From the NCBI RefSeq assembly GCF_002848135.1, contig NZ_PKGB01000003.1, positions 1 to 64,000 on the forward strand: a DNA stretch of 64,000 nt, in the 5' to 3' direction. Numbering within the stretch: the stretch's first letter is position 1; the number at the start of each line of letters is the position of its first letter. Shown one piece after another: positions 1 through 64,000 of the stretch. Position numbers and translations under genes: made by a program. Below the pieces are notes generated by a model. That model was not told the DNA's origin and did no database searches. It saw nothing but the letters and a program-made list of their open reading frames with translations. The stretch is from Hydrogenovibrio sp. SC-1. Lineage in GTDB: Bacteria > Pseudomonadota > Gammaproteobacteria > Thiomicrospirales > Thiomicrospiraceae.

Positions 1-414
1 GTTAACCGCATTGACCAAGGCATCAAGTAGTTGGGCTGCTTGGTCTGGATTTGCCATTAAGGCCGATCCAGCCGCAACATCACAGACCTTTTTAGCAGGG
101 CATCCCATATTAAAGTCAATAATGTCTGCCCCCATTTCAGCCTGCCATTGCGCCGCTTCAGCGAGTTCATCTGGGTCAGTGCCGAGTAATTGAACAATGC
201 GAGGCGACGCCTCGGAGCGTTCTGCTTGGCGGGTGGCCGATTTACGTGAGTGGCGTAATTGTTTTTGAGAAGCGACCATTTCAGCAACGGCATAATCGGC
301 CCCTTCAGATCGACAAATATCTCGAAATACGCGATCGGTAATGCCAGCCATGGGTGCCAGTGCAAGAGTCGGTTGCATTGGCTGATTCGGTGTTGGGTTA
401 AGCAGCGTTAGCAT
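1..414 (-). CDS. dusB: tRNA-dihydrouridine synthase B (DusB), 3' part missing
   Basis: Flavoenzyme that reduces uridine to dihydrouridine in the tRNA D-loop. Only the N-terminal part is in the window; the frame stays open to base 1. Visible family motifs are LAPMAGITDRVFR near the start (FMN-binding barrel strand 1), RIVQLLGTDPDE, and DFNMGCPAKKV, the typical Dus signature. The start is uncertain: ATG at 414 overlaps the end of prmA by 17 nt, while ATG at 378 leaves a 19-nt gap. Neither has a clear Shine-Dalgarno sequence. It is the last visible gene of the aroQ-accBC-prmA-dusB run; in many gammaproteobacteria prmA-dusB leads into fis, which would lie outside the window. Confidence 0.9.
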   Translation of the reverse strand, partial: MLTLLNPTPNQPMQPTLALAPMAGITDRVFRDICRSEGADYAVAEMVASQKQLRHSRKSATRQAERSEASPRIVQLLGTDPDELAEAAQWQAEMGADIIDFNMGCPAKKVCDVAAGSALMANPDQAAQLLDALVNAVN

Positions 415-1285
415 CGTGGCTAAAACTGAGTTGTGCCCAATCGTCTAAGGTATTTTGTCCCGTTAATGAAAAGCCTTGTGCTCGGTAAAACTCGATGAGT
501 TCATCTGCTTGCTGTTCTAATAGGCCGGAAAGCACCAAAGTGCCATTGGGTTTGAGTAGGCGTTTGAACTCAGGGGCCAGTTCTTTGAGGGGGCCAGCTA
601 AGATGTTGGCTAACAGACAGTCAACAGGCGACGATTGAAAGTCCTTAACTAAGCTAAAGGGAATGTCAGCCTGATTTCGCCCAGCATTTTGTTGACTGGC
701 TAAAATGGCTTGAGGGTCGATATCTGTTCCTTGTACCGATTGGGCACCTAGTTTCTTAGCAGCCAGTGCCAGTACGCCGGAACCACAGCCATAGTCGATG
801 ACGCTTAAGTCGATGGGTGGGTTTTGATCAAGCCAGGTTAAGCAGAGTGCGGTAGTCGGGTGGGTGCCAGTGCCGAAAGCCATGCCGGGATCAAGCAGTA
901 AATTGACGGCATTGGCATCGGGAGCGTCACACCAACTGGGGACGATCCAAAGGTTATTGCCAAATTGCATGGGTTTAAATTGATCCATCCAGGCGCGAAC
1001 CCAGTCTTTATCTTCAAGGGGTTCAACTCGAAACTCGTTTTCAGGTAATTCAGGCATTTGTGCTGTTAATTGAGAAATGATTGCTTTAGCATCAGTCTCT
1101 GCGTCAAATAGGGCGATGACCCGAGTTTGTTGCCATATCGGGGTGGTTCCCAGTTCCGGCTCATAAATCGGGTTATCTTGGGCGTCAGCAAAAGTCACTG
1201 ACACCGCACCGACTTCCATAAAAACATCTGAAAGCGGTTCTGCAAGCGGTTCATTGACAGTGATATTGATTTGTATCCAGGCCAT
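398..1285 (-). CDS. prmA: ribosomal protein L11 methyltransferase PrmA
   Basis: SAM-dependent trimethylation of ribosomal protein L11 in the cytosol. The 295-residue product starts MAWIQINITV, close to the E. coli start and length (293). Residues 1-60 form the L11-recognition domain (EVGAVSVTF, FDAETD). GTGTHPTT (about 138-145) and DYGCGSG (about 164-170) form the SAM-binding core of the Rossmann methyltransferase domain. A longer in-frame start at 1327 adds 14 residues without homology, whereas ATG 1285 has AGGAT about 8 nt upstream, so I choose 1285. It lies downstream of accC behind a terminator-like hairpin and directly before dusB. Confidence 0.95.
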   Translation of the reverse strand: MAWIQINITVNEPLAEPLSDVFMEVGAVSVTFADAQDNPIYEPELGTTPIWQQTRVIALFDAETDAKAIISQLTAQMPELPENEFRVEPLEDKDWVRAWMDQFKPMQFGNNLWIVPSWCDAPDANAVNLLLDPGMAFGTGTHPTTALCLTWLDQNPPIDLSVIDYGCGSGVLALAAKKLGAQSVQGTDIDPQAILASQQNAGRNQADIPFSLVKDFQSSPVDCLLANILAGPLKELAPEFKRLLKPNGTLVLSGLLEQQADELIEFYRAQGFSLTGQNTLDDWAQLSFSHDANAA

Positions 1286-1329
1286 GGGCAAGATCCTAAC
1301 AAGGGGGTTGAAAGAGAGGGAGAACAAAA

Positions 1330-1346
1330 GGCCCCAAAAAGGGGCC
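1330..1346 (-). terminator. hairpin with T-tract between accC and prmA
   Basis: GGCCCC-AAAAA-GGGGCC is a perfect 6-bp GC stem. Read on the minus strand it is followed by TTTTGTT. It sits 15 nt after the accC stop, so it probably terminates or attenuates accBC transcription before prmA-dusB. Confidence 0.6.
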
Positions 1347-1360
1347 GATTTATTGTTGGA

Positions 1361-2710
1361 TTAAATCAGGTGTTCGAGCCGATGCTCTAAGTAGTGAATG
1401 TTTTGTTCACCTTCACAAAATCCTAAGTCATTCATGATCTCACGCTGTAAACGAATATTGGTGTCGATCCCTTGGATAATCAGTTCATCTAATGCCGTGT
1501 CCATACGCGCTATGGCAGACGCCCGGTCTGGACCGTAACAAATCAGTTTACCGATCATGGAATCATAGTATGGCGGAACTGTATAGCCCGTATAGATATG
1601 AGAGTCCCAACGCACACCGATACCACCAGCCAGATGTAAACGCTCAATTTTACCCGGTGATGGCGTGAAGTTTTTGGAAGGATTTTCGGCATTGACGCGG
1701 CATTCGATGGCATGCCCGCGAATGACAATATCTTCTTGTTTGATTTGAAGAGGCAATCCCATAGCAATTTCTATCTGCGCTTTGACAAGGTCAACCCCTG
1801 TCACTTGTTCGGTGACCGGGTGCTCTACTTGAAGACGTGTATTCATTTCGATGAAATAGAACTCGCCATTTTCATAGAGGAACTCAAAAGTACCCGCACC
1901 GCGATACCCAATTTCCAAACAGGCATTGACGCAAGCCTGTCCAATTCGATTGCGTTGTTCTTCCGTTACGCCAGGCGCGGGCGCTTCTTCAACTACTTTT
2001 TGATGGCGACGTTGCATTGAGCAGTCTCGTTCACCTAAGTGGATGGCATTGCCTTGGCCGTCAGCTAAAACTTGAATTTCAACATGGCGCGGAGTTTCCA
2101 AGAATTTTTCCATATAAACTTCTGGGTTGCCGAAGAAGCTGCCTGCTTCAGATTTCGTCAGTTGAATGGATTTGATTAAATTGGACTCAGTATGCACCAC
2201 GCGCATGCCACGACCGCCGCCGCCGCCCGAGGCTTTAATAATAATGGGATAGCCGATTTCTTTGGCTAATTGTTTGTTTTCATCGTCGTTGTCGCCGAGA
2301 GGACCACCGGAACCCGGAACAGTTGGTACACCAGCGGCTTTCATTGCTCTAATGGCCGAAACCTTGTCACCCATAATGCGAATGGTTTCTGCTTTGGGTC
2401 CCATAAAGACAAAGCCACTTTCTTCAACGCGCTCTGCAAAATCGGCATTTTCCGATAAAAAGCCATAACCAGGATGAATGGCTTCGGCATCCGTGATTTC
2501 AGCCGCAGAAATAATGGCTGGGACATTGAGGTAACTGTCGGTAGAAGCAGCTGGGCCAATACAGACCGATTCATCCGCGAGTAATACGTGCTTAAGATTG
2601 GCATCGGCCGAAGAGTGTACTGCAACCGTTTTGATGCCCATTTCCTTACAAGCTCTGAGCACCCGTAAAGCAATTTCACCTCGGTTGGCAATTAGAATTT
2701 TTTCAATCAT
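1361..2710 (-). CDS. accC: biotin carboxylase subunit of acetyl-CoA carboxylase
   Basis: ATP-dependent carboxylation of the biotin on AccB, the first half-reaction of acetyl-CoA carboxylase in fatty acid synthesis. At 449 residues it equals the E. coli length. Residues 1-110 are the N-terminal biotin carboxylase domain ([23 protein letters not shown]). The ATP-grasp domain carries [15 protein letters not shown] (about 156-170) and the catalytic [14 protein letters not shown] segment. The C-terminal domain carries [11 protein letters not shown] and a PYYDSMIGK segment. It follows accB by 23 nt, the classical accBC operon. Confidence 0.98.
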
Positions 2711-2733
2711 GTATCAGGTTTCCTATGGCTTGA

Positions 2734-3198
2734 TTATTCGATGATGAATAAGGCTTGTCCGAACTCAACGGGTTCAGCATTTTGAGTCATGATTTTTTTA
2801 ATTGTACCTGAAACATCCGCTTCAATCGGGTTCATAATTTTCATTGCTTCGATAATGCATAAGGTGTCGCCTACAGAAACCTGATCACCCACACTGACAA
2901 AAGGGTCGGCATCCGGAGAAGGGGCATTATAAAAAGTTCCAACCATTGGAGAGGTAATCGTATGACCACTAACTTCTGTCGGTGCCGCTTCTGCCGGAGC
3001 AGCAGTCTCTGCTGCTGGTACGCTGGCTGGCGCAGCGGCTGGTGCCGCATGATAAGCCATTTGGGCAGGGGCTTGCATCATGACAGGCTCTTTGCTACGG
3101 GTAATGCGAATATTATGTTCACCTTCCTTAATTTCGATTTCCGCGATATCTGATTGTTCTACGATTTCGATAAGCTTGCGAATTGAGCGAATATCCAT
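2734..3198 (-). CDS. accB: biotin carboxyl carrier protein
   Basis: Carries the carboxybiotin between AccC and the AccA/AccD carboxyltransferase. 154 residues against 156 in E. coli. The N-terminal helical part ([13 protein letters not shown]) is followed by an Ala/Pro-rich flexible linker (about 42-75) and the C-terminal biotinyl domain with the EAMKIMN motif; K120 is the expected biotinylation site. It lies 54 nt downstream of aroQ and directly before accC. Confidence 0.98.
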
Positions 3199-3252
3199 GA
3201 TTGGGTTCCTTTTAAGCAGTTAGGTTTATGGGGTTCAAATTAGTTGAGTCAG

Positions 3253-3687
3253 TTATTTAAGTTTTTCTACGGCGGCAGCCAATGCCAATTGGTATCCAAT
3301 CGGACCTAATCCAGCAATAACGCCTTCGGCAATGTCCGAAAAATAGGAATGGTTGCGGAAGGGTTCGCGACGATGGATGTTGGATAAGTGCACTTCTATA
3401 AAAGGAATTTTGACAGTGCTTAATGCATCGCGAATCGCCACACTAGTATGAGTGAAGGCAGCTGGGTTAAAAATAATGAAATCAATGTCTTTCATTGCCT
3501 TATGAATGCGTTCAATAATTTCATGTTCTGCATTGCTTTGGAAGTTAAAAAGACGCACTTCATAATCATCTGCAAGTACTTCAAGCGATTCAATGATATC
3601 GCTTAGTGACTGGCGACCATAGTGTTCGGGTTCTCTCTTACCGAGTAAATTGAGATTAGGGCCATTGATGACGAGAATATTTGCCAT
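3253..3687 (-). CDS. aroQ: type II 3-dehydroquinate dehydratase
   Basis: Dehydrates 3-dehydroquinate to 3-dehydroshikimate in the shikimate pathway. The 144-residue dodecameric type II enzyme shows [18 protein letters not shown] (catalytic Tyr23 in the flexible lid), [16 protein letters not shown], and [14 protein letters not shown] with the catalytic His. It is the first gene of the aroQ-accBC run, an order common in gammaproteobacteria, and has a good sigma-70-like promoter upstream. Confidence 0.97.
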
Positions 3688-3752
3688 AAAGCGTCCTTGG
3701 TTTAACTGACAGTCAAGTGAGTTACGTTCTGAAATTTAATAAAGTGCTGAAA

Positions 3753-3780
3753 ATTATACCTTAAAGTGGCAATTTGTCAT
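3753..3780 (-). promoter_or_regulatory. sigma-70-like promoter of aroQ-accBC
   Basis: On the minus strand ATGACA (3775-3780) and TATAAT (3753-3758) are separated by 16 bp, 66 nt upstream of the aroQ start. This is the best promoter match in the 3688-3943 gap. The rest of that gap holds the long palindrome at 3879-3914. Confidence 0.6.
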
Positions 3781-3878
3781 AGGTAATGTGCAAAAAAAGC
3801 CGTGAAAATTCGCGAACGGTATTGAAGTGGTTAAGAAGTTTTAATTTATTAGTTAGAGGGAAGGTTTGGTAAAAAAGT

Positions 3879-3914
3879 CTGCTAAAAATGACCAGGCCTG
3901 GTCATTTTTAGCAG
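3879..3914. repeat. 36-bp perfect palindrome around ACCAGGCCTGGT (copy 1)
   Basis: The arms of 18 nt are exactly complementary with no spacer. The core ACCAGGCCTGGT is at 3891-3902 and the outer arm is CTGCTAAAAATG. It lies 29 nt after the dsbD stop, so in RNA it would form a strong hairpin at the end of the dsbD message. It may act as a terminator, although the T-run lies inside the arm rather than after it. Same core as seven other sites in the window. Confidence 0.85.
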
Positions 3915-3943
3915 GAGAGGGGAAGTTTTTGCTGTTCTAACGC

Positions 3944-5827
3944 TTATTTATAAGCGTTTTGAATGTTGTTTAAAAATACATCCGGTTTTTGGAAGCCGAC
4001 AACACGCTGTGCTTTTTGCTCTTGACCTTCATTAAAGAACATGATGGCTGGTGGCCCAACAATGCCGAGTGCTTTCATTAATGCTTTATCATTGGCATTA
4101 TTATCTGTCACGTCGGCTTGTAATAGCGTGACGTTGCTAAGCGCTTTTTGTACTGCTGGATCAGAGAAGGTAAAGCTTTCCATTTCCTTACAGCTAATAC
4201 ACCAGTCGGCGTAGAAGTCGAGCATGATTGGGTTGCCTTTGGCAATTTCCGTATTCAGCTCATCAACCGTGCTGATCTTTTGGAAGTTTAACTCTGCATG
4301 AGATTCACTTGAACCAGCAGACCCGCTTCCTTGGAATACTTTCAGTGGCTGTAGATACGAGTTGCTACCACCAGCAAGTCCAACGAACATGACCGTACCA
4401 TAGATGAATAGAATCATGCCGATACTTTTGCCAAGTTTTGCCCAACCAGATTTGCCCGCTGTCGATTCCAACGCACCTAAGTAGATTGCGGAACCAATTA
4501 ATAGCGATGCCCAGGCTGCCAGAGTGATCCATTCTGGAAGGATGCGCTCTGCCATCCAGATAGCCACACCAATCATCATTACCCCAAAGATCGCTTTGAC
4601 GTTATCCATCCAGGCGCCCGCTCTTGGTAGTAATTTACCAGCAGAGGTCCCTAGTAGAAGGAGTGGAACGCCCATACCAATACTCATGGCAAATAAGGCG
4701 GTACCGCCTAATAAAGCATCCCCAGTTTGACCAATGTAAATCAAAGAGCCTGCTAGCGGTGGTGCCATACAAGGCCCAACGATAAGTGCAGATAGGAAGC
4801 CCATAACGGCAACACCCGTTAGCGTACCACCTTGCTGTTTGTTAGAGATATTGGTTAGTTTAGATTGAACACTGCTAGGCAATTGAAGCTCATAGAAACC
4901 GAACATTGAGAAAGCCAGCATGATAAAGATGAGTGAGAAGGTTCCGATGACCCATGGGTTTTGGAAGTGCGCTTGTAAGTTCTCACCAAACAGTCCCGCA
5001 AATACACCCGCTAGAGTATAGGTGACCGACATCGCTAACACATAGACCAAGGACATAGTAAAGGCGCGACGGGTGGTGAGTTGATCTCCTTGTCCGACAA
5101 TGATACTGGAAAGAATCGGAATCATTGGGAAAACGCAAGGGGTTAACGATAGCAGTAAACCAATCAGGAAGAAACTACCGATAATGGTCCAAATTGAACC
5201 GGTTTCAAGGTTGTTTGCAATTTGATCTGTTTCTGAAAGTGGTTGTTGTGTTTCTGTTTCAGCTGCGCTTGAGGTGGTTGCGTTATTAGCTGTTGCAGAT
5301 GTCGTTGTAAAATCCGCTGGATCTAATGCAATTTTCTTTTTGACGGGTGGGTAGCAAACGCCTGCTTCGACTGAACAGCCTTGATAGCGAATTTCAACCG
5401 TCGTGTCATTGCCGACATTTGAAATGGGTAAACGAACTTGAAAGGCACCATGATAAACCATCACATCCCCAAATACAGGATCGTTTGCGGAGATGGCATG
5501 CGGTAGGTCTAGAGCCCCCAAGGTTGCTGAACCAGTCTTAACCTTGGCCTTAATTTTATCTCGATAAAGGTGATAACCCTCAGCAACCTCGAAGTCGAGC
5601 ACTAAATGGCCTTGTTTGTCTGTCTGTGTTTTCAGCTGAAAAGCATCATCTATGTCCAGAAGTTTTGGCTGTTCATGTTGATTGACGATCTTATTTAAGG
5701 CAGAAGCATCAGCAATCGCACCATTGTCGGCTTTGACTAAGCCAGGGTTGAATAAGGCGGCCAGCAACAATAGCATGGCAGCCAGTAATGGGGGTGAAAA
5801 AGTAAATTTTAATGCACGTGTTTTCAT
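3944..5827 (-). CDS. dsbD: thiol:disulfide interchange protein DsbD
   Basis: Inner-membrane protein that passes electrons from cytosolic thioredoxin to periplasmic DsbC/DsbG/CcmG-type partners. 627 residues in the classical three domains. After the signal peptide (1-33) comes an N-terminal immunoglobulin-like domain with the CSVEAGVC pair (C151, C158). The membrane domain with about eight helices has C231 (LTPCVFPMIP) and C353 (GPCMAPPLAG). The C-terminal thioredoxin-like domain has WCISC (C543, C546). All six catalytic cysteines are present. It is monocistronic, divergent from fxsA, and followed by palindrome copy 1. Confidence 0.97.
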   Translation of the reverse strand: MKTRALKFTFSPPLLAAMLLLLAALFNPGLVKADNGAIADASALNKIVNQHEQPKLLDIDDAFQLKTQTDKQGHLVLDFEVAEGYHLYRDKIKAKVKTGSATLGALDLPHAISANDPVFGDVMVYHGAFQVRLPISNVGNDTTVEIRYQGCSVEAGVCYPPVKKKIALDPADFTTTSATANNATTSSAAETETQQPLSETDQIANNLETGSIWTIIGSFFLIGLLLSLTPCVFPMIPILSSIIVGQGDQLTTRRAFTMSLVYVLAMSVTYTLAGVFAGLFGENLQAHFQNPWVIGTFSLIFIMLAFSMFGFYELQLPSSVQSKLTNISNKQQGGTLTGVAVMGFLSALIVGPCMAPPLAGSLIYIGQTGDALLGGTALFAMSIGMGVPLLLLGTSAGKLLPRAGAWMDNVKAIFGVMMIGVAIWMAERILPEWITLAAWASLLIGSAIYLGALESTAGKSGWAKLGKSIGMILFIYGTVMFVGLAGGSNSYLQPLKVFQGSGSAGSSESHAELNFQKISTVDELNTEIAKGNPIMLDFYADWCISCKEMESFTFSDPAVQKALSNVTLLQADVTDNNANDKALMKALGIVGPPAIMFFNEGQEQKAQRVVGFQKPDVFLNNIQNAYK

Positions 5828-5998
5828 TAAAAAACCTCAAGTGTTAAATGACATTGATCTTAACTGTTTTGTTGTCATAGTATAGTAAGATATAAATCTT
5901 AACCAAAACTTAAAGATGAGATTCATTTATCGTTGCACAATTGTTTTTTTAATGAATGGCGTGGATTAAGTTGACGGGCGTGTATGAAAAGGGTTGTT

Positions 5999-6505
5999 AT
6001 GTTTAAAGTATTTTTTGTGCTGTTTTTAGTGGTTCCGTTGGTGGAACTGTATGTGTTGATTCAGGTTGGGAGTGAAATCGGTGCCTTGCCAACGATTTTG
6101 TTAACTTTGTTTACGGCCGCCTTGGGTGCAGGATTAATGCGGCATCAGGGGATATCCACTTTGCAGAAAGCTCAAGTCAATATGGCACAAGGTCAAGTTC
6201 CTGCGGTTGAAATGTTTGAGGGGGTACTTATTTTTGTCGGGGGTGTTTTACTATTGGTTCCTGGCTTAATCACGGATGCGCTCGGTTTTCTATTGCTATT
6301 GCCCTTTTTTAGACAATGGTTGGCAATTAAATTAATTCGCCAGCGTCAAACCCAGTATGCAAGACAAAAGGGGCAAGTGTATGAAGCGGAATGGGCGCAG
6401 CAAGAAGATGGTCAAATTACCCGTCGAATTAAAGTGGTTCGAACTAATCAAGAGCCGGGTGACGTGATTGACGGAGAATGGCAAGACCCCAACGCTAAAA
6501 AGTAA
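5999..6505 (+). CDS. fxsA: FxsA family membrane protein
   Basis: Small cytoplasmic-membrane protein; E. coli FxsA (YjeG) is known for relieving F-plasmid exclusion of phage T7, and its normal role is unclear. Hydrophobic segments are at about 1-20, 27-45 and 70-100 (FVGGVLLLVPGLITDALGFLLLLP, the family core). A charged cytoplasmic tail follows. ATG 5999 is preferred because it follows AAAAGGG at good spacing and matches the family N-terminus. ATG 5984 would add five residues. A GC-rich hairpin (CCCCAAC/GTTGGGG, 6487-6514) overlaps the stop codon but lacks a clear T-tract. Confidence 0.9.
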   Translation: MFKVFFVLFLVVPLVELYVLIQVGSEIGALPTILLTLFTAALGAGLMRHQGISTLQKAQVNMAQGQVPAVEMFEGVLIFVGGVLLLVPGLITDALGFLLLLPFFRQWLAIKLIRQRQTQYARQKGQVYEAEWAQQEDGQITRRIKVVRTNQEPGDVIDGEWQDPNAKK

Positions 6506-6537
6506 CGGTTGGGGCGGGTCTTACTTGCGTTGTTATT

Positions 6538-7458
6538 TTAATCCGTGCCACTCATAAATTCTGCAGTGGCGCTGGCGATATCTTCATTGGCAAAATCTAA
6601 AAAGAAGTGATCCGCATCTTCAAGCATCAGCGTTTGAATTTTATCGGCTTCAGCTAACGGCTGAATTTTTTCAGGCAGGTCGGCCACAACGGTATCGTTG
6701 GTTCCCATGATAACCAGAGTCGGTTTGCTGATCTTTTCTAACAGCGTTGGCGTGTCAAACTGAGGTTTGGATTCATAATAATCCACAAAAGCGCTTGCCG
6801 TGACCTGTGCTTTTTTACAATAGATAAAGTCGGTCTCTTTTAGCATGGCATCGCCTTGATTTTTCGCAATCAGGGCTTTTGCTTTGGCAAGAACCTTTGC
6901 AAGGGGTTTACCATATTTGCGTTCATAATCGCTGGCTGATTGCTGCTCTCCTGTTGCGGGCGCAATTAAGACGATATTTTTAATTAAGTCACTGTCTTGT
7001 TCAGCCGCATACCAAGCCGTTTGATTGCCGCCTCTCGAATGCCCCATCAGTGTCACCTTCGTTGTACCCTTTGATGTTAGCCATTTCAGCCAAAAATCAA
7101 TTTCTTTTAAAGCATCGGTATGTTTATGGGTATGCGGCGAGGCACAGTCATATTCGCCTTTGCGATCATTCAATCCCAGCGACAAGTTAATCGCTAAAGA
7201 ACTGATGCCTTGATTAGCAAGGTTTTTTTGAAGCTGTTGATAGGTAGAGCGTTCATTGTGAGTTAAGGTGCCGTGGGTGAGTAACACCATGGGGTTAGCA
7301 AAGGTTTTGTCATCAGCCATCATTAATTTGGCATTCACCGTTAGGTTTTGGTAGCTTTGTTTGATTTCTTGAAACTCTGCCGCATAGCCCCATGTGCTAG
7401 CAAGCAAGAGTTGTATCGCCATCACGGCAGAAGAAAAAAGAGAAATGCGTTTTTTCAT
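6538..7458 (-). CDS. exported alpha/beta hydrolase
   Basis: 306-residue serine hydrolase of unknown substrate, probably periplasmic: a lysine-rich start, a hydrophobic core at about 7-25 and a cleavage-like AYAA/GYAAEF site. The nucleophile elbow is GHSRGG (S141), the oxyanion region is LLTHGTLTHNER, and acid and base candidates are in MGTNDTVVAD and DADHFFLDF. It follows the MFS gene by 19 nt, so the two are probably cotranscribed. Dienelactone-hydrolase-like or lipase-like annotations are both possible. Confidence 0.8.
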   Translation of the reverse strand: MKKRISLFSSAVMAIQLLLASTWGYAAEFQEIKQSYQNLTVNAKLMMADDKTFANPMVLLTHGTLTHNERSTYQQLQKNLANQGISSLAINLSLGLNDRKGEYDCASPHTHKHTDALKEIDFWLKWLTSKGTTKVTLMGHSRGGNQTAWYAAEQDSDLIKNIVLIAPATGEQQSASDYERKYGKPLAKVLAKAKALIAKNQGDAMLKETDFIYCKKAQVTASAFVDYYESKPQFDTPTLLEKISKPTLVIMGTNDTVVADLPEKIQPLAEADKIQTLMLEDADHFFLDFANEDIASATAEFMSGTD

Positions 7459-7477
7459 AATAAGTTCTCCTTGGAGG

Positions 7478-8767
7478 TTAGGTGTTAGAGTAATCGTTTT
7501 GCATTTCGGTAAGCTGTTTTATGGGGTGTGGTTTACTAAGAGCGATCAAAACCCATAAACCTGATAATAGCATCATTATTCCGACAAAGTAAAAAGGCCA
7601 AATAATCGATTCTGTATAAATTGCGATAACCCCCATTAATAAAGCGCCTAATGCATAGCCAAAATCTCGCCAGAAACGATAAATGCCAAGAATACTTGCA
7701 CGAGACTTGGGTTCGCTGATATCGGCAACAGCGGCACCTAAGGTCGGGTAAAGCATGGCCATGCCAAAGCCCATCATGCCGGCTAGGATTGACCAAGCGA
7801 GGGGCGTTTCAACCCATACAAATCCGAGACTGGCGAAGGCGCAGAGCCAAAAACCACCAACAATCAAGCCTCGTCTGCCCCATTTATCGGATAAGGGACC
7901 GGTAATCAGTTGAGAAGCGCCCCATACTACACCATAAATAGCGATAATAGCACTGGCTTGAACCAAGGTTTGGGCTTGATTGAGTAAGTAGATGGGCATA
8001 AACACCCACACGAGAGCATCGATGAATTTTTCGACCAGGCCTGCTTGGTTTAGCGCCACTAATTGGGGGTATTTTAAGCTGGCAGAAACCATCATCTTTT
8101 TCAGTGGGACGGTTTCCATGGGAGAATCTTTGTTGAGCGTCTTTTGATGGTTTTGTTGATGGCGTTGTGCCCAGCGCTGGGTATCAATAACCTTCCATAT
8201 GGCCAGCCCTAATCCTAATCCAATAGTCGTTAAGCCAAACCCCAGTATGGCTTCGCGTGAACCATAGTGGTCAGCTAAAGCAGCGGTTACCCAACCGGCG
8301 ATGCCAACCGCCGCGTAACCTGAAAATTCATTAAGCCCATTGATCAACCCTTTTTGATGCGCATGTGCTAAATCCAATTTGCTATTCAGTGCCATCGACC
8401 AACATAAGCCTTGGTTGATACCCAAAAACACCATTGCCCAGATAATCCACCACCAAGATTGCGCAAAGAAGATCAGTAGTGGGACAGGAAGGGCGAATAG
8501 CCAGCCTGAAATCAGTAGAGATCGCCGTCCATATTGGTCGCTTAGGCGACCAGCCAGTAAATTCATAGTGGCCTTCACCAGTCCAAAGACGACCACAAAA
8601 AGGGAGAGGCTTAAAAAGGCCTGTCCGGCAAGCCCAAACTCCGTTTCTGCCAAACCTGGGACAAGGGTCCGTGTCATACCAATGGTTAGTCCAACTAGAA
8701 ATACTTGGAAGAGTTGCTGGCTAATTTGCGGTAGGTTTGCACGAATCCCGTGATGGATACGAGGCAT
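7478..8767 (-). CDS. MFS transporter
   Basis: 429-residue inner-membrane carrier with about 12 hydrophobic segments in two halves, separated by a basic loop near residue 200 (RWAQRHQQNHQKT). The MFS loop motif appears as GRLSDQYGRRSLL in the first half and GPLSDKWGRRGLI in the second. The pattern suits a drug or metabolite exporter; the substrate cannot be read from sequence. The start has TAGGA 7 nt upstream, and a promoter with an overlapping palindrome lies just before it, so the gene and the hydrolase behind it are probably controlled by a repressor. Confidence 0.85.
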   Translation of the reverse strand: MPRIHHGIRANLPQISQQLFQVFLVGLTIGMTRTLVPGLAETEFGLAGQAFLSLSLFVVVFGLVKATMNLLAGRLSDQYGRRSLLISGWLFALPVPLLIFFAQSWWWIIWAMVFLGINQGLCWSMALNSKLDLAHAHQKGLINGLNEFSGYAAVGIAGWVTAALADHYGSREAILGFGLTTIGLGLGLAIWKVIDTQRWAQRHQQNHQKTLNKDSPMETVPLKKMMVSASLKYPQLVALNQAGLVEKFIDALVWVFMPIYLLNQAQTLVQASAIIAIYGVVWGASQLITGPLSDKWGRRGLIVGGFWLCAFASLGFVWVETPLAWSILAGMMGFGMAMLYPTLGAAVADISEPKSRASILGIYRFWRDFGYALGALLMGVIAIYTESIIWPFYFVGIMMLLSGLWVLIALSKPHPIKQLTEMQNDYSNT

Positions 8768-8786
8768 TTAATTGTCCTAAATATAT

Positions 8787-8833
8787 ATTCAACTAATTGG
8801 TTGAATTATAAGTTAGGTCGATAGTGATTGCAA
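8787..8833 (-). promoter_or_regulatory. promoter and palindromic operator of the MFS-hydrolase pair
   Basis: On the minus strand TTGCAA (8828-8833) and TATAAT (8805-8810) are 17 bp apart. Overlapping the -10 and the likely transcription start is the near-perfect 20-bp dyad 8787-8806 with arms ATTCAAC/GTTGAAT. The position suits a MarR- or TetR-type repressor. No regulator gene is adjacent. The rest of the 8768-9026 gap shows nothing recognisable. Confidence 0.55.
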
Positions 8834-9026
8834 CTGATTGTCACTTCAAAATTCTGAATACAGCTTAAAAATGCCGAAATGAGGATTTGGGGGTGGTGTC
8901 AGTTGGGGCAGGTGCTTTTGGCTATAGATTGTTGTGCTAGCGGCGAGCAAGAGATTGGAAGGGCCATGTTTGATTGCCACTTTTAATCATAAAGGTGGCG
9001 TTAAGAGTGTTATTTGGTTAATCGAT

Positions 9027-9860
9027 TTAAGGCATGTTTTCGAGCATTTCACTGTAGCCTTCTCGGTAGCTGGGGTATTTAAATTGATAACCCGTTGCAG
9101 TGATTTTGGCATTAGAGAGTCGTTTGTTACTGCGTTGCATGCGGCTGTTTTCTGTTGGCTCTCTATGGTGAACGCTGGCAACAGAAAGTTGTTCTGCTAA
9201 CCATTCATAGACATCACAAGTGAGCGCCGGTTCATTATCGACCCCAATATAAAGCACGTCAGGGTTCGTCAGTTGCATCAAATGTTCAAGAATTCCAATA
9301 CAATCATCAGAGTGAATACGGTTGCTATAAACATCTTCCATGCAGTTGGCCTTGCCTTGTTGCACCATATCAATTAAGTAGGTTCTGCCAGGGCCATAAA
9401 TGCCACCAAATCGAATAATCGTTGCAGGAAAAGGCGCATTCAGCGCAACCTCTTCGCCTTCGAGAAGTCGGCGACTGGAAAAGTTTTTGGCTTCTGCTAG
9501 GCTTTCTTCTGTGACCTTTTCGCCATCGCTTTGGCCAAAGACAGAGGAGCTGGAGACGAAAAAAAGTCGTTTGATGGTTTGGTTTTTAAGGGCTTCAATG
9601 ACGTGTTTCAGTCCTAGTACATAGGCCTTGTAATAGGCAAGGTCATTATAGGTTTTAGCTGAGACAATATAGTAAACGTAGTCAAAATTGTTCGGTAATT
9701 CAGGCAAGGGAGCGAAAAGATCCGCTTCGATTGGCTGGATCGGCGAGCTGACTTTGTCAGGATTGCGGCGAATACCAAAGACCTCGTGGCCTTGATTGAT
9801 TAAATTTTGACCGAGTGGATTGCCTAGTTGACCACAACCTGCGATTAAAACACGTGCCAT
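9027..9860 (-). CDS. NAD(P)-dependent SDR-type epimerase/dehydratase
   Basis: 277-residue extended short-chain dehydrogenase-like protein of the YeeZ/nucleoside-sugar epimerase group. The nucleotide-binding loop is AGCGQLG (7-13) at the end of strand 1 (MARVLIAGCG), followed by FGIRRNPDK. The SSSSVFG segment corresponds to the catalytic Ser strand. FGGIYGPGR and the NRIHSDDC segment are typical of the family. The usual YxxxK pair is not evident, as is common in YeeZ-like members, so catalytic activity is uncertain. It stands alone between fadL and the MFS gene. Confidence 0.75.
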   Translation of the reverse strand: MARVLIAGCGQLGNPLGQNLINQGHEVFGIRRNPDKVSSPIQPIEADLFAPLPELPNNFDYVYYIVSAKTYNDLAYYKAYVLGLKHVIEALKNQTIKRLFFVSSSSVFGQSDGEKVTEESLAEAKNFSSRRLLEGEEVALNAPFPATIIRFGGIYGPGRTYLIDMVQQGKANCMEDVYSNRIHSDDCIGILEHLMQLTNPDVLYIGVDNEPALTCDVYEWLAEQLSVASVHHREPTENSRMQRSNKRLSNAKITATGYQFKYPSYREGYSEMLENMP

Positions 9861-10008
9861 TTTGATTCCTCTGTGCTGTTTGGGTTGTCGAATTAAGGTG
9901 TTAAATAGTGAGGACTTGTTTTAGCGAATAGTATCACAAAAAAAATGCATCATTTTTTAAAAATGGTTCAAATTGATTCGAAATGTTTTTAAGCAGAAAA
10001 GAAATAAA

Positions 10009-10032
10009 AAAGCCTCTCAAATGAGAGGCTTT
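10009..10032 (-). terminator. terminator of fadL
   Basis: AAAGCCTCTC and GAGAGGCTTT form a 10-bp stem with loop AAAT, followed on the minus strand by TTTTTATTTC. It lies 28 nt after the fadL stop. Confidence 0.85.
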
Positions 10033-10059
10033 ATATTGACGAAAGTCAGGTGGGTATGA

Positions 10060-11559
10060 TTAAAATCCAGCTTTACGTTGCACATTCCACTTGTAGGTGT
10101 ACATGACCTGCCAGTTCATTTGGCTGTGGGTTGATGTCACACCTGCTGAAGAAGTCTGCTTAACTTCAGGTGCCATGACGATAGAGGCATCTATAACGTG
10201 GTTTTTACCCATGCCGTAGCCAATCCCTGCGGTATAGTGGTTTTCGATAGTTGCAGGAAATAATGGGTTTAGCGTTTCTTTAGGGACTGGGTTGTTGGCC
10301 ATATTTGCCCCGAAACGAAGTGCAAGGTTTTTCTGCGCTTTCCACTGTGCTCCAACCATGATCACATTTTGATCATCCCAGTTTTGATCCATTTCGACAT
10401 TCATCGCTGCATTGGCAAAGTTGCCATTAGCAGCAGAGCTATCAGCAACAAAAGCCATTTTCAAACTTTTCATGGTATCTGACCAAGAGATACGCTTGAA
10501 GTCGGCGTTAATGGTTAACGTATCGGTTGCTCGGTAGGAGGCACCGATACCAAATGTCGAAGGCCACTGGAAGTCAACAACTTTGATTTTACCTGTGACG
10601 GTCATGGTTTGATCTGTGTAGGCAGTGGTGCCATCAGTTTGATCAACTCCCATTACCATAGAGGCATCGCCTTCTAGGTCGCTGATAGCTGTTTTATTGT
10701 GATAGGAACCACCAATTGTTAATTTTGGTGAGACTTCGAAGGTAAATCCAAGTTTGCCACCAAATCCAGCGCCTTTTGCTTGACCGGTAAAGTCACTGTT
10801 ATCAGAAAACTCAAAGCGGGCATAATTGATGTTGGTTAGTCCAGCCCCGCCACCCTGAGCACTTTGAAAGGATTGGTTTACACCATCAAACATGGAGCCG
10901 GAAACATTACCGGTTGGTGCTTGCTGTGCGGTACCTGGGTTAGTGTAGGCTAGGTCTCTAAATTGCGCGCCTGACATATCCATCAGCATGTCCATGCCTG
11001 CCCAGACATAATCGATTGATGCAGCAAGGTTTAGCTTGTCGGTCACTTCGTAACCAAATGGCACGACGATACGACCGATTGATACTTCTGAGCGGACATC
11101 CTTACCACTTAAAGCTGTGGCATTGTTTTGCATGTCTTGACCACCGGCAAATAGGCCAGTCGCACCTGCTTTACCATATTCAGTTCCCATGCCGCCTTGA
11201 CCCATTACGCCAACACCCCAAACAAATCCGTTACGCTTTTGAGCATATCCCATGCCAGGCATAATGTAAGGACCACCGGTTGAATCGGTCGAGGCACCAG
11301 ATTGATCGTGGGTTGAGCTGACTGTTGGGTTTAGAGAGCCCAGTGCAACTTGGAATTTGTTACCTTCGATTGAGCCGTGCCCCATCGTTGCAGGGTTATT
11401 CATCATTCCGCCAAGGCCATTATTGTAAGCTTGAGCCGTTCCGCCCATAGCGGTTGAAATTGGGCCGTAGCCTTCCATGTTCATGCCGTTCGTCGCATGA
11501 GCCATGCCTGAGACAAAACTGAGTGAAGCGATGGCTAAAGCAATTTTTGATTTTTGCAT
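10060..11559 (-). CDS. FadL/OmpP1/TodX family outer-membrane transporter
   Basis: 499-residue outer-membrane beta-barrel for uptake of long-chain fatty acids or hydrophobic compounds. Signal peptide residues 1-22 end at HA. The mature N-terminus (TNGMNMEGYGPISTAMGG, AYNNGLGGMMNNPATMGH) is the FadL hatch region with the NPA motif. Alternating hydrophobic strands follow (FGFEVSPKLTIGGSYHN, TLTINADFKRISWSD). The protein ends in Phe, as expected for BAM recognition. It is monocistronic with its own terminator. Family membership is clear; the substrate is not. Confidence 0.92.
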   Translation of the reverse strand: MQKSKIALAIASLSFVSGMAHATNGMNMEGYGPISTAMGGTAQAYNNGLGGMMNNPATMGHGSIEGNKFQVALGSLNPTVSSTHDQSGASTDSTGGPYIMPGMGYAQKRNGFVWGVGVMGQGGMGTEYGKAGATGLFAGGQDMQNNATALSGKDVRSEVSIGRIVVPFGYEVTDKLNLAASIDYVWAGMDMLMDMSGAQFRDLAYTNPGTAQQAPTGNVSGSMFDGVNQSFQSAQGGGAGLTNINYARFEFSDNSDFTGQAKGAGFGGKLGFTFEVSPKLTIGGSYHNKTAISDLEGDASMVMGVDQTDGTTAYTDQTMTVTGKIKVVDFQWPSTFGIGASYRATDTLTINADFKRISWSDTMKSLKMAFVADSSAANGNFANAAMNVEMDQNWDDQNVIMVGAQWKAQKNLALRFGANMANNPVPKETLNPLFPATIENHYTAGIGYGMGKNHVIDASIVMAPEVKQTSSAGVTSTHSQMNWQVMYTYKWNVQRKAGF

Positions 11560-11937
11560 TGAAAGATCTCTCTAATTGTTAATCAATAAGGTTTTTCAGG
11601 CGCAATGTAGACGGCGGCTGAATTAGACACTGAAACTATGCCTAACTTTATCGATATTGAATAATTAAAATTATTTAAATCTCCATCAATAACATTGATT
11701 CATAAGGAGAAATTTTGTTTATTTAAGTGGCGAAATAGGTACAGAAATTAAATAAGTGTATGATTTTATTATAAAACAGTTGTATACTTATGCATTGTGG
11801 CGAGAGGTGTCATGCACTCTTGTACATGCAATGAATAATTTTATATTAGGGATGGTTTTTTCTATTTAAGCAAAGCCTAATATAAATGAATCAGATAGCA
11901 GAGTCGGTCACTGTTTTTTGAAGCAACCACAAACAAA
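11560..11937. other. long gap between DUF302 gene and fadL: upstream region of fadL with one dyad
   Basis: About 380 nt of AT-rich sequence without a convincing gene. It holds the fadL leader (GAGAG ribosome-binding site) and a perfect dyad ATCAAT-AAC-ATTGAT at 11685-11699 that could be an operator for fadL. No clear -35/-10 pair is visible. The remainder toward the DUF302 terminator shows nothing recognisable. Confidence 0.4.
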
Positions 11938-11960
11938 AAAGCCTGCAAGTTGCAGGCTTT
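11938..11960 (-). terminator. terminator of the DUF302 lipoprotein gene
   Basis: AAAGCCTGCA/TGCAGGCTTT is a 10-bp stem with loop AGT, followed on the minus strand by TTTTTTGTTT. It lies 25 nt after the stop codon. Confidence 0.85.
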
Positions 11961-11985
11961 GTTAATTAGGGATAAAGGGCGTGTC

Positions 11986-12555
11986 TTAGAAAGCGCCAGA
12001 TTTCCCTTTTTGCAGCATTTCCCACATGGTGTCTCTAACTTGCATCGTGGCTTCTCTTAACTCATCAGGCATTTTACGACCCATTTTGATTGCCATATCC
12101 ATATTCATGGTATAGATATGCAAGCCGTCTTCTTTTTCGATGATATTGACGCGACAAGGTAAGAACCCTCCCATTGCTGGAGAGAAGTCAACCATTTTAC
12201 GCGCGGTTTCAGGGTTACAGAATGACATAACGTGAATGACACCCCCTTCAATTCCGCGTGCAGCTAATTCTTCAGATAGAGGAAGTTCGCCAACATTTTT
12301 AATATTGCGGTTAATGCCGACATTTTTGATGGCATCAATGACATCAGCCAGTTCAACGCCTTCTTCAACCTTGACTTCCCACATGGTAGCTTCGGCAATA
12401 TCGCCATCTGCCGCAACCCACTTATCCCAGATTTGCATGAAGGTCTCGCCAGCACCATCGGCTAGGTTACCAATAGCATTCATAGTGCCGCACCCTGAAA
12501 GGGTGGTAATGGCACCAGCGATAAAGGCGGCTTTAAAAAATTGTGTAAGTTTCAT
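11986..12555 (-). CDS. DUF302-family lipoprotein
   Basis: 189-residue predicted lipoprotein: signal peptide with lipobox LSGC (C22), so it is probably outer- or inner-membrane anchored. The mature part has a DUF302-like domain (about 95-165): GVIHVMSFCNPETARKMVDFSPAMGGFLPCRVNIIEKEDG, with two cysteines. A preceding segment (VELADVIDAIKNVGINRNIKNVGE) resembles the DUF302 substrate-like strand. Function is unknown; DUF302 proteins are often found in sulfur- and metal-metabolising bacteria. It is monocistronic. Confidence 0.75.
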   Translation of the reverse strand: MKLTQFFKAAFIAGAITTLSGCGTMNAIGNLADGAGETFMQIWDKWVAADGDIAEATMWEVKVEEGVELADVIDAIKNVGINRNIKNVGELPLSEELAARGIEGGVIHVMSFCNPETARKMVDFSPAMGGFLPCRVNIIEKEDGLHIYTMNMDMAIKMGRKMPDELREATMQVRDTMWEMLQKGKSGAF

Positions 12556-12744
12556 TCAGTTTCTCCGTTGCTGTTTGGTAGTGAGACACAAAGGCTGATA
12601 TCCAGTAAAAAGCACATTTGTGAATCAGTCGCTTGATTTGAGTCAATTTTCAAGTGACAAGGTTACCCCTGTTGCGCATAAAATAAAAATCAATTTTTTT
12701 GTGACCTAATAATTTTATTTTATGAAGATTACGAATTAATAATA

Positions 12745-13893
12745 TTATGGAGTCATGAAATGCTCAAACCCTAAGTGATGTAAGGTTTGATCGAATTTTT
12801 TGGATGGGCTTTTGTAGAGGGAATGTTGGTGCCATTCGCGTCGCAAGGGATAATGGCGTCGGTAACTTTCGTAATTGCTTTCAAAATCCTCTGTCAAGCC
12901 ACTGCGAAGAGCTAGGTCATCTTCTTCTGGACGATAACAGTGCCGCAGTGTTTGATATAAATCGGTTTCTAAGTGCCCCGAGAAGTCAATTTTAATCGGA
13001 TCAGGGGCGCTGGGTAAATGAGATCGCCATAACTGACTTGGCGAGATCTGCCAATGATTACATAGAGATTGGTAGACCATTTCACTGCCAGCAATTTTGG
13101 CATCTAGCGAGTGGCCAGCAATGTGTGGCGTTGCAATATTGGCCACGTTGTAGAGTTCTTGAGAAATATTCGGTTCATTTTCCCAGCAGTCAATAATATT
13201 GACTAAGGTTGGCGTTTGACACCATTGAGCTTCATTAATAATGCCGCCTCGGGCTGCGTTTATTAGGATTTGTTGTGGGGTGATATGACGCAGTCTTTCC
13301 TCCGAAATAAGATCAACCGTGGCATCTGAACCAGCCTCATACTGAGTTGTTAAAGGTGTATGGACGGTAATAATATCAGCCGTTAACGCCGTTTCTAAAT
13401 CGACAAAGCCAGTGTCGCCAGTATGTCTTTGTCGCGGGGGGTCATTTAATAAGCATTTCATGCCCAAAGCTTGTGCTTTTTGAGCGACGCCTTGTCCGAC
13501 ATGGCCGACACCAATAATGCCTAAGGTTTTTGAAGCTAGAGAAAATTCTTTGGTATACGCAAGATTCACGAGATTGGTAATAATGTATTCCGCTACGGAA
13601 TTCGCATTGCACCCTTGCGCTGAATAAAAGGGAATGCCTTTTCGTCTAAGGTACGGTTGATCAATATGGTCGAGACCGACAACGGTACTGCCGACAAAAG
13701 AAATTGAGGTGCCCTCCAGTAGCTTAGCATTCACTTGGGTGCGGGAACGCACAATCAGCGCATCTGCATTTTGAAGGTCTTGTCGCGTAATTTCTCGTCC
13801 AGGACGGAGAATCACTTGACCAAGAGGGGAAAAAATGGCTTCAGCATAGGGGATGGCATCGTCAATAACCAAGGTTTTATTTGGGTGGTTCAT
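12745..13893 (-). CDS. pdxB: erythronate-4-phosphate dehydrogenase
   Basis: NAD-dependent oxidation of 4-phosphoerythronate in the DXP-dependent pyridoxal phosphate pathway. The 382-residue protein starts MNHPNKTLVIDDAIPYAE, near the E. coli length (378). The D-2-hydroxyacid dehydrogenase fold shows VGSTVVGLDHID, the Rossmann motif GIIGVGHVGQGV, HTPLTT, NAARGGIINE with the catalytic Arg, and TPHIAGHS with the catalytic His. The C-terminal PdxB dimerisation domain (DFSGHLETDLYQ) is present. An upstream in-frame start at 14004 would overlap the divergent hydrolase gene, so 13893 is chosen. Confidence 0.95.
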   Translation of the reverse strand: MNHPNKTLVIDDAIPYAEAIFSPLGQVILRPGREITRQDLQNADALIVRSRTQVNAKLLEGTSISFVGSTVVGLDHIDQPYLRRKGIPFYSAQGCNANSVAEYIITNLVNLAYTKEFSLASKTLGIIGVGHVGQGVAQKAQALGMKCLLNDPPRQRHTGDTGFVDLETALTADIITVHTPLTTQYEAGSDATVDLISEERLRHITPQQILINAARGGIINEAQWCQTPTLVNIIDCWENEPNISQELYNVANIATPHIAGHSLDAKIAGSEMVYQSLCNHWQISPSQLWRSHLPSAPDPIKIDFSGHLETDLYQTLRHCYRPEEDDLALRSGLTEDFESNYESYRRHYPLRREWHQHSLYKSPSKKFDQTLHHLGFEHFMTP

Positions 13894-13995
13894 GGAGATC
13901 TCTAGGTGATATGAAGTTGGTTCGCCTCTATAATACCAAGTCAAAGACAACTTTGCATAAACAGGGCGAGATTTACATTTAAAGTAGGACTGAAA

Positions 13996-14601
13996 ATGAA
14001 GCAATTAATTGACGGAGCCGCAGGCAAACTCCAGATTAGAATGACCAGGCCTGGTCATTCTTCATCTGCTAAATGGGTGGTATTAAGTCATCCGCACCCT
14101 CAGTTTGGCGGTACTATGAATAACAAGGTGATTACGACCCTAGAACGCGCCTTTCAACGTTTAGGCTATGGCACTTTGAGTTATAACTTTCGAGGGGTTG
14201 AAGCTTCGGAAGGTCATTATGATGGTGGAGAAGGGGAACAGCAGGATTTAGCGTCACTGGTAACATGGCTTCGTCAGACTGAAAGTGTGTCCCATATAAC
14301 CTTGGCAGGGTTTTCATTTGGCAGTTATATTGCACTCAAACAAGTTGAGCACTTAAAAGCGGATGCGATATGCACTGTGGCACCGCCTGTGTCGATGATG
14401 GATTTTTCATCAATTGCACCTAAAGTACCTTGGGTATTAATCCAGGGGGGGCAGGATGAGGTTATCGATTCGAAGGAGGTTTTGGATTGGCTTTGGCATT
14501 TACCTAAACAGCCGGATGTCTATTGGCGAGCAGAAGCCAGTCATTTTTTTCATGGGCAGTTGGTTTGGCTAAAAAAAGTGATTGCGATGGCGTATCATTA
14601 G
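13996..14601 (+). CDS. alpha/beta hydrolase of the COG2945 type
   Basis: 201-residue cytosolic hydrolase without a signal peptide. The family hallmark HPHPQFGGTMNNKV (32-45) provides the oxyanion region. The nucleophile elbow is GFSFGS (S107). Acid and base candidates lie in GGQDEVID and EASHFFHG. Substrate unknown. Codons 15-22 (RMTRPGHS) are encoded by a 24-bp perfect palindrome of the ACCAGGCCTGGT family, including the rarely used AGG arginine codon. The gene is divergent from pdxB and stands alone. Confidence 0.8.
   Translation: MKQLIDGAAGKLQIRMTRPGHSSSAKWVVLSHPHPQFGGTMNNKVITTLERAFQRLGYGTLSYNFRGVEASEGHYDGGEGEQQDLASLVTWLRQTESVSHITLAGFSFGSYIALKQVEHLKADAICTVAPPVSMMDFSSIAPKVPWVLIQGGQDEVIDSKEVLDWLWHLPKQPDVYWRAEASHFFHGQLVWLKKVIAMAYH
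14038..14061. repeat. 24-bp perfect palindrome around ACCAGGCCTGGT, inside a gene (copy 2)
   Basis: The core is at 14044-14055 with arms AGAATG/CATTCT. It is fully within the coding sequence of the COG2945 hydrolase and read in frame as MTRPG. The arms differ from those of copy 1 but are still exactly complementary. Confidence 0.85.
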
Positions 14602-14667
14602 ATTGATAGGGATGAAGCTGACTTTTAGTCATAATTATTATCTATCCTACCTCAAGAAAACTTGAAT

Positions 14668-14718
14668 ATTAGAAAATGCTTATATATAATGCCATTACAT
14701 TAGAAAATTCTTATATGT
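14668..14718 (+). promoter_or_regulatory. direct repeat upstream of the RND efflux operon
   Basis: Two 20-nt copies of ATTAGAAAATkCTTATATrT (14668-14687 and 14699-14718; two differences) are 31 bp apart, three helical turns, and end 66 nt before the tolC-like start. This geometry suits cooperative binding by a dimeric regulator. The regulator is not identified. Confidence 0.45.
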
Positions 14719-14783
14719 GAAATAAGTTTGAGTTATGGCCAAAATCCAGTTAGGGTCATTTAAAACAGTTTAAGGATGTCGTG

Positions 14784-16193
14784 ATGAAAATATTTGACAG
14801 AATAAATACGCTATCGGTTGTGGGGTTGCTTTTTTCAGTTTTCGCTGCAGAGTCGCAGGCGGTTTCATCGCCTGTCACTTATGATTTTAAGACTTGTGTC
14901 GAAACGGCCTTAAGTCAAAATCCTGAAATGGATGTCAGTCAATATCGCTTAGAGCAAGCGCAATATGCGTTAAAGGAAGCGAATGCCAGCCGTTTGCCAC
15001 AGGTGACTGCGTCAATGACGGCCTCCCAATCAAATAGTGCTTTAAATGTCTTTGGTATGAAGCTTAACCAGCGCCAAGCTTCTTTTGCCGATTTCGGTTT
15101 TAATCCCACGGCCAGTTCCGAATTTATGAGCGGCAATTATAATTATGAACCGAAAGATCTTAACACGCCTGGCAGTCACACTGACTTGAACACCCGTTTG
15201 GAAATCTTAATTCCTGTCTGGAATGGCGGTAAGATTTCGGGCTACCAATCACAAGCTGAAGCAATGATTCAAGCGGCTAAAAAAGGTGAACAGGCCGTTC
15301 AACAATTTTTAACCTTTAATGTGTATCAAGCCTATGAAGGTGTTCATACGGCACGGGCATTTGTAGCGGTGGCTGAACAAGCCGTTAAAGCGGCTCAAGC
15401 TTATGTCGATACGACTGCCAATTTGGTCGAGCAGGGCGTTGTGGTTCGTTCAGAATTGTTGAGTGCTAATGTACACTTGTCTCAGGCAAAAACCAGTTTT
15501 GAACAGGCAAAAATGCAAGAACAATTAGCACTTGATAGTTTGAAGATGTTGATGTCGACCCCTGGGAATCAGAGCATTATGGTGGGTGATAGAATGAGTG
15601 TTACCTTGCCAAAGGCATCACTTGAAACTTTGCTAACGATGGGGATGCAGACCAACCCGCAATTAAATGCTAAGCGAGAAGAAGCGCGTTCAAGCCAAGC
15701 TGAAATGGATGTGGTCAAAGCAGATCAACGTCCGAGCTTTAATATTATGGCACGAGGGGATTTTAATGATTCAGGGCTAGGGTTTGATAGTCAGTCTTAT
15801 ACCGTTGCTGGCGTGTTGTCATGGAAAATGACTGATTTTGGTTTGACCCATAACCGATTAAATCGGGCTTCAGCGGCAACGGCAGAGAAAAAAGCCGCCG
15901 TTCGTTCTCAAGAAAATCAAGTTCGTCATGCCATTCTAAAAGCTTGGAGAACGTTGCAGGTGGTCGAAAAACAAGTTTACTCCCATCAGCTTGCCGTTGA
16001 ACAAGCAGAAGAAGCCCAGCGATTGATTCTAAAACGCTATAAAGGTGGGATTGCGACGATGACTGAAGTGCTTGCAAGTCAAGCGCAGCTAGATAAAGCG
16101 CGTGCTGAATTGGTGCAGTCTTTGTATGAACAGAATATTCAAAAAGCCAAGCTAAGATTAGAAACAGGAACTATGCGCTTGGATCAATTGTAA
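14784..16193 (+). CDS. TolC-family outer-membrane efflux protein
   Basis: 469-residue outer-membrane channel of a tripartite RND system. A signal peptide (about 1-25) precedes two repeated OEP domains rich in long helices: ETALSQNPEMDVSQYRLEQAQYALKEANASRLPQV in the first half and NPQLNAKREEARSSQAEMDVVKADQRPSF in the second. The C-terminal helical hairpin has GGIATMTEVLASQAQLDKARAEL. ATG 14784 is chosen over GTG 14781 because TAAGGA lies 7 nt upstream. It is the first gene of a three-gene operon. Confidence 0.9.
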   Translation: MKIFDRINTLSVVGLLFSVFAAESQAVSSPVTYDFKTCVETALSQNPEMDVSQYRLEQAQYALKEANASRLPQVTASMTASQSNSALNVFGMKLNQRQASFADFGFNPTASSEFMSGNYNYEPKDLNTPGSHTDLNTRLEILIPVWNGGKISGYQSQAEAMIQAAKKGEQAVQQFLTFNVYQAYEGVHTARAFVAVAEQAVKAAQAYVDTTANLVEQGVVVRSELLSANVHLSQAKTSFEQAKMQEQLALDSLKMLMSTPGNQSIMVGDRMSVTLPKASLETLLTMGMQTNPQLNAKREEARSSQAEMDVVKADQRPSFNIMARGDFNDSGLGFDSQSYTVAGVLSWKMTDFGLTHNRLNRASAATAEKKAAVRSQENQVRHAILKAWRTLQVVEKQVYSHQLAVEQAEEAQRLILKRYKGGIATMTEVLASQAQLDKARAELVQSLYEQNIQKAKLRLETGTMRLDQL

Positions 16194-16248
16194 TTAAAAC
16201 GTAACTTCAATTGCTGTAATCATTAAATTAATTGTTAAAGGTGATGCT

Positions 16249-17349
16249 ATGACCTCTTTTTCTAAATCATTGTTTGTTGGGTTGATTGTTTTTGGCGTAG
16301 TTGGTTGTAATCAAGCGCCTGAAAATGAACCGGCTGCGGTTCATTCGGTTCAAATCATTGAAGCGCCCGTTGATCAAGTTAAATTGGGAACCATTCCTCT
16401 GAAAGCAACCGTCGCGGGAGCGGTGGTGCCAGATCAGAAAGCGCAGATCGCCTCTCGTTTAATGGGGTATATCAAAGATTTTGATGTCAGGGTCGGTCAA
16501 AAGGTGAAAGTGGGTGATTTGCTTTTTTCAATTGATTCAAATGATGTGAATAGTCAAATTTTGCAAGCTCAGTCCGCTTATCAGCAGGCGTTGGCTGCAT
16601 TGGAAGATGCAAAGTTAGATTACGACCGTTTTTCAAAACTCTACCAAGACGATTCGGTATCAAAACAACAATTTGATAAGGTTTCTTTGCAGTATAAAGT
16701 CGCTAAAGAAAATTTGATCGCGGCGCGTTCTGGATTAAACCAAGCTAAATCACAATTAAATTATGCCAATGTAAAGGCGCCTTTTGATGGCGTTGTGGTT
16801 GAGAAGTTAGCAGTTGCAGGGGCGCTGGCTGCTCCTGGAAATCCGGTTCTCGTTTTGGAGAACCTGACGTCTTTAAGTGTTCGTACCCAAGTTGCTGAAG
16901 ATCTTTTTGCCGTATTGCGCAATGGAGATGAAGCCGAAGTTCGTATGGATGGGCAGCCAGAACCAATCATGGCAACCATCTATGCGTTAGTGAGTGCAGC
17001 AGATCCTAAATCACGTACGCATACCGTTAAACTGAGTTTGCCTTCAGTGGTGAATGTCAATAGTGGTACCTTTGCCAGAGTTGGGTTTAAGCGTGGTGAA
17101 AGACAAACCATGATGGTGCCCCAATCCGCGATTGTGAATCGTTCTGGAATAGAAGGGGTCTTTGTCATAAAAGAGGGTGTTGCCTATTTTCACATGGTTC
17201 GATTAGGTGAAACGATTGCGGATCAAGTAGAAATCAAAGCTGGGGTTAATTTGGGCGATAATATCGTGATTGATAATAACCAAAGTATCTTAAATGGCGA
17301 CAAGATCGTGCCTGTTTCTAAGACGTCTGAGTCTAAAGGAGCTAAGTAA
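16249..17349 (+). CDS. RND efflux periplasmic adaptor, lipoprotein
   Basis: 366-residue membrane fusion protein. The signal peptide ends in a lipobox-like VVGC (C20), so it is probably inner-membrane lipid-anchored. The barrel-sandwich (lipoyl-like) halves are QIASRLMGYIKDFDVRVGQKVKVGDLLF and NVKAPFDGVVVEKLAVAGALAAPGNPVLVL, flanking an alpha-hairpin (about 100-160). A beta-barrel domain and a membrane-proximal domain follow. It connects the pump to the TolC-like channel. Its stop overlaps the start of the pump gene (TAATG), indicating translational coupling. Confidence 0.92.
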   Translation: MTSFSKSLFVGLIVFGVVGCNQAPENEPAAVHSVQIIEAPVDQVKLGTIPLKATVAGAVVPDQKAQIASRLMGYIKDFDVRVGQKVKVGDLLFSIDSNDVNSQILQAQSAYQQALAALEDAKLDYDRFSKLYQDDSVSKQQFDKVSLQYKVAKENLIAARSGLNQAKSQLNYANVKAPFDGVVVEKLAVAGALAAPGNPVLVLENLTSLSVRTQVAEDLFAVLRNGDEAEVRMDGQPEPIMATIYALVSAADPKSRTHTVKLSLPSVVNVNSGTFARVGFKRGERQTMMVPQSAIVNRSGIEGVFVIKEGVAYFHMVRLGETIADQVEIKAGVNLGDNIVIDNNQSILNGDKIVPVSKTSESKGAK

Positions 17350-20300
17350 TGTCAAGCACTGATCAAAAATCATCAATGAATTTGAATATCGCTGGCAAGC
17401 TGGCAAAAGGGTTTATTCACTCCAAAATCACTATGATGATTATGATTGCCGTGACCTTAGCCGGTATTTTAGCTTATGTGGTGACGCCAAGAGAATATAA
17501 CCCACAGATCGTGGTTCCAGCGGCGAATATTATTGTGCCAAAAGGAGGGGCAACGCCTAATGAAGTTCAAAATATGGTGGTTAAACCTCTAGAAACTATT
17601 ATGGGCGCCTTACCGGGTGTGAAACATACCTTTGGTTATGCATCTAATGATTTTGGGGTGGTAACGGTTCAATTTGATGTGGGTGAAAATCAGGTGGATA
17701 GTTTGGTTAAGCTCTATAACCAACTGATGCAAAATATGGATAAGATGCCACCGGATACGCAGCAACCGCTGATTAAGCCAATTAATGTTGATGATGTACC
17801 GATAATGACCTTGGCGGTGACATCCGACTCACTTTCTGGATATGATTTGAGGGATATCACCACGAAATTGGTGGAGAGTGTTCGTAATATTCCTGGCGTC
17901 TCTTTTACAGAAGTGATCGGTGGGCAACGCCGAGCAGTCAATGTTTGGTTAGATGCGCAAAAAATTGCTCTGACGGGCATGTCGCTTGAGCAAATTAGCA
18001 AGATGTTAAAGGGCAGTAATGTGTCGTTGCCAGTCGGCGCGTTGGTTAATAACAACGAACGCTCGACAGTTCGAGTCAATGGCTTCTTGGGTAGCGCTGA
18101 AGAGGTTGGCGAAATCATTATCGGCATTTCAAAGGGTCGGCCAATCTATTTAAAAGATATTGCACAGATTGAAGATGGGCCAATGGAGATTGATGAAGAT
18201 ACTCGATTGGGTTATGGGCAAGCAGATCTGCGTTCGGCAAAAGGTGAAAGAGCCGCCGTGACCCTTTCGATTGCTAAAAAACCAGGCACTAACGCAGTCG
18301 TAGTTGCCGATGCAGTATTAGAAAAAATATCAGAGTTAAAGCGTAGCGTGTTACCGGCGAATGTTGATGTGGTAGTAACCCGTAATGATGGAGAAAAAGC
18401 CAATGCTGCGGTAAATCTACTAATGGAGCACTTGGTCATTGCGGTCGCTTCGGTGATTGTTATTTTAGTGCTGTTTTTAGGTTGGCGTGAAGCAGGTATT
18501 GTGACGCTGACGGTGCCGTTGATTTTGTTTGTGGTGTTGTTTATTGGCTATCTTTCAGGTCAGACGATTAACCGTATCACGTTATTTGCGTTGATTCTAT
18601 CTTTAGGGTTATTGGTGGATGCGGCCATCGTGGTTATTGAAAATATACACCGCCATATTCATGATGGGTTCGACCCAGAAAAATTTGATGAATTAATGAT
18701 TAAGGCAACCAATGAAATTGGAAACCCGACCAATGTCGCCACGTTTGCGGTTATTTTGGCCTTTATTCCAATGTTGTTCGTGACTGGAATGATGGGGCCT
18801 TTTATGGCACCGATTCCTTTTAATGTCCCCGTTGCTATGGTGGCATCCTTGTTGATTGCCTATATTTTGGTGCCTTATGCGTCCTATCGCTTCTTAGGTA
18901 AAAAAGCCATTAAAGAAATGCGTGAACGTGAAAGCCTAGAAGCACACCATGTTAATAAACAAGATTGGATGCAAACACTATATGAAAAGACCATCGTACC
19001 GATGTTGGAGAGTCGTACTAAGCGTAATGTGTTTTTATTTGCGGTGTTAGCCGCGTTAATTGCGGCGATGCTGCAACCGGCGTTACAGTTCGTGCGAGAC
19101 GATGGCATGAATAATCCGTTGCACTCAGCTGGGGTTGAAGTCAAGATGTTGCCTTATGACAATACCGAGACGTTTTTAGTGCAGGTGGATATGCCAGAAG
19201 GAACGGCATTAGAAGCGACCGATGCCGTTGTGCGTCAAACCAATGCGGTGATTGCTCAAATACCGTTTGTGACTGATTATTCGGTTTATTTAGGTCGGCC
19301 TGCACCGATTGACTTTGCCGCATTGGTGCGTGGGGATTTAATAAAGCAAGGTTCAAATTTTGCGCAAATCCGAGTGAATTTGGTGAGCAAACATGATCGA
19401 GCCTTATCGTCACACGATATTGTACAGATGCTTGATGAACGTTTAAAATCATTGCGAATAGCGGTGCCTACGGCCAACATTAAGATTTATGAAACACCGC
19501 CAGGACCACCTGTGACCACACAAATTATGGCAGAGCTCTATGGGCCTGATTATGAAACTTTACGCGTGGCGGCGAAAGAAGTTAGCGCTAAAATGGATGA
19601 AATCTATGGATTGCGCAACATCGATGATAGCGTGACTGTGAACACCGATAGTTATCAAATCAATATTGATCGAACGCAAGCCAATTTGCTCGGTGTTATA
19701 CCCGCAGAAGTTGCAAAAATGTTACGTGATTACATTACTGGCTATGAACTCGGTTATATGCATTTAGATAATGTCCGTGAACCGGTCAATATTATGGTGC
19801 GTTTACCCCGTTCGGAAAGAACCGTTCCAGAACAGTTATTGTCATTAACGGTACAATCTCGTTCTGGAGCATCCGTTCCGGTTTCAACCTTTGCCAAAAT
19901 TCAAAAGGTCACCCAAGCGAAACCGATTGTTAGCCGAGATCAGCATCAAATGGTGATGGTCGGGGGCGAGCTCTTGCGCTCAAGTCCAGTTTATGCCGTA
20001 TTGAGTTTAGATTCGATGCTGGATAGTGTTCGATTGCCAGAGTCGGGAGTTGCCTTTAAAACGGCGAACCTTGGCTTTGTTGAAGCCCAACCAGATGATG
20101 TGATGAATTATTCTTTGTTATGGGGTGGAGAGATGCGCCTAACATTGGATGTGTTTCGAGATATGGGCAGTGCCTTTATCGTGGCGTTAATTTTCATCTA
20201 CTTAGTGCTGGTGGGCTACTATCGATCCTTTATGATGCCGGTGATTGTGATGGGCGCGATCCCTTTGACAATGATTGGGGTTTTTCCTGGACATTGGTTA

Positions 20301-20651
20301 ACCGGTCAAGCGTTTACTGCGACGTCGATGATTGGGGTGATTGCGTTAGCTGGAATCGTAGTTCGTAATTCGTTACTGCTAATTGACTTCATTTTAGAAT
20401 ATCGTGCGGAAGGAAAGTCTTTGAAAGATGCGGTGATTGAAGCGGGTAAAGTCAGATTCCGTCCAATTCTGTTAACGGCTTTAGCGATTATGTTTGGTTC
20501 AATGATAATGATTACTGATCCAGTATTTGGGGGCTTAGCCGTATCGTTAATTTTTGGCACTTTGTCTTCAACCGTATTAACACTGCTGGTTATTCCATTG
20601 ATGTATTATATTTGGCAGTGGCATACGGTTGTGAAACATCAACAAGCATAA
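17349..20651 (+). CDS. RND efflux permease (AcrB/CusA superfamily)
   Basis: 1100-residue inner-membrane proton-driven pump with the usual duplicated architecture: TM1, a large porter loop (about 50-370), TM2-6 (about 373-520), TM7, a second loop and TM8-12 at the end. The TM4 proton-relay motif reads GLLVDAAIVVIEN: D424 is present but the second Asp of the HAE-type pair is Ala. This VDAA form resembles heavy-metal pumps of the CusA group, yet the rest looks like a divergent HAE-type family. Substrate (drugs, metals or other toxins) cannot be settled. Last gene of the operon. Confidence 0.92.
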   Translation: MSSTDQKSSMNLNIAGKLAKGFIHSKITMMIMIAVTLAGILAYVVTPREYNPQIVVPAANIIVPKGGATPNEVQNMVVKPLETIMGALPGVKHTFGYASNDFGVVTVQFDVGENQVDSLVKLYNQLMQNMDKMPPDTQQPLIKPINVDDVPIMTLAVTSDSLSGYDLRDITTKLVESVRNIPGVSFTEVIGGQRRAVNVWLDAQKIALTGMSLEQISKMLKGSNVSLPVGALVNNNERSTVRVNGFLGSAEEVGEIIIGISKGRPIYLKDIAQIEDGPMEIDEDTRLGYGQADLRSAKGERAAVTLSIAKKPGTNAVVVADAVLEKISELKRSVLPANVDVVVTRNDGEKANAAVNLLMEHLVIAVASVIVILVLFLGWREAGIVTLTVPLILFVVLFIGYLSGQTINRITLFALILSLGLLVDAAIVVIENIHRHIHDGFDPEKFDELMIKATNEIGNPTNVATFAVILAFIPMLFVTGMMGPFMAPIPFNVPVAMVASLLIAYILVPYASYRFLGKKAIKEMRERESLEAHHVNKQDWMQTLYEKTIVPMLESRTKRNVFLFAVLAALIAAMLQPALQFVRDDGMNNPLHSAGVEVKMLPYDNTETFLVQVDMPEGTALEATDAVVRQTNAVIAQIPFVTDYSVYLGRPAPIDFAALVRGDLIKQGSNFAQIRVNLVSKHDRALSSHDIVQMLDERLKSLRIAVPTANIKIYETPPGPPVTTQIMAELYGPDYETLRVAAKEVSAKMDEIYGLRNIDDSVTVNTDSYQINIDRTQANLLGVIPAEVAKMLRDYITGYELGYMHLDNVREPVNIMVRLPRSERTVPEQLLSLTVQSRSGASVPVSTFAKIQKVTQAKPIVSRDQHQMVMVGGELLRSSPVYAVLSLDSMLDSVRLPESGVAFKTANLGFVEAQPDDVMNYSLLWGGEMRLTLDVFRDMGSAFIVALIFIYLVLVGYYRSFMMPVIVMGAIPLTMIGVFPGHWLTGQAFTATSMIGVIALAGIVVRNSLLLIDFILEYRAEGKSLKDAVIEAGKVRFRPILLTALAIMFGSMIMITDPVFGGLAVSLIFGTLSSTVLTLLVIPLMYYIWQWHTVVKHQQA

Positions 20652-20684
20652 AGTTCTTGTCAGCGACTTCATGGCGCAGCAAGG

Positions 20685-21734
20685 TTAAGTTGCGCTATGG
20701 GAGGTTATTGAGGCTGCTAAGTGCTGTTCAAATTCGACCAGATCAAAGTCATGGTTGGCTTTTAATAGGATTTCCACGCGACTATCCTTGCGGTAAGCAA
20801 TCAGCTCTCGACTGACAGTTTGGTTAACCAGTTGAAATAGCATTCGGGGCGTATCGCCCACTCTAAAAACGCCTTTAGCACGTAAAATCACACTGGGCGT
20901 TTTCGCAAGCAGTCCAAATAAACTTTGTAATGTTTTCCAATCAAACTGAACCTGATGGTCAAAAACCCAGCCGATGGCTTGTGTGTTCAAATTTTGATGG
21001 CTTTGGCGTGTGTGACAGCCTGTTAGTAGGACGCCTGTATCTGGAAGGGGGGGCTGTGGAACCGCTTCGGCAGCGACCAGTTTAAATGGTGTTTCTTGTC
21101 GTGTGAATTGAGCCGAATAAAAGTGAGAATGTTCTAGGTGATGATTGTCGATTACGGCTTGTTGTGTGGTGAAAATGGCTGTTTTAGGTGGGTAGAGCGT
21201 TTCTAAATAGCTTTGAACGCTCTGTACCTTTTCAGAAGCTGCTAAGTCAGTTTTATTGAGAATAATGACATCGGCCATAGAGATTAGACTTTGTAAAATA
21301 GAAAGCCTTTTAATTTCTTGGACATCGGTTTCAGAAACATCAAATAGGGTAAATAAGGTTTGAATTTCAAGTTGATTTTCGAAAACCGGCGCTAAAAAAA
21401 TATCTAACAAGTTCTGAGGTTCTCCCAGCCCTGTTGGTTCAATTAAAATTCGATCAGGGGTTTGTATGTCTAAAATGGACAGCACCGTGGTGGTGAGTTC
21501 ATCTTTGGATGTACAGCAGATGCAGCCGCCTGGAATCTGTTGGATTTGTGTGTGGGATTGTTCACTCAAAATGGCGCCATCAATGCCAACAGCACCAAAT
21601 TCATTCACCAAGATGACCCAGTGTTCTTGGGGTGGTTTTTGGGTTAGCAGTTGACGTAAAAATGTTGTTTTACCGGCACCTAATTGCCCAGAGATTAGAT
21701 TTAGTGCACACTTTCGAGAGGGGGACTTTCCCAT
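20685..21734 (-). CDS. CobW/ZNG-type metallochaperone GTPase
   Basis: 349-residue G3E GTPase for metal delivery. The P-loop is SGQLGAGKTTF (15-25), the metal-binding CxCC motif is GGCICC (C71, C73, C74), the Walker B-like region is ILIEPTGLGEP, and the guanine motif is NKTD (160-163). The C-terminal CobW domain has VLRAKGVFRVGDTPR. Members of this family move zinc or cobalt into client proteins. No Zur box or cobalamin gene is nearby. It starts 2 nt after the GGDEF gene stop, so the two are cotranscribed. Confidence 0.88.
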   Translation of the reverse strand: MGKSPSRKCALNLISGQLGAGKTTFLRQLLTQKPPQEHWVILVNEFGAVGIDGAILSEQSHTQIQQIPGGCICCTSKDELTTTVLSILDIQTPDRILIEPTGLGEPQNLLDIFLAPVFENQLEIQTLFTLFDVSETDVQEIKRLSILQSLISMADVIILNKTDLAASEKVQSVQSYLETLYPPKTAIFTTQQAVIDNHHLEHSHFYSAQFTRQETPFKLVAAEAVPQPPLPDTGVLLTGCHTRQSHQNLNTQAIGWVFDHQVQFDWKTLQSLFGLLAKTPSVILRAKGVFRVGDTPRMLFQLVNQTVSRELIAYRKDSRVEILLKANHDFDLVEFEQHLAASITSHSAT

Positions 21735-21736
21735 TG

Positions 21737-22786
21737 TTAAAGTGCATCCTCTCCAACAGTCCGATGTCTGCCGTTTGCTTTAGCCTGATACAGGCATCGG
21801 TCAGCTCGATCAAAAAGTTGTTCAAAAGGTTCATTAAGTTGATAGATGGCGACGCCAATCGATACGGTTAGCTGGATAGGAAGTGAATTACTTTTAGCTT
21901 GTAGTGGCTTGGCTGCAATTTTTGAGCGAATGTTGTTCGCAACTTTGAGTGCATCACTGTAACTTGTATCGGGTAAAACAATGGCAAATTCTTTACCACC
22001 TACACGCGCCACAAAATCTTGACCCTTAATGAGGTTTTTAAGTAAACGTGCTAGATAACGAAGAATACTATCGCCAATGAGGTGCCCGAATTGATCATTA
22101 ATATTTTTAAACAGGTCGATATCAGCCAGCAGTAAGCTAAAAGTTTGTTGTTGGGTGTTAGCATTGTCGATCATTGCCTTGATTTTTTCATTAAAACCGC
22201 GCCGATTGGGAATGTTAGTCAATTCATCGGTTTTGGCTAGCGACGTTGCCTTTGTTAGTTCGGTTTGCAATTGCTTTATTTCTTGCTGGGATTGAATGAT
22301 TTGCTGGTGTAATTGAAATGTATCGTCTTGGTATGCTTTGATGCTAGGAAGCACTTCTTGTTGTAAATGTTGCAATATGTCTTCTTTTGAAAAAAACTGA
22401 TGCAATGTTTCGATTTTCCCATTTAGGATTAGATAATGATGGTCATGACTTCGTAACCAATGGTCAAACGAGTCTAGTAGCTCATTGAGTATTTCAGATG
22501 TTGTTTCTGCCTGTAAACTTTGACCAAGAACTTTCGACCACAGCATGTTAAATAATATTTGCGCTGAGGCGTCATCATAATTGTCAAATTCGAGTGTTTC
22601 AGCAATGGTGGCAGAAAGATCTGAATCAATTTGAGAGATCCATTCATAAAAGAGCGTGTAATAGATTGGGTTTGGAGGGATTTTTTTTGTTTTTAACTCT
22701 CGTAGTGTTTTAGCGCAGAGGGTTTCTGTGTCTTTTAATGAGGCTTGATAACGATGAGGTAAGTCTAACGAGTTAAGATTTTTCAT
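21737..22786 (-). CDS. GGDEF-domain protein with GGKEF active site
   Basis: 349-residue cytosolic protein with no membrane helix. The N-terminal helical part (about 1-140) is followed by a coiled-coil segment (about 155-185) and a GGDEF domain (about 185-345): TDELTNIPNRRGF, ADIDLFKNINDQFGH (metal-binding Asp 222), then RVGGKEFAIVLPDT (263-267). Lys replaces the catalytic acidic residue of GG(D/E)EF, and the upstream RxxD inhibitory site is KGQD. Cyclic-di-GMP synthesis is therefore doubtful. It may be a degenerate receptor or a variant cyclase. Cotranscribed with the CobW-type gene. Confidence 0.88.
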   Translation of the reverse strand: MKNLNSLDLPHRYQASLKDTETLCAKTLRELKTKKIPPNPIYYTLFYEWISQIDSDLSATIAETLEFDNYDDASAQILFNMLWSKVLGQSLQAETTSEILNELLDSFDHWLRSHDHHYLILNGKIETLHQFFSKEDILQHLQQEVLPSIKAYQDDTFQLHQQIIQSQQEIKQLQTELTKATSLAKTDELTNIPNRRGFNEKIKAMIDNANTQQQTFSLLLADIDLFKNINDQFGHLIGDSILRYLARLLKNLIKGQDFVARVGGKEFAIVLPDTSYSDALKVANNIRSKIAAKPLQAKSNSLPIQLTVSIGVAIYQLNEPFEQLFDRADRCLYQAKANGRHRTVGEDAL

Positions 22787-22819
22787 AAACCCTCAAGGTT
22801 GAGCTTGGAATTGATTTGA

Positions 22820-22857
22820 GTAAAAAAACAAAACCGCCAGACCTAGCGGTATTGTTT
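22820..22857 (-). terminator. terminator of the DUF2892 gene
   Basis: AAACAAAACCGC and GCGGTATTGTTT form a 12-bp stem with one mismatch and loop CAGACCTA. The minus strand reads into a T-rich TTTTGTTTTTTT run. It lies about 13 nt after the DUF2892 stop, upstream of the GGDEF gene. Confidence 0.7.
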
Positions 22858-22869
22858 AATCTTCACTGA

Positions 22870-23067
22870 TTATCTTTGAACTTGTTCATGAAGTGGGCAG
22901 GTTTGAATTCCCAGTAGGCTGTACAGTGGGCACCACTTTAGTAAGCCTGTAAATAATGGAACGACACCGATATAGGCCCACGCATCGAGTGTATTAGTGG
23001 CCGCTAATGTAATGAGTAGCGCACCAATAATAATTCTTAACCAACGATCTAAACTTCCAACATTCAT
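22870..23067 (-). CDS. DUF2892 small membrane protein
   Basis: 65-residue protein matching the DUF2892 / YgaP-like membrane domain: MNVGSLDRWLRIIIGALL, a second hydrophobic segment AYIGVVPLFTGLLKWCPLYSLLGI, and a conserved CP pair (WCPLYSLLGIQTCPL). In YgaP this domain is fused to a rhodanese; here it is alone. Stand-alone copies are common in sulfur-oxidising bacteria. Function unknown. It is monocistronic with its own terminator. Confidence 0.88.
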   Translation of the reverse strand: MNVGSLDRWLRIIIGALLITLAATNTLDAWAYIGVVPLFTGLLKWCPLYSLLGIQTCPLHEQVQR

Positions 23068-23167
23068 TTTTTAATCTCCATTGACTATTGAGAATTGCAC
23101 AGACTATTATAACGAAATAATCCTGTTTAAATCGTCTATAGCTTGGGAGTGAGCGTAAAATTTATTT

Positions 23168-23590
23168 ATGACATCAATAGCACACATAACTTCAGATACC
23201 AAACAAACCCCTTCCTCAAAACTTCCAGGAGAAGCATACTCTGAAAGGATAAGAGCGCGATTTTGGCTGTCTGACGATTCAGGATCTTATGTCGGAATTG
23301 GTCGTATTACGCTATTGGAAGAAATACAGAAAACGGGCTCGATTAATCAAGCGGCGAAAGCAATGAATATGTCTTATAAGAAAGCCTGGAAATTGGTTGA
23401 TGAAATGAATCAGTTGCTCAATCAGCCATTAGTAATTAAGGCGCAAGGAGGAAAGTCTGGTGGAGGAACCATTTTAACCCAAGAAGGGCTTTGGGTATTG
23501 GAACAGTTTCGAGCGATAGAGCAGCGTCTGCAAAAGTTCTTACAGCATGAGTCCTGTCAATTTGCTCAAGAACTGAATTCCTTGAAATAA
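23168..23590 (+). CDS. ModE-type winged-helix regulator without molybdate-binding domain
   Basis: 140-residue transcription factor. After a Ser/Thr-rich N-terminal stretch of about 27 residues comes a LysR/ModE-type HTH domain (about 28-125): GIGRITLLEEIQKTGSINQAAKAMNMSYKKAWKLVDEMN, then GGKSGGGTILTQEG, the ModE wing. The C-terminal Mop/TOBE domains of full ModE are absent. It may respond to molybdate by another route or regulate something else. No mod transport genes are adjacent. Confidence 0.85.
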   Translation: MTSIAHITSDTKQTPSSKLPGEAYSERIRARFWLSDDSGSYVGIGRITLLEEIQKTGSINQAAKAMNMSYKKAWKLVDEMNQLLNQPLVIKAQGGKSGGGTILTQEGLWVLEQFRAIEQRLQKFLQHESCQFAQELNSLK

Positions 23591-23602
23591 CGTTATAAAT
23601 AC

Positions 23603-23630
23603 TTGACTTTAATTCAGAAGTCACTAAAAT
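23603..23630 (+). promoter_or_regulatory. promoter of rplM-rpsI
   Basis: TTGACT (23603-23608) and TAAAAT (23625-23630) are 16 bp apart, giving a 5' leader of about 110 nt before rplM. Confidence 0.65.
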
Positions 23631-23680
23631 CCCACTCTTTAATCCTTACCCCCTTCTTATTGCCCGTTAAACAGTAAGTG

Positions 23681-23712
23681 ATTATTTGCAAAGTGTCATC
23701 TCAGCAAATAAT
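23681..23712 (+). promoter_or_regulatory. hairpin in the rplM leader
   Basis: ATTATTTGC (23681-23689) and GCAAATAAT (23704-23712) form a perfect 9-bp stem with a 14-nt loop, extendable by G-U pairs. It ends 34 nt before the rplM start. In E. coli, L13 represses its own operon through the leader, so this is a candidate for the same autoregulation. It has no T-tract and is not a terminator. Confidence 0.4.
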
Positions 23713-23746
23713 TGGTTGGATTATTTATTTATTTTAGGACAAAGTT

Positions 23747-24175
23747 ATGAAAACATTTGTTGCAAAACCAGCTGAAGTTAAACGTGACTGGTATGTTGTA
23801 GACGCCGAAGGTAAAACTTTGGGTCGTATGGCGGCAGAAATTGCTGCCCGCCTTCGTGGAAAGCATAAGCCAGAATATACACCTCATGTGGATTGTGGTG
23901 ATTATGTCATCGTTATTAACGCCGATAAAGTTGCCGTTACTGGTAATAAGCGTAAAAACAAAATGTATCACCATGTAACAGGGTATGTTGGTAATTTAAA
24001 GTCAACCAACTTTGAAACTTTGGTTGGGAACAAGCCAACTCGTCCGGTTGAGTTCGCCATTAAAGGTATGATGCCTCGTGGTCCTCTAGGCCGTGCTATG
24101 TTGAAAAAACTAAAAGTGTATGCAGGTGCTGAACACCCACATACTGCACAACAACCTAAAGAACTAGACTTGTAA
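23747..24175 (+). CDS. rplM: 50S ribosomal protein L13
   Basis: Ribosomal protein of the large subunit. At 142 residues it equals the E. coli length. Typical segments are [57 protein letters not shown] and [20 protein letters not shown]. It is followed by rpsI after 13 nt, the universal rplM-rpsI operon. Confidence 0.99.
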
Positions 24176-24188
24176 GAGGAATTTGATA

Positions 24189-24581
24189 ATGGCAACAGAA
24201 CAATATTACGGAACAGGTCGTCGTAAAAGCTCAGTCGCTCGTGTATTCATGCGTGCTGGCTCTGGTAAAATCACTGTTAATGGTCGTGATGTCGCAGATT
24301 ACTTTGCGCGTGAAACGGACTTAATGGTGATTAATCAGCCTTTAGAAGCAACTGAAAGCGTCGATAAATTTGATGTAACAATCACGGTATTAGGTGGTGG
24401 AACGACTGGTCAAGCAGGTGCGGTTCGTCACGGTATTTCACGTGCATTGGTTGTTTTCAGTGAAGAGAACCGTTCAGCACTTCGTCAGCGTGGTTTATTA
24501 ACACGTGATGCTCGTAAAGTTGAACGTAAAAAAGTGGGGCTGCGCAAAGCTCGTCGTCGTCCACAGTTCTCAAAACGTTAA
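24189..24581 (+). CDS. rpsI: 30S ribosomal protein S9
   Basis: Small-subunit ribosomal protein of 130 residues, as in E. coli. It starts [20 protein letters not shown] and ends in the basic tail RRRPQFSKR, which reaches the P-site tRNA. ATG 24189 is chosen over an in-frame TTG six bases upstream because AAGAGGA lies at proper spacing. A strong terminator follows. Confidence 0.99.
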
Positions 24582-24601
24582 TTCGTTTTATTACGGCACT
24601 C

Positions 24602-24630
24602 AAAAAACCGCCAAACTGGCGGTTTTTTTA
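24602..24630 (+). terminator. terminator of rplM-rpsI
   Basis: AAAAAACCGCCA-AAC-TGGCGGTTTTTTT is a near-perfect stem with a T-tract, 21 nt after the rpsI stop. Nearly the same sequence terminates the prepilin gene at 35774-35799. Confidence 0.92.
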
Positions 24631-24700
24631 TGCCTGAAATAAATGTAAAAGAAGCTTCTATTTAGGGGGTAACGGAGCTTTTAAGTGAGATTAATTATTA

Positions 24701-24722
24701 AAAAACCCGCAAAGCGGGTTTA
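24701..24722 (-). terminator. terminator of nrdA
   Basis: AACCCGC-AAA-GCGGGTT, followed on the minus strand by a T-run (TTTTTTAATAA). It lies 34 nt after the nrdA stop. Confidence 0.85.
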
Positions 24723-24755
24723 GGATAGCTTAATAGGATGCGCTATTGTATAGTC

Positions 24756-27038
24756 CTAGAGTTTGCAAGCCCCGCCAGCACAGCCATCATCTTCATGAGA
24801 GTCATCTGCACCGTCTCGAGTGTTGTGGTAATACAGTGTCTTAAGCCCCATTTTGTAAGCATACAGTAAATCTTGAAGGATGAGTTTAATGGGAACGCGT
24901 CCTTCATTGAACCGGGCTGGATCATAGTTGGTATTTGCTGAAATGGCTTGGTCAACAAATTTCTGCATAATACCTACCAATTGTAAATAGCCTTTGTTGT
25001 CAGGAATTTGCCATAGAAGTTCATACTGGTCGCGATACTTCTTAAAGCCTGGCACAACTTGTTTTAAGATGCCGTCTTTTGAGGCTTTAACTGATACATA
25101 ACCACGGGGCGGCTCGATGCCATTGGTGGAGTTGGTGATTTGTGAGGAAGTTTCACAAGGCATTAGGGCTGTTAAAGTGGAGTTGCGTAAACCATGGGTT
25201 TGAATCTCAGTACGTAAGGCTTCCCAGTCGTAATGAAGTGGCTCGCTACAAAATTCATCCAGTTCCTTTTTGTAGGTGTCAATCGGCAAAATACCTTGAG
25301 CATACTTGGTCTCACTAAATTGTGGACAGGGACCAAATTCTTTGGCAAGGTTTGAAGATGCTTTGAGTAAGTAATACTGGATGGCTTCGAACGCTTTGTG
25401 TATGGTGTTGTTAGCAGTTCCATCAGAATATTTAACATGATTTTTGGCGAGATAGTATGCGAGGTTGGTGACACCAATTCCCAAGGTTCTTCGGCCCATG
25501 CTTGCACGCTTGGCGGCTTCGACTGGATAGTCCTGATAGTCAAGTAAACTGTCTAACGCTCTAACGATCAAGTCTGCAAGATCCTCAAGTTCGTTGAGGT
25601 CTTTTAAAGCCCCCAAATTAAAGGCTGATAAGGTGCAAAGTGCAATTTCGCCATTTGGATCTTCGACCGATTCAAGTGATTGCGTTGGTAGTGTGATCTC
25701 TAAGCATAAGTTAGATTGGTGGATGGGGGCCTGTTTTGGATCAAATGCACTGTGGGTGTTGGAGTGGTCAACGTTTTGAATATAAATTCGACCCGTTTGA
25801 GCCCTTTCCTGTGCCACTTGGGTAAATAGCTCGACCGCTTTGATTTTCTTTTGGCGAATGCTGGAATCAGCTTCGTAAATTTTATAAAGCCGCTCGAATT
25901 CATCCTGGTCCTCAAAAAACGCATCATAGAGTCCGGGGACGTCTGAAGGGCTAAATAGCGTGATATCTCCGCCCTCAATCATGCGTTGATACATAAGTTT
26001 GTTGATTTGAACGCCATAATCTAGGTGGCGTGCACGGTTTTCTTCAACTCCCCTGTTGTTTTTTAGAACCACAAGAGATTCAACTTCCAAATGCCATATT
26101 GGGTAAAACAAGGTTGCTGCACCGCCACGAACCCCGCCCTGGGAGCAGGATTTGACAGCTGTTTGAAAGTGTTTAATAAACGGTATCATGCCAGTATGAT
26201 AAGCTTCACCGCCGCGTATTTCTGAACCTAGCGCCCTAATGCGCCCAACATTGACACCAATCCCCGCACGTTGCGAGACATATTTAACAATAGAAGAAGC
26301 AGTCGCATTAATGGAATCTAAAGAATCGCCACACTCAATTAAGACGCAAGAGCTGAATTGACGTGTAGGCGTTCGAACGCCAGACATAATCGGAGTGGGC
26401 AATGATAATTTGAAGGTTGATGCCGCATCATAAAACCGTTTGACATAATCGAGTCGTGTTTGTCCAGATGTTGCATTATTTGGATAATGTGCAAACAAAC
26501 TCATGGGAATAAGCATATAAATAAATTGTGGGCTCTCAAAGATTTTTCCTGTCACCCTATTTTGTACCAGGTATTTGCCTTCGAGTTGTTTGACGGCAGC
26601 ATAGCTAAAGTTCATATCGCGTTCATGCTGGATGTAATTGTCTAGTTCGTCAATCTCAGCCTTAGTGTAGTCGCTTAGTATTTGGGCGTCATATAGGTTG
26701 CTTCGAACCATTTTATTAATATGCTCGAATAAAGCTGGTGGTGTAAAGCGATCAAAGGCTTTCTTGCGCAAATGAAAGATGGCCAGGCGTGCCGCAAGGT
26801 GTTGGTAGTCTGGCGCGCTTTCTGAAATAAGGTCAGCGGCTGACTTGATAATGGTTTCATGAATGTCGGCCGTTTTCATGCCGTCATAAAATTGTATATG
26901 AGACTTCAGTTCTACTTCAGATACAGAGACATTTTCTAACCCCTCCGCAGCCCAGGTGATGACACGATGGATTTTTTCTAAATCAAGCGGTTCGGTTTTG
27001 CCATTTCGCTTGGCAATATTCATGGTTTCAGTTGACAT
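24756..27038 (-). CDS. nrdA: class Ia ribonucleotide reductase large subunit
   Basis: Reduces ribonucleoside diphosphates to deoxyribonucleotides with the radical from NrdB. 760 residues against 761 in E. coli. The N-terminal ATP-cone (MNIAKRNGKTEPLDLEKIHRVI) allows dATP inhibition. Active-site cysteines are in FSSCVLIECGDS (C231), NLCLEITLPT and ALCTLSAFNLG. The radical-transfer tyrosine pair is in LKTLYYHNTRDGAD, and the redox-relay cysteines are in the C-terminal GCAGGACKL. nrdB is not adjacent. Two NrdR-like boxes 31 bp apart lie upstream. Confidence 0.98.
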   Translation of the reverse strand: MSTETMNIAKRNGKTEPLDLEKIHRVITWAAEGLENVSVSEVELKSHIQFYDGMKTADIHETIIKSAADLISESAPDYQHLAARLAIFHLRKKAFDRFTPPALFEHINKMVRSNLYDAQILSDYTKAEIDELDNYIQHERDMNFSYAAVKQLEGKYLVQNRVTGKIFESPQFIYMLIPMSLFAHYPNNATSGQTRLDYVKRFYDAASTFKLSLPTPIMSGVRTPTRQFSSCVLIECGDSLDSINATASSIVKYVSQRAGIGVNVGRIRALGSEIRGGEAYHTGMIPFIKHFQTAVKSCSQGGVRGGAATLFYPIWHLEVESLVVLKNNRGVEENRARHLDYGVQINKLMYQRMIEGGDITLFSPSDVPGLYDAFFEDQDEFERLYKIYEADSSIRQKKIKAVELFTQVAQERAQTGRIYIQNVDHSNTHSAFDPKQAPIHQSNLCLEITLPTQSLESVEDPNGEIALCTLSAFNLGALKDLNELEDLADLIVRALDSLLDYQDYPVEAAKRASMGRRTLGIGVTNLAYYLAKNHVKYSDGTANNTIHKAFEAIQYYLLKASSNLAKEFGPCPQFSETKYAQGILPIDTYKKELDEFCSEPLHYDWEALRTEIQTHGLRNSTLTALMPCETSSQITNSTNGIEPPRGYVSVKASKDGILKQVVPGFKKYRDQYELLWQIPDNKGYLQLVGIMQKFVDQAISANTNYDPARFNEGRVPIKLILQDLLYAYKMGLKTLYYHNTRDGADDSHEDDGCAGGACKL

Positions 27039-27133
27039 AGGCCGTTATCTTTAATGTTTTCAGTTGGTTAAAAAAGACTTATAGAGAAAGCCTTGAAATT
27101 TGACTGTTAACCCTTGGGGGTTGAAGTGCTTAA

Positions 27134-27189
27134 ACTACCATATGTAGTAAAATTGTTTGTTCGATTTACTAAATGTGGGATTTATTATA
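27134..27189 (-). promoter_or_regulatory. paired NrdR-like boxes and -10 element of nrdA
   Basis: Box 1 (27134-27148) is the dyad ACTAC-CATAT-GTAGT. Box 2 (27165-27179) reads TTTACTAAATGTGG and on the minus strand aligns with box 1 at 9 of 14 positions. Their starts are 31 bp apart, the three-turn spacing known for NrdR boxes. A minus-strand TATAAT at 27184-27189 lies just upstream of box 2, so bound NrdR would block the promoter. The rest of the 27039-27521 gap belongs to the porin upstream region. Confidence 0.55.
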
Positions 27190-27419
27190 GGGGGAAGTTT
27201 GTAAAAATCATAGCTTATTAATCATTAAAAATTCTAGTTTGAGTGGTAAGAAAATTTGATAGCCAAGTCTATTGCCCAATTGAAGGGTGTTGACGCTACA
27301 CAGCTCAGAATTAATATGACAAAAAAATGTCAAACAACTTGGGTGTATGAAATTTATATGACAAAGGTGTTGTATAAATGCAACGGAAAAGAATTTTGTT
27401 GTAAATAAAGTGAAAAGAC

Positions 27420-27448
27420 TTGCTACCCATTAACAAAGTTTATATAGT
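27420..27448 (+). promoter_or_regulatory. promoter of the porin gene
   Basis: TTGCTA (27420-27425) and TATAGT (27443-27448) are separated by 17 bp, with a leader of about 67 nt before the porin start. Farther upstream a short dyad TGACA-N6-TGTCA (27317-27332) and a second TATGACA (27357-27363) may be activator sites. Confidence 0.55.
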
Positions 27449-27521
27449 GTCATTCAAGTTCACAATTTAAGTGAACACTTAATTAAGTAAAATATTACTG
27501 ATTACAAATAGGAAGAAGACT

Positions 27522-28517
27522 ATGAAAAAGAATATGATTGCGCTAGCTATCGCTTCTGCTGTTGCAGCTCCTGCTGCTTTTGCTGATGCTCCAACTGTTT
27601 ATGGTAAAGTAAACTCTGCTATTCAAAGTAATGCTAAAGGTGCTGATACGGGTTTAACTGTTGACAGTGTTGCATCACGTGTTGGTGTTAAAGGTGCTGC
27701 AGATTTAACTCCTGGTTTAAAAGCGGTTTATAAATATGAATTTGAAGTTCAAATGGATGCTAGTAGCACTTTAAAAAATCGTAACCAATACTTGGGTCTA
27801 GCAGGTGGTTTCGGTACCGTTTTAATGGGTCGTCATGATACGCCTGTTAAGATGTCGCAAGCTTCAGATTTATTCAATGATGGTGTTTTTGATAACAATG
27901 CCATGACCAGCGTTATGGCGCATGGTGAAGATCGTCTTTCAAATGTTTTAGCCTATGTTTCTCCTGATTTAGGTGGGGTTAAAATCATCGGTGCTTTTGT
28001 TCCTGATGAAGGTGCGACTGGTGCTGCCAAAGATTCTTCTTTAACTGACACGACTTCATTTGCAGCGATCTATGGTTCAAAGAAAAAAGGGCTTTTCCTA
28101 TCAGCAGGTGTGAATTCCTTCGGTGAGTTAAAGGATGCTGCAGGTGTTGTAACTCGTGCTTCTGCAACCTTTACACGTGTTTCAGCACAATATAGTGTTG
28201 CTGGATTGGTTGCTAACGCTATGTACCAAACATATGATGGCGCTGGTAAAGAAGGCTCAAACATTACCGCTAACGTTGGTTATCACATGGGTCAATTCAT
28301 GCCTAAGATTAAATATGCAACCAACTCAGAAGATAAAAATTCTGGCAACACAGGTTCTGTAGTTGTAGTCGGTATGGATTACAAGTTAGGCAAGAAAACC
28401 ACTGCTTATGTTGATTTCGGTAGTTTTGATAAAGAAATGGGTGCGAATAGTAAAGTTGGTAGCGGTACAGCTGACAGCATTACCAAATACTCAATTGGTT
28501 TAATCCATAAGTTTTAA
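27522..28517 (+). CDS. general porin (Gram-negative porin family)
   Basis: 331-residue trimeric outer-membrane porin. The signal peptide (1-21) ends AFA before DAPTVYGKVNSAIQ. Typical porin segments are VASRVGVKGAADLTPGLKAVYKYEFEVQ, NQYLGLAGGFGTVLMGRHDTPVK and the C-terminal strand YSIGLIHKF ending in Phe. The codon choice is notably uniform, which suggests high expression. It has a good promoter and a strong terminator and stands alone. Confidence 0.92.
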   Translation: MKKNMIALAIASAVAAPAAFADAPTVYGKVNSAIQSNAKGADTGLTVDSVASRVGVKGAADLTPGLKAVYKYEFEVQMDASSTLKNRNQYLGLAGGFGTVLMGRHDTPVKMSQASDLFNDGVFDNNAMTSVMAHGEDRLSNVLAYVSPDLGGVKIIGAFVPDEGATGAAKDSSLTDTTSFAAIYGSKKKGLFLSAGVNSFGELKDAAGVVTRASATFTRVSAQYSVAGLVANAMYQTYDGAGKEGSNITANVGYHMGQFMPKIKYATNSEDKNSGNTGSVVVVGMDYKLGKKTTAYVDFGSFDKEMGANSKVGSGTADSITKYSIGLIHKF

Positions 28518-28550
28518 TATAATACTTGCTTAGGCGAGTTTAAAACTGAA

Positions 28551-28577
28551 AAACCCCGCTATGCGGGGTTTTTTTTT
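28551..28577 (+). terminator. terminator of the porin gene
   Basis: AAACCCCGC-TAT-GCGGGGTTT followed by a run of T, 34 nt after the stop. Confidence 0.93.
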
Positions 28578-28696
28578 GAGTTGAAAAATCTGAGACGTTT
28601 ATTTGGTAGGGTAATTTCTTTGTTAAGACTTGGTTAAGCTTGCCGCGTTATTCTAATGATGCAGAACAGTCTTTATACGAATGAGAGGGGTGAACG

Positions 28697-29686
28697 TTGT
28701 TAATGAACAGGAAAACGTGGTTGGGTGCAATCTTGGTAGGAATGCTTGCAGGCTGCGGCGGAGGCGGTGGCTCTGCGCCGACCGTGCAAATGACGGGTGT
28801 CGTGGTTGATTGGTATATTCAAGATGCATTGATTTTTGCTGACTTGAATGATGACGGTGTTTATCAACCTGAAACGGAGCCTTCAACGCGAAGTGGTTCT
28901 GGTGGTGGCTATCAATTGCATGTTACCTCAGATCGGCCCTATTACTTGATTTCAAAAGGTGGCATCGATACTTCAACTTCTCAATATTATGCAGCGACAT
29001 TGATAGCGGAAGGTCATTATGACAATATTACGCCTGTTACAACCATGGATGCTTTAATTGTCCGCAAGGGCACGCATCCAATGGTCGCAGATTTGATTGT
29101 GCGGCAATTAACGGGAATGGATGATCCGACTGAGCCGGATGATTCGGTGCCTTTGGATGCTAACCCTGCAACTAACAAGCACTTGTTGGCAGGATCCAGA
29201 ATGTTCGCTATGTACAATAATGCCTTGACCGAGGTGCTGTCTCAGGTAGTTAAGCCTTCAGAGGGCTTTACTGAGGCAGAACTTAAAATAAAATTATCCA
29301 GATCGGCTTGGGAGCAACTTGCCAGACGAGTTGCAGAAGAATATACCCCAGGGGTGTTTGCAACCATTAAGCCCTCAACGTTGCAGAAGACAATCCAGTA
29401 TTTGTTAGCCGAATATGGTGTTGAGACCGAGGTTGGTGTAACTGTATTAATGTCAGATGCTTTAGCAGAGACGATTCATGGCTTTGTGAAATCCTCGACA
29501 TCAGAGTTGTCATTATCTACCCATATATTCGGAGACGATGATGAAGGGGATCGTGTTTATATGGGTGATGTTCAGGATGCCCAAGATCAAACCATAGCTT
29601 TGATCATTCAAAATGCATCTGTCACGGGATTAGTTCCGACGATTCGTATAGAGGGTGATGATGATAAAGATGAATATGAGCACTAA
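28697..29686 (+). CDS. lipoprotein, first of two tandem paralogues
   Basis: 329-residue predicted lipoprotein with lipobox LAGC (C20) and a Gly-rich linker. Residues about 33-110 resemble a small beta-domain with a calcium-loop-like DLNDDGVYQPE (MTGVVVDWYIQDALIFADLN). The rest is mostly helical (DANPATNKHLLAGSRMFAMYNNALTEVLSQVVKPS). The tail is acidic (EGDDDKDEYEH). I do not recognise a function. TTG 28697 lies 6 nt after GAGGGG; ATG 28703 is the alternative. The next gene is a clear paralogue. Confidence 0.75.
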   Translation: MLMNRKTWLGAILVGMLAGCGGGGGSAPTVQMTGVVVDWYIQDALIFADLNDDGVYQPETEPSTRSGSGGGYQLHVTSDRPYYLISKGGIDTSTSQYYAATLIAEGHYDNITPVTTMDALIVRKGTHPMVADLIVRQLTGMDDPTEPDDSVPLDANPATNKHLLAGSRMFAMYNNALTEVLSQVVKPSEGFTEAELKIKLSRSAWEQLARRVAEEYTPGVFATIKPSTLQKTIQYLLAEYGVETEVGVTVLMSDALAETIHGFVKSSTSELSLSTHIFGDDDEGDRVYMGDVQDAQDQTIALIIQNASVTGLVPTIRIEGDDDKDEYEH

Positions 29687-29784
29687 AGTGAGTGCTTTAT
29701 ATTTTGAAAGGATCATGGAGTAGAGTGTTTTTTGTAGCGGGCTTATTTAGACGGATTGGGCAAAACAAAGAAGGTGTAGTCGAT

Positions 29785-30861
29785 ATGATGAAAAAAGTAA
29801 TGATTGTTTCAATTCTAGGTGCTTTAGCAGGGTGTGGCGGCGGCTCTTCTTCTGCCCCAGCAACTGATGGTGGAACAACGACGCCTACCAAGACTGTACA
29901 ATTAAGTGGTGCAGTGGTTGATTGGTATATTACTGATGCCTTTGTATTTGCGGATTTGAATAAAAATGGAGTTCATGAAGTGGATGAGCCGTCTGTTCGA
30001 ACAGATGCAACTGGTTTTTATGATTTGAACCAAAGTGGGATTACCGAGACAGACTATGATTTGGTTGCAAAAGGTGGGGTCGATAAAGCAACTGGTCAGT
30101 ACTATGCCGCAACCCTTTTGGCTGAGAGTACTTATAAGAATATTACTCCTTTGACGACTTTGGATGTTCTGTTAATTCGTAATCATGGTTATAGTGCTGC
30201 TGAAGCTGACTTGATTGTGCAAAAATTGGTTGGTATGGAAGATCGTGAAGACGTCACTTCGTTAGATGCTAACCCGGCCACCAATAAATACTTGTTATCA
30301 GGTGCCAGGATGTTGGCCATGTATAACAATGTGTTAACAGAAGTGATGTCTCAGATTGTCAAGCCATCTGATACGACTGTATATTCGCAAGATGATATCA
30401 ATATTAAAATTTCGCGTGATGCCTGGGATCAAATGGCGGCTCAGGTGGACTATGAGTATCAGCAGGAATTGGCGAAAGAAAATGGTGATAAAAATAAGGT
30501 TGAGCCTCAAATTACCGATGAATCTTTGATGTTTATGGTGAAATTGATGCTTGAAAAATATCAGCAGCAATATAATTTGACTGGTGTGGATTATCAAACG
30601 TTGATGCCGCCCGCCTTGGCAAAACAAATTTATGAGTATGTGGATAAGGTCACGGATGATGATTTTGTGTTAAGTGGCCATGCATTTGGGGATGATGAAG
30701 AAGCGGATGATACTTATATGTCAACCGTCCAGACTACGCAGGATGATACAGTTGTAAAATATGTTCAGCAGTATTCTGTTACAGGCACTGTCCCTGAAGT
30801 AAAAATCAAAGGAGATGATGATGAAGAAAAATATGGAGATGATGAGCATCATCACGATTAA
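29785..30861 (+). CDS. lipoprotein, second of two tandem paralogues
   Basis: 358-residue predicted lipoprotein with lipobox LAGC (C17). It shares long stretches with the preceding protein: VVDWYITDAFVFADLN, KGGVDKATGQYYAATLLAE, NITPLTTLDVLLIR, DANPATNKYLLSGARMLAMYNNVLTEVMSQIVKPS and the HAFGDDEEADDTYM region. The loop DLNKNGVHEVDE is calcium-site-like. The C-terminus is acidic and His-rich (GDDEHHHD). Function unknown. ATG 29785 follows AAGAAGG and gives a normal signal peptide; the reading frame is open farther upstream without a plausible signal. Confidence 0.75.
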   Translation: MMKKVMIVSILGALAGCGGGSSSAPATDGGTTTPTKTVQLSGAVVDWYITDAFVFADLNKNGVHEVDEPSVRTDATGFYDLNQSGITETDYDLVAKGGVDKATGQYYAATLLAESTYKNITPLTTLDVLLIRNHGYSAAEADLIVQKLVGMEDREDVTSLDANPATNKYLLSGARMLAMYNNVLTEVMSQIVKPSDTTVYSQDDINIKISRDAWDQMAAQVDYEYQQELAKENGDKNKVEPQITDESLMFMVKLMLEKYQQQYNLTGVDYQTLMPPALAKQIYEYVDKVTDDDFVLSGHAFGDDEEADDTYMSTVQTTQDDTVVKYVQQYSVTGTVPEVKIKGDDDEEKYGDDEHHHD

Positions 30862-31033
30862 AATTTGGTGCACTGTAGTTTAAAATGGTGCATTAGTTTT
30901 TTCTATAGCAAGTTTGTTTTTGGTTTTTTTTGATTAACTTATTGATTTATATATTGTTTAAATTTTATGGCATGGAAATCTCTATAGGCATAGCGAGTTT
31001 TAAATTAATAGACACTAAATTTGGAGATCCAAA

Positions 31034-31699
31034 ATGAAAAAAACTAATTCTATCAAAAAACTACTTGCTTCTATGGCAATTGTTTCTTCAGCCGCTTTAA
31101 CTTTTGCGCCAGCTACGACACATGCCGGTGAAGTTTCTTATAATGCCGCGGTTTCTAATATGTACTTGTGGCGTGGACAAAACATTAGTAGTCCATCCCC
31201 AGCTGTTTTTGGTGGTATTGATTATGCTGCGGATTCAGGGTTCTATGTTGGTACTTGGACCTCTTCAGAAGGTGCTGCAGGTAGTACTGAGTTTGACTTG
31301 TATGGTGGTTTTGCTGGTGGAATGGGTGATTTTGGTTATGACATTGGTTATGCTGCTTATTTGTATCCAGATGTTAACGGTAAAGAATTCGTAAACTCGG
31401 ATGCCAGTTTTTTAAGTGAATATATCGTTGGTTTATCTTTCAAAGATTTATCAGCAACCTTCTTCTTGTATACTGAAGAAGTGTCCGATATGTATACTTC
31501 TATTGATTACAGTGTTGGTAAGTTTGGTCTTCACGCTGGTATGTACAAATTTAAAGCGTCTGGCAGCGACTATACCGACTTCAATGTGAGTTATGCAGCA
31601 ACAGATAGCTTGTCATTTACCTTGAGTAAAGCGCAAGGTGATGGTGTGAAGGGTGCTGAAAACCCTATGATTCAAGTTACCTATGCTCTACCTATCTAA
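31034..31699 (+). CDS. TorF-family putative porin
   Basis: 221-residue outer-membrane beta-barrel of the TorF (TIGR02001) type. The signal peptide (about 1-31) ends THAG. The family signature at the mature N-terminus is VSYNAAVSNMYLWRGQNIS, with the WRG motif, followed by amphipathic strands (GFYVGTWTSSEG, FGYDIGYAAYLYP, DFNVSYAATDSLSFTLSKAQ). It is monocistronic with a strong terminator. The 170 nt upstream, after the lipoprotein gene, is AT-rich and without recognised sites. Confidence 0.85.
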   Translation: MKKTNSIKKLLASMAIVSSAALTFAPATTHAGEVSYNAAVSNMYLWRGQNISSPSPAVFGGIDYAADSGFYVGTWTSSEGAAGSTEFDLYGGFAGGMGDFGYDIGYAAYLYPDVNGKEFVNSDASFLSEYIVGLSFKDLSATFFLYTEEVSDMYTSIDYSVGKFGLHAGMYKFKASGSDYTDFNVSYAATDSLSFTLSKAQGDGVKGAENPMIQVTYALPI

Positions 31700-31752
31700 A
31701 TAGAGCAGTAACGTAAGCTAATACTTTTTCTTATTTTCTTTCCTCAAATATT

Positions 31753-31778
31753 AACGGGCCTTGCGCCCGTTTTTTTTT
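31753..31778 (+). terminator. terminator of the TorF-family gene
   Basis: AACGGGC-CTTGC-GCCCGTT followed by a run of nine T, 53 nt after the stop. Confidence 0.92.
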
Positions 31779-31879
31779 GTCTAGTGTTTAGGTGGTTAAT
31801 TTTTATAGGATTTAGGATGCCTTTAATCTGAGGTGCTTTGGCGTATAATCTAAGAATGATTTTAGAAAGGGCTTAACAC

Positions 31880-32827
31880 GTGCATAAGCAACAATCTGGT
31901 TTTATTATGATGGTATTGGTGGTTATTATGGTCATTGGTGCCACTGCTTATTTTGGTGGTTTTGGTGAGAATCTAATGTTTCATCAGAAAGCCAAACTGG
32001 CCGAACGTGATATTGCGAACACCTTGAAAATTAGAGAACAGCTTTTACGTTATGCTATTTTTCAGCCAGAGCTATACGAAAGTGACCCAACAGGCGGAAC
32101 GGGTTATGCACTAAAAACCTTGGATACTATTCCAGCTCCTGGCTATTTACCTTGTGTGGATCTAGATGGAGATGGAGAAGTGTTAGCAGCGGAAACCAGT
32201 TGCGGTAATCCAACCGTATCTGGAGATGACACGACGGGATTTGTGGTGGGTTTTTTACCGACCGATTTTAGAACCCGAAATATTTTCTTTGGCGGGGCTG
32301 TGCCTAAACAGTTTTATTATGTTTTAGATGAACGTTTTGCGAATGGGAATAATTTGTATCACAATGGTTCGACTGGACGATTTGCTCCGCTCAATCCGGA
32401 TACTCTGCCGCAAGGACGTTTGAATTTAAATGGTCGAGAAGGTTATGTTGCTTTAATCATTGCTCCTGGTGAGCCCATTACGATGCAGGATGGGACAGTG
32501 CAGGATCGATCGCAAGCTGGCGATGCCGTAGTTCGAATAGTAGATTATTTAGATAAGCGTTTTGATGACTCTGGAAATGAAATTAATGGCAATGCCGATG
32601 GTGATCGGTTTTTTTTCAGTCAGGCTAAAAATAATTTGGGAATTAATGACACCATTATCGGTATTTCGTTTCAGGAATGGCAAGCTGAAATGCTTAATCG
32701 AGTCTGTTCTCAAAAAGCGCGTTTAGAAGCAATCGACTCGTCTGAGGCTTTTTGGTTTAATGCCTACAATGAAATTGATAATCCAGCCGGTTCCGATTGG
32801 CGTGCCTTTATGGGTGGGTGTCCGTGA
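31880..32827 (+). CDS. minor pilin-like protein without Glu5
   Basis: 315-residue protein with a type IV pilin-like N-terminus: a short basic leader (HKQQSG) and a hydrophobic stretch IMMVLVVIMVIGATAYF. The Glu at mature position 5 is missing, as in PilX- or GspK-like minor pseudopilins. The body has PGYLPCVDLDGDGE, a cysteine plus calcium-loop-like motif that recurs in the next two gene products. Start is GTG 31880, about 9 nt after GAAAGG. Its stop overlaps the next start by one base, so it heads a pseudopilin operon. The role is unknown. Confidence 0.65.
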   Translation: MHKQQSGFIMMVLVVIMVIGATAYFGGFGENLMFHQKAKLAERDIANTLKIREQLLRYAIFQPELYESDPTGGTGYALKTLDTIPAPGYLPCVDLDGDGEVLAAETSCGNPTVSGDDTTGFVVGFLPTDFRTRNIFFGGAVPKQFYYVLDERFANGNNLYHNGSTGRFAPLNPDTLPQGRLNLNGREGYVALIIAPGEPITMQDGTVQDRSQAGDAVVRIVDYLDKRFDDSGNEINGNADGDRFFFSQAKNNLGINDTIIGISFQEWQAEMLNRVCSQKARLEAIDSSEAFWFNAYNEIDNPAGSDWRAFMGGCP

Positions 32828-33687
32828 TGTCTGATAGCAAACAGCAAGGGGTTACGTTGGTAGAAATATCTTTAGCGCTGTTGCTGATTGGTATCTTGAC
32901 CACGGGAGCACTTACGTTAAACGGGGTATTTAGACAGTTAACCAAAGCTGAAGAAACGAAAGAACAAATGGCTCAAATTAAAATGGGGTTGATGAGTTAT
33001 CTTAAGGTGAATCGCTATCTACCCTGTCCAGATACGAACTCCGATGGTTTAGAAGATAGAAGAATCAGTATGGGGGTGTCTGTTTGTCAGTCTCGACAGG
33101 GGACATTGCCCTATCAATCGTTATCGGTCAGTGATAAAGACGCTTGGGGCTCCCCTTTTTATTACAGGGTGAATCCGCGCACTGAGCAAAGCCAACGAAT
33201 AAATGACTTGTGTGAAACCGCAAGCATTTTTGGATATTCAGGTGCTAGAGTTAGACCGGATTCATCAGCTATGTGTGAAAAAAACGGTGTATTTTATTGT
33301 GATAAGTGTGGGGATGTCTGCAGCGGATCATGTGAATACAATACCGATGTCAGGCAAAACGATTCGCCGCCCTATTTTAGTCTTCATACGCCACCCAAGG
33401 GCGCTGAAAATGCGGACGGTTACAAAAACATGTTAGTGCTTAATGAGCAAGGTGCCGAATTTGAGAATGCTATCGTGGTGATGGTGGTTTCTTTTGGCAG
33501 CAATGGAACTCAAACATGGCTTGATTGTGAACAGGCTACGTCAACCGCCAGTCCTGAACGTCAAAATTGTGATAATGACTCGGCGGGGGTCTTTCAAATT
33601 GATACCTCTGATTATTTAGATGACTATCTGGCTTGGATAACCTTGCATGATGTTAAGCAAGCAATGATTGATGTGAGAGGGTTTTAA
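32827..33687 (+). CDS. pseudopilin with N-terminal methylation motif
   Basis: 286-residue prepilin: leader MSDSKQQG, then VTLVEISLALLLIGIL with Glu at mature position 5, so a PilD-type peptidase should cut after the Gly. A helix follows, then NRYLPCPDTNSDGLEDRR and a cysteine-rich part (CDKCGDVCSGSCEYN). The start overlaps the previous stop (TGATG). It is directly followed by a paralogue with the same YLPCPDTN motif. It is much longer than a major pilin, suggesting a minor tip or secretion-related pseudopilin. Confidence 0.75.
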   Translation: MSDSKQQGVTLVEISLALLLIGILTTGALTLNGVFRQLTKAEETKEQMAQIKMGLMSYLKVNRYLPCPDTNSDGLEDRRISMGVSVCQSRQGTLPYQSLSVSDKDAWGSPFYYRVNPRTEQSQRINDLCETASIFGYSGARVRPDSSAMCEKNGVFYCDKCGDVCSGSCEYNTDVRQNDSPPYFSLHTPPKGAENADGYKNMLVLNEQGAEFENAIVVMVVSFGSNGTQTWLDCEQATSTASPERQNCDNDSAGVFQIDTSDYLDDYLAWITLHDVKQAMIDVRGF

Positions 33688-35070
33688 ATGGTAAAGCGTC
33701 AAAGAGGTTTTTCATTGGTTGAGTTGGCAGTCGTCATGGCTATTATTGGTATTATCAGTGCAGGGCTAATGCTGTCGCTTAGTGGTCAAAGGGATGTCGT
33801 TAAGTCCTCCGACTCACAAAAGACGTTAGCGCAAATTAAAAAATCTTTATTGGCATTTGAGTTGGTAAATCGATATCTACCTTGTCCAGACACGAATGCA
33901 GATGGAGTTGAAAACAGAACGAATAACGCCTGTAGTGCAAGTTATGGGGGGGTGCCATTCCAAGATTTAGGCTTGAGTTTAGCGGATGTTCAAGATAGTT
34001 ACGGGGTCGCTATTCGTTATGCAGTAAATCAAGGCACGACAACGCTTGCAAATATGCAAGACGTAGGGCATTCAGCCAGTTATTTTTGTAATTTAGGCTG
34101 TAGCATTGATGGTGCTTTGCCAGCTTTTAAGTTAACAACGCCGCCCTTAGTAGGGAATTTGGGCTCAGGCAATTTTACCATTTGTCATCCTTCTGCCACG
34201 GCCTGTACATCGGGTGCCATTAGTAGTCAATATTTAGCAGATGGATTATCCATTTTATTAGTTGCATATAATGCGAATGGACGTCAACTGGCTGCAGGTT
34301 GCTCGGGACTATCAGTTAGAGAAGCTGAAAATTGCGATACGGATTTGCTCTATTGGGATTATTTTTTGACTAAAAACGCACAAAACTATTTTGATGACCA
34401 ACTTTTGGGGATTTCTGGTTATGAAATTAAACAAGAATTGCTCAAAAATGATTCAACTGCTTTGAATTCGGTCGGGTCTGGCAATAACGGTTCAGAAGAT
34501 AACTCATTGGTCACGCCACCACCTGTCCCTACTAACCCAGACACCACCATTATTGGTGATTATAATGATGCCAGTCAATACACACCACTCAGCGGGAATC
34601 GTGATGATTCGGTTAAAATTGAGGGGAGTTTAAATGCACCTTTGGATTTAAATAATGGTGATAATGACTTGACGGTAGAGGGGGATCAGAATGCATCAGT
34701 GGTGGTCGGGTCGGGTATCGATAATTTGTATATTACTGGTGATGCTAAATCAACTATTACCTTGGGTCCAGGCAACGACTTTTTGACCCTTATGGGGGAT
34801 TTAACGGCATCTGGATCTATTACCGCTAGTAGTGGGGATGACTTTGTATATGTGGCGGGAAATGTATTAGGTGCAATTGATTTAGGTTCGGGCAACGATC
34901 AGCTGCGAGTGGATGGGGATTTAAATCATGCCATTGAAGGTGGGCCCAATACAGATGTCATTTATGTCAATAAAACCCCAGCGGAATGGGGTGCTTCGGG
35001 CCAAATTGCTTATTTGAACGGGTTTGAACGGATTCGTTTTAATGATGGGACGGATCAAGATTTGCCCTAA
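33688..35070 (+). CDS. pseudopilin with RTX-like beta-roll tail
   Basis: 460-residue prepilin: leader MVKRQRG, then FSLVELAVVMAIIGIISAG with Glu5. Residues about 50-250 are paralogous to the previous protein (NRYLPCPDTNADGVENR). After a Pro/Ser-rich linker (about 265-290) comes a repeat domain (about 323-428) with six units of 18-20 residues. Each carries a GxGNDxLxV-type motif, for example GSGIDNLYI, GPGNDFLTL and GSGNDQLRV, which resembles the calcium-binding RTX nonapeptide. The fusion of a prepilin to an RTX-like solenoid is unusual. It starts 1 nt after the previous stop. Confidence 0.75.
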   Translation: MVKRQRGFSLVELAVVMAIIGIISAGLMLSLSGQRDVVKSSDSQKTLAQIKKSLLAFELVNRYLPCPDTNADGVENRTNNACSASYGGVPFQDLGLSLADVQDSYGVAIRYAVNQGTTTLANMQDVGHSASYFCNLGCSIDGALPAFKLTTPPLVGNLGSGNFTICHPSATACTSGAISSQYLADGLSILLVAYNANGRQLAAGCSGLSVREAENCDTDLLYWDYFLTKNAQNYFDDQLLGISGYEIKQELLKNDSTALNSVGSGNNGSEDNSLVTPPPVPTNPDTTIIGDYNDASQYTPLSGNRDDSVKIEGSLNAPLDLNNGDNDLTVEGDQNASVVVGSGIDNLYITGDAKSTITLGPGNDFLTLMGDLTASGSITASSGDDFVYVAGNVLGAIDLGSGNDQLRVDGDLNHAIEGGPNTDVIYVNKTPAEWGASGQIAYLNGFERIRFNDGTDQDLP

Positions 35071-35192
35071 AATACAGGTAATCTTCAGTCCAGGTTATGT
35101 AAAATAAATTATTAATAATTTCTTCTTTTTATTTGTTATTAAGAATCGCTATACTATATCCATCTCATTACAAAAATTAATGGAGAGATGTT

Positions 35193-35753
35193 ATGAAAAC
35201 TTCGAGTCAGAAAGGGTTTACACTGGTTGAAATAGCTATAGTCCTGGTTATTATTGGCCTGTTACTTGGTGGTGTGTTAAAAGGACAAGAATTAATTGCT
35301 AGTGCAAAAACAAAAAATATTCATAATGATGCTCAAGGCATTATTGCGGCTATGTTGACCTATCAAGATCGGTATGGTGTTTTGCCAGGGGATGATGATT
35401 CTACAGCTATCGCCACAGCAGCTTCAACCCAAGGAAATGGCAATGGAGAGCTGGAGGATGCTGAAAGTGATGCATTTTTTGAACACTTGCGTGATGCGGG
35501 ATTGTTGAAAGGTGAAGGAACCACTTTTCCGACGCATTCTTATGGCGGAACCATTGAATTAGATGAAGATGCTTATACCAATGCTCAAGGCAATAACCTA
35601 TGTTTTATGGGAGTTCCTGGAGAAGCAGCGGATGTCGTTGATCGTCAAAATGATAATGGTAATCCAAGTACGGGGTCAATTCAGTCTGACAATGCTGCAA
35701 CGACTTATACGGTTGATGGCACCACGACTTATGATTTGTGTTATAAGTTATAA
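35193..35753 (+). CDS. type IV pilin-like protein
   Basis: 186-residue prepilin: leader MKTSSQKG, then FTLVEIAIVLVIIGLLLGGVLKG with Glu5 and a typical pilin helix (AKTKNIHNDAQGIIAAMLTYQDRYG). The C-terminal part is acidic and holds two cysteines (NNLCFMGV, YDLCYKL) that could form the pilin D-loop disulfide. It resembles small pseudopilins rather than PilA. It has its own Shine-Dalgarno sequence (GGAGAG), is separated from the previous gene by 122 nt, and is followed by a terminator. Confidence 0.8.
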   Translation: MKTSSQKGFTLVEIAIVLVIIGLLLGGVLKGQELIASAKTKNIHNDAQGIIAAMLTYQDRYGVLPGDDDSTAIATAASTQGNGNGELEDAESDAFFEHLRDAGLLKGEGTTFPTHSYGGTIELDEDAYTNAQGNNLCFMGVPGEAADVVDRQNDNGNPSTGSIQSDNAATTYTVDGTTTYDLCYKL

Positions 35754-35773
35754 AAAGTGATTTTAAGTTGTTT

Positions 35774-35799
35774 AAAAACCGCCAACTGGCGGTTTTTTT
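35774..35799 (+). terminator. terminator after the pilin-like gene
   Basis: AAAAACCGCCA-AC-TGGCGGTTTTTTT, 20 nt after the stop. Nearly identical to the rpsI terminator. Confidence 0.92.
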
Positions 35800-35892
35800 G
35801 TTTTTGGTGTTTTGAGAGTGGATTATGGTAGAATTCCGTCCCTAAAATTTTTATTGTTTCAATTACTTCTGTTTCTTTAAGGTTATTAATCT

Positions 35893-37335
35893 ATGTCGGC
35901 TGAACACAAGAACATCCAAACTGATTCTCCCTTTACTGGAGGCGTGTTTATTAAAACTTACGGATGCCAAATGAATGAGTATGATTCAGATCGGATGGCA
36001 AAACTGCTGAAACAAACCTTCGGCTTGGAAATGGTCAATGAAGCAGATAAGGCTGATGTTTTAATTTTAAATACCTGTTCAGTGCGTGAAAAGGCCCAAG
36101 AAAAAGTGTTTGATGAATTAGGGCGCTGGAAAAAGTGGAAGCAACAAGCGCCAAACCGGGTGATTGCGGTTGGCGGCTGCGTCGCTTCACAAGAGGGTGA
36201 CGTAATTCGTAAACGTGCGCCGGTTGTGGATGTGATCTTTGGCCCTCAAACCTTGCATCGTTTGCCTGCTATGATGATAGAAGCTTTAAGCTTGCGTGAG
36301 CAGACACAAGCAAATAAGAAGCTCAAAAAACACGCGATTATTGATATCTCTTTTCCGGAAATTGAGAAGTTTGATAACTTGGCCGCCCCTGAATCGAATG
36401 GTGTTTCTGCCTTTGTTTCGGTGATGGAAGGCTGTTCCAAATATTGTACTTTTTGTGTGGTGCCCTATACGCGCGGTGAGGAGTTTAGTCGTCCTTTTGC
36501 CGATGTCATGGCTGAAATTGAGAGTTTGGCAGAACAAGGGGTTAGAGAAGTTAATTTGCTTGGGCAGAATGTGAATGCCTATCGAGGGGTAATGGCTGAT
36601 GGCGATATTGCCGATTTAGCGCTGTTGATTCATCATGTGAGTGCAGTAGAAGGCATTGATCGAATTCGTTTTACGACGTCCCACCCGAATGAAATGACGC
36701 AAGAGTTAATTGATTGCTATGCGGAAGTACCTGAACTTGTTTCACATCTACATCTGCCGATTCAATCAGGTTCGGATCGAGTGTTGGCAATGATGAAACG
36801 CAATCACATGGCGATTGAATATAAATCGACTATTCGTAAAATTCGAGCCATTCGACCGAATTTAAGTTTGTCAGGGGATTTTATTATTGGTTTTCCTGGC
36901 GAAACCTGTGATGACTTCAAGCAGACCTTAGCACTTGTTGAAGCATTGAATTATGATCGTTCATTTAGCTTTATTTACAGTCCGCGTCCCGGTACGCCTG
37001 CTGCTAGTTTGCCAGATGATGTTTCATTGGAAATGAAAAAACGTCGGTTGACAGCGTTGCAGGCAATGTTGAATGACCAAACAGCGGCAATTAGTGAAGC
37101 CATGATAGGGACAGTTCAACGAGTATTGGTCGAGCGACTATCACGCAATGAGGTGGATGAGGTCTCGGGACGAACGGAAAATAATCGTGTTGTTAATTTT
37201 CCAGGTTCTCCAGAGTTGATCGGACAATTTGTCGATGTGGAAATCACCGACGCCTATACCAACTCTCTAAAAGGGCGATTAGTCGCAATGCCCGAAGCAG
37301 AGAAGTTTCAATCGCGTCAGTACCATGCACTTTAA
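35893..37335 (+). CDS. miaB: tRNA-2-methylthio-N6-dimethylallyladenosine synthase
   Basis: Radical-SAM methylthiotransferase modifying A37 of tRNAs reading U-starting codons. 480 residues against 474 in E. coli. The N-terminal MTTase domain has [24 protein letters not shown] and [10 protein letters not shown] (auxiliary 4Fe-4S cysteines). The radical-SAM cluster motif is [16 protein letters not shown]. The C-terminal TRAM domain ([29 protein letters not shown]) binds tRNA. It heads the miaB-phoH-ybeY-corC-lnt block conserved in gammaproteobacteria. Confidence 0.98.
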
Positions 37336-37445
37336 GTGTGATGCTAAAGTGCGCGAAAAATGCAAAAATATCCTATTAATTTCATTGAAATTCATTACAA
37401 ATTGATTAAGATGAAATCTCTCCTTGCCCTAAATGGACATTTTCA

Positions 37446-38414
37446 TTGACACCACTGCAAACGATACAGTTTCAATTAACGCCTGAAGATAATGCGGCTT
37501 TAGCCAATTTATGCGGTTGGCAATCGGAGCACCTTTCGCAGTTGGAACTGCGATTAGGTGTGGAGATTAACCATCTTGGCTTTCAGTTTAGTGTGACAGG
37601 CTTGGCAGATCGACTTGTTAAGACTGAGCAATTGATTCGAGACCTCTATCAACAGGCACACAATGAATCTTTAGATCCTTCGCAAATACATTTGGCACTT
37701 CAAGCGATTGGTTGTTTTGAAGATCAGGTTGTTGAGCCCACGCAGAAGCTGATTAAAACCCGAAAAAAAGTGATTAAAACCCGCAATGCTAACCAATCCA
37801 ATTACATCCAGTCCGTTGAAGATTGCGATGTGAGTTTTGGTATTGGTCCAGCGGGAACGGGCAAAACGTATTTGGCTGTGGCTACCGCAGTTGCGGCACT
37901 CGAATCGGAGCAGGTTCGACGCATTATTTTGACGCGCCCAGCGGTTGAAGCAGGTGAAAAACTGGGGTTTCTACCAGGCGATTTGAGTCAAAAAGTCGAC
38001 CCCTATTTGAGGCCCTTGTTTGATGCCTTGTTTGAGATGCTTGGTTTTGAAACGGTTGAGCGCTTGATTGAAAAGCAGGTCATTGAAATTGCGCCTTTGG
38101 CCTTTATGCGTGGCCGTACTTTAAATGATTCATTTATGATTCTAGATGAAGCACAAAATACCACTGTTGAACAGATGAAAATGTTTTTAACTCGGATTGG
38201 TTTTGGTTCCAAGGCAGTGGTCACAGGGGACATTACCCAATGTGATTTGCCTAAACATCAGAAGTCGGGTTTGCGTCATGTGATTGAAGTTTTAGAAGGG
38301 GTGCCTGATATTGGGTTTACATTTTACCAGTCTCAGGATGTGGTTCGGCATCAGTTGGTGCAAAAAATTGTCCAAGCGTATGATCAGTTTGATCGACGAA
38401 AGGAAAGGCCATGA
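37446..38414 (+). CDS. ybeZ: PhoH-like ATPase (YbeZ)
   Basis: 322-residue PhoH family ATPase, a partner of YbeY in rRNA and RNA metabolism. The KH-like N-terminal part (LGVEINHLGFQFSVTG) precedes the ATPase domain: Walker A GPAGTGKTYLA (about 134-144), RPAVEAGEKLGFLPGDLSQKVDPYLRPL, Walker B FMILDEAQN. It aligns with E. coli YbeZ along its length. No in-frame ATG precedes TTG 37446, so a TTG start is likely, which would lower translation. A dyad AATTTC-ATT-GAAATT lies 54 nt upstream. The gene overlaps ybeY by ATGA. Confidence 0.95.
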   Translation: MTPLQTIQFQLTPEDNAALANLCGWQSEHLSQLELRLGVEINHLGFQFSVTGLADRLVKTEQLIRDLYQQAHNESLDPSQIHLALQAIGCFEDQVVEPTQKLIKTRKKVIKTRNANQSNYIQSVEDCDVSFGIGPAGTGKTYLAVATAVAALESEQVRRIILTRPAVEAGEKLGFLPGDLSQKVDPYLRPLFDALFEMLGFETVERLIEKQVIEIAPLAFMRGRTLNDSFMILDEAQNTTVEQMKMFLTRIGFGSKAVVTGDITQCDLPKHQKSGLRHVIEVLEGVPDIGFTFYQSQDVVRHQLVQKIVQAYDQFDRRKERP

Positions 38415-38890
38415 TTCATTTAAATTATCAAATTGCAGTTTCAGATGAGCAAGCAAAAGCGTTGCCGACAGAAGCTGAAATGCTAAATTGGATTGATGCA
38501 GCCATGCTGGATGATCGGCGAGATGGCGAGACGGAAATTGCCTTGAGGGTTGTTGAGCCTGAAGAAATCCAAATGCTGAATCGTGACTATCGAGGGAAGG
38601 ATAAAGTAACCAATGTATTGTCTTTTCCGTTTGAAATGCCACCAGGCCTGGTCGATTTAGGGGAAGAATTACCTTATTTAGGCGATTTAGTTATTTGTGC
38701 AGCGCAAGTCGCGCAAGAAGCTATTGATCAGCAGAAGTCGTTAAAAGCACATTGGGCGCATATGGTAATACATGGTTGCTTGCATTTACAGGGATATGAC
38801 CATATAGATGACGACGAAGCGAATGAAATGGAAACGTTGGAAGTGGATATTTTAGCTGAACTCGGGTTTTTATCGCCTTATGAAAATTAG
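38411..38890 (+). CDS. ybeY: endoribonuclease YbeY
   Basis: Zinc-dependent RNase for 16S rRNA 3'-end maturation and ribosome quality control. 159 residues. The metal site HGCLHLQGYDH (HxxxHxxxxxH) is near residues 120-130, and the family motif NVLSFPFE is present. It overlaps the previous gene by 4 nt. The codons for PPGLV in a variable loop contain an exact ACCAGGCCTGGT (38641-38652). Confidence 0.96.
   Translation: MIHLNYQIAVSDEQAKALPTEAEMLNWIDAAMLDDRRDGETEIALRVVEPEEIQMLNRDYRGKDKVTNVLSFPFEMPPGLVDLGEELPYLGDLVICAAQVAQEAIDQQKSLKAHWAHMVIHGCLHLQGYDHIDDDEANEMETLEVDILAELGFLSPYEN
38641..38652. repeat. ACCAGGCCTGGT palindrome inside ybeY (copy 3)
   Basis: Exact 12-bp core with no symmetric extension, read as (P)PGLV in the loop between NVLSFPFE and LGDLVIC. 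Confidence 0.8.
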
Positions 38891-38974
38891 TTTTTGACAC
38901 GACAATATCGGCGTTAAGTGTGAAACACCTTGATTGACGAATAATAATTTAATTAGATGGAGAATAAAACGTTC

Positions 38975-39910
38975 ATGAGTGACAGTCGCAACGGTTCGAC
39001 TTGGTTTGAAAAATTAGCCAAACTCTTTTCAGATGAACCAGAGAGCCGGGAAGATTTGGAAAGCTTTTTAAGAGAAGCTCAGTCTCAAGATTTAATTGAT
39101 AAAGATGCCTTTTTAATGATTCAGGGCGTACTGAATGTGTCCGAAGCACGCGTGCGAGATGTGATGATTCCAAAGGTGCAGATGTCTTGTGTGGATGAAG
39201 CGGATGAACTGGATACCATTTTAGAGCATATGTTGGAAGCGGCTCATTCCCGTTATCCTGTCTTATCGGCTGAATCGGATGAAGTGGTTGGTATCTTATT
39301 GGCAAAAGATGTTCTACGGGCGGTGGTCAAGCATGATTTAAAAGAGAAGTCGCAGTTGCAGGAACTTTATCGAACCCCTGTATTGGTGTCAGAAAGTAAA
39401 CGGTTGAATGTGTTGTTAAGAGAATTTAAAAACAGCCGAAATCATATGGCTTTGGTCGTTGACGAGTATGGTGAAGTGGCTGGGCTTGTCACCATTGAAG
39501 ATGTATTAGAACAAATTGTCGGCGACATTGAAGACGAACATGATGAAGACGAAGATCATATTCAAAAACACTTGTCTGGTGCTTATGCTGTTGCATCGAT
39601 TACCTCTTTGCATGAATTCAATAGCTTTTTTAATAGCGACTTTGATGATGAAATGTTGGAAACCATTGGTGGTTTTATTGCCAAACAATTGGGAAAAATC
39701 CCGGAAACAGACGAACAATTTGAAATGAATGGTTTGCAATTTACCGTTCAAAAAGCTGATGAACGTCGAGTTGACACTTTTTTGGTAGAAGAAAGGTCGG
39801 TGTTGGATCGAGTTGAACAACCAGAAATGGCTGAGACGGTAAGTGAATCGGCTGTTGCCGATTTACCTTCGAATGCAAGTGAAGACGCCCCGGCTTCTGC
39901 TAAATCTTAA
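38975..39910 (+). CDS. corC: CorC/HlyC family CBS-domain protein
   Basis: 311-residue cytosolic protein associated with magnesium and cobalt efflux in enterobacteria. Two CBS domains (VRDVMIPKVQMSCVDEADEL and LLREFKNSRNHMALVVDEYGEVAGLVTIEDVLEQIVGDIEDEHDE) are followed by the CorC_HlyC domain (FNSDFDDEMLETIGGFIAKQLGKIPE). It lacks the DUF21 membrane domain, as does CorC of E. coli. The start at 38975 (MSDSRNGS) matches the family; ATG 38957 would add six residues. An acidic, Ala-rich tail follows the conserved part. Confidence 0.95.
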   Translation: MSDSRNGSTWFEKLAKLFSDEPESREDLESFLREAQSQDLIDKDAFLMIQGVLNVSEARVRDVMIPKVQMSCVDEADELDTILEHMLEAAHSRYPVLSAESDEVVGILLAKDVLRAVVKHDLKEKSQLQELYRTPVLVSESKRLNVLLREFKNSRNHMALVVDEYGEVAGLVTIEDVLEQIVGDIEDEHDEDEDHIQKHLSGAYAVASITSLHEFNSFFNSDFDDEMLETIGGFIAKQLGKIPETDEQFEMNGLQFTVQKADERRVDTFLVEERSVLDRVEQPEMAETVSESAVADLPSNASEDAPASAKS

Positions 39911-39979
39911 TTGACAGGTTTCTAACGATGATGACAGTCTTTTTTTATGTTCTTTCCCCTACGGCTTGGTCGGGTCAGC

Positions 39980-41512
39980 ATGATTAAAAAAGTATTGCAT
40001 TTTTTTCTGTTAGATCGAAACCGTCTGATCGCATTGGCCTTAGGTGCCCTGATGGTTGCGGCTCATGCGCCTGTTGGCTTGGTTCCTATCGCCTTGATAT
40101 CGCTTGCTGGACTTTTTTGGTTGTGGCAGCAAGTGGACACCCAAAAAGCGGCCATCCAAATTGGTTTTTGGTATGGCATTGGTTTTTTCGGCGTTGGGGT
40201 CAGTTGGCTGATCTCCAGTATCTACATTTACGCGGGTGTCCATTTGGCCTTATCAATATTGGCAACCACTATTTTTGTGCTTTTTCTGACTAGTTATTTT
40301 ATGTTAGCGGGCTGGTTGGTGGCTTGGCTAAAACGTCCAGGTCAGCTCGGCGTTAATTGGGCCTTGCTGATGCCAACGGTCTGGGTGTTAGCCGAAGCTT
40401 TGCGAGCATCCCTATTTGGTGGCTTTCCATTCTTATTGACTGGCAATACGCATGCACTTACTTGGTTAGGTGGTTATGCGCCGTTATTAGGCGTTTTAGG
40501 TGTCAGTTGGGTGGTGGCTATTTCCGCTGGCGTTTTGTTGTGGTTGGTGATATCACGGAGTTGGGTTTTAGCGCCGATGATTTTAGCGGTATTCTGGCTA
40601 AGTGGTGCAGCGCTTAAGAATGTAGAGTGGGTTGAAGCAGATGGTAAGCCAGTGAAGGTGGCGTTAATACAAGGCAATATTCCACAAGATCAGAAATGGT
40701 TGCAGGAACAGTTCTTACCCACGTTACAAACCTATGTATCTTTGACAAAGCAGCATCTGGATGCGGATGTGGTGGTTTGGCCGGAAACGGCGATTCCCGA
40801 TTATTATGATCGAGTCGAAAAGGGCGCTTTACGCAACTTTATTCGTGATGCGCAATTATTAAATACCGACATTTTAGTGGGGGTGATTACCCGAGATTTA
40901 GCGACCAAAGCTTATTACAATGCCATCGTCAATGTTCATCAACCGGATCAGGTTTATCAAAAACGTCATTTAGTCCCTTTTAGTGAATTCTTTCCTTTTA
41001 CCGATCTGTTTAAGGCATTGAGTTTATTGTTTGATGTGCCTTTTTCATCCTTTTCCGCAGGGGAGGATGACCAAGCTCCTTTTCAATTAGGGGTTCATAA
41101 GGTGGGCATGTCGGTATGTTATGAGATGGCATTTGGCGAAGAATTGGCCATAAGTGCTATTCAGTCAGATTACTTGCTGACCGTGAGTAATGATGCTTGG
41201 TTTGCGCATACTTTAGAGCCAGCACAACAAGTTCAAGATGTACAGATGCGTGCACTGGAATTGGGGCGAGAAATTGCCCGCACCACCAATACGGGCTATA
41301 CCGTTATTGTTGGGGTAGACGGTCAAATAAAACAATCGATCGAAGCTTATCAAACGGGTGTTTTAAGGGGCGAAGTCCAACCTTATAGGGGAGAAACGCC
41401 CTTTATGACATGGCGCCAATGGCCGGTTTTTGGTTTGTTAGCGCTGGTTTTGGCGGTATTAGTTGTCAATCGTTGGCGCTTTAAAAAAGAAATGCACCTA
41501 GAGACAACATGA
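39980..41512 (+). CDS. lnt: apolipoprotein N-acyltransferase
   Basis: Inner-membrane enzyme that adds the third acyl chain to lipoproteins, needed for the many lipoproteins in this window. 510 residues against 512 in E. coli. Several membrane helices occupy about 1-200. The nitrilase domain has the catalytic triad in VVWPETAIPDYY (Glu), QKRHLVPFSEFFPF (Lys) and SVCYEMAFGE (Cys). A last helix is near the C-terminus. ATG 39980 gives the family length; an earlier ATG at 39947 adds 11 residues. Confidence 0.96.
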   Translation: MIKKVLHFFLLDRNRLIALALGALMVAAHAPVGLVPIALISLAGLFWLWQQVDTQKAAIQIGFWYGIGFFGVGVSWLISSIYIYAGVHLALSILATTIFVLFLTSYFMLAGWLVAWLKRPGQLGVNWALLMPTVWVLAEALRASLFGGFPFLLTGNTHALTWLGGYAPLLGVLGVSWVVAISAGVLLWLVISRSWVLAPMILAVFWLSGAALKNVEWVEADGKPVKVALIQGNIPQDQKWLQEQFLPTLQTYVSLTKQHLDADVVVWPETAIPDYYDRVEKGALRNFIRDAQLLNTDILVGVITRDLATKAYYNAIVNVHQPDQVYQKRHLVPFSEFFPFTDLFKALSLLFDVPFSSFSAGEDDQAPFQLGVHKVGMSVCYEMAFGEELAISAIQSDYLLTVSNDAWFAHTLEPAQQVQDVQMRALELGREIARTTNTGYTVIVGVDGQIKQSIEAYQTGVLRGEVQPYRGETPFMTWRQWPVFGLLALVLAVLVVNRWRFKKEMHLETT

Positions 41513-41522
41513 AATCAGTCGG

Positions 41523-44579
<3,057 letters not shown>

Positions 44580-44582
44580 TTG

Positions 44583-45170
44583 ATGAAGTCCCGCCATAAA
44601 AATAACCAGGCCTGGGCGTTTTTAATGGCTAAGTCGCTACTGTTGTCAGTGTTGGTTGCCTCCTTAATGGCTTGCGGGTTTCATTTAAAAGGCATGGGTC
44701 CCAATGCGAAAGCCTCTTTTCAGTCAGTCTATTTAGCAAAGACCACGGGTGTTCGGGCGGATGCGCTGAAAACCTTTATGCAATTACTAAAGGCCTCGGA
44801 TGTCAAAGTGGTCGATTCTGTCGCTTCGGCTGAACTTTCAGTGTCGCTTGACGCAACCGTTTATGAGGTTTCTCGTACCAGTATGTCTGGGCAAGGCGAT
44901 ACCACTTCAGAACTGTTGAAAATGAGCCAAACTGTCAGTGTACAAAGAGTGGCAACTGAAACCCTACTGATGACGGCAACGGTGAACAGTTATCGAGATC
45001 GCCGCATTGAAACGGCAGCGGCTTTAGGGTCCAGTCGCGAATTACAGGATATTCAACAACAAATGGCGTTTGATGTCGCCAATCAGTTGATTGACCGAAT
45101 CAATCGTGCGTATCAATTAAAACAGCCATCAAAACCAACGCAAGCTAAGGATCAAGGTGAACAGCCATGA
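44583..45170 (+). CDS. lptE: LPS-assembly lipoprotein LptE
   Basis: Outer-membrane lipoprotein that plugs LptD during LPS insertion. 195 residues with lipobox LMAC (C31) followed by GFHLKGMG, the typical CGFHL start. The conserved part has YLAKTTGVRADALKTFMQLL and TVNSYRDRR. The leader is longer than usual, and codons 7-11 (NNQAW) overlap a variant of the ACCAGGCCTGGT palindrome. It sits between leuS and holA as in E. coli and overlaps holA by ATGA. Confidence 0.93.
   Translation: MKSRHKNNQAWAFLMAKSLLLSVLVASLMACGFHLKGMGPNAKASFQSVYLAKTTGVRADALKTFMQLLKASDVKVVDSVASAELSVSLDATVYEVSRTSMSGQGDTTSELLKMSQTVSVQRVATETLLMTATVNSYRDRRIETAAALGSSRELQDIQQQMAFDVANQLIDRINRAYQLKQPSKPTQAKDQGEQP
44605..44616. repeat. 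ACCAGGCCTGGG, one-mismatch copy in lptE (copy 4)
   Basis: 11 of 12 bases match the core. The outer arms (AAAAAT/GTTTTT) are partly complementary, so it looks like a decayed longer palindrome. It is read as NQAW, a frame different from the hydrolase and ybeY copies. Confidence 0.7.
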
Positions 45171-46180
45171 TTATGGCGCCAGCTTACCTAAAACAGTTGG
45201 CGCAATCGGCGACCATTCAACCCATTACATTGGTTTTTGGAGAGGAACCGTTATATATTCGGCGAGTCGTTGATGCTTGGCGGGCTTCGCTAAAGGCGCA
45301 AGGCTATTTGCAAAGAGACCGATATGAAGTGGATGCAAATTTTAAGTGGGATGACCTTAAAATGGAAACCCAAGCGGGTACCCTCTTTGCCGATTTGCGA
45401 TTGATTGAATTGAATATACCCAAAGGGACACCTGGAAAAGAGGGCACGGCTTTTATCCAATACTGGTGTGCGTTGCAACACGCTCTGCCGCCAGAAATTT
45501 GCATTTTAATCAGTTGTGAAAAACTGGATGGTCGTCAATTAAAAACCAAGTGGGTTCAAGCAATTGAATCTGTTGGGATGGTGGTTCAGTCAAAGCCGAT
45601 TGAAGGTGTCGCTTTGCAAAAATGGTGTCAACAACGCGCTCAGGAAATTGGGTTGTCACTAGAATCAGAGGCAGCGGCATTGTTGGCAGAAAGGGTTGAA
45701 GGGAATTTGTTGGCGGCTGATCAGGAAATTGAAAAGCTGGGGCTATTATTTTCACAAGGGGCTGCCATCCTTCCACAGGATATTATCGATAATGTGGCAG
45801 ATCAGGCGCATTATCAACTATTCGCATTAAGTAGTGCGATGCTGTTAGGACGCACTCAGTATGCATTGCAAATTTTGCAACGCTTGCATCAGGAAGGGTT
45901 AGAGGCTCCGATTGTTTTATGGTTGTTGTCAAAAGAATTGCGCTTGTTAATTGCGATTGATCAACGGAAATCGCAACAGTCTTTACCACAAGTTTTTAAG
46001 CAGTTGGGCATATGGTCTTCCAAGCAAGGCGAGTTTCAAGCGGCGATGACGCGTCATCAAGGGGACTATTGGCAGCAATTATTACCCAAAGCATTAGAAG
46101 TCGATTTAATGGTCAAAGGGGTTCGCCCTGGAGATGAATGGCAAGCCTTATCCGAATTGGTATTTAAAATAGCCTGTTAG
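45167..46180 (+). CDS. holA: DNA polymerase III subunit delta
   Basis: Clamp-loader subunit that opens the beta clamp. 337 residues (E. coli 343). Typical segments are [18 protein letters not shown] near the start, [42 protein letters not shown], and the C-terminal part [12 protein letters not shown]. It starts inside the lptE stop (ATGA) and precedes proA. Confidence 0.95.
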
Positions 46181-46214
46181 GGGTCGCAATCAAGTTGTAA
46201 TGAGAGGATTAAAC

Positions 46215-47486
46215 ATGACAGATGAATTGAATCAAGATATCAAAGCTTATATGCAAACCTTGGGGCAACAGGCTCGTAAAGCCTCTCGCCAATTAGTGAG
46301 CGCATCCACCGCACAAAAGAATGCGGCGTTGGAAGCGATTGCAACAACACTTGAACAGAAAATGGCTTGGTTGATTGCTGAAAATCGTAAGGATTTAGAA
46401 CAGGGCGAAGCCAATGGTTTAGATGCAGCGATGCTGGATCGCCTTTCCCTCACTGAACAAGGCGTGGCGGCAATGGCTGAAGGCGTAAGACAGATAGCGG
46501 CTTTAAAGGATCCGATTGGTCAAATTTCGGATATGAGTTATATGCCTTCCGGAATTGAAGTGGGCAAAATGCGCGTTCCGCTTGGGGTCGTGGGGATTAT
46601 CTATGAATCACGGCCTAATGTGACCATTGATGCGGCTGCACTCTGCTTAAAATCGGGGAATGCGGCTTTATTGCGTGGTGGTTCGGAAGCGGCACATTCA
46701 AATCGTGCTTTGGCGGCCTGTATTCAAGAGGCAGTGACTAAAGCGGGATTGATGGCCGAAGTAGTGCAAGTAGTTGCGACCACGGATCGATCGGCAGTCG
46801 GTGAAATGATTACCATGCCGGATTATGTCGATGTCATTATTCCTCGCGGTGGCAAAGGGTTGATTGAACGGATTAGTCAAAGTGCGCGCGTCCCGGTCAT
46901 TAAACATTTAGACGGCATTTGTCATGTGTATATTGACCAAGATGCGGATGCTGAAAAGGCTGTGCGCGTTGCCTTTAACGCCAAAACCCACCGCTATGGG
47001 GTTTGTAATGCGATGGAAACGTTGCTTATAGCCGAATCAAGAGCGGCTGAAATCCTACCAGGCCTGGTTGAAATGTATCAACAAAAAGGCGTGGCCTTGC
47101 GTGGTTGTGAAAAAGCGCGTGCGGTGGCTGAAATGGAAGCCGCAACCGATGCGGATTGGGCAACCGAATATTTAGCGCCGATTTTGTCGATCAAAGTGGT
47201 GTCGAATGTGGCTGAAGCCATGGACCATATCTTACAGTACAGCTCGGGACATACCGAGTCCATCATTACTGAAAATGTGACGACGGCTCGTCAATTTTTA
47301 GCCCAAGTGGATTCGAGCTCAGTGATGGTGAATGCATCTACGCGCTTTGCAGATGGCTTTGAGTATGGTCTGGGGGCTGAAATTGGTATCAGTACAGATA
47401 AGTTTCATGCACGTGGCCCTGTCGGCTTAGAAGGGTTGACGTCGCAAAAATATATTGTTTATGGTGATGGTACTATTCGTGAATAA
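46215..47486 (+). CDS. proA: glutamate-5-semialdehyde dehydrogenase
   Basis: NADPH-dependent reduction of glutamyl-5-phosphate in proline synthesis. 423 residues (E. coli 417). Conserved segments are [58 protein letters not shown], the catalytic Cys in [13 protein letters not shown], and [25 protein letters not shown] 46215 follows AGAGGA by 7 nt. The codons for LPGLVE contain an exact ACCAGGCCTGGT. The 3' end overlaps the convergent DnaJ-like gene by 14 nt. Confidence 0.97.
47057..47068. repeat. ACCAGGCCTGGT palindrome inside proA (copy 5)
   Basis: Exact 12-bp core without symmetric extension, read as (L)PGLV, the same frame as in ybeY. Confidence 0.8.
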
Positions 47487-48159
47487 TCGGGGTCGTTTGG
47501 AGGTGCTTTAACAGCACTTCTTTGGCGTGGCAGATGGCATGAAAGGCTTCTGCTTCACCGCCTTTGTCAGGATGGTGAACTTGGGAAAGGATTCGAAACT
47601 GTTTCATCACCACTTTGGCGCCGTTTTCTGGGTCTAGTGGGGTTGAAATCTCGAGACACTGTTTGGCCTCATGGATATCTGCATCACTGTATCCTTTCGA
47701 TAAGGCTGATTGATCGCCAAAGCTTTGCCAAAATTGGGCGATGAGGTCAATGACATCCCGTTCCTGAGTAGTTAAGAAGGTCTCGTAATCTAGGTAGTAG
47801 CGCTTGATTTCATCCGATTCTGTGATGGCAAAAGCGGTTTGTTCAAGTGATGCCTGATCACTCTTTAAACAAATTTCCAAAGTATGAATGCACAATCGCC
47901 CTTTGTTTTGTTGTTGCCACTTGTCTTGTAAACGATAGAGTAAATGAAACAGCAAAAAGTGCCCGCGAAATAAGGCAAGTGGTTCTAAAGACGGCGTGAA
48001 TTGTGAAAACCCTTGGTCGACTAGGTATTTCATTAAGTCGTATTCTTTAAGGGTGTCGCCTTGTTTAAGACGATGGTACACCACTTCTTCAAATTGGGGG
48101 GGGAGGGGTGGCTGAGTCGGATTGGTAAATGCTGGATTGGCGTGGGTATCGCTTGACAT
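47473..48159 (-). CDS. DnaJ-related co-chaperone-like protein
   Basis: 228-residue cytosolic protein of the gammaproteobacterial DnaJ-related type. The N-terminal domain ([48 protein letters not shown]) resembles the DNAJ_related family, and a C-terminal J domain (about 165-222) has the HPD motif in [20 protein letters not shown]. The J domain at the C-terminus suggests a special DnaK recruiter. Tail-to-tail overlap of 14 nt with proA and head-to-head with nadD. Confidence 0.82.
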
Positions 48160-48197
48160 AGTTGGTATAATACCAAAAAAATCATAGAGAAGTGACT

Positions 48198-48839
48198 TTG
48201 AAAACCAAACGTTTAATCGGTATTAATGGTGGAACTTTTGATCCGATCCATTTTGGCCATCTTCGGCCTGCACTGGAAGTACTGCATGCGTTAAACCTGG
48301 ATGAAATGCGATTTATGCCGGCGTGTTTGCCTGTGCATAGGTCTCAACCGTTGGCTTCGATAGAACAGCGATGTGACATGATTGAGCTGGCAATTCAACA
48401 TCAGCCCAAGTTTGTTTTAGAACGTTTAGAGGCTTCAATGGGCGGTTTGTCTTATACCGCTGATAGCTTAGCTCAGTTAAAACAAGCCGAACCGGGTGCC
48501 AGTTTTGTCTTAATGATGGGTACAGATGCGTTTGCCAAATTTGATACCTGGAAAGACTGGCAATCGATTTTGACACTGGCCAATATTGTGGTCACTCACC
48601 GGCCGGGTGAACCCTTGCCTCGACAAGGCACCGTTGGCAAAATCTTCATAGATCATTGGGCCCCGCATTTAACGCAGAGCGCGGGACAGATTGTTGACTT
48701 GCCCGTTACCCAGCTAGATCTGAGTGCAACGATGTTGCGTTCCTATTTGGAATATGGTGATCCAGTAGACTATTTGATGCCTGCGGATGTTGCCGCTTAT
48801 ATCCAACAAAACCATTTATATCAATCTTCAATTAACTAG
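48198..48839 (+). CDS. nadD: nicotinate-nucleotide adenylyltransferase
   Basis: Adenylates nicotinate mononucleotide in NAD synthesis. About 213 residues. The nucleotidyltransferase motif GINGGTFDPIHFGHLRPA is at the start and the second motif LSATMLRSYLE near the end. FVLMMGTDAFAKFDTWKDWQ is typical. Start is TTG 48198 (after GAGAAG) or GTG 48192, which would add two residues. It is the first gene of nadD-rsfS-rlmH. Confidence 0.96.
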   Translation: MKTKRLIGINGGTFDPIHFGHLRPALEVLHALNLDEMRFMPACLPVHRSQPLASIEQRCDMIELAIQHQPKFVLERLEASMGGLSYTADSLAQLKQAEPGASFVLMMGTDAFAKFDTWKDWQSILTLANIVVTHRPGEPLPRQGTVGKIFIDHWAPHLTQSAGQIVDLPVTQLDLSATMLRSYLEYGDPVDYLMPADVAAYIQQNHLYQSSIN

Positions 48840-48897
48840 TGTCGTGATGAACGATACACGCCGTTTGAAACGGTATAACCAAAGAGAACCCTGCTAG

Positions 48898-49254
48898 ATG
48901 ATGAATGCCGAACAAATAGAAAGTCTTGTTGTTTCAAGCTTAGAGGATGCTAAAGCGCGTGATATTCAGGTGTTAGATGTCTCTCATTTATGTTCCTTTA
49001 CCGATAAAATGGTTATCGCGACGGGTACCTCAACCACCCATGTTCGCTCAACCGGTAATGCGGTTGCTCAAGCTTTTAAAGATGCTGGTGAGCCGCCAAT
49101 GGGCGTAGAGGCTGGTCCAGAACCTGATTGGGTGTTAGTCGACCTTGGCTCGGCGGTGGTTCATGTGATGACAGAATCAGCAAGAGCTCATTATCAATTA
49201 GAGAAGCTTTGGGATATTAAACCCAGTACCAGTGTTCAATCGGAACAGGATTAG
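48898..49254 (+). CDS. rsfS: ribosome silencing factor RsfS
   Basis: Binds L14 and blocks subunit joining under starvation. 118 residues. Conserved parts are DIQVLDVSHLCSFTDKMVIATGTSTTHVRSTGNAV and the DWVLVDLGSAVVHVMTESARAHYQLEKLW motif. It lies between nadD and rlmH, its usual place. The start can be ATG 48898 or 48901. Confidence 0.96.
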   Translation: MMNAEQIESLVVSSLEDAKARDIQVLDVSHLCSFTDKMVIATGTSTTHVRSTGNAVAQAFKDAGEPPMGVEAGPEPDWVLVDLGSAVVHVMTESARAHYQLEKLWDIKPSTSVQSEQD

Positions 49255-49266
49255 TCAGACACAAAG

Positions 49267-49737
49267 ATGGTTATTCATTTTATTGTCGTTGGGCAAAAGA
49301 TGCCGCAATGGGTGCAAACGGGCTATGGCGAATATGCAAAACGCTTACCTGGCGCCTGTTCGCTTAAATTGGTTGAAATTCCCATGGCGCAAAGAGGTAA
49401 AAGCGGATCGGTTAGTCAATATAAGGCTGAGGAAGCCAAGCGTATTCTTGCAGCGGTGCCCAAAGGGGCAAAATTAATTGTGTTAGATGAAAACGGTCAG
49501 ATGCCATCAACAGTCGGGTTTTCAAAGAAGTTAGATGACTGGCTAGTATCGGGACAAGATATCGCGTTGGTTGTGGGCGGTCCCGATGGTTTAGATGGGG
49601 CTTTGGTGCAACAAGCCGAGTGGGTATGGGGTCTGTCTAAACTAACCTTACCTCACCCCTTAGTGCGAGTGATGGTAGCAGAACAAGTTTATCGAGCTTG
49701 GTCGTTATTGCAAAACCACCCTTATCATCGTGCTTAG
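49267..49737 (+). CDS. rlmH: 23S rRNA (pseudouridine1915-N3)-methyltransferase
   Basis: SPOUT methyltransferase acting on 70S ribosomes. 156 residues (E. coli 155). The SAM-binding knot has IVLDENGQ, LVVGGPDGLD and LTLPHPLVRVMVAEQVYRAWSLLQNHPYHRA, the family C-terminus. It starts 12 nt after rsfS. A 24-bp palindrome follows the stop codon by 4 nt. Confidence 0.97.
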   Translation: MVIHFIVVGQKMPQWVQTGYGEYAKRLPGACSLKLVEIPMAQRGKSGSVSQYKAEEAKRILAAVPKGAKLIVLDENGQMPSTVGFSKKLDDWLVSGQDIALVVGGPDGLDGALVQQAEWVWGLSKLTLPHPLVRVMVAEQVYRAWSLLQNHPYHRA

Positions 49738-49741
49738 CCAC

Positions 49742-49765
49742 AAAATGACCAGGCCTGGTCATTTT
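49742..49765. repeat. 24-bp perfect palindrome around ACCAGGCCTGGT (copy 6)
   Basis: The core is at 49748-49759 with arms AAAATG/CATTTT. It lies between the rlmH stop and the patatin start and ends 11 nt before the Shine-Dalgarno sequence of the patatin gene. It may form the 3' hairpin of the nadD-rsfS-rlmH message; the T-run is short. Confidence 0.85.
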
Positions 49766-49788
49766 AAGTAATCTTTAGGAGGCGTCGC

Positions 49789-50682
49789 TTGAGTGAAAGA
49801 GATGTTGTGACACAATCCAACAAAACGGTTTCTTTGGTCTTAGGCAGTGGCGGTGCCAGAGGGATGGCGCATATTGGCGTTATTCGTTGGTTGGAAACGC
49901 ATGGATATCAAATTCAATCTATCTCAGGATCTTCGATTGGCGCACTGGTCGGCGGGATTTATGCAGCTGGTAAGTTGGGTGCCTTTGAGGAATGGATGCT
50001 GAAAATGGATAAAGTCGATATCCTAGGGTTATTGGATTTGGCGTGGCAGCGAAATGGCTTAGTGAAGGGTGAAAAATTGATGAAATCTCTCTCTGAGTTA
50101 ATCGGTGATGTTCAGATTAAAGAGTTGCCCATCGCTTTTACCGCCGTAGCCACTGATATTGCTCGTCAACGGGAAGTCTGGTTGCAATCTGGTCGCTTAT
50201 TAGACGCCATTCGGGCTTCCATCTCGTTACCGTTATTCTTTACGCCATACCCGTTAAATGGCGTTGATTTAATGGATGGTGGTATCTTGAATCCAGTGCC
50301 GATTGCACCAACCTTTAGTGATAACACGGATTTAATTGTCGCAGTGAGTTTAAGTGGTGACATTGAGTTGCAAGAGCCAACTTCAGCAGAACACGATGAT
50401 CAAGCGAGCTTCCTTCAGCAATTTAATCAGTGGATGCAGTCACTTCGGAGTCCGCAAACACTCGCAGACATGCGGCCTAAAGGGCTATATGAAATTGCGG
50501 ACTTAGCATTTGATGCGATGCAGAATACGATTGCTCGGCAGAAATTAGCTGCTTATCCAGCCGATGAGATGATTGAAATTGCCAGTAATGCCTGTGGGAT
50601 GATGGAGTTTGATCGTACGCAAGAAATGATTGCATTAGGCTATGAAGTTGCGGATAAAAATTTTCGAGATAAGCTAAAATAA
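49789..50682 (+). CDS. patatin-like phospholipase (RssA family)
   Basis: 297-residue serine lipid acyl hydrolase. The oxyanion loop is GSGGARG (19-25), the nucleophile elbow is GSSIG (S49), and the catalytic Asp is in DGGILNPVP (about 162). The Ser-Asp dyad is complete. No signal peptide, so it is cytosolic. The start is TTG 49789, supported by AGGAGG 6 nt upstream; the next in-frame ATG would lie inside conserved sequence. It leads a three-gene set with a PilZ-like and an unknown protein. Confidence 0.88.
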   Translation: MSERDVVTQSNKTVSLVLGSGGARGMAHIGVIRWLETHGYQIQSISGSSIGALVGGIYAAGKLGAFEEWMLKMDKVDILGLLDLAWQRNGLVKGEKLMKSLSELIGDVQIKELPIAFTAVATDIARQREVWLQSGRLLDAIRASISLPLFFTPYPLNGVDLMDGGILNPVPIAPTFSDNTDLIVAVSLSGDIELQEPTSAEHDDQASFLQQFNQWMQSLRSPQTLADMRPKGLYEIADLAFDAMQNTIARQKLAAYPADEMIEIASNACGMMEFDRTQEMIALGYEVADKNFRDKLK

Positions 50683-50712
50683 GCGAATTATTTATTTAGT
50701 GAGATTGATTGA

Positions 50713-51654
50713 GTGCCTTTTTGGTTTGAAAAAGAAGATGCACGTCGTTTTCGGCGTTTAGATATTTCTATAAAAGCAGTTGTTCGTCCGCAGGAGAGTC
50801 TTAAAGAAACGCCTATTTTTGCCTATGGCATTGACTATTTTCCCTCTTCTGTACAGAAGCGAATTAAAAAATCTAAAAAAGCACTACGGCATTGGGTGAG
50901 CCATATTCAAGATCAGCAGGATATTTTAGAACCTTTCTTTAGTGATTTTGAACGCTATATAGACTTTTTTGGAGACTGGACTCATAAGCTTGCTCATGGG
51001 CAGTCACCTCGGATGAATCGTAATGACTGGCTGGCATTTCATGGATATGCAAAAGGCGTACAGCGGATTCAATCTATCAACCAATCGGCGCCTAAGACGT
51101 TTCAATATTTTGATGCCCTTAACCATAAAATGATATTGCATTTTCAGCATCTATCTGGATGCTTTGAAAGTTCTAACGCAACTAGTTTTAAAGCCCCACC
51201 GCCGTTACCAAGTAATTTTGTCATCGATCAAAAAGCGAAGCGTTTTGAGCCGGATACCTTTCAAAATGTTCCCTTGGCACAGGCGCTCTATCATTTAAAC
51301 GCGCTGATGGCGCATTATTTTAATGCCTATCAAAATTTAGTTGATGATATGACATTATCGAGAACACCACAAAACTGGCCCAAACTGGAGCTCAATTTAA
51401 GTGAATGCGGGGCTGCGATTTTTGTACCTAAACGGTTTAGTGCTGATAAACGCTATAAGATACTATTTTATTTTGATTCCTTTAACAGAGCATTAGAAAT
51501 GCCTTCGGTATTAGTCCGTAGTATATATGATCAAAATAGAAATTTAGAATGTAATGCATTTGACTTTGTTTTTCCCAATTCACACTATCAGCGTCTGATC
51601 CAATTGGAAATTGACCGTTATGAAATAACCCAATCTAAAAAGGTTTATCGCTAG
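50713..51654 (+). CDS. PilZ-like protein with long helical insert
   Basis: 313 residues. The N-terminus EKEDARRFRRLDISIKAVVRP has the RxxxR-type arginines that bind cyclic-di-GMP in PilZ domains. The second PilZ motif LNLSECGAAIFVPKRF (N/DxSxxG) appears only around residue 233. In between lies a mainly helical part (about 40-215). The arrangement suggests a PilZ domain with an insertion or a related degenerate fold; the assignment is tentative. Start is GTG 50713 with no strong ribosome-binding site. It is immediately followed by the next gene. Confidence 0.65.
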   Translation: MPFWFEKEDARRFRRLDISIKAVVRPQESLKETPIFAYGIDYFPSSVQKRIKKSKKALRHWVSHIQDQQDILEPFFSDFERYIDFFGDWTHKLAHGQSPRMNRNDWLAFHGYAKGVQRIQSINQSAPKTFQYFDALNHKMILHFQHLSGCFESSNATSFKAPPPLPSNFVIDQKAKRFEPDTFQNVPLAQALYHLNALMAHYFNAYQNLVDDMTLSRTPQNWPKLELNLSECGAAIFVPKRFSADKRYKILFYFDSFNRALEMPSVLVRSIYDQNRNLECNAFDFVFPNSHYQRLIQLEIDRYEITQSKKVYR

Positions 51655-52083
51655 GTGCCTAGTCTACATAGTACTCCCGAAGCTTTTTTTATGAATCAAT
51701 TGCCATTTCCCGTAAGGCCAGCGGCGAAAGAGGTCTTTTTGTATCAATCTTTAGCTGATGCGATAATGTTAAAAAAGGGGAAGGTATCACGAGATTTGTC
51801 GATACGATACCAGTTAGATCAAGCACAATGGCGCATGGTTGCAGATGCGGTGATCTTGGCAAGATTGCCTCAATATCGACTGTTGAATTATTTTGATATT
51901 GAGTTGCTTGTCTTTCTTGAATTATTATTTCTAGATGCTTTGAATATGCCTGGTTTTTCCAGTGAGGAAGCCGTCAAGCAGATTGAACGTGATGCGCAAA
52001 CTTTAGCGAGTTGGGTGCGTCATTTACAGAAGCTCATATCTCGATCTAAGTTAAAACGGCTGAATGGCAACTCAGCAAATTAA
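51655..52083 (+). CDS. uncharacterised helical protein
   Basis: 142 residues, no recognised domain, no signal or membrane segment, predicted helical (LADAIMLKKGKVSRDLSIRYQLDQAQWRMVADAVIL, FSSEEAVKQIERDAQTLASWVRHLQKLI). It starts with GTG directly after the stop of the PilZ-like gene, so it is translationally coupled; ATG 51691 is an alternative. The coupling suggests the two products act together. Confidence 0.6.
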   Translation: MPSLHSTPEAFFMNQLPFPVRPAAKEVFLYQSLADAIMLKKGKVSRDLSIRYQLDQAQWRMVADAVILARLPQYRLLNYFDIELLVFLELLFLDALNMPGFSSEEAVKQIERDAQTLASWVRHLQKLISRSKLKRLNGNSAN

Positions 52084-52213
52084 TGTTATGATTTGAAGGT
52101 ATTTATCGATGCTAAGCATTAAAATATCTTGATATGCTTATGCGTTTGTTCTGGTATTTGGGCTGCTCTATAATGAAACTCCAGCCAATTGGGTTTTGCA
52201 AGGAGCACATATC

Positions 52214-53842
52214 ATGAATACCTCGGCCTTTAATCTCTTTGTCCTTTCAATCAGCATTTTAAGTCTTCAGGGATGTGGCGGTAGTTCTAGCTCCAGTTCC
52301 TCTGAATCCACTTCCGATACATCACAAGACCAAACGCGCGATTTATCCAGCTTTCCACAAAGTTTGATGGTGGCATCTCCTACTGAAGTCGATACCGCAG
52401 ATAGTTTAACCCGATCCATGCCTAGAGCCGTTAGCTATCATGGTTATGCTACTCAACGGATTGATCAATTATTGTCAGGTGATACCCCTTTGCGGGATGT
52501 TTTTAGTGTCGAAAATTTTTATAAGCTGGCAGCCAATGCCACTTGTTTTGGGCCTGAGTTAAAGTATGCCAATCACCCTGATGGTACACCTGCCTCAGGA
52601 AGTCTGCCTACTGGTGATTTAGGATTATGGACTGAAAAAAATGGCACAACGAATGAAGCCTGTTCTGCCGCGCAGCTGAACACCCAAATGAATGGGGTGC
52701 GTAGTCGAAATTTTGCAGGCTTGAGTGTGCTGGCCAGTTTGATCGATGCCTTATATGATAAGGGGGAAAGCTTACCTGCTGATGGCGAAACCAAGACTTT
52801 AACGACCGAGATGAATGCCAAATCGATTGCAAATACCAGTTTTACGTTAGCGACACTGAGTCGAAGTGGAACGAAATATACCTACGTGGTGAATATGACG
52901 TATACAGGAAAGCGGGGTAATGATTCAACGCCTCAGGATTATGATATCGCGGTGACGCTTACGCATGCGCCAGATAGCTCGGGAACCTATAGTGGCAATA
53001 TGAGCTATCAAATACAAGACAAATATCAAGGTGGAACCTGTTCATCGCTTTATTCAACGTCATTTTTCCAAATCGCGCGAAAAGGCAGTCTGACCTATGA
53101 AAAGAAAGCCGGAAATGCATTTTTATTAGATGCACGTGAAGCACAATACTGTAGTGATACCTTAGATACCTCAGCTCATACGTCAGCAAATCAATTATCA
53201 GCGACCACGCCTTATTCGAGTTCAACGCCCTCTGGGTGGAGTGATAATTTTAACTGGTTTAAAGCATCGTTTGATCAAACCGATCTGTCTGGAGACTATG
53301 CATATGCTTGGCAGGCTGGACCAAATGATTCCCATAGTCGGGTATTGAATGTGGGGTTAAACCCTTCAAGTGTTAGTGATGAAACCGGTTCAATTAATGC
53401 CGATGGGGAAGCTTGGTACGGTTATGGCGGTTCCTTAACCAATACGGCGACGACTATTGGTCAGATTAATGGGTTTATCTGTAATTGGGCTGGCCCTGGC
53501 TCGACCAACACCTTGGTTGAAAAGGCTCAACGTCAGTTCATCTCAAAAGGAACCAGTGGATTGTATGAGACGGTCACAGGTGGGTCGAATTTAACCTATG
53601 CGCCGACCAATTCTTGTTTGTACTCAGGGAGTAGCTTCCAGTATGACCGCGATTTGAGTGGCGTTCTGGATAGTGCTGATACGGTTAAAGTGGTGAGCGG
53701 ATCACCCGGTTCAGGCGAATTACAGTACCAACTATTTCCTTATACTGGATTATATTTTACAGATACCACGACTTACCCTAATATTGAAAGCATTATCACG
53801 GCAAGAGGATTTAGTTTGCCGAGTGACCCCAGCACGCCATAA
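52214..53842 (+). CDS. large serine-linker lipoprotein of unknown function
   Basis: 542-residue predicted lipoprotein with lipobox LQGC (C21), followed by a poly-Ser linker (GGSSSSSSSES). The mature part contains several Cys, likely in disulfides (NATCFGPELKYANHPDG, YQGGTCSSLYST, CNWAGPGS, NSCLYSGSSF), and a segment FQYDRDLSGVLDSADTV with a calcium-loop-like pattern. No known domain is recognised. ATG 52214 follows AGGAG by 8 nt. It is probably monocistronic. Confidence 0.75.
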   Translation: MNTSAFNLFVLSISILSLQGCGGSSSSSSSESTSDTSQDQTRDLSSFPQSLMVASPTEVDTADSLTRSMPRAVSYHGYATQRIDQLLSGDTPLRDVFSVENFYKLAANATCFGPELKYANHPDGTPASGSLPTGDLGLWTEKNGTTNEACSAAQLNTQMNGVRSRNFAGLSVLASLIDALYDKGESLPADGETKTLTTEMNAKSIANTSFTLATLSRSGTKYTYVVNMTYTGKRGNDSTPQDYDIAVTLTHAPDSSGTYSGNMSYQIQDKYQGGTCSSLYSTSFFQIARKGSLTYEKKAGNAFLLDAREAQYCSDTLDTSAHTSANQLSATTPYSSSTPSGWSDNFNWFKASFDQTDLSGDYAYAWQAGPNDSHSRVLNVGLNPSSVSDETGSINADGEAWYGYGGSLTNTATTIGQINGFICNWAGPGSTNTLVEKAQRQFISKGTSGLYETVTGGSNLTYAPTNSCLYSGSSFQYDRDLSGVLDSADTVKVVSGSPGSGELQYQLFPYTGLYFTDTTTYPNIESIITARGFSLPSDPSTP

Positions 53843-53974
53843 AAGACAGGCGGTTGAATCTCGAATGATTAAGCAGGGTTCGGTGCGAGTTTAAAAGTAT
53901 TTTTATCGAGGGGGTTGAAGATTTATTTCACCAAGAGGCTTTAAATTTTTAGCAAATCGTGTATCATTCATCGC

Positions 53975-54082
53975 GGTGACTTGTTCGTCCCCTCGCGACG
54001 ATAGGTTGGGAACCCCGCCAGGTCCGGAAGGAAGCAACGGTACCTTCTGATTCGTGCGCCGAGGTAAGGCGGGCAAGTTGCC
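53975..54082 (+). ncRNA. ffs: small SRP RNA (4.5S RNA)
   Basis: RNA of the signal recognition particle, partner of Ffh. The invariant apical domain is present: GCCAGGTCCGGAAGGAAGC at 54016-54036 and CCGAGGTAAGGCGGG downstream. The ends GGTGACTTG (53975-53983) and CAAGTTGCC (54074-54082) pair over nine positions with wobbles, which defines the termini. A -10-like TATCAT (53962-53967) lies 7 nt upstream and a T-rich stretch (CTATTTTTTATTTC) follows. The 53843-54168 gap holds nothing else recognisable. Confidence 0.95.
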
Positions 54083-54168
54083 ACTTTTCTATTTTTTATT
54101 TCTTTCTGAAATTGAGTTCGCATTCTCTGTGTTTCACGTTAAAATGACCTTTCTTAAAATGACTTGAA

Positions 54169-56184
54169 ATGGTTCTCGTGAGCGATACTGTACTGGCCCG
54201 AAAGTGGCGTCCAAAAAACTTTTCCGAATTAGTGGGTCAAACCCATGTCATGCAAGCGTTATCCAATGCACTGGATCAACAACGGCTACATCATGCCTAT
54301 TTATTTACTGGCACACGCGGGGTTGGTAAAACCACCATCGCTCGAATTTTCTCTAAGGCTTTGAATTGCGAGCAAGGAATGAGTTCAACGCCATGTGGCG
54401 TTTGTTCTGTCTGTCAGTCAATTGATGAAGGGCGGTTTGTTGATCTGATTGAAGTGGATGCGGCCTCGAAAACCAAGGTCGAAGATACCCGAGAATTGTT
54501 GGAAAATGTTCAGTACGCACCCGTTCAAGGTCGATACAAAGTATATTTGATTGACGAGGTGCACATGCTCTCTAAGAGCAGTTTTAATGCTCTGTTGAAG
54601 ACGTTAGAAGAGCCGCCTGAGCATGTTAAATTTTTATTAGCGACCACCGATCCGCATAAATTACCGATGACGGTCTTGTCGCGCTGTTTGCAATTTAATT
54701 TAATGCGGCTGACGCAAGTCCAATTACAACAGCATTTAGCGTTTATTTTAACGCAAGAAGCAATCGCCTTTGACGACGCAGCCTTGGCGATGATTGCTAA
54801 GAGTGCCGATGGTTCCGCGCGGGATGCGCTGAGTATTTTGGATCAGGCCATCGCTTATGGGGCTGGTGAAGTTCAGCATGCCGCTGTTCAGGCGATGCTT
54901 GGCTTGGTCGATCAGCAGTTTACCTTGGCCATTTTACAAGCCTTGGCACAAGATTCTGCGGAAGGCATAAAACAAGTCGTGAAGCAACTAGCTGCACTTG
55001 GGGTCGACTATGTTGCCTTAAATGCGCAACTCATTGAAAGCTTGCATTCCTTGAGCCTGATTCAGGTGTTAGGCGACGCTGGTGAAACGGCGATTTTAGA
55101 GACCGACACGCTTCAAACGCTTGCCGAACAACTTGCACCTGAGCGTGTACAGATGTGTTATCAAATTGCGCTATTGGCAAAACAAGATATGGCGTTGGCT
55201 CCCGATATCCGCATTGGTTTTGAAATGGCATTGCTTAGAATGTTGGCATTTCAACTGGCGGAAGGTGATCCCGAGCCGTCTAAAATGACCAGGCCTGGGC
55301 AAAATTCTGTTCAAAATACGGGGCAAGAAGCACCGTTAACCCAGCCAATGAATGCTGCTGTGAATTCAGTGACAATTCCTTCGGCTCCGCCGCAGCCCAT
55401 GGCCGAGCAAACCTTGCCTGCTTCAGAATCCGTTTCCTCTCAGCCAAACCAACAAGCTGTCAGTGCTCAGCAACCGTCAGTGCAGATGGTAACGGAGGAT
55501 GATCCAATTCAAGCCTTGAAAAAGCAATTAGCCGCCACTTTAGGTGGTGCGGATGAAAAAAAAACGTCTGCTAACGCACCCAAGGTCCCGCCAAAAACAG
55601 CGGCTATTCAAGAAAGTCAGCATAATGTTGCGCCAGAGATGGCTGCTGCAGAACCTAGCCATTCATTTGACGCTCAGCCGATAATGGAGCAGGCGATTGC
55701 GCCGCAATCAGATACCAGTTCGCATCTTGAGCAAACCGTTTCTTCGGATGTCGTATGGGAGCCTGACCTGTCTGCATCGCAATTGCAAGACACAGGACAG
55801 CCGCATCCAACCATTGAAAATTGGTTACAACTGATTGTCGAATTGGGATTAGAGGGCATGGCTGCAGAATTAGCGCGACAGTCTATTTTAGTTCGTCAGA
55901 CTCCACAAGTATTGACTTTGAGTGTTGATCCTGCTCAGGCACAGGTGGCTTTAACCGAGTTGGCTTTTCAACGGTTAGAGGAGCAGGTAAAAGCCCAGCT
56001 TGGTTGTCGATTGGAGTTTGAACAGGCATCAGGACCACACTGGACCCCTGCAAAACAATCAGCCTCTGATAATGAAATGCGTCAACAGCAGGCAAGAACG
56101 GCTATCGAGCAGGATGCCAAAGTACAAGCTTTTAAACAAACTTTGAATTTAAATGTAATTGAATCGTCGATTCAACCAAAATAA
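54169..56184 (+). CDS. dnaX: DNA polymerase III subunits tau and gamma
   Basis: Clamp-loader ATPase. 671 residues (E. coli tau 643). Start region VLARKWRPKNFSELVGQTHV; Walker A GTRGVGKTTIAR (about 48-55); zinc cysteines in CGVCSVC; DEVHMLSKSSFNALLKTLEEPP; sensor 1 TTDPHKLPMTVLSRC. Residues about 370-535 are a variable Gln/Pro/Ala-rich linker, followed by the tau-specific C-terminal domain. The linker contains an A9 run with features of a -1 frameshift site (about 468-residue product) and a variant ACCAGGCCTGGG copy. It precedes ybaB and recR. Confidence 0.97.
   Translation: MVLVSDTVLARKWRPKNFSELVGQTHVMQALSNALDQQRLHHAYLFTGTRGVGKTTIARIFSKALNCEQGMSSTPCGVCSVCQSIDEGRFVDLIEVDAASKTKVEDTRELLENVQYAPVQGRYKVYLIDEVHMLSKSSFNALLKTLEEPPEHVKFLLATTDPHKLPMTVLSRCLQFNLMRLTQVQLQQHLAFILTQEAIAFDDAALAMIAKSADGSARDALSILDQAIAYGAGEVQHAAVQAMLGLVDQQFTLAILQALAQDSAEGIKQVVKQLAALGVDYVALNAQLIESLHSLSLIQVLGDAGETAILETDTLQTLAEQLAPERVQMCYQIALLAKQDMALAPDIRIGFEMALLRMLAFQLAEGDPEPSKMTRPGQNSVQNTGQEAPLTQPMNAAVNSVTIPSAPPQPMAEQTLPASESVSSQPNQQAVSAQQPSVQMVTEDDPIQALKKQLAATLGGADEKKTSANAPKVPPKTAAIQESQHNVAPEMAAAEPSHSFDAQPIMEQAIAPQSDTSSHLEQTVSSDVVWEPDLSASQLQDTGQPHPTIENWLQLIVELGLEGMAAELARQSILVRQTPQVLTLSVDPAQAQVALTELAFQRLEEQVKAQLGCRLEFEQASGPHWTPAKQSASDNEMRQQQARTAIEQDAKVQAFKQTLNLNVIESSIQPK
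55288..55299. repeat. ACCAGGCCTGGG, one-mismatch copy in dnaX (copy 7)
   Basis: The left arm (AAAATG before the core) matches copies 1 and 6, while the right arm has diverged. It is read as TRPG, using the AGG codon, in the linker region that tolerates change. Confidence 0.75.
55542..55574 (+). promoter_or_regulatory. candidate frameshift or slippage site of dnaX
   Basis: AGGTGG (55542-55547), a run of nine A (55556-55564) that in frame reads GAA AAA AAA, and a -1-frame TAA at 55572-55574. This matches the E. coli arrangement of an SD-like element about 10 nt before a slippery A-run and an early -1 stop. The product would be a gamma-like protein of about 468 residues. A weak stem CCGC/GCGG lies downstream. 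Confidence 0.6.
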
Positions 56185-56202
56185 CTCATAAAAGGAGTCG
56201 GT

Positions 56203-56532
56203 ATGTTAGGTGGTAAAGGTGGTTTGGGTAATTTAATGAAACAAGCCCAAGAAATGCAGAAGAAAATGCAAGCCGCACAAGAAGAAGTTGCCAAAATGGA
56301 AATCACGGGAGAAGCCGGTGGTGGGTTGGTTTCTGTGGTGATGACTGGTAAGCATGAGTTGGTTAAGGTTTCAATAGACGATAGCTTAATGGATGACAAA
56401 GAAATGCTTGAAGACTTGGTGGCTGCGGCGGTTAATAGTGCAGCTCGCAAAGTAGAAGAATCGTCTCAAGAAAAAATGGGCGGTTTGACCGCAGGCATTG
56501 ACTTACCGCCTGGGATGAAAATGCCCTTTTAA
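56203..56532 (+). CDS. ybaB: YbaB/EbfC nucleoid-associated protein
   Basis: 109-residue DNA-binding dimer (E. coli YbaB 109). [30 protein letters not shown] is the helical tweezer, followed by [15 protein letters not shown] and the [10 protein letters not shown] end. It has a good ribosome-binding site (AAAGGAG). It lies in the usual dnaX-ybaB-recR order. Confidence 0.97.
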
Positions 56533-56567
56533 CGCTACTTGATGGGAATCCTAAAGATGAGCTTGCG

Positions 56568-57170
56568 ATGCAAAGTCCTTTAATTAATGAACTAATCGAT
56601 GCCTTTAAGCAACTGCCAACCATTGGTCAAAAGTCCGCACAGAGGTTGGCTTATTATTTGTTGCAAGATCACCAAGCAACTGGGCAGCGATTGGCAAGTG
56701 CGATAGAAACTGCGATTGAAAAAGTGGGGCACTGCCAACAGTGCCGAAATCTTTCAGAGACGGATATTTGTAGCATTTGTGCATCACCAGCGCGCGCACG
56801 GCAGCAAGTCTGTATTGTTGAATCTCCAACCGATGTGATGGTGATTGAGCAATCAGGGGTTTATCAGGGGTTGTATTTTGTCTTAATGGGGCATTTATCA
56901 CCCATCGATGGGATTGGCCCTGATCAACTGGGATTGCCAATTCTTAAAAACCGTTTGCAAGTAGGGGAGGTTGAAGAAGTGATTATCGCCACCAATCCCA
57001 CCGTTGAAGGGGAAGCAACGGCGCATTATATTCAGCAAATGGCCTCTCAACAGAATATTCAGGTAACGCGTTTGGCGCAAGGCATTCCATTAGGAGGAGA
57101 GTTGGAATACATTGATGCTGGCACACTTGGTCAGGCTTTTGTCGGACGAAAAAATATTGAGAGTCAGTGA
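56568..57170 (+). CDS. recR: recombination protein RecR
   Basis: RecFOR pathway protein that helps load RecA on gapped DNA. 200 residues (E. coli 201). N-terminal helix-hairpin-helix LPTIGQKSAQRLAYYLL; zinc finger C-x2-C in CQQCRNLSETDICSIC; Toprim domain VESPTDVMVIEQSG and IATNPTVEGEATAHYI; C-terminal RLAQGIPLGGELEYIDAGTLGQAF. It overlaps the lipoprotein gene by one base. Confidence 0.98.
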   Translation: MQSPLINELIDAFKQLPTIGQKSAQRLAYYLLQDHQATGQRLASAIETAIEKVGHCQQCRNLSETDICSICASPARARQQVCIVESPTDVMVIEQSGVYQGLYFVLMGHLSPIDGIGPDQLGLPILKNRLQVGEVEEVIIATNPTVEGEATAHYIQQMASQQNIQVTRLAQGIPLGGELEYIDAGTLGQAFVGRKNIESQ

Positions 57171-59071
57171 TGAACCTGTGCTCAAAACTTTGTCATTGGA
57201 GTTGGCTAGTTGTCTTATTGGTGATTCTGTCAGCTTGTGGCGGCGGCGGCAGTTCAACCGGTACGGCTGATAGTCAAGCATTGGCTGCGGGCATTAATCT
57301 GGTCGTTTTTGAATCCGAACGAAATGGTGCTTCTGCCTTGGCTGCAGCCATTGATGAAGGCGAGCGTATTAAAGTGACGGTCAAGTTACTCGACGACCGT
57401 AAGCTACCTTTGGCTCGGGAAGTCATCACCGCTGCAGTTGATATTGGCACTCTCTCAAGTCCGCCCAGTTTAACGGATCAAAATGGATTAACCACCTTCT
57501 ATCTTGAAGCGCCAGCACCCCTAGCAACTGAAACCGTTGTCGGGACTTTGACGGTGGGTGCAACGGGGTATCCGGACCGCACCTTTAGCTATGAATTTAA
57601 ACAGACGGCAACGGCGACTACCGGTACCACCACGGGAGAACCTACAGGGGTTTCCATTTCATTTATTTCCGCGGATCCAACCTATATCGGTTTAAAAGAT
57701 ATTGGCGGCCTAGATTTGTCCCAACAGTCTAATGTGACCTTTGCGGTTAAAGATATAGATGGTAATCCGGTGAATAATCATTTGGTCAATTTTAAATTAG
57801 CTACTGAAATTGGTGGTTTGAGTCTCTCAGTAACGGAAGGTTATACCAATCAAAATGGTGAGGTTTCAACACGCGTTCTATCTGGAACGGTTCCGACAAC
57901 GGTTCGAGTCATTGCTTATTTCACATCAGGCGAGGTGGAAATCTCTGCCCCCTCAGATCAATTAACCATTGGCACTGGGCTGCCTGACCAGAATAGTTTT
58001 GAAATCACTGCCGATACTCTTGCACCTCAAGGCCTTAACTACAGTGGTGAAGTTGTGAATATTACTGCGCGATTAGCCGATCGGAATAATAATCCAGTTC
58101 CAGATGGAACCAGTGTCTATTTCACGACAGAAGGGGGCGCGATTGATTCAAGTTGCGAAACCACGAAAGGCAGTTGCTCGGTTGAATGGCGGAGTCAGGC
58201 GCCTCGTCCTAGCGATCATCGAGTCACCGTACAAGCTTATGCAGTAGGGCATGAGTCCTTTTATGATCGTGTTAATGCTGCTAATCCATCGAATGGTCAG
58301 GATGGGGTGTTTGATGGAGTGGATGTATTTGATGATTTGGCTGAATCCTTTCGAGATGACGATGAAAATGGCACCTATAATCCAAGTGCAACAACGGGTT
58401 TTACATATAATTTTGCGCTAGATGAGCGGTATCAGGATTACAACAGCGATGGTCGCTATAGTGCCGCTGATGGGGTTTTTAATGGGGTGCCCTGTCAACA
58501 CACAACAAAATGTGCGGCTAATCCATCCTTAACCGATGTCAAAACCACCTTAGTACATGTCCGCGCCAGTAAAGTGCTAATTTTGACATCAAATTATCCA
58601 AAGATTCATCTATATCAGTTGAATTCTGGGAATAGTTGTTTAGATTCAAATGGAAAAATTTCAACGTTAAATTGTACTAATATAGCCAATGGCATCGTTA
58701 ATTTTGCCGCAGGGGTTCAAACATTGCAATTTTGGATTATGATTGAGGATACGGCTGCAAAATGCCAGGCCAGTGTCAACGATGCAAGTCGAGTCGATGA
58801 AATTAATCCTGACAGTGCGGCTTGTTTAGTAGCTGTTAGACAGTCAGCCGCAACTGGTTCAACGATTGGGGTGACGTCAGAGGTCGGCGCGGTTTCAGGC
58901 GTGCCCGAAGCAGGTATAGCTAATACCTTAAGTCACCGTGAGTTTGTGTTGTCAGTGACTTCAGATGATGCCAATACCGCACCAGTTTCGGGACCATTGG
59001 AGATTAAGGTGACCGCCCCTAAAGGTGAGATTCAATCTGTGTCAACGACACTGGTTGACCCTAGTGGTTAG
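57170..59071 (+). CDS. lipoprotein with bacterial Ig-like (Big-type) domains
   Basis: 633-residue predicted lipoprotein with lipobox LSAC (C23) and a poly-Gly start. At least three Ig-like beta-sandwich repeats are visible, each with the same kind of strand: [23 protein letters not shown]...[13 protein letters not shown] (about 75-125), [18 protein letters not shown]...[12 protein letters not shown], and [25 protein letters not shown] calcium-loop-like [12 protein letters not shown] and a cysteine-rich C-terminal part follow. The pattern suggests surface adhesion or matrix structure. It is cotranscribed with recR and its 3' end overlaps argF by 11 nt. Confidence 0.82.
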
Positions 59072-59972
59072 CCATTAAGGCTTCAAGTAACGCTTTTTGT
59101 GCATGGAGTCGGTTTTCAGCTTCATCCCAGACCACGCTGTTAGGGTCATCCATTAATTCAGCCGACACTTCTTCGCCACGGTGTGCTGGTAAACAATGCA
59201 TAAATAAAGCCTCATTGTCTGCTTGCGCCATTAAATCACGGGTGACTTGGTAGTCCTTGAACGCTTTTTCACGTTTCTTCTGCTCTTCTTCTTGTCCCAT
59301 GCTCGCCCAAACATCGGTCACCACCAAATCAACGCCTTCTGCGGCTTCCATTGGGTTGCGAATCAGTTCAATCCGGTCTTCATTGCCGCTGATAAAGCGC
59401 GGATTGGCTTCATAGCCTTCAGGGGTGGCGACTCTTAGTTTGAAGTCATACTGTTTGGCGGCATTAATATAGGAGTGGCACATATTATTGCCATCTCCGA
59501 CCCATAACACTGTTTTACCGGCGATACTGCCGCGGTGTTCATAATAAGTCTGCATGTCGGCTAACAACTGGCATGGATGAAAATCATCCGTCAGGGCATT
59601 GATAACTGGCACACGTGAATGGGCAGAAAGCGTTTCAACTGTTTCATGAGCAAAGGTACGAATCATAATGCCATCAGCCATACTAGAAATAACCTTGGCG
59701 GTGTCCTCTATAGGTTCGCCTCGACCAATCTGAGTTCCCTCTGGACTTAAAAACAGCGCATGCCCCCCTAATTGGGTCATTCCGATTTCAAATGAAATCC
59801 GGGTGCGGGTTGATGATTTTTCAAAGATCATTGCTAGGGTTTTGTTTTTTAAGGGCTCAAATATTTCCCCGGCGTGTTGCATTTTCTTCAACTCGATTCC
59901 ACGAAGTAATAGCTGATGGAGCTGCTCGGGGCTAAAGTCTTGTAAGGTTAAAAAATGTTTTGGTTGTTTCAT
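59061..59972 (-). CDS. argF: ornithine carbamoyltransferase
   Basis: Converts ornithine and carbamoyl phosphate to citrulline. 303 residues. Carbamoyl-phosphate site [10 protein letters not shown], ornithine-binding [11 protein letters not shown], and the Cys loop [12 protein letters not shown]. The start [14 protein letters not shown] at 59972 has AAGAAGA upstream; the longer frame to 59996 lacks homology. It follows argD by 34 nt. Confidence 0.97.
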
Positions 59973-60006
59973 AGGTAATCTTCTTTCATTTAGCAATCGT
60001 TTAGAC

Positions 60007-61185
60007 TTAATTCGGTTGAGTGAAGCTTTGAATTAAGGAAGAAAGTGTGTCAATCAGTTGATCGGTTTGATCATTTGACATCACAAAAGGAGGCAATAGA
60101 CGAATGGTATTACCTTGGGTGACATTAATTAAAAGGTGTTGCTCTAGCGCAAGTTTGACGAGTTCGACACAGGGACGATCCAGTTCAATGCCAATCATAT
60201 AGCCTTGGCCTCGAATGGAGACAACTGCATCAAAGCTTGAAAGGGCTTGATTCAGTCTGTCTAATAGCAATTCCCCTCTGTCAGCAATATAAGCAATATA
60301 GTCGTGATATGTCAGTGTTTTTAGCACAGCAAGGCCTGCGGCACAGGCCAAAGGGTTTCCACCAAAAGTGGTGCCATGGTTGCCCGGAACTAATAAGCCA
60401 GCTGTTTTATTCCCAGCTAGACAGGCGCCAATCGGAACACCATTGCCTAAGGCTTTTGCAAGGGTCATAACATCCGGTAAGATGCCTTCATGCTGGTGCG
60501 CAAACCATTCACCGGTCCGGCCGATACCTGTTTGAATTTCGTCAATCATGAGTAGCCAATCATTTTGGTCACAAATTGCTCGAAGCGATCTTAAATAGCC
60601 TTTATCTGGAATGTTGACCCCGCCTTCACCTTGAATGGGCTCAACCAAAATCGCAACGATTTCTTGATCATCATTTAATGCTGTGATCGCGTCAATATCG
60701 TTAAAGGGGACTCGAACGAATCCTTCCACTAATGGGGCGAACCCTTCCTGAACTTTTGGGTTACCCGTGGCGGAGAGCGTTGCTAAAGTTCGTCCGTGAA
60801 AACTGTTTTCCATCACAATGATTTTGGGGTGGCTAATTTTTTTTTGGTGAGCAAATTTACGAGCGATTTTAATAGCGGTTTCATTGGCCTCAGCGCCAGA
60901 GTTACAAAAGAACACTTTTTCTAAATGTGACCGTTCAATTAAAGCATCGGCAAGCTGAGTTTGTTTTTCAATATTGTAAAGGTTTGAAGTGTGTATGAGT
61001 TGCTGACTTTGCTCACAGATGGCATTGGAAATTTCCGGGTGAGCATGTCCCAAACTACAAACCGCAATACCGCTGACGGCATCTAAATAGGCTTGACCTT
61101 TAGCATCATAGAGCAATGCGCCTTTTCCAGAGTGGAAGCTAACAGGCAATCTTGCATAGGTGTTCATTAAGTGATCTTGTGCCAT
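60007..61185 (-). CDS. argD: acetylornithine aminotransferase
   Basis: PLP-dependent class III aminotransferase of arginine (and possibly lysine) biosynthesis. 392 residues. Typical segments are [71 protein letters not shown], the PLP lysine in [15 protein letters not shown], and [19 protein letters not shown]. It heads argDF. Upstream are an ArgR-like box and a terminator-like hairpin in the leader. Confidence 0.96.
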
Positions 61186-61229
61186 GGTAAAACCGAAATC
61201 CTATCTTCTCTTATATTAGGGCTATAAAT

Positions 61230-61268
61230 AAAAAAGCAATCGAAAGCTGAACTTGCGATTGCTTTTTT
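61230..61268 (-). promoter_or_regulatory. terminator-like hairpin in the argD leader
   Basis: AAAAAAGCAATCG and CGATTGCTTTTTT form a perfect 13-bp stem with a 13-nt loop, T-flanked on both strands. It lies 45 to 83 nt upstream of the argD start, in a divergent gap where no gene ends, so it could attenuate argDF transcription or mark the end of a lost gene or small RNA. Confidence 0.5.
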
Positions 61269-61282
61269 GAATGGTGTTGTTA

Positions 61283-61300
61283 TTTGAAGTCGTATTCAAA
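61283..61300. promoter_or_regulatory. ArgR-like box between argD and ilvE
   Basis: TTTGAAGTCGTATTCAAA fits the ARG box pattern TNTGAATWWWWATTCANW with few deviations: T7 is G and the centre has C and G. A weaker half-match starts 3-4 bp away. It is placed upstream of argD, as expected for arginine repression by ArgR. Confidence 0.55.
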
Positions 61301-61461
61301 AGAATGATTTTAAACAACCCTCATAGAATTTCAAGCAAAATGTTGTATTTACCCTGGTCTTTCAATCGGTCGTGGCCGTTAATTATTATGTTTTACGAAA
61401 TAATATAGGATAAAATATCCAAAATATTTTTTTAATGAAATGGAAACAAAAGGCTTTTGCA

Positions 61462-62388
61462 ATGCAAACAATGAATGATCGCGATGGCGTAATTTGGTTA
61501 GATGGAAAAATGGTGGACTGGCGTGATGCAAAGGTGCATGTTTTAACCCATACCCTACATTATGGAATGGGGGTCTTTGAAGGTGTTCGCGCATATCATG
61601 CTGAACAGGGGACCTCAATTTTCCGATTGGAAGCGCATACTGACCGATTGTTTAATTCTGCCAAAATCATGAATATCTCCATGCCTTTTTCAAAAGCAGA
61701 AATTAATGAAGCTCAAAGAGCTGCGGTTCGAGAAAATGGTTTAGATTCGGCATATATTCGTCCAATGGTCTTTTACGGGTCTGAAGGAATGGGATTACGT
61801 GCCGACAATTTAAAAACCCACGTGATGGTTGCTGCTTGGGAGTGGGGCGCTTATATGGGAGAAGAAAATTTGCAAAAGGGCATTAAGATTGCCACTTCAT
61901 CTTTTACCCGTCATCACGTAAATGTCACTATGACTAAAGCCAAATCGAATGGCGCTTATATGAACTCGATGCTGGCATTGCAAGAAGCGGTTAGTCATGG
62001 TTGTGATGAAGCTTTGTTATTAGACACTGAAGGCTATGTTTCGGAAGGCTCTGGCGAAAACTTTTTTATGGTTAAAGACGGTATTATTTATACACCTGAA
62101 CTGACTTCTGCCTTGGATGGCATTACCCGTAAAACGATTATGAAGTTAGCCAATGAAGCAGGGTATGAAGTGCGAGAAAAACGTATTACACGTGATGAAG
62201 TCTATATTGCAGATGAAGCCTTTTTTACGGGCACAGCAGCAGAGGTAACGCCGATTCGTGAACTGGATAATCGCGTGATTGGTGAAGGGTGTCGTGGCCC
62301 TATAACTGAAGTATTGCAAACAAAATACTTTGATGTGGTTCACGGCCGTTCTGCGGCTCATTTGGATTGGTTAAACACGGTTGCCTAA
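61462..62388 (+). CDS. ilvE: branched-chain amino acid aminotransferase
   Basis: PLP-dependent class IV aminotransferase for Leu, Ile and Val. 308 residues (E. coli 309). VIWLDGKMVDWRDAKVHVLTHTLHYGMGVFEGVRAY, the PLP lysine in MTKAKSNGAYMNSMLAL, and EGYVSEGSGENFFMV. ATG 61462 is chosen (AAAAGG 8 nt upstream); ATG 61435 would add nine residues without homology. A dyad GGATA-AAA-TATCC (61408-61420) lies upstream. It is divergent from argD. Confidence 0.96.
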   Translation: MQTMNDRDGVIWLDGKMVDWRDAKVHVLTHTLHYGMGVFEGVRAYHAEQGTSIFRLEAHTDRLFNSAKIMNISMPFSKAEINEAQRAAVRENGLDSAYIRPMVFYGSEGMGLRADNLKTHVMVAAWEWGAYMGEENLQKGIKIATSSFTRHHVNVTMTKAKSNGAYMNSMLALQEAVSHGCDEALLLDTEGYVSEGSGENFFMVKDGIIYTPELTSALDGITRKTIMKLANEAGYEVREKRITRDEVYIADEAFFTGTAAEVTPIRELDNRVIGEGCRGPITEVLQTKYFDVVHGRSAAHLDWLNTVA

Positions 62389-62441
62389 TATATCAATCTG
62401 TTTGGCGGATTGTACGATAGTGATTAGAATAAGGAAGGATT

Positions 62442-62630
62442 ATGACACAAGAAACTATTGACGTGACTTATGATGATTTGCCGCTCACCTGTCCGATGCC
62501 AGGGGAGGCTCAATGGAATGCGCATCCAAGAGTGGCTTTGCCAATTGAAGAACAAGGTAACGCAAAGTGCCCCTATTGTGGCAAAGAGTATGTATTAAAA
62601 GACTGGGATCCAAATCATTCGGCACATTGA
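62442..62630 (+). CDS. zf-CHCC zinc-finger protein
   Basis: 62-residue protein of the zf-CHCC type (PF10276, related to the C-terminal part of complex I subunit NDUFS6). Zinc ligands are the first Cys (LTCPMPGE), His (AHPRVALPI) and the pair CPYC. Common in proteobacteria, often next to ilvE, as here. Its function is not known. It lies 53 nt after ilvE and probably shares its transcript. A 32-bp palindrome follows 9 nt after the stop. Confidence 0.9.
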   Translation: MTQETIDVTYDDLPLTCPMPGEAQWNAHPRVALPIEEQGNAKCPYCGKEYVLKDWDPNHSAH

Positions 62631-62639
62631 GTCGCGTGA

Positions 62640-62671
62640 GATGAAAACAACCAGGCCTGGTTGTTTTCATC
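62640..62671. repeat. 32-bp perfect palindrome around ACCAGGCCTGGT (copy 8)
   Basis: The core is at 62650-62661 with arms GATGAAAACA/TGTTTTCATC, differing from copies 1, 2 and 6 yet fully complementary. It lies 9 nt after the zf-CHCC stop, directly before the shared terminator hairpin. Confidence 0.85.
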
Positions 62672-62682
62672 GATTGTAGATA

Positions 62683-62712
62683 TAAAAAAACCCGCAAAAG
62701 CGGGTTTTTTTA
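62683..62712. terminator. bidirectional terminator between the zf-CHCC gene and glnA
   Basis: AAAAAAACCCGC-AAAA-GCGGGTTTTTTT has a T-run on both strands and serves the convergent ilvE/zf-CHCC and glnA transcripts. Confidence 0.9.
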
Positions 62713-62729
62713 TGGAATGCAACTTTGCC

Positions 62730-64000
62730 TTATGCAGAGTAGTACATATCAAACTCAATTGGGTGAGTTGTCGCACGCATACGAGTAACTTCTTCCATTT
62801 TAAGGTTGATGTAGGCATCAATCGCTTCATCTGTAAAGACACCACCTGCTTTAAGGAAGTCGCGGTCTTTATCTAATTCATCAAGTGCTTCTTCAAGTGA
62901 TGCACAAACAGTTTTATACGTAGCTTCTTCTTCAGGAGGAAGATCGTATAAATCTTTCTCAGCAGGCTCGCCTGGATCAATTTTATTTAAGATTCCGTCA
63001 AGGCCGGCCATTAATGAAGCTGAGAAGGCTAGGTATGGGTTGGCTGTTGGATCAGGGAAGCGTAATTCAACACGACGAGATCTTTCTGAAGGCGCATACG
63101 GAATACGAATAGACGCAGAACGGTTTGAACCAGAGTAAGCTAATAAGATAGGCGCTTCGAATCCTGGGACAAGGCGCTTATAAGAGTTAGTTCCTGGGTT
63201 GGTGAATGCGTTTAGTGCGCGTGCATGCTTCATTAGACCACCAATATACCAAAGTGCTTCTTGGGATAGGCCTGAGTACACATCACCCGCAAAAATATTC
63301 TTGCCATCTTTAGAAAGAGACTGGTTAATGTGCATCCCAGAACCATTGTCACCTACGATAGGCTTAGGCATGAACGTTGCTGTTTTACCCAATGCATGAC
63401 AAGTATTATGTACGGCATATTTAAGAATTTGTACTTCATCAGATTTTGCAGTCAAGGTGTTACCGGCAACAGCTAGTTCACACTGACCACCTGAAGCTAC
63501 TTCGTGGTGATGGGCTTCTAGTTTTAAGCCCATTGCTTCTGCCATCGCGCAGATGTCAGCACGGACTTCATGAAGTTGGTCAACAGGCGGAACTGGGAAG
63601 TAACCTCCTTTAACCTTAGGACGGTGTCCAATGTTCCCGCCTTCAAATACTTTCTCTGAGTTCCAAGAGGCTTCGTTACCGTCAAGTTTTACAAAACAAC
63701 CAGACATGTCGGCACCCCAGCGTACATCATCAAAGATGAAAAATTCAGGCTCTGGACCAAAGAAGGCGCTATCGGCAATACCCGTTGAGGCTAGGTAAGC
63801 TTCTGCTTTTTTAGCGATACCACGAGGATCTTTTTCATAAGGTTCCATGGTTGAAGGTTCAACAATCATGCAACGGATAATTAAGGTTGGATCGTTAGTG
63901 AAAGGATCAAGGACAAACCCGTCTGTTTGTGGCATTAAAATCATGTCAGAATTGTGGATGTTTTTCCAGCCTTGGATAGAAGAGCCATCGAAAGTTTCAC
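62730..64000 (-). CDS. glnA: glutamine synthetase, N-terminal end missing
   Basis: Type I glutamine synthetase. The C-terminal 423 or so residues are in the window; the start lies beyond 64000. The first visible residues are [18 protein letters not shown]. Conserved sites are EPEFFIFD, the ATP/Glu segments [11 protein letters not shown] and [20 protein letters not shown], and [13 protein letters not shown]. The adenylylation tyrosine is in DLYDLPPEE, so GlnE-type covalent control is expected. The terminator lies at its 3' end. Confidence 0.97.

Follow-up and report, generated by a model that had tools for sequence, protein, structure and literature searches.

A genome-wide palindromic word in Hydrogenovibrio and its relatives: a putative DNA uptake signal that appears to be reused as a transcription terminator

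Four perfect palindromes in a 64,000-nucleotide stretch of the Hydrogenovibrio sp. SC-1 genome (the window, meaning that whole stretch) are copies of a signal that recurs across the genome and is spelled differently in related species, a context that the original prediction about them had missed. At the level of sequence, we show a word that is iterated and conserved, forms dialects, carries phased A/T patches, and is put to a terminator-like use between genes. We consider it likely that the motif works like DNA uptake signals of the USS and DUS type, with uptake being putative, and that its intergenic copies have been co-opted as terminators.

RESULTS

The window palindromes belong to a genome-wide repeat

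The four palindromes had been predicted to be perfect over 36, 24, 24, and 32 bp, and each is exactly its own reverse complement (Table 1). The window contains nine copies of CAGGCCTG and eight copies of CCAGGCCTGG; perfect arms are long in the four CAGGCCTG copies named originally and short in the other five. Beyond the four, a single further perfect even palindrome with arms of at least 8 bases is present in the window, at position 35113. The longest motif-free gap in the window (14046–38642, 24.6 kb) spans porin and pilin-like genes.

Table 1. Copies of the motif in the window, in order of position, with the length of their perfect arms and their gene context.
Feature	Position	Perfect arm (bases)	Context	Remarks
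36-bp perfect palindrome	3879..3914	18	between dsbD and aroQ, both −	core 3892–3901
CAGGCCTG copy	8036..8043	4	within ORF 7478–8767 (−)	
24-bp perfect palindrome	14038..14061	12	5′ end of alpha/beta-hydrolase ORF (13996–14601 +)	
ACCAGGCCTGGT copy	38641..38652	6	within ORF 38411–38890 (+)	
CCAGGCCTGG copy	44606..44615	5	5′ end of LptE-like ORF (44580–45170 +)	imperfect 18-base arms surround
ACCAGGCCTGGT copy	47057..47068	6	within ORF 46200–47486 (+)	
24-bp perfect palindrome	49742..49765	12	between rlmH (49267–49737 +) and patatin-like gene (49789–50682 +)	
CCAGGCCTGG copy	55289..55298	5	within dnaX (54169–56184 +)	
32-bp perfect palindrome	62640..62671	16	between convergent ilvE (end 62388 +) and glnA (62730–63944 −)	

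The 36-bp palindrome has its centre 47 bp beyond the dsbD stop and is predicted to form a terminator hairpin, followed by ACTTTTTT on the minus strand. The first of the two 24-bp palindromes lies just upstream of pdxB (12745–14004, minus strand) and may be coding, because the Pfam match of the hydrolase begins at residue 11. Adjoining the 32-bp palindrome, between ilvE and glnA, is an ordinary terminator-like inverted repeat (62682–62713).

In the whole genome (G000; 2,452,073 bases), CCAGGCCTGG occurs 367 times, compared with 0 times for a reversed-word control and about 0.9 times expected from base composition. Detailed tests were performed on a sample of 840,096 bases of this genome (about one third, window included), which contains 125 copies of CCAGGCCTGG and 157 copies of CAGGCCTG, compared with 6.5 copies of the latter expected from base composition; the commonest ten-mer counted in the sample is ACCAGGCCTG (163 occurrences). 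The motif is spaced near-randomly along the genome, with a coefficient of variation of 0.94. When genes are called by simple longest-ORF selection, with an approximate coding/intergenic border, 64 of the 157 copies are intergenic, 17 lie no more than 150 bp from the start of an ORF, and 76 are coding; the ORF-start copies were set apart and excluded from both the coding and the intergenic tests.

A 38-kb segment of contig C1 of the same genome (about 160–198 kb; L025, L024) is motif-free and has 37.2% G+C, compared with 42.7% for the contig stretch. It carries polysaccharide-type genes (GDP-mannose dehydratase, flippase, carbamoyltransferase) and has the appearance of acquired DNA that does not bear the tag.

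The core is flanked by phased A/T patches

The motif comprises a 12-bp palindromic core, ACCAGGCCTGGT, and A/T patches centred about 11 and about 22 bp out on both sides, coding copies included. Specifically, in the consensus of the 157 copies, taken on both strands, the core CCAGGCCTGG is accompanied by A at −6 (55% of copies), Y at −8, an A-tract from −13 to −9 (A in 78% at −12) with a mirror-image T-tract, and, at ±21 to 24, a further AT-rich patch. The AT fraction in coding copies alone (n = 76) is 0.81 at distances 9–13 (z = 14), falls to 0.48 at 14–20 (z = −5), rises to 0.66 at 21–24 (z = 5.1), and falls again to 0.49 at 25–29 (z = −3.5); intergenic copies have an additional, third AT peak around 31–33. 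Such a period of about 11 bp reflects double-stranded DNA and, in coding copies, is not a hairpin effect. For the core and the phased patches that coding copies share, it lends indirect support to protein binding, either symmetric, as proposed originally, or by half-sites.

Excess symmetry is found in intergenic copies

In our symmetry test, right halves were shuffled among copies (2000 shuffles, distances 5–20), so that the consensus is retained while any pairing of left with right halves is lost. In intergenic copies, 515 positions are paired, compared with 459.3 ± 12.8 after shuffling, a value reached in 0 of 2000 shuffles. No excess is detected in ORF-start copies (107 versus 109.1 ± 6.0; reached in 1321 of 2000 shuffles) or in coding copies (422 versus 409.9 ± 15.4; 461 of 2000 shuffles). 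The intergenic excess is weaker at distances 14–24 alone (208 versus 188.8 ± 11.7; 110 of 2000 shuffles), and the column-by-column excess is small when all 157 copies are pooled. Complete stems on both strands at distances 5–12 are present in 17 of the 64 intergenic copies, compared with 2.2 ± 1.4 after shuffling (maximum of 7 in 1000 shuffles). Perfect arms of at least 12 bases are present in 23 of the 157 copies (17 of 64 intergenic, 2 of 17 ORF-start, and 4 of 76 coding), and some reach 14–23 bases. The flank symmetry above chance on which the original prediction turned is thus present in intergenic copies but not in coding copies, and the claim that arms differ between copies and yet stay symmetric is sustained by the intergenic excess but reflects in part just the common symmetric consensus (A-tract on the left, T-tract on the right).

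Inverted copying had been suggested as a source of this symmetry. Arms that are perfect over as many as 23 bases would be in keeping with template switching (quasipalindrome correction), or with a small mobile element, acting without selection, but coding copies have no excess symmetry, copies have nothing but A/T bias in common at distances of more than about 35 bases from their centre, and orthologous sites in two close relatives (G002 and G009) are distinguished by point changes, with no gain or loss of an element. We regard this explanation as extremely unlikely. Template switching was rejected as the main cause on the evidence of the coding copies, and a mobile element was rejected for lack of a common flank outside the A/T patches. 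Given coding copies without an excess of symmetry and orthologous arms that have changed by paired substitutions, inverted copying is superfluous as a cause, although it may have served as a mutational route.

Intergenic copies are concentrated at gene ends

Only about 8% of the sample is intergenic, yet it holds 64 of the 157 copies. Within it, 24 copies lie in convergent gaps, compared with 6.8 expected by length (p = 1e-8), and 1 copy lies in a divergent gap, compared with 17.4 expected (p = 5e-8); the two kinds of codirectional gap hold 23 and 16 copies, compared with 27.8 and 12.0 expected. To work in both directions, an intrinsic terminator has to lie at a gene end, form a hairpin rich in G+C, and have a T-tract on each strand, and these are the properties of such copies. 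Features of intrinsic terminators (gene-end site, stable hairpin, T-tract) are predicted for the long-armed intergenic copies, and intergenic copies appear to be reused to end transcription. Strand bias in G-U wobble pairs, as expected for selection on RNA, amounts to 4 sense versus 1 antisense among 39 copies and is not significant.

The hairpins and T-tracts of intergenic copies at gene ends raise the alternative that the motif is simply a favoured intrinsic-terminator hairpin and has no second function. However, the 76 copies within ORFs, despite lacking excess symmetry, have the same core and A/T patches, and the asymmetric dialects of relatives (see below) occur mostly as single copies. 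A sample of 83 motifs from genomes with such dialects contains 7 close inverted pairs, fewer than expected, and this scarcity counts against the uptake-signal reading with terminator reuse that we prefer. We judge a terminator-only motif to be very unlikely.

Hairpin arms covary at orthologous gene ends

The sequence beyond the dsbD stop was compared in ten genomes, our own included. The perfect 36-mer of G000 has a counterpart with the same arms and one G-U pair in G003, a member of the same genus, and counterparts with paired changes in G009 and G002 (CCGGCC..GGCCGG) and in G008 (CGGCC..GGCCG). The hairpin is thus kept in four relatives, with arms changed on both sides in three. In three congeners (G001, G010, and G004), the hairpin at this site is formed by two inverted copies of another word, which is asymmetric (D2/D3), and G005 and G006 have neither a palindrome nor an inverted pair there. 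A second orthologous site, C1:138427, has arms CGCC..GGCG beside the core in G000, compared with CCACC..GGTGG in G005. The covariation that the original prediction proposed to look for is present at both sites. Selection for a hairpin, one of the causes it offered, is supported for intergenic copies by their excess symmetry, not seen in coding copies, by their gene-end placement, and by the covarying dsbD arms.

Gene ends were surveyed in 36 gene-by-relative comparisons at 19 sites, with orthologue identity of the neighbouring gene of at least 50%. A motif is present at most 140 bp from the stop in 14 of 36 comparisons and, in 14 of these 14, is in the dialect of the genome's own. The other 22 comparisons have no motif at the gene end, several showing ordinary terminators or no motif, and they count against the uptake-signal reading that we prefer. 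G002 and G009 are about 90% identical; of the CCAGGCCTGG sites mapped between them, 43 of 47 are unchanged, compared with only 16–28 of 43–47 control ten-mers shifted by 50–200 bp.

Related species carry palindromic or asymmetric dialects

Copy numbers were surveyed in 34 genomes of the family (own genome included) and 21 genomes of other families. CCAGGCCTGG occurs 263–747 times in 15 of the 34 family genomes, 27–37 times in 2, and 0–8 times in 17; outside the family it occurs 0–35 times, the top genome having 10 control matches. G001 and G010, which hold 0 and 1 copies of CCAGGCCTGG, contain 400 and 364 copies of CCAGGTTGGG, which occurs 0–7 times in the other family genomes and up to 19 times outside the family. 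CTGCCAGGYTGGG occurs 253, 225, and 215 times in G001, G010, and G004, and 0–1 times in the remaining 52 genomes. The full asymmetric word is AAAATCTGCCAGGTTGGGG; it has AT-rich bases again 11–12 bp farther out on the A-tract side, and the distance from its A-tract to CCAGG is that of the palindromic dialect. Related species thus have dialects, palindromic in some and asymmetric in others.

In a sample of G031, the top word is palindromic (ACCGGCCGGT), and CCGGCCGG occurs 55 times in 120 kb, with arms of at least 8 bases in 9 of the 55 copies and perfect arms of up to 15 bases; six loci of this genome (L143–L148) are loci of the separate palindromic word ACCGGCCGGT. A sample of G025 has a looser CAGGCCTG. 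Samples of G018 (100 kb) and G016 (80 kb) yielded no clear dialect word, despite the presence of ComEC and DprA, and the G007 sample (16 kb of AT-rich small contigs) was left out of dialect calls. Near 859–862 kb of C1, G009 has a CRISPR array of about 37 repeats (L175, L176); the repeat includes GCAGGCCTGGCAAATT, an uptake-like core, and ends in AATTTCTACTGTTGTAGAT, presumably as in Cas12a repeats.

Two further explanations bear on these dialects. A palindromic, species-specific binding site of a chromosome-organising or partition protein would account for the palindromic core, the near-random genome-wide spread, and the conservation between relatives. Known chromosome-organising sites are polar or clustered. 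Repeated replacement by an asymmetric word in congeners, together with terminator co-option, suits uptake dialects better, and we consider an organising-protein site quite unlikely. Alternatively, an iterated palindrome resembling HIP1 might be kept, rather than by uptake, by a DNA methyltransferase together with mismatch-repair bias. The core includes two CCWGG and one GGCC, which we take to be classical C5-methylase words. HIP1 of cyanobacteria is likewise a short palindrome iterated genome-wide and is linked to orphan methyltransferases (PMC4390886). However, C5 DNA methylase has no match in G000, nor has it one in 11 of the 15 family genomes rich in the motif, its presence in 9 of 34 family genomes is unrelated to the motif, and the long asymmetric dialects (AAAATCTGCCAGGYTGGGG) and phased A/T patches are not methylase sites. 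Maintenance by methylation is unlikely; as the main reading it was rejected on a search for the C5 class alone, one class beside the N4-cytosine and N6-adenine methylases.

Competence genes and a candidate receptor

ComEC is matched in 32 of 34 family genomes and also in 10 of 14 control genomes, DprA is matched in 22 of the 22 family genomes searched, and G000 has two PilT/PilU-family ATPases; ComEC, DprA, and PilT are widespread and therefore no proof of competence. G000 also has an MSHA-type (MshL-type) secretin scoring exactly at its cut-off, an MshE-like ATPase, a GspF/PilC-like protein, and a type II secretion set, in which GspG scores above its cut-off and a GspH-like protein below. PilQ above cut-off was found in none of 22 family genomes searched, which yielded only partial or below-cut-off secretins; a scan for the ComEA motif found nothing in the 840-kb sample (one third of the genome); and the GspH/FimT family (PF12019), searched for a minor-pilin receptor, went unmatched in 32 of the 34 family genomes.

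Pilin genes were listed for 8 genomes. The window contains a prepilin-like gene cluster adjoining miaB (31880–35753; three genes with an N-methylation motif), which has orthologues in G001, G002, G004, G009, and G010 and, in part, in G005 and G031. The pilin encoded at 35193–35753 is 60% identical in G002 and G009, which have the palindromic dialect, and 41–44% identical in G001, G004, and G010, which have the asymmetric dialect; the neighbouring MiaB is 81–86% identical in all five. This pattern weakly suggests the pilin as a candidate receptor. The dialect-like divergence stays a hint, because the pilin is only 39% identical in G005, which is palindromic.

DISCUSSION

Sequence-selective DNA uptake is known in two families only, Neisseriaceae and Pasteurellaceae, according to a 2025 account (PMC12616744). 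The motif resembles the USS of Pasteurellaceae, as portrayed in that account and in PMC1852404, in its hundreds of copies, its core with A/T patches about one helical turn apart, its dialects, and its reuse in terminators. It differs in having an unrelated core sequence (CCAGGCCTGG, with no GCGG inner core), in being palindromic, in having A/T patches to the left and right of the core, in belonging to a different family, in having fewer copies, and in being known from sequence alone. The usual USS copy number is given as 1000 or more in PMC1852404; the 367 copies found here fall below this number, which counts against uptake.

With the DUS of Neisseriaceae the motif shares species dialects and inverted-pair terminators, as given in PMC3630211, the D2/D3 inverted pairs past dsbD looking similar; inverted pairs as terminators also figure in Kingsford 2007 (PMC1852404) and Frye 2013 (PMC3630211). 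A DUS is a continuous asymmetric word of about 10–13 bases with a CTG inner core and without outer A/T patches, whereas the palindromic D1 word is interrupted and has A/T patches farther out, its core has CTG only inside CCTGG, and one copy alone makes a hairpin in the palindromic dialects. Like cyanobacterial HIP1, the motif is short and palindromic and recurs throughout the genome, both inside and outside coding sequence; unlike HIP1, it is accompanied by no C5 methylase in G000, has partly asymmetric dialects, and has phased A/T patches. Like intrinsic (Rho-independent) terminators, it has a hairpin followed by a T-tract at gene ends and a covarying stem; unlike them, it has a fixed genome-wide core in the stem, and more than half of its copies lie outside intergenic DNA.

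If the motif is an uptake signal reused as a terminator, a pilus-borne receptor would bind the core. Each half-site would probably be bound separately, since one half, the A-tract and CCAGG, is retained at the same spacing in the asymmetric dialects. Released DNA of the same species would preferentially be taken in via a retractile pilus and recombined through ComEC and DprA, and recombination of self-DNA would spread and preserve the signal, as has been argued for known uptake sequences. A single palindromic copy could offer a protein two sides to bind and could also fold into a hairpin. A palindrome flanked by A- and T-tracts is nearly a complete two-way intrinsic terminator, and gene-end copies would therefore have been co-opted. 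At gene ends, selection on the RNA hairpin would then lengthen and restore the arms through compensatory changes, giving rise to the symmetry first noticed in the window.

In the literature searched, we found no uptake experiment for these bacteria, and we know of no uptake signal that is a palindrome. Both points count against uptake, as do the G018 and G016 samples without a clear dialect word and the PilQ and ComEA searches that found nothing. Of the papers listed, none describes this word or assigns an uptake signal to this family. On balance, we lean towards the view that the motif represents a third, independently evolved system for tagging self-DNA for transformation, in Gammaproteobacteria of the sulfur-oxidiser type (Piscirickettsiaceae/Thiomicrospiraceae), with a palindromic signal bound by half-sites, switches between palindromic and asymmetric words within one genus, and use as a two-way terminator. 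If this is correct, the family would provide an independent case for the origin of uptake signals, for change in receptor specificity, and for the turning of signals into terminators, and the right word on the DNA would provide a handle for transforming these autotrophs.
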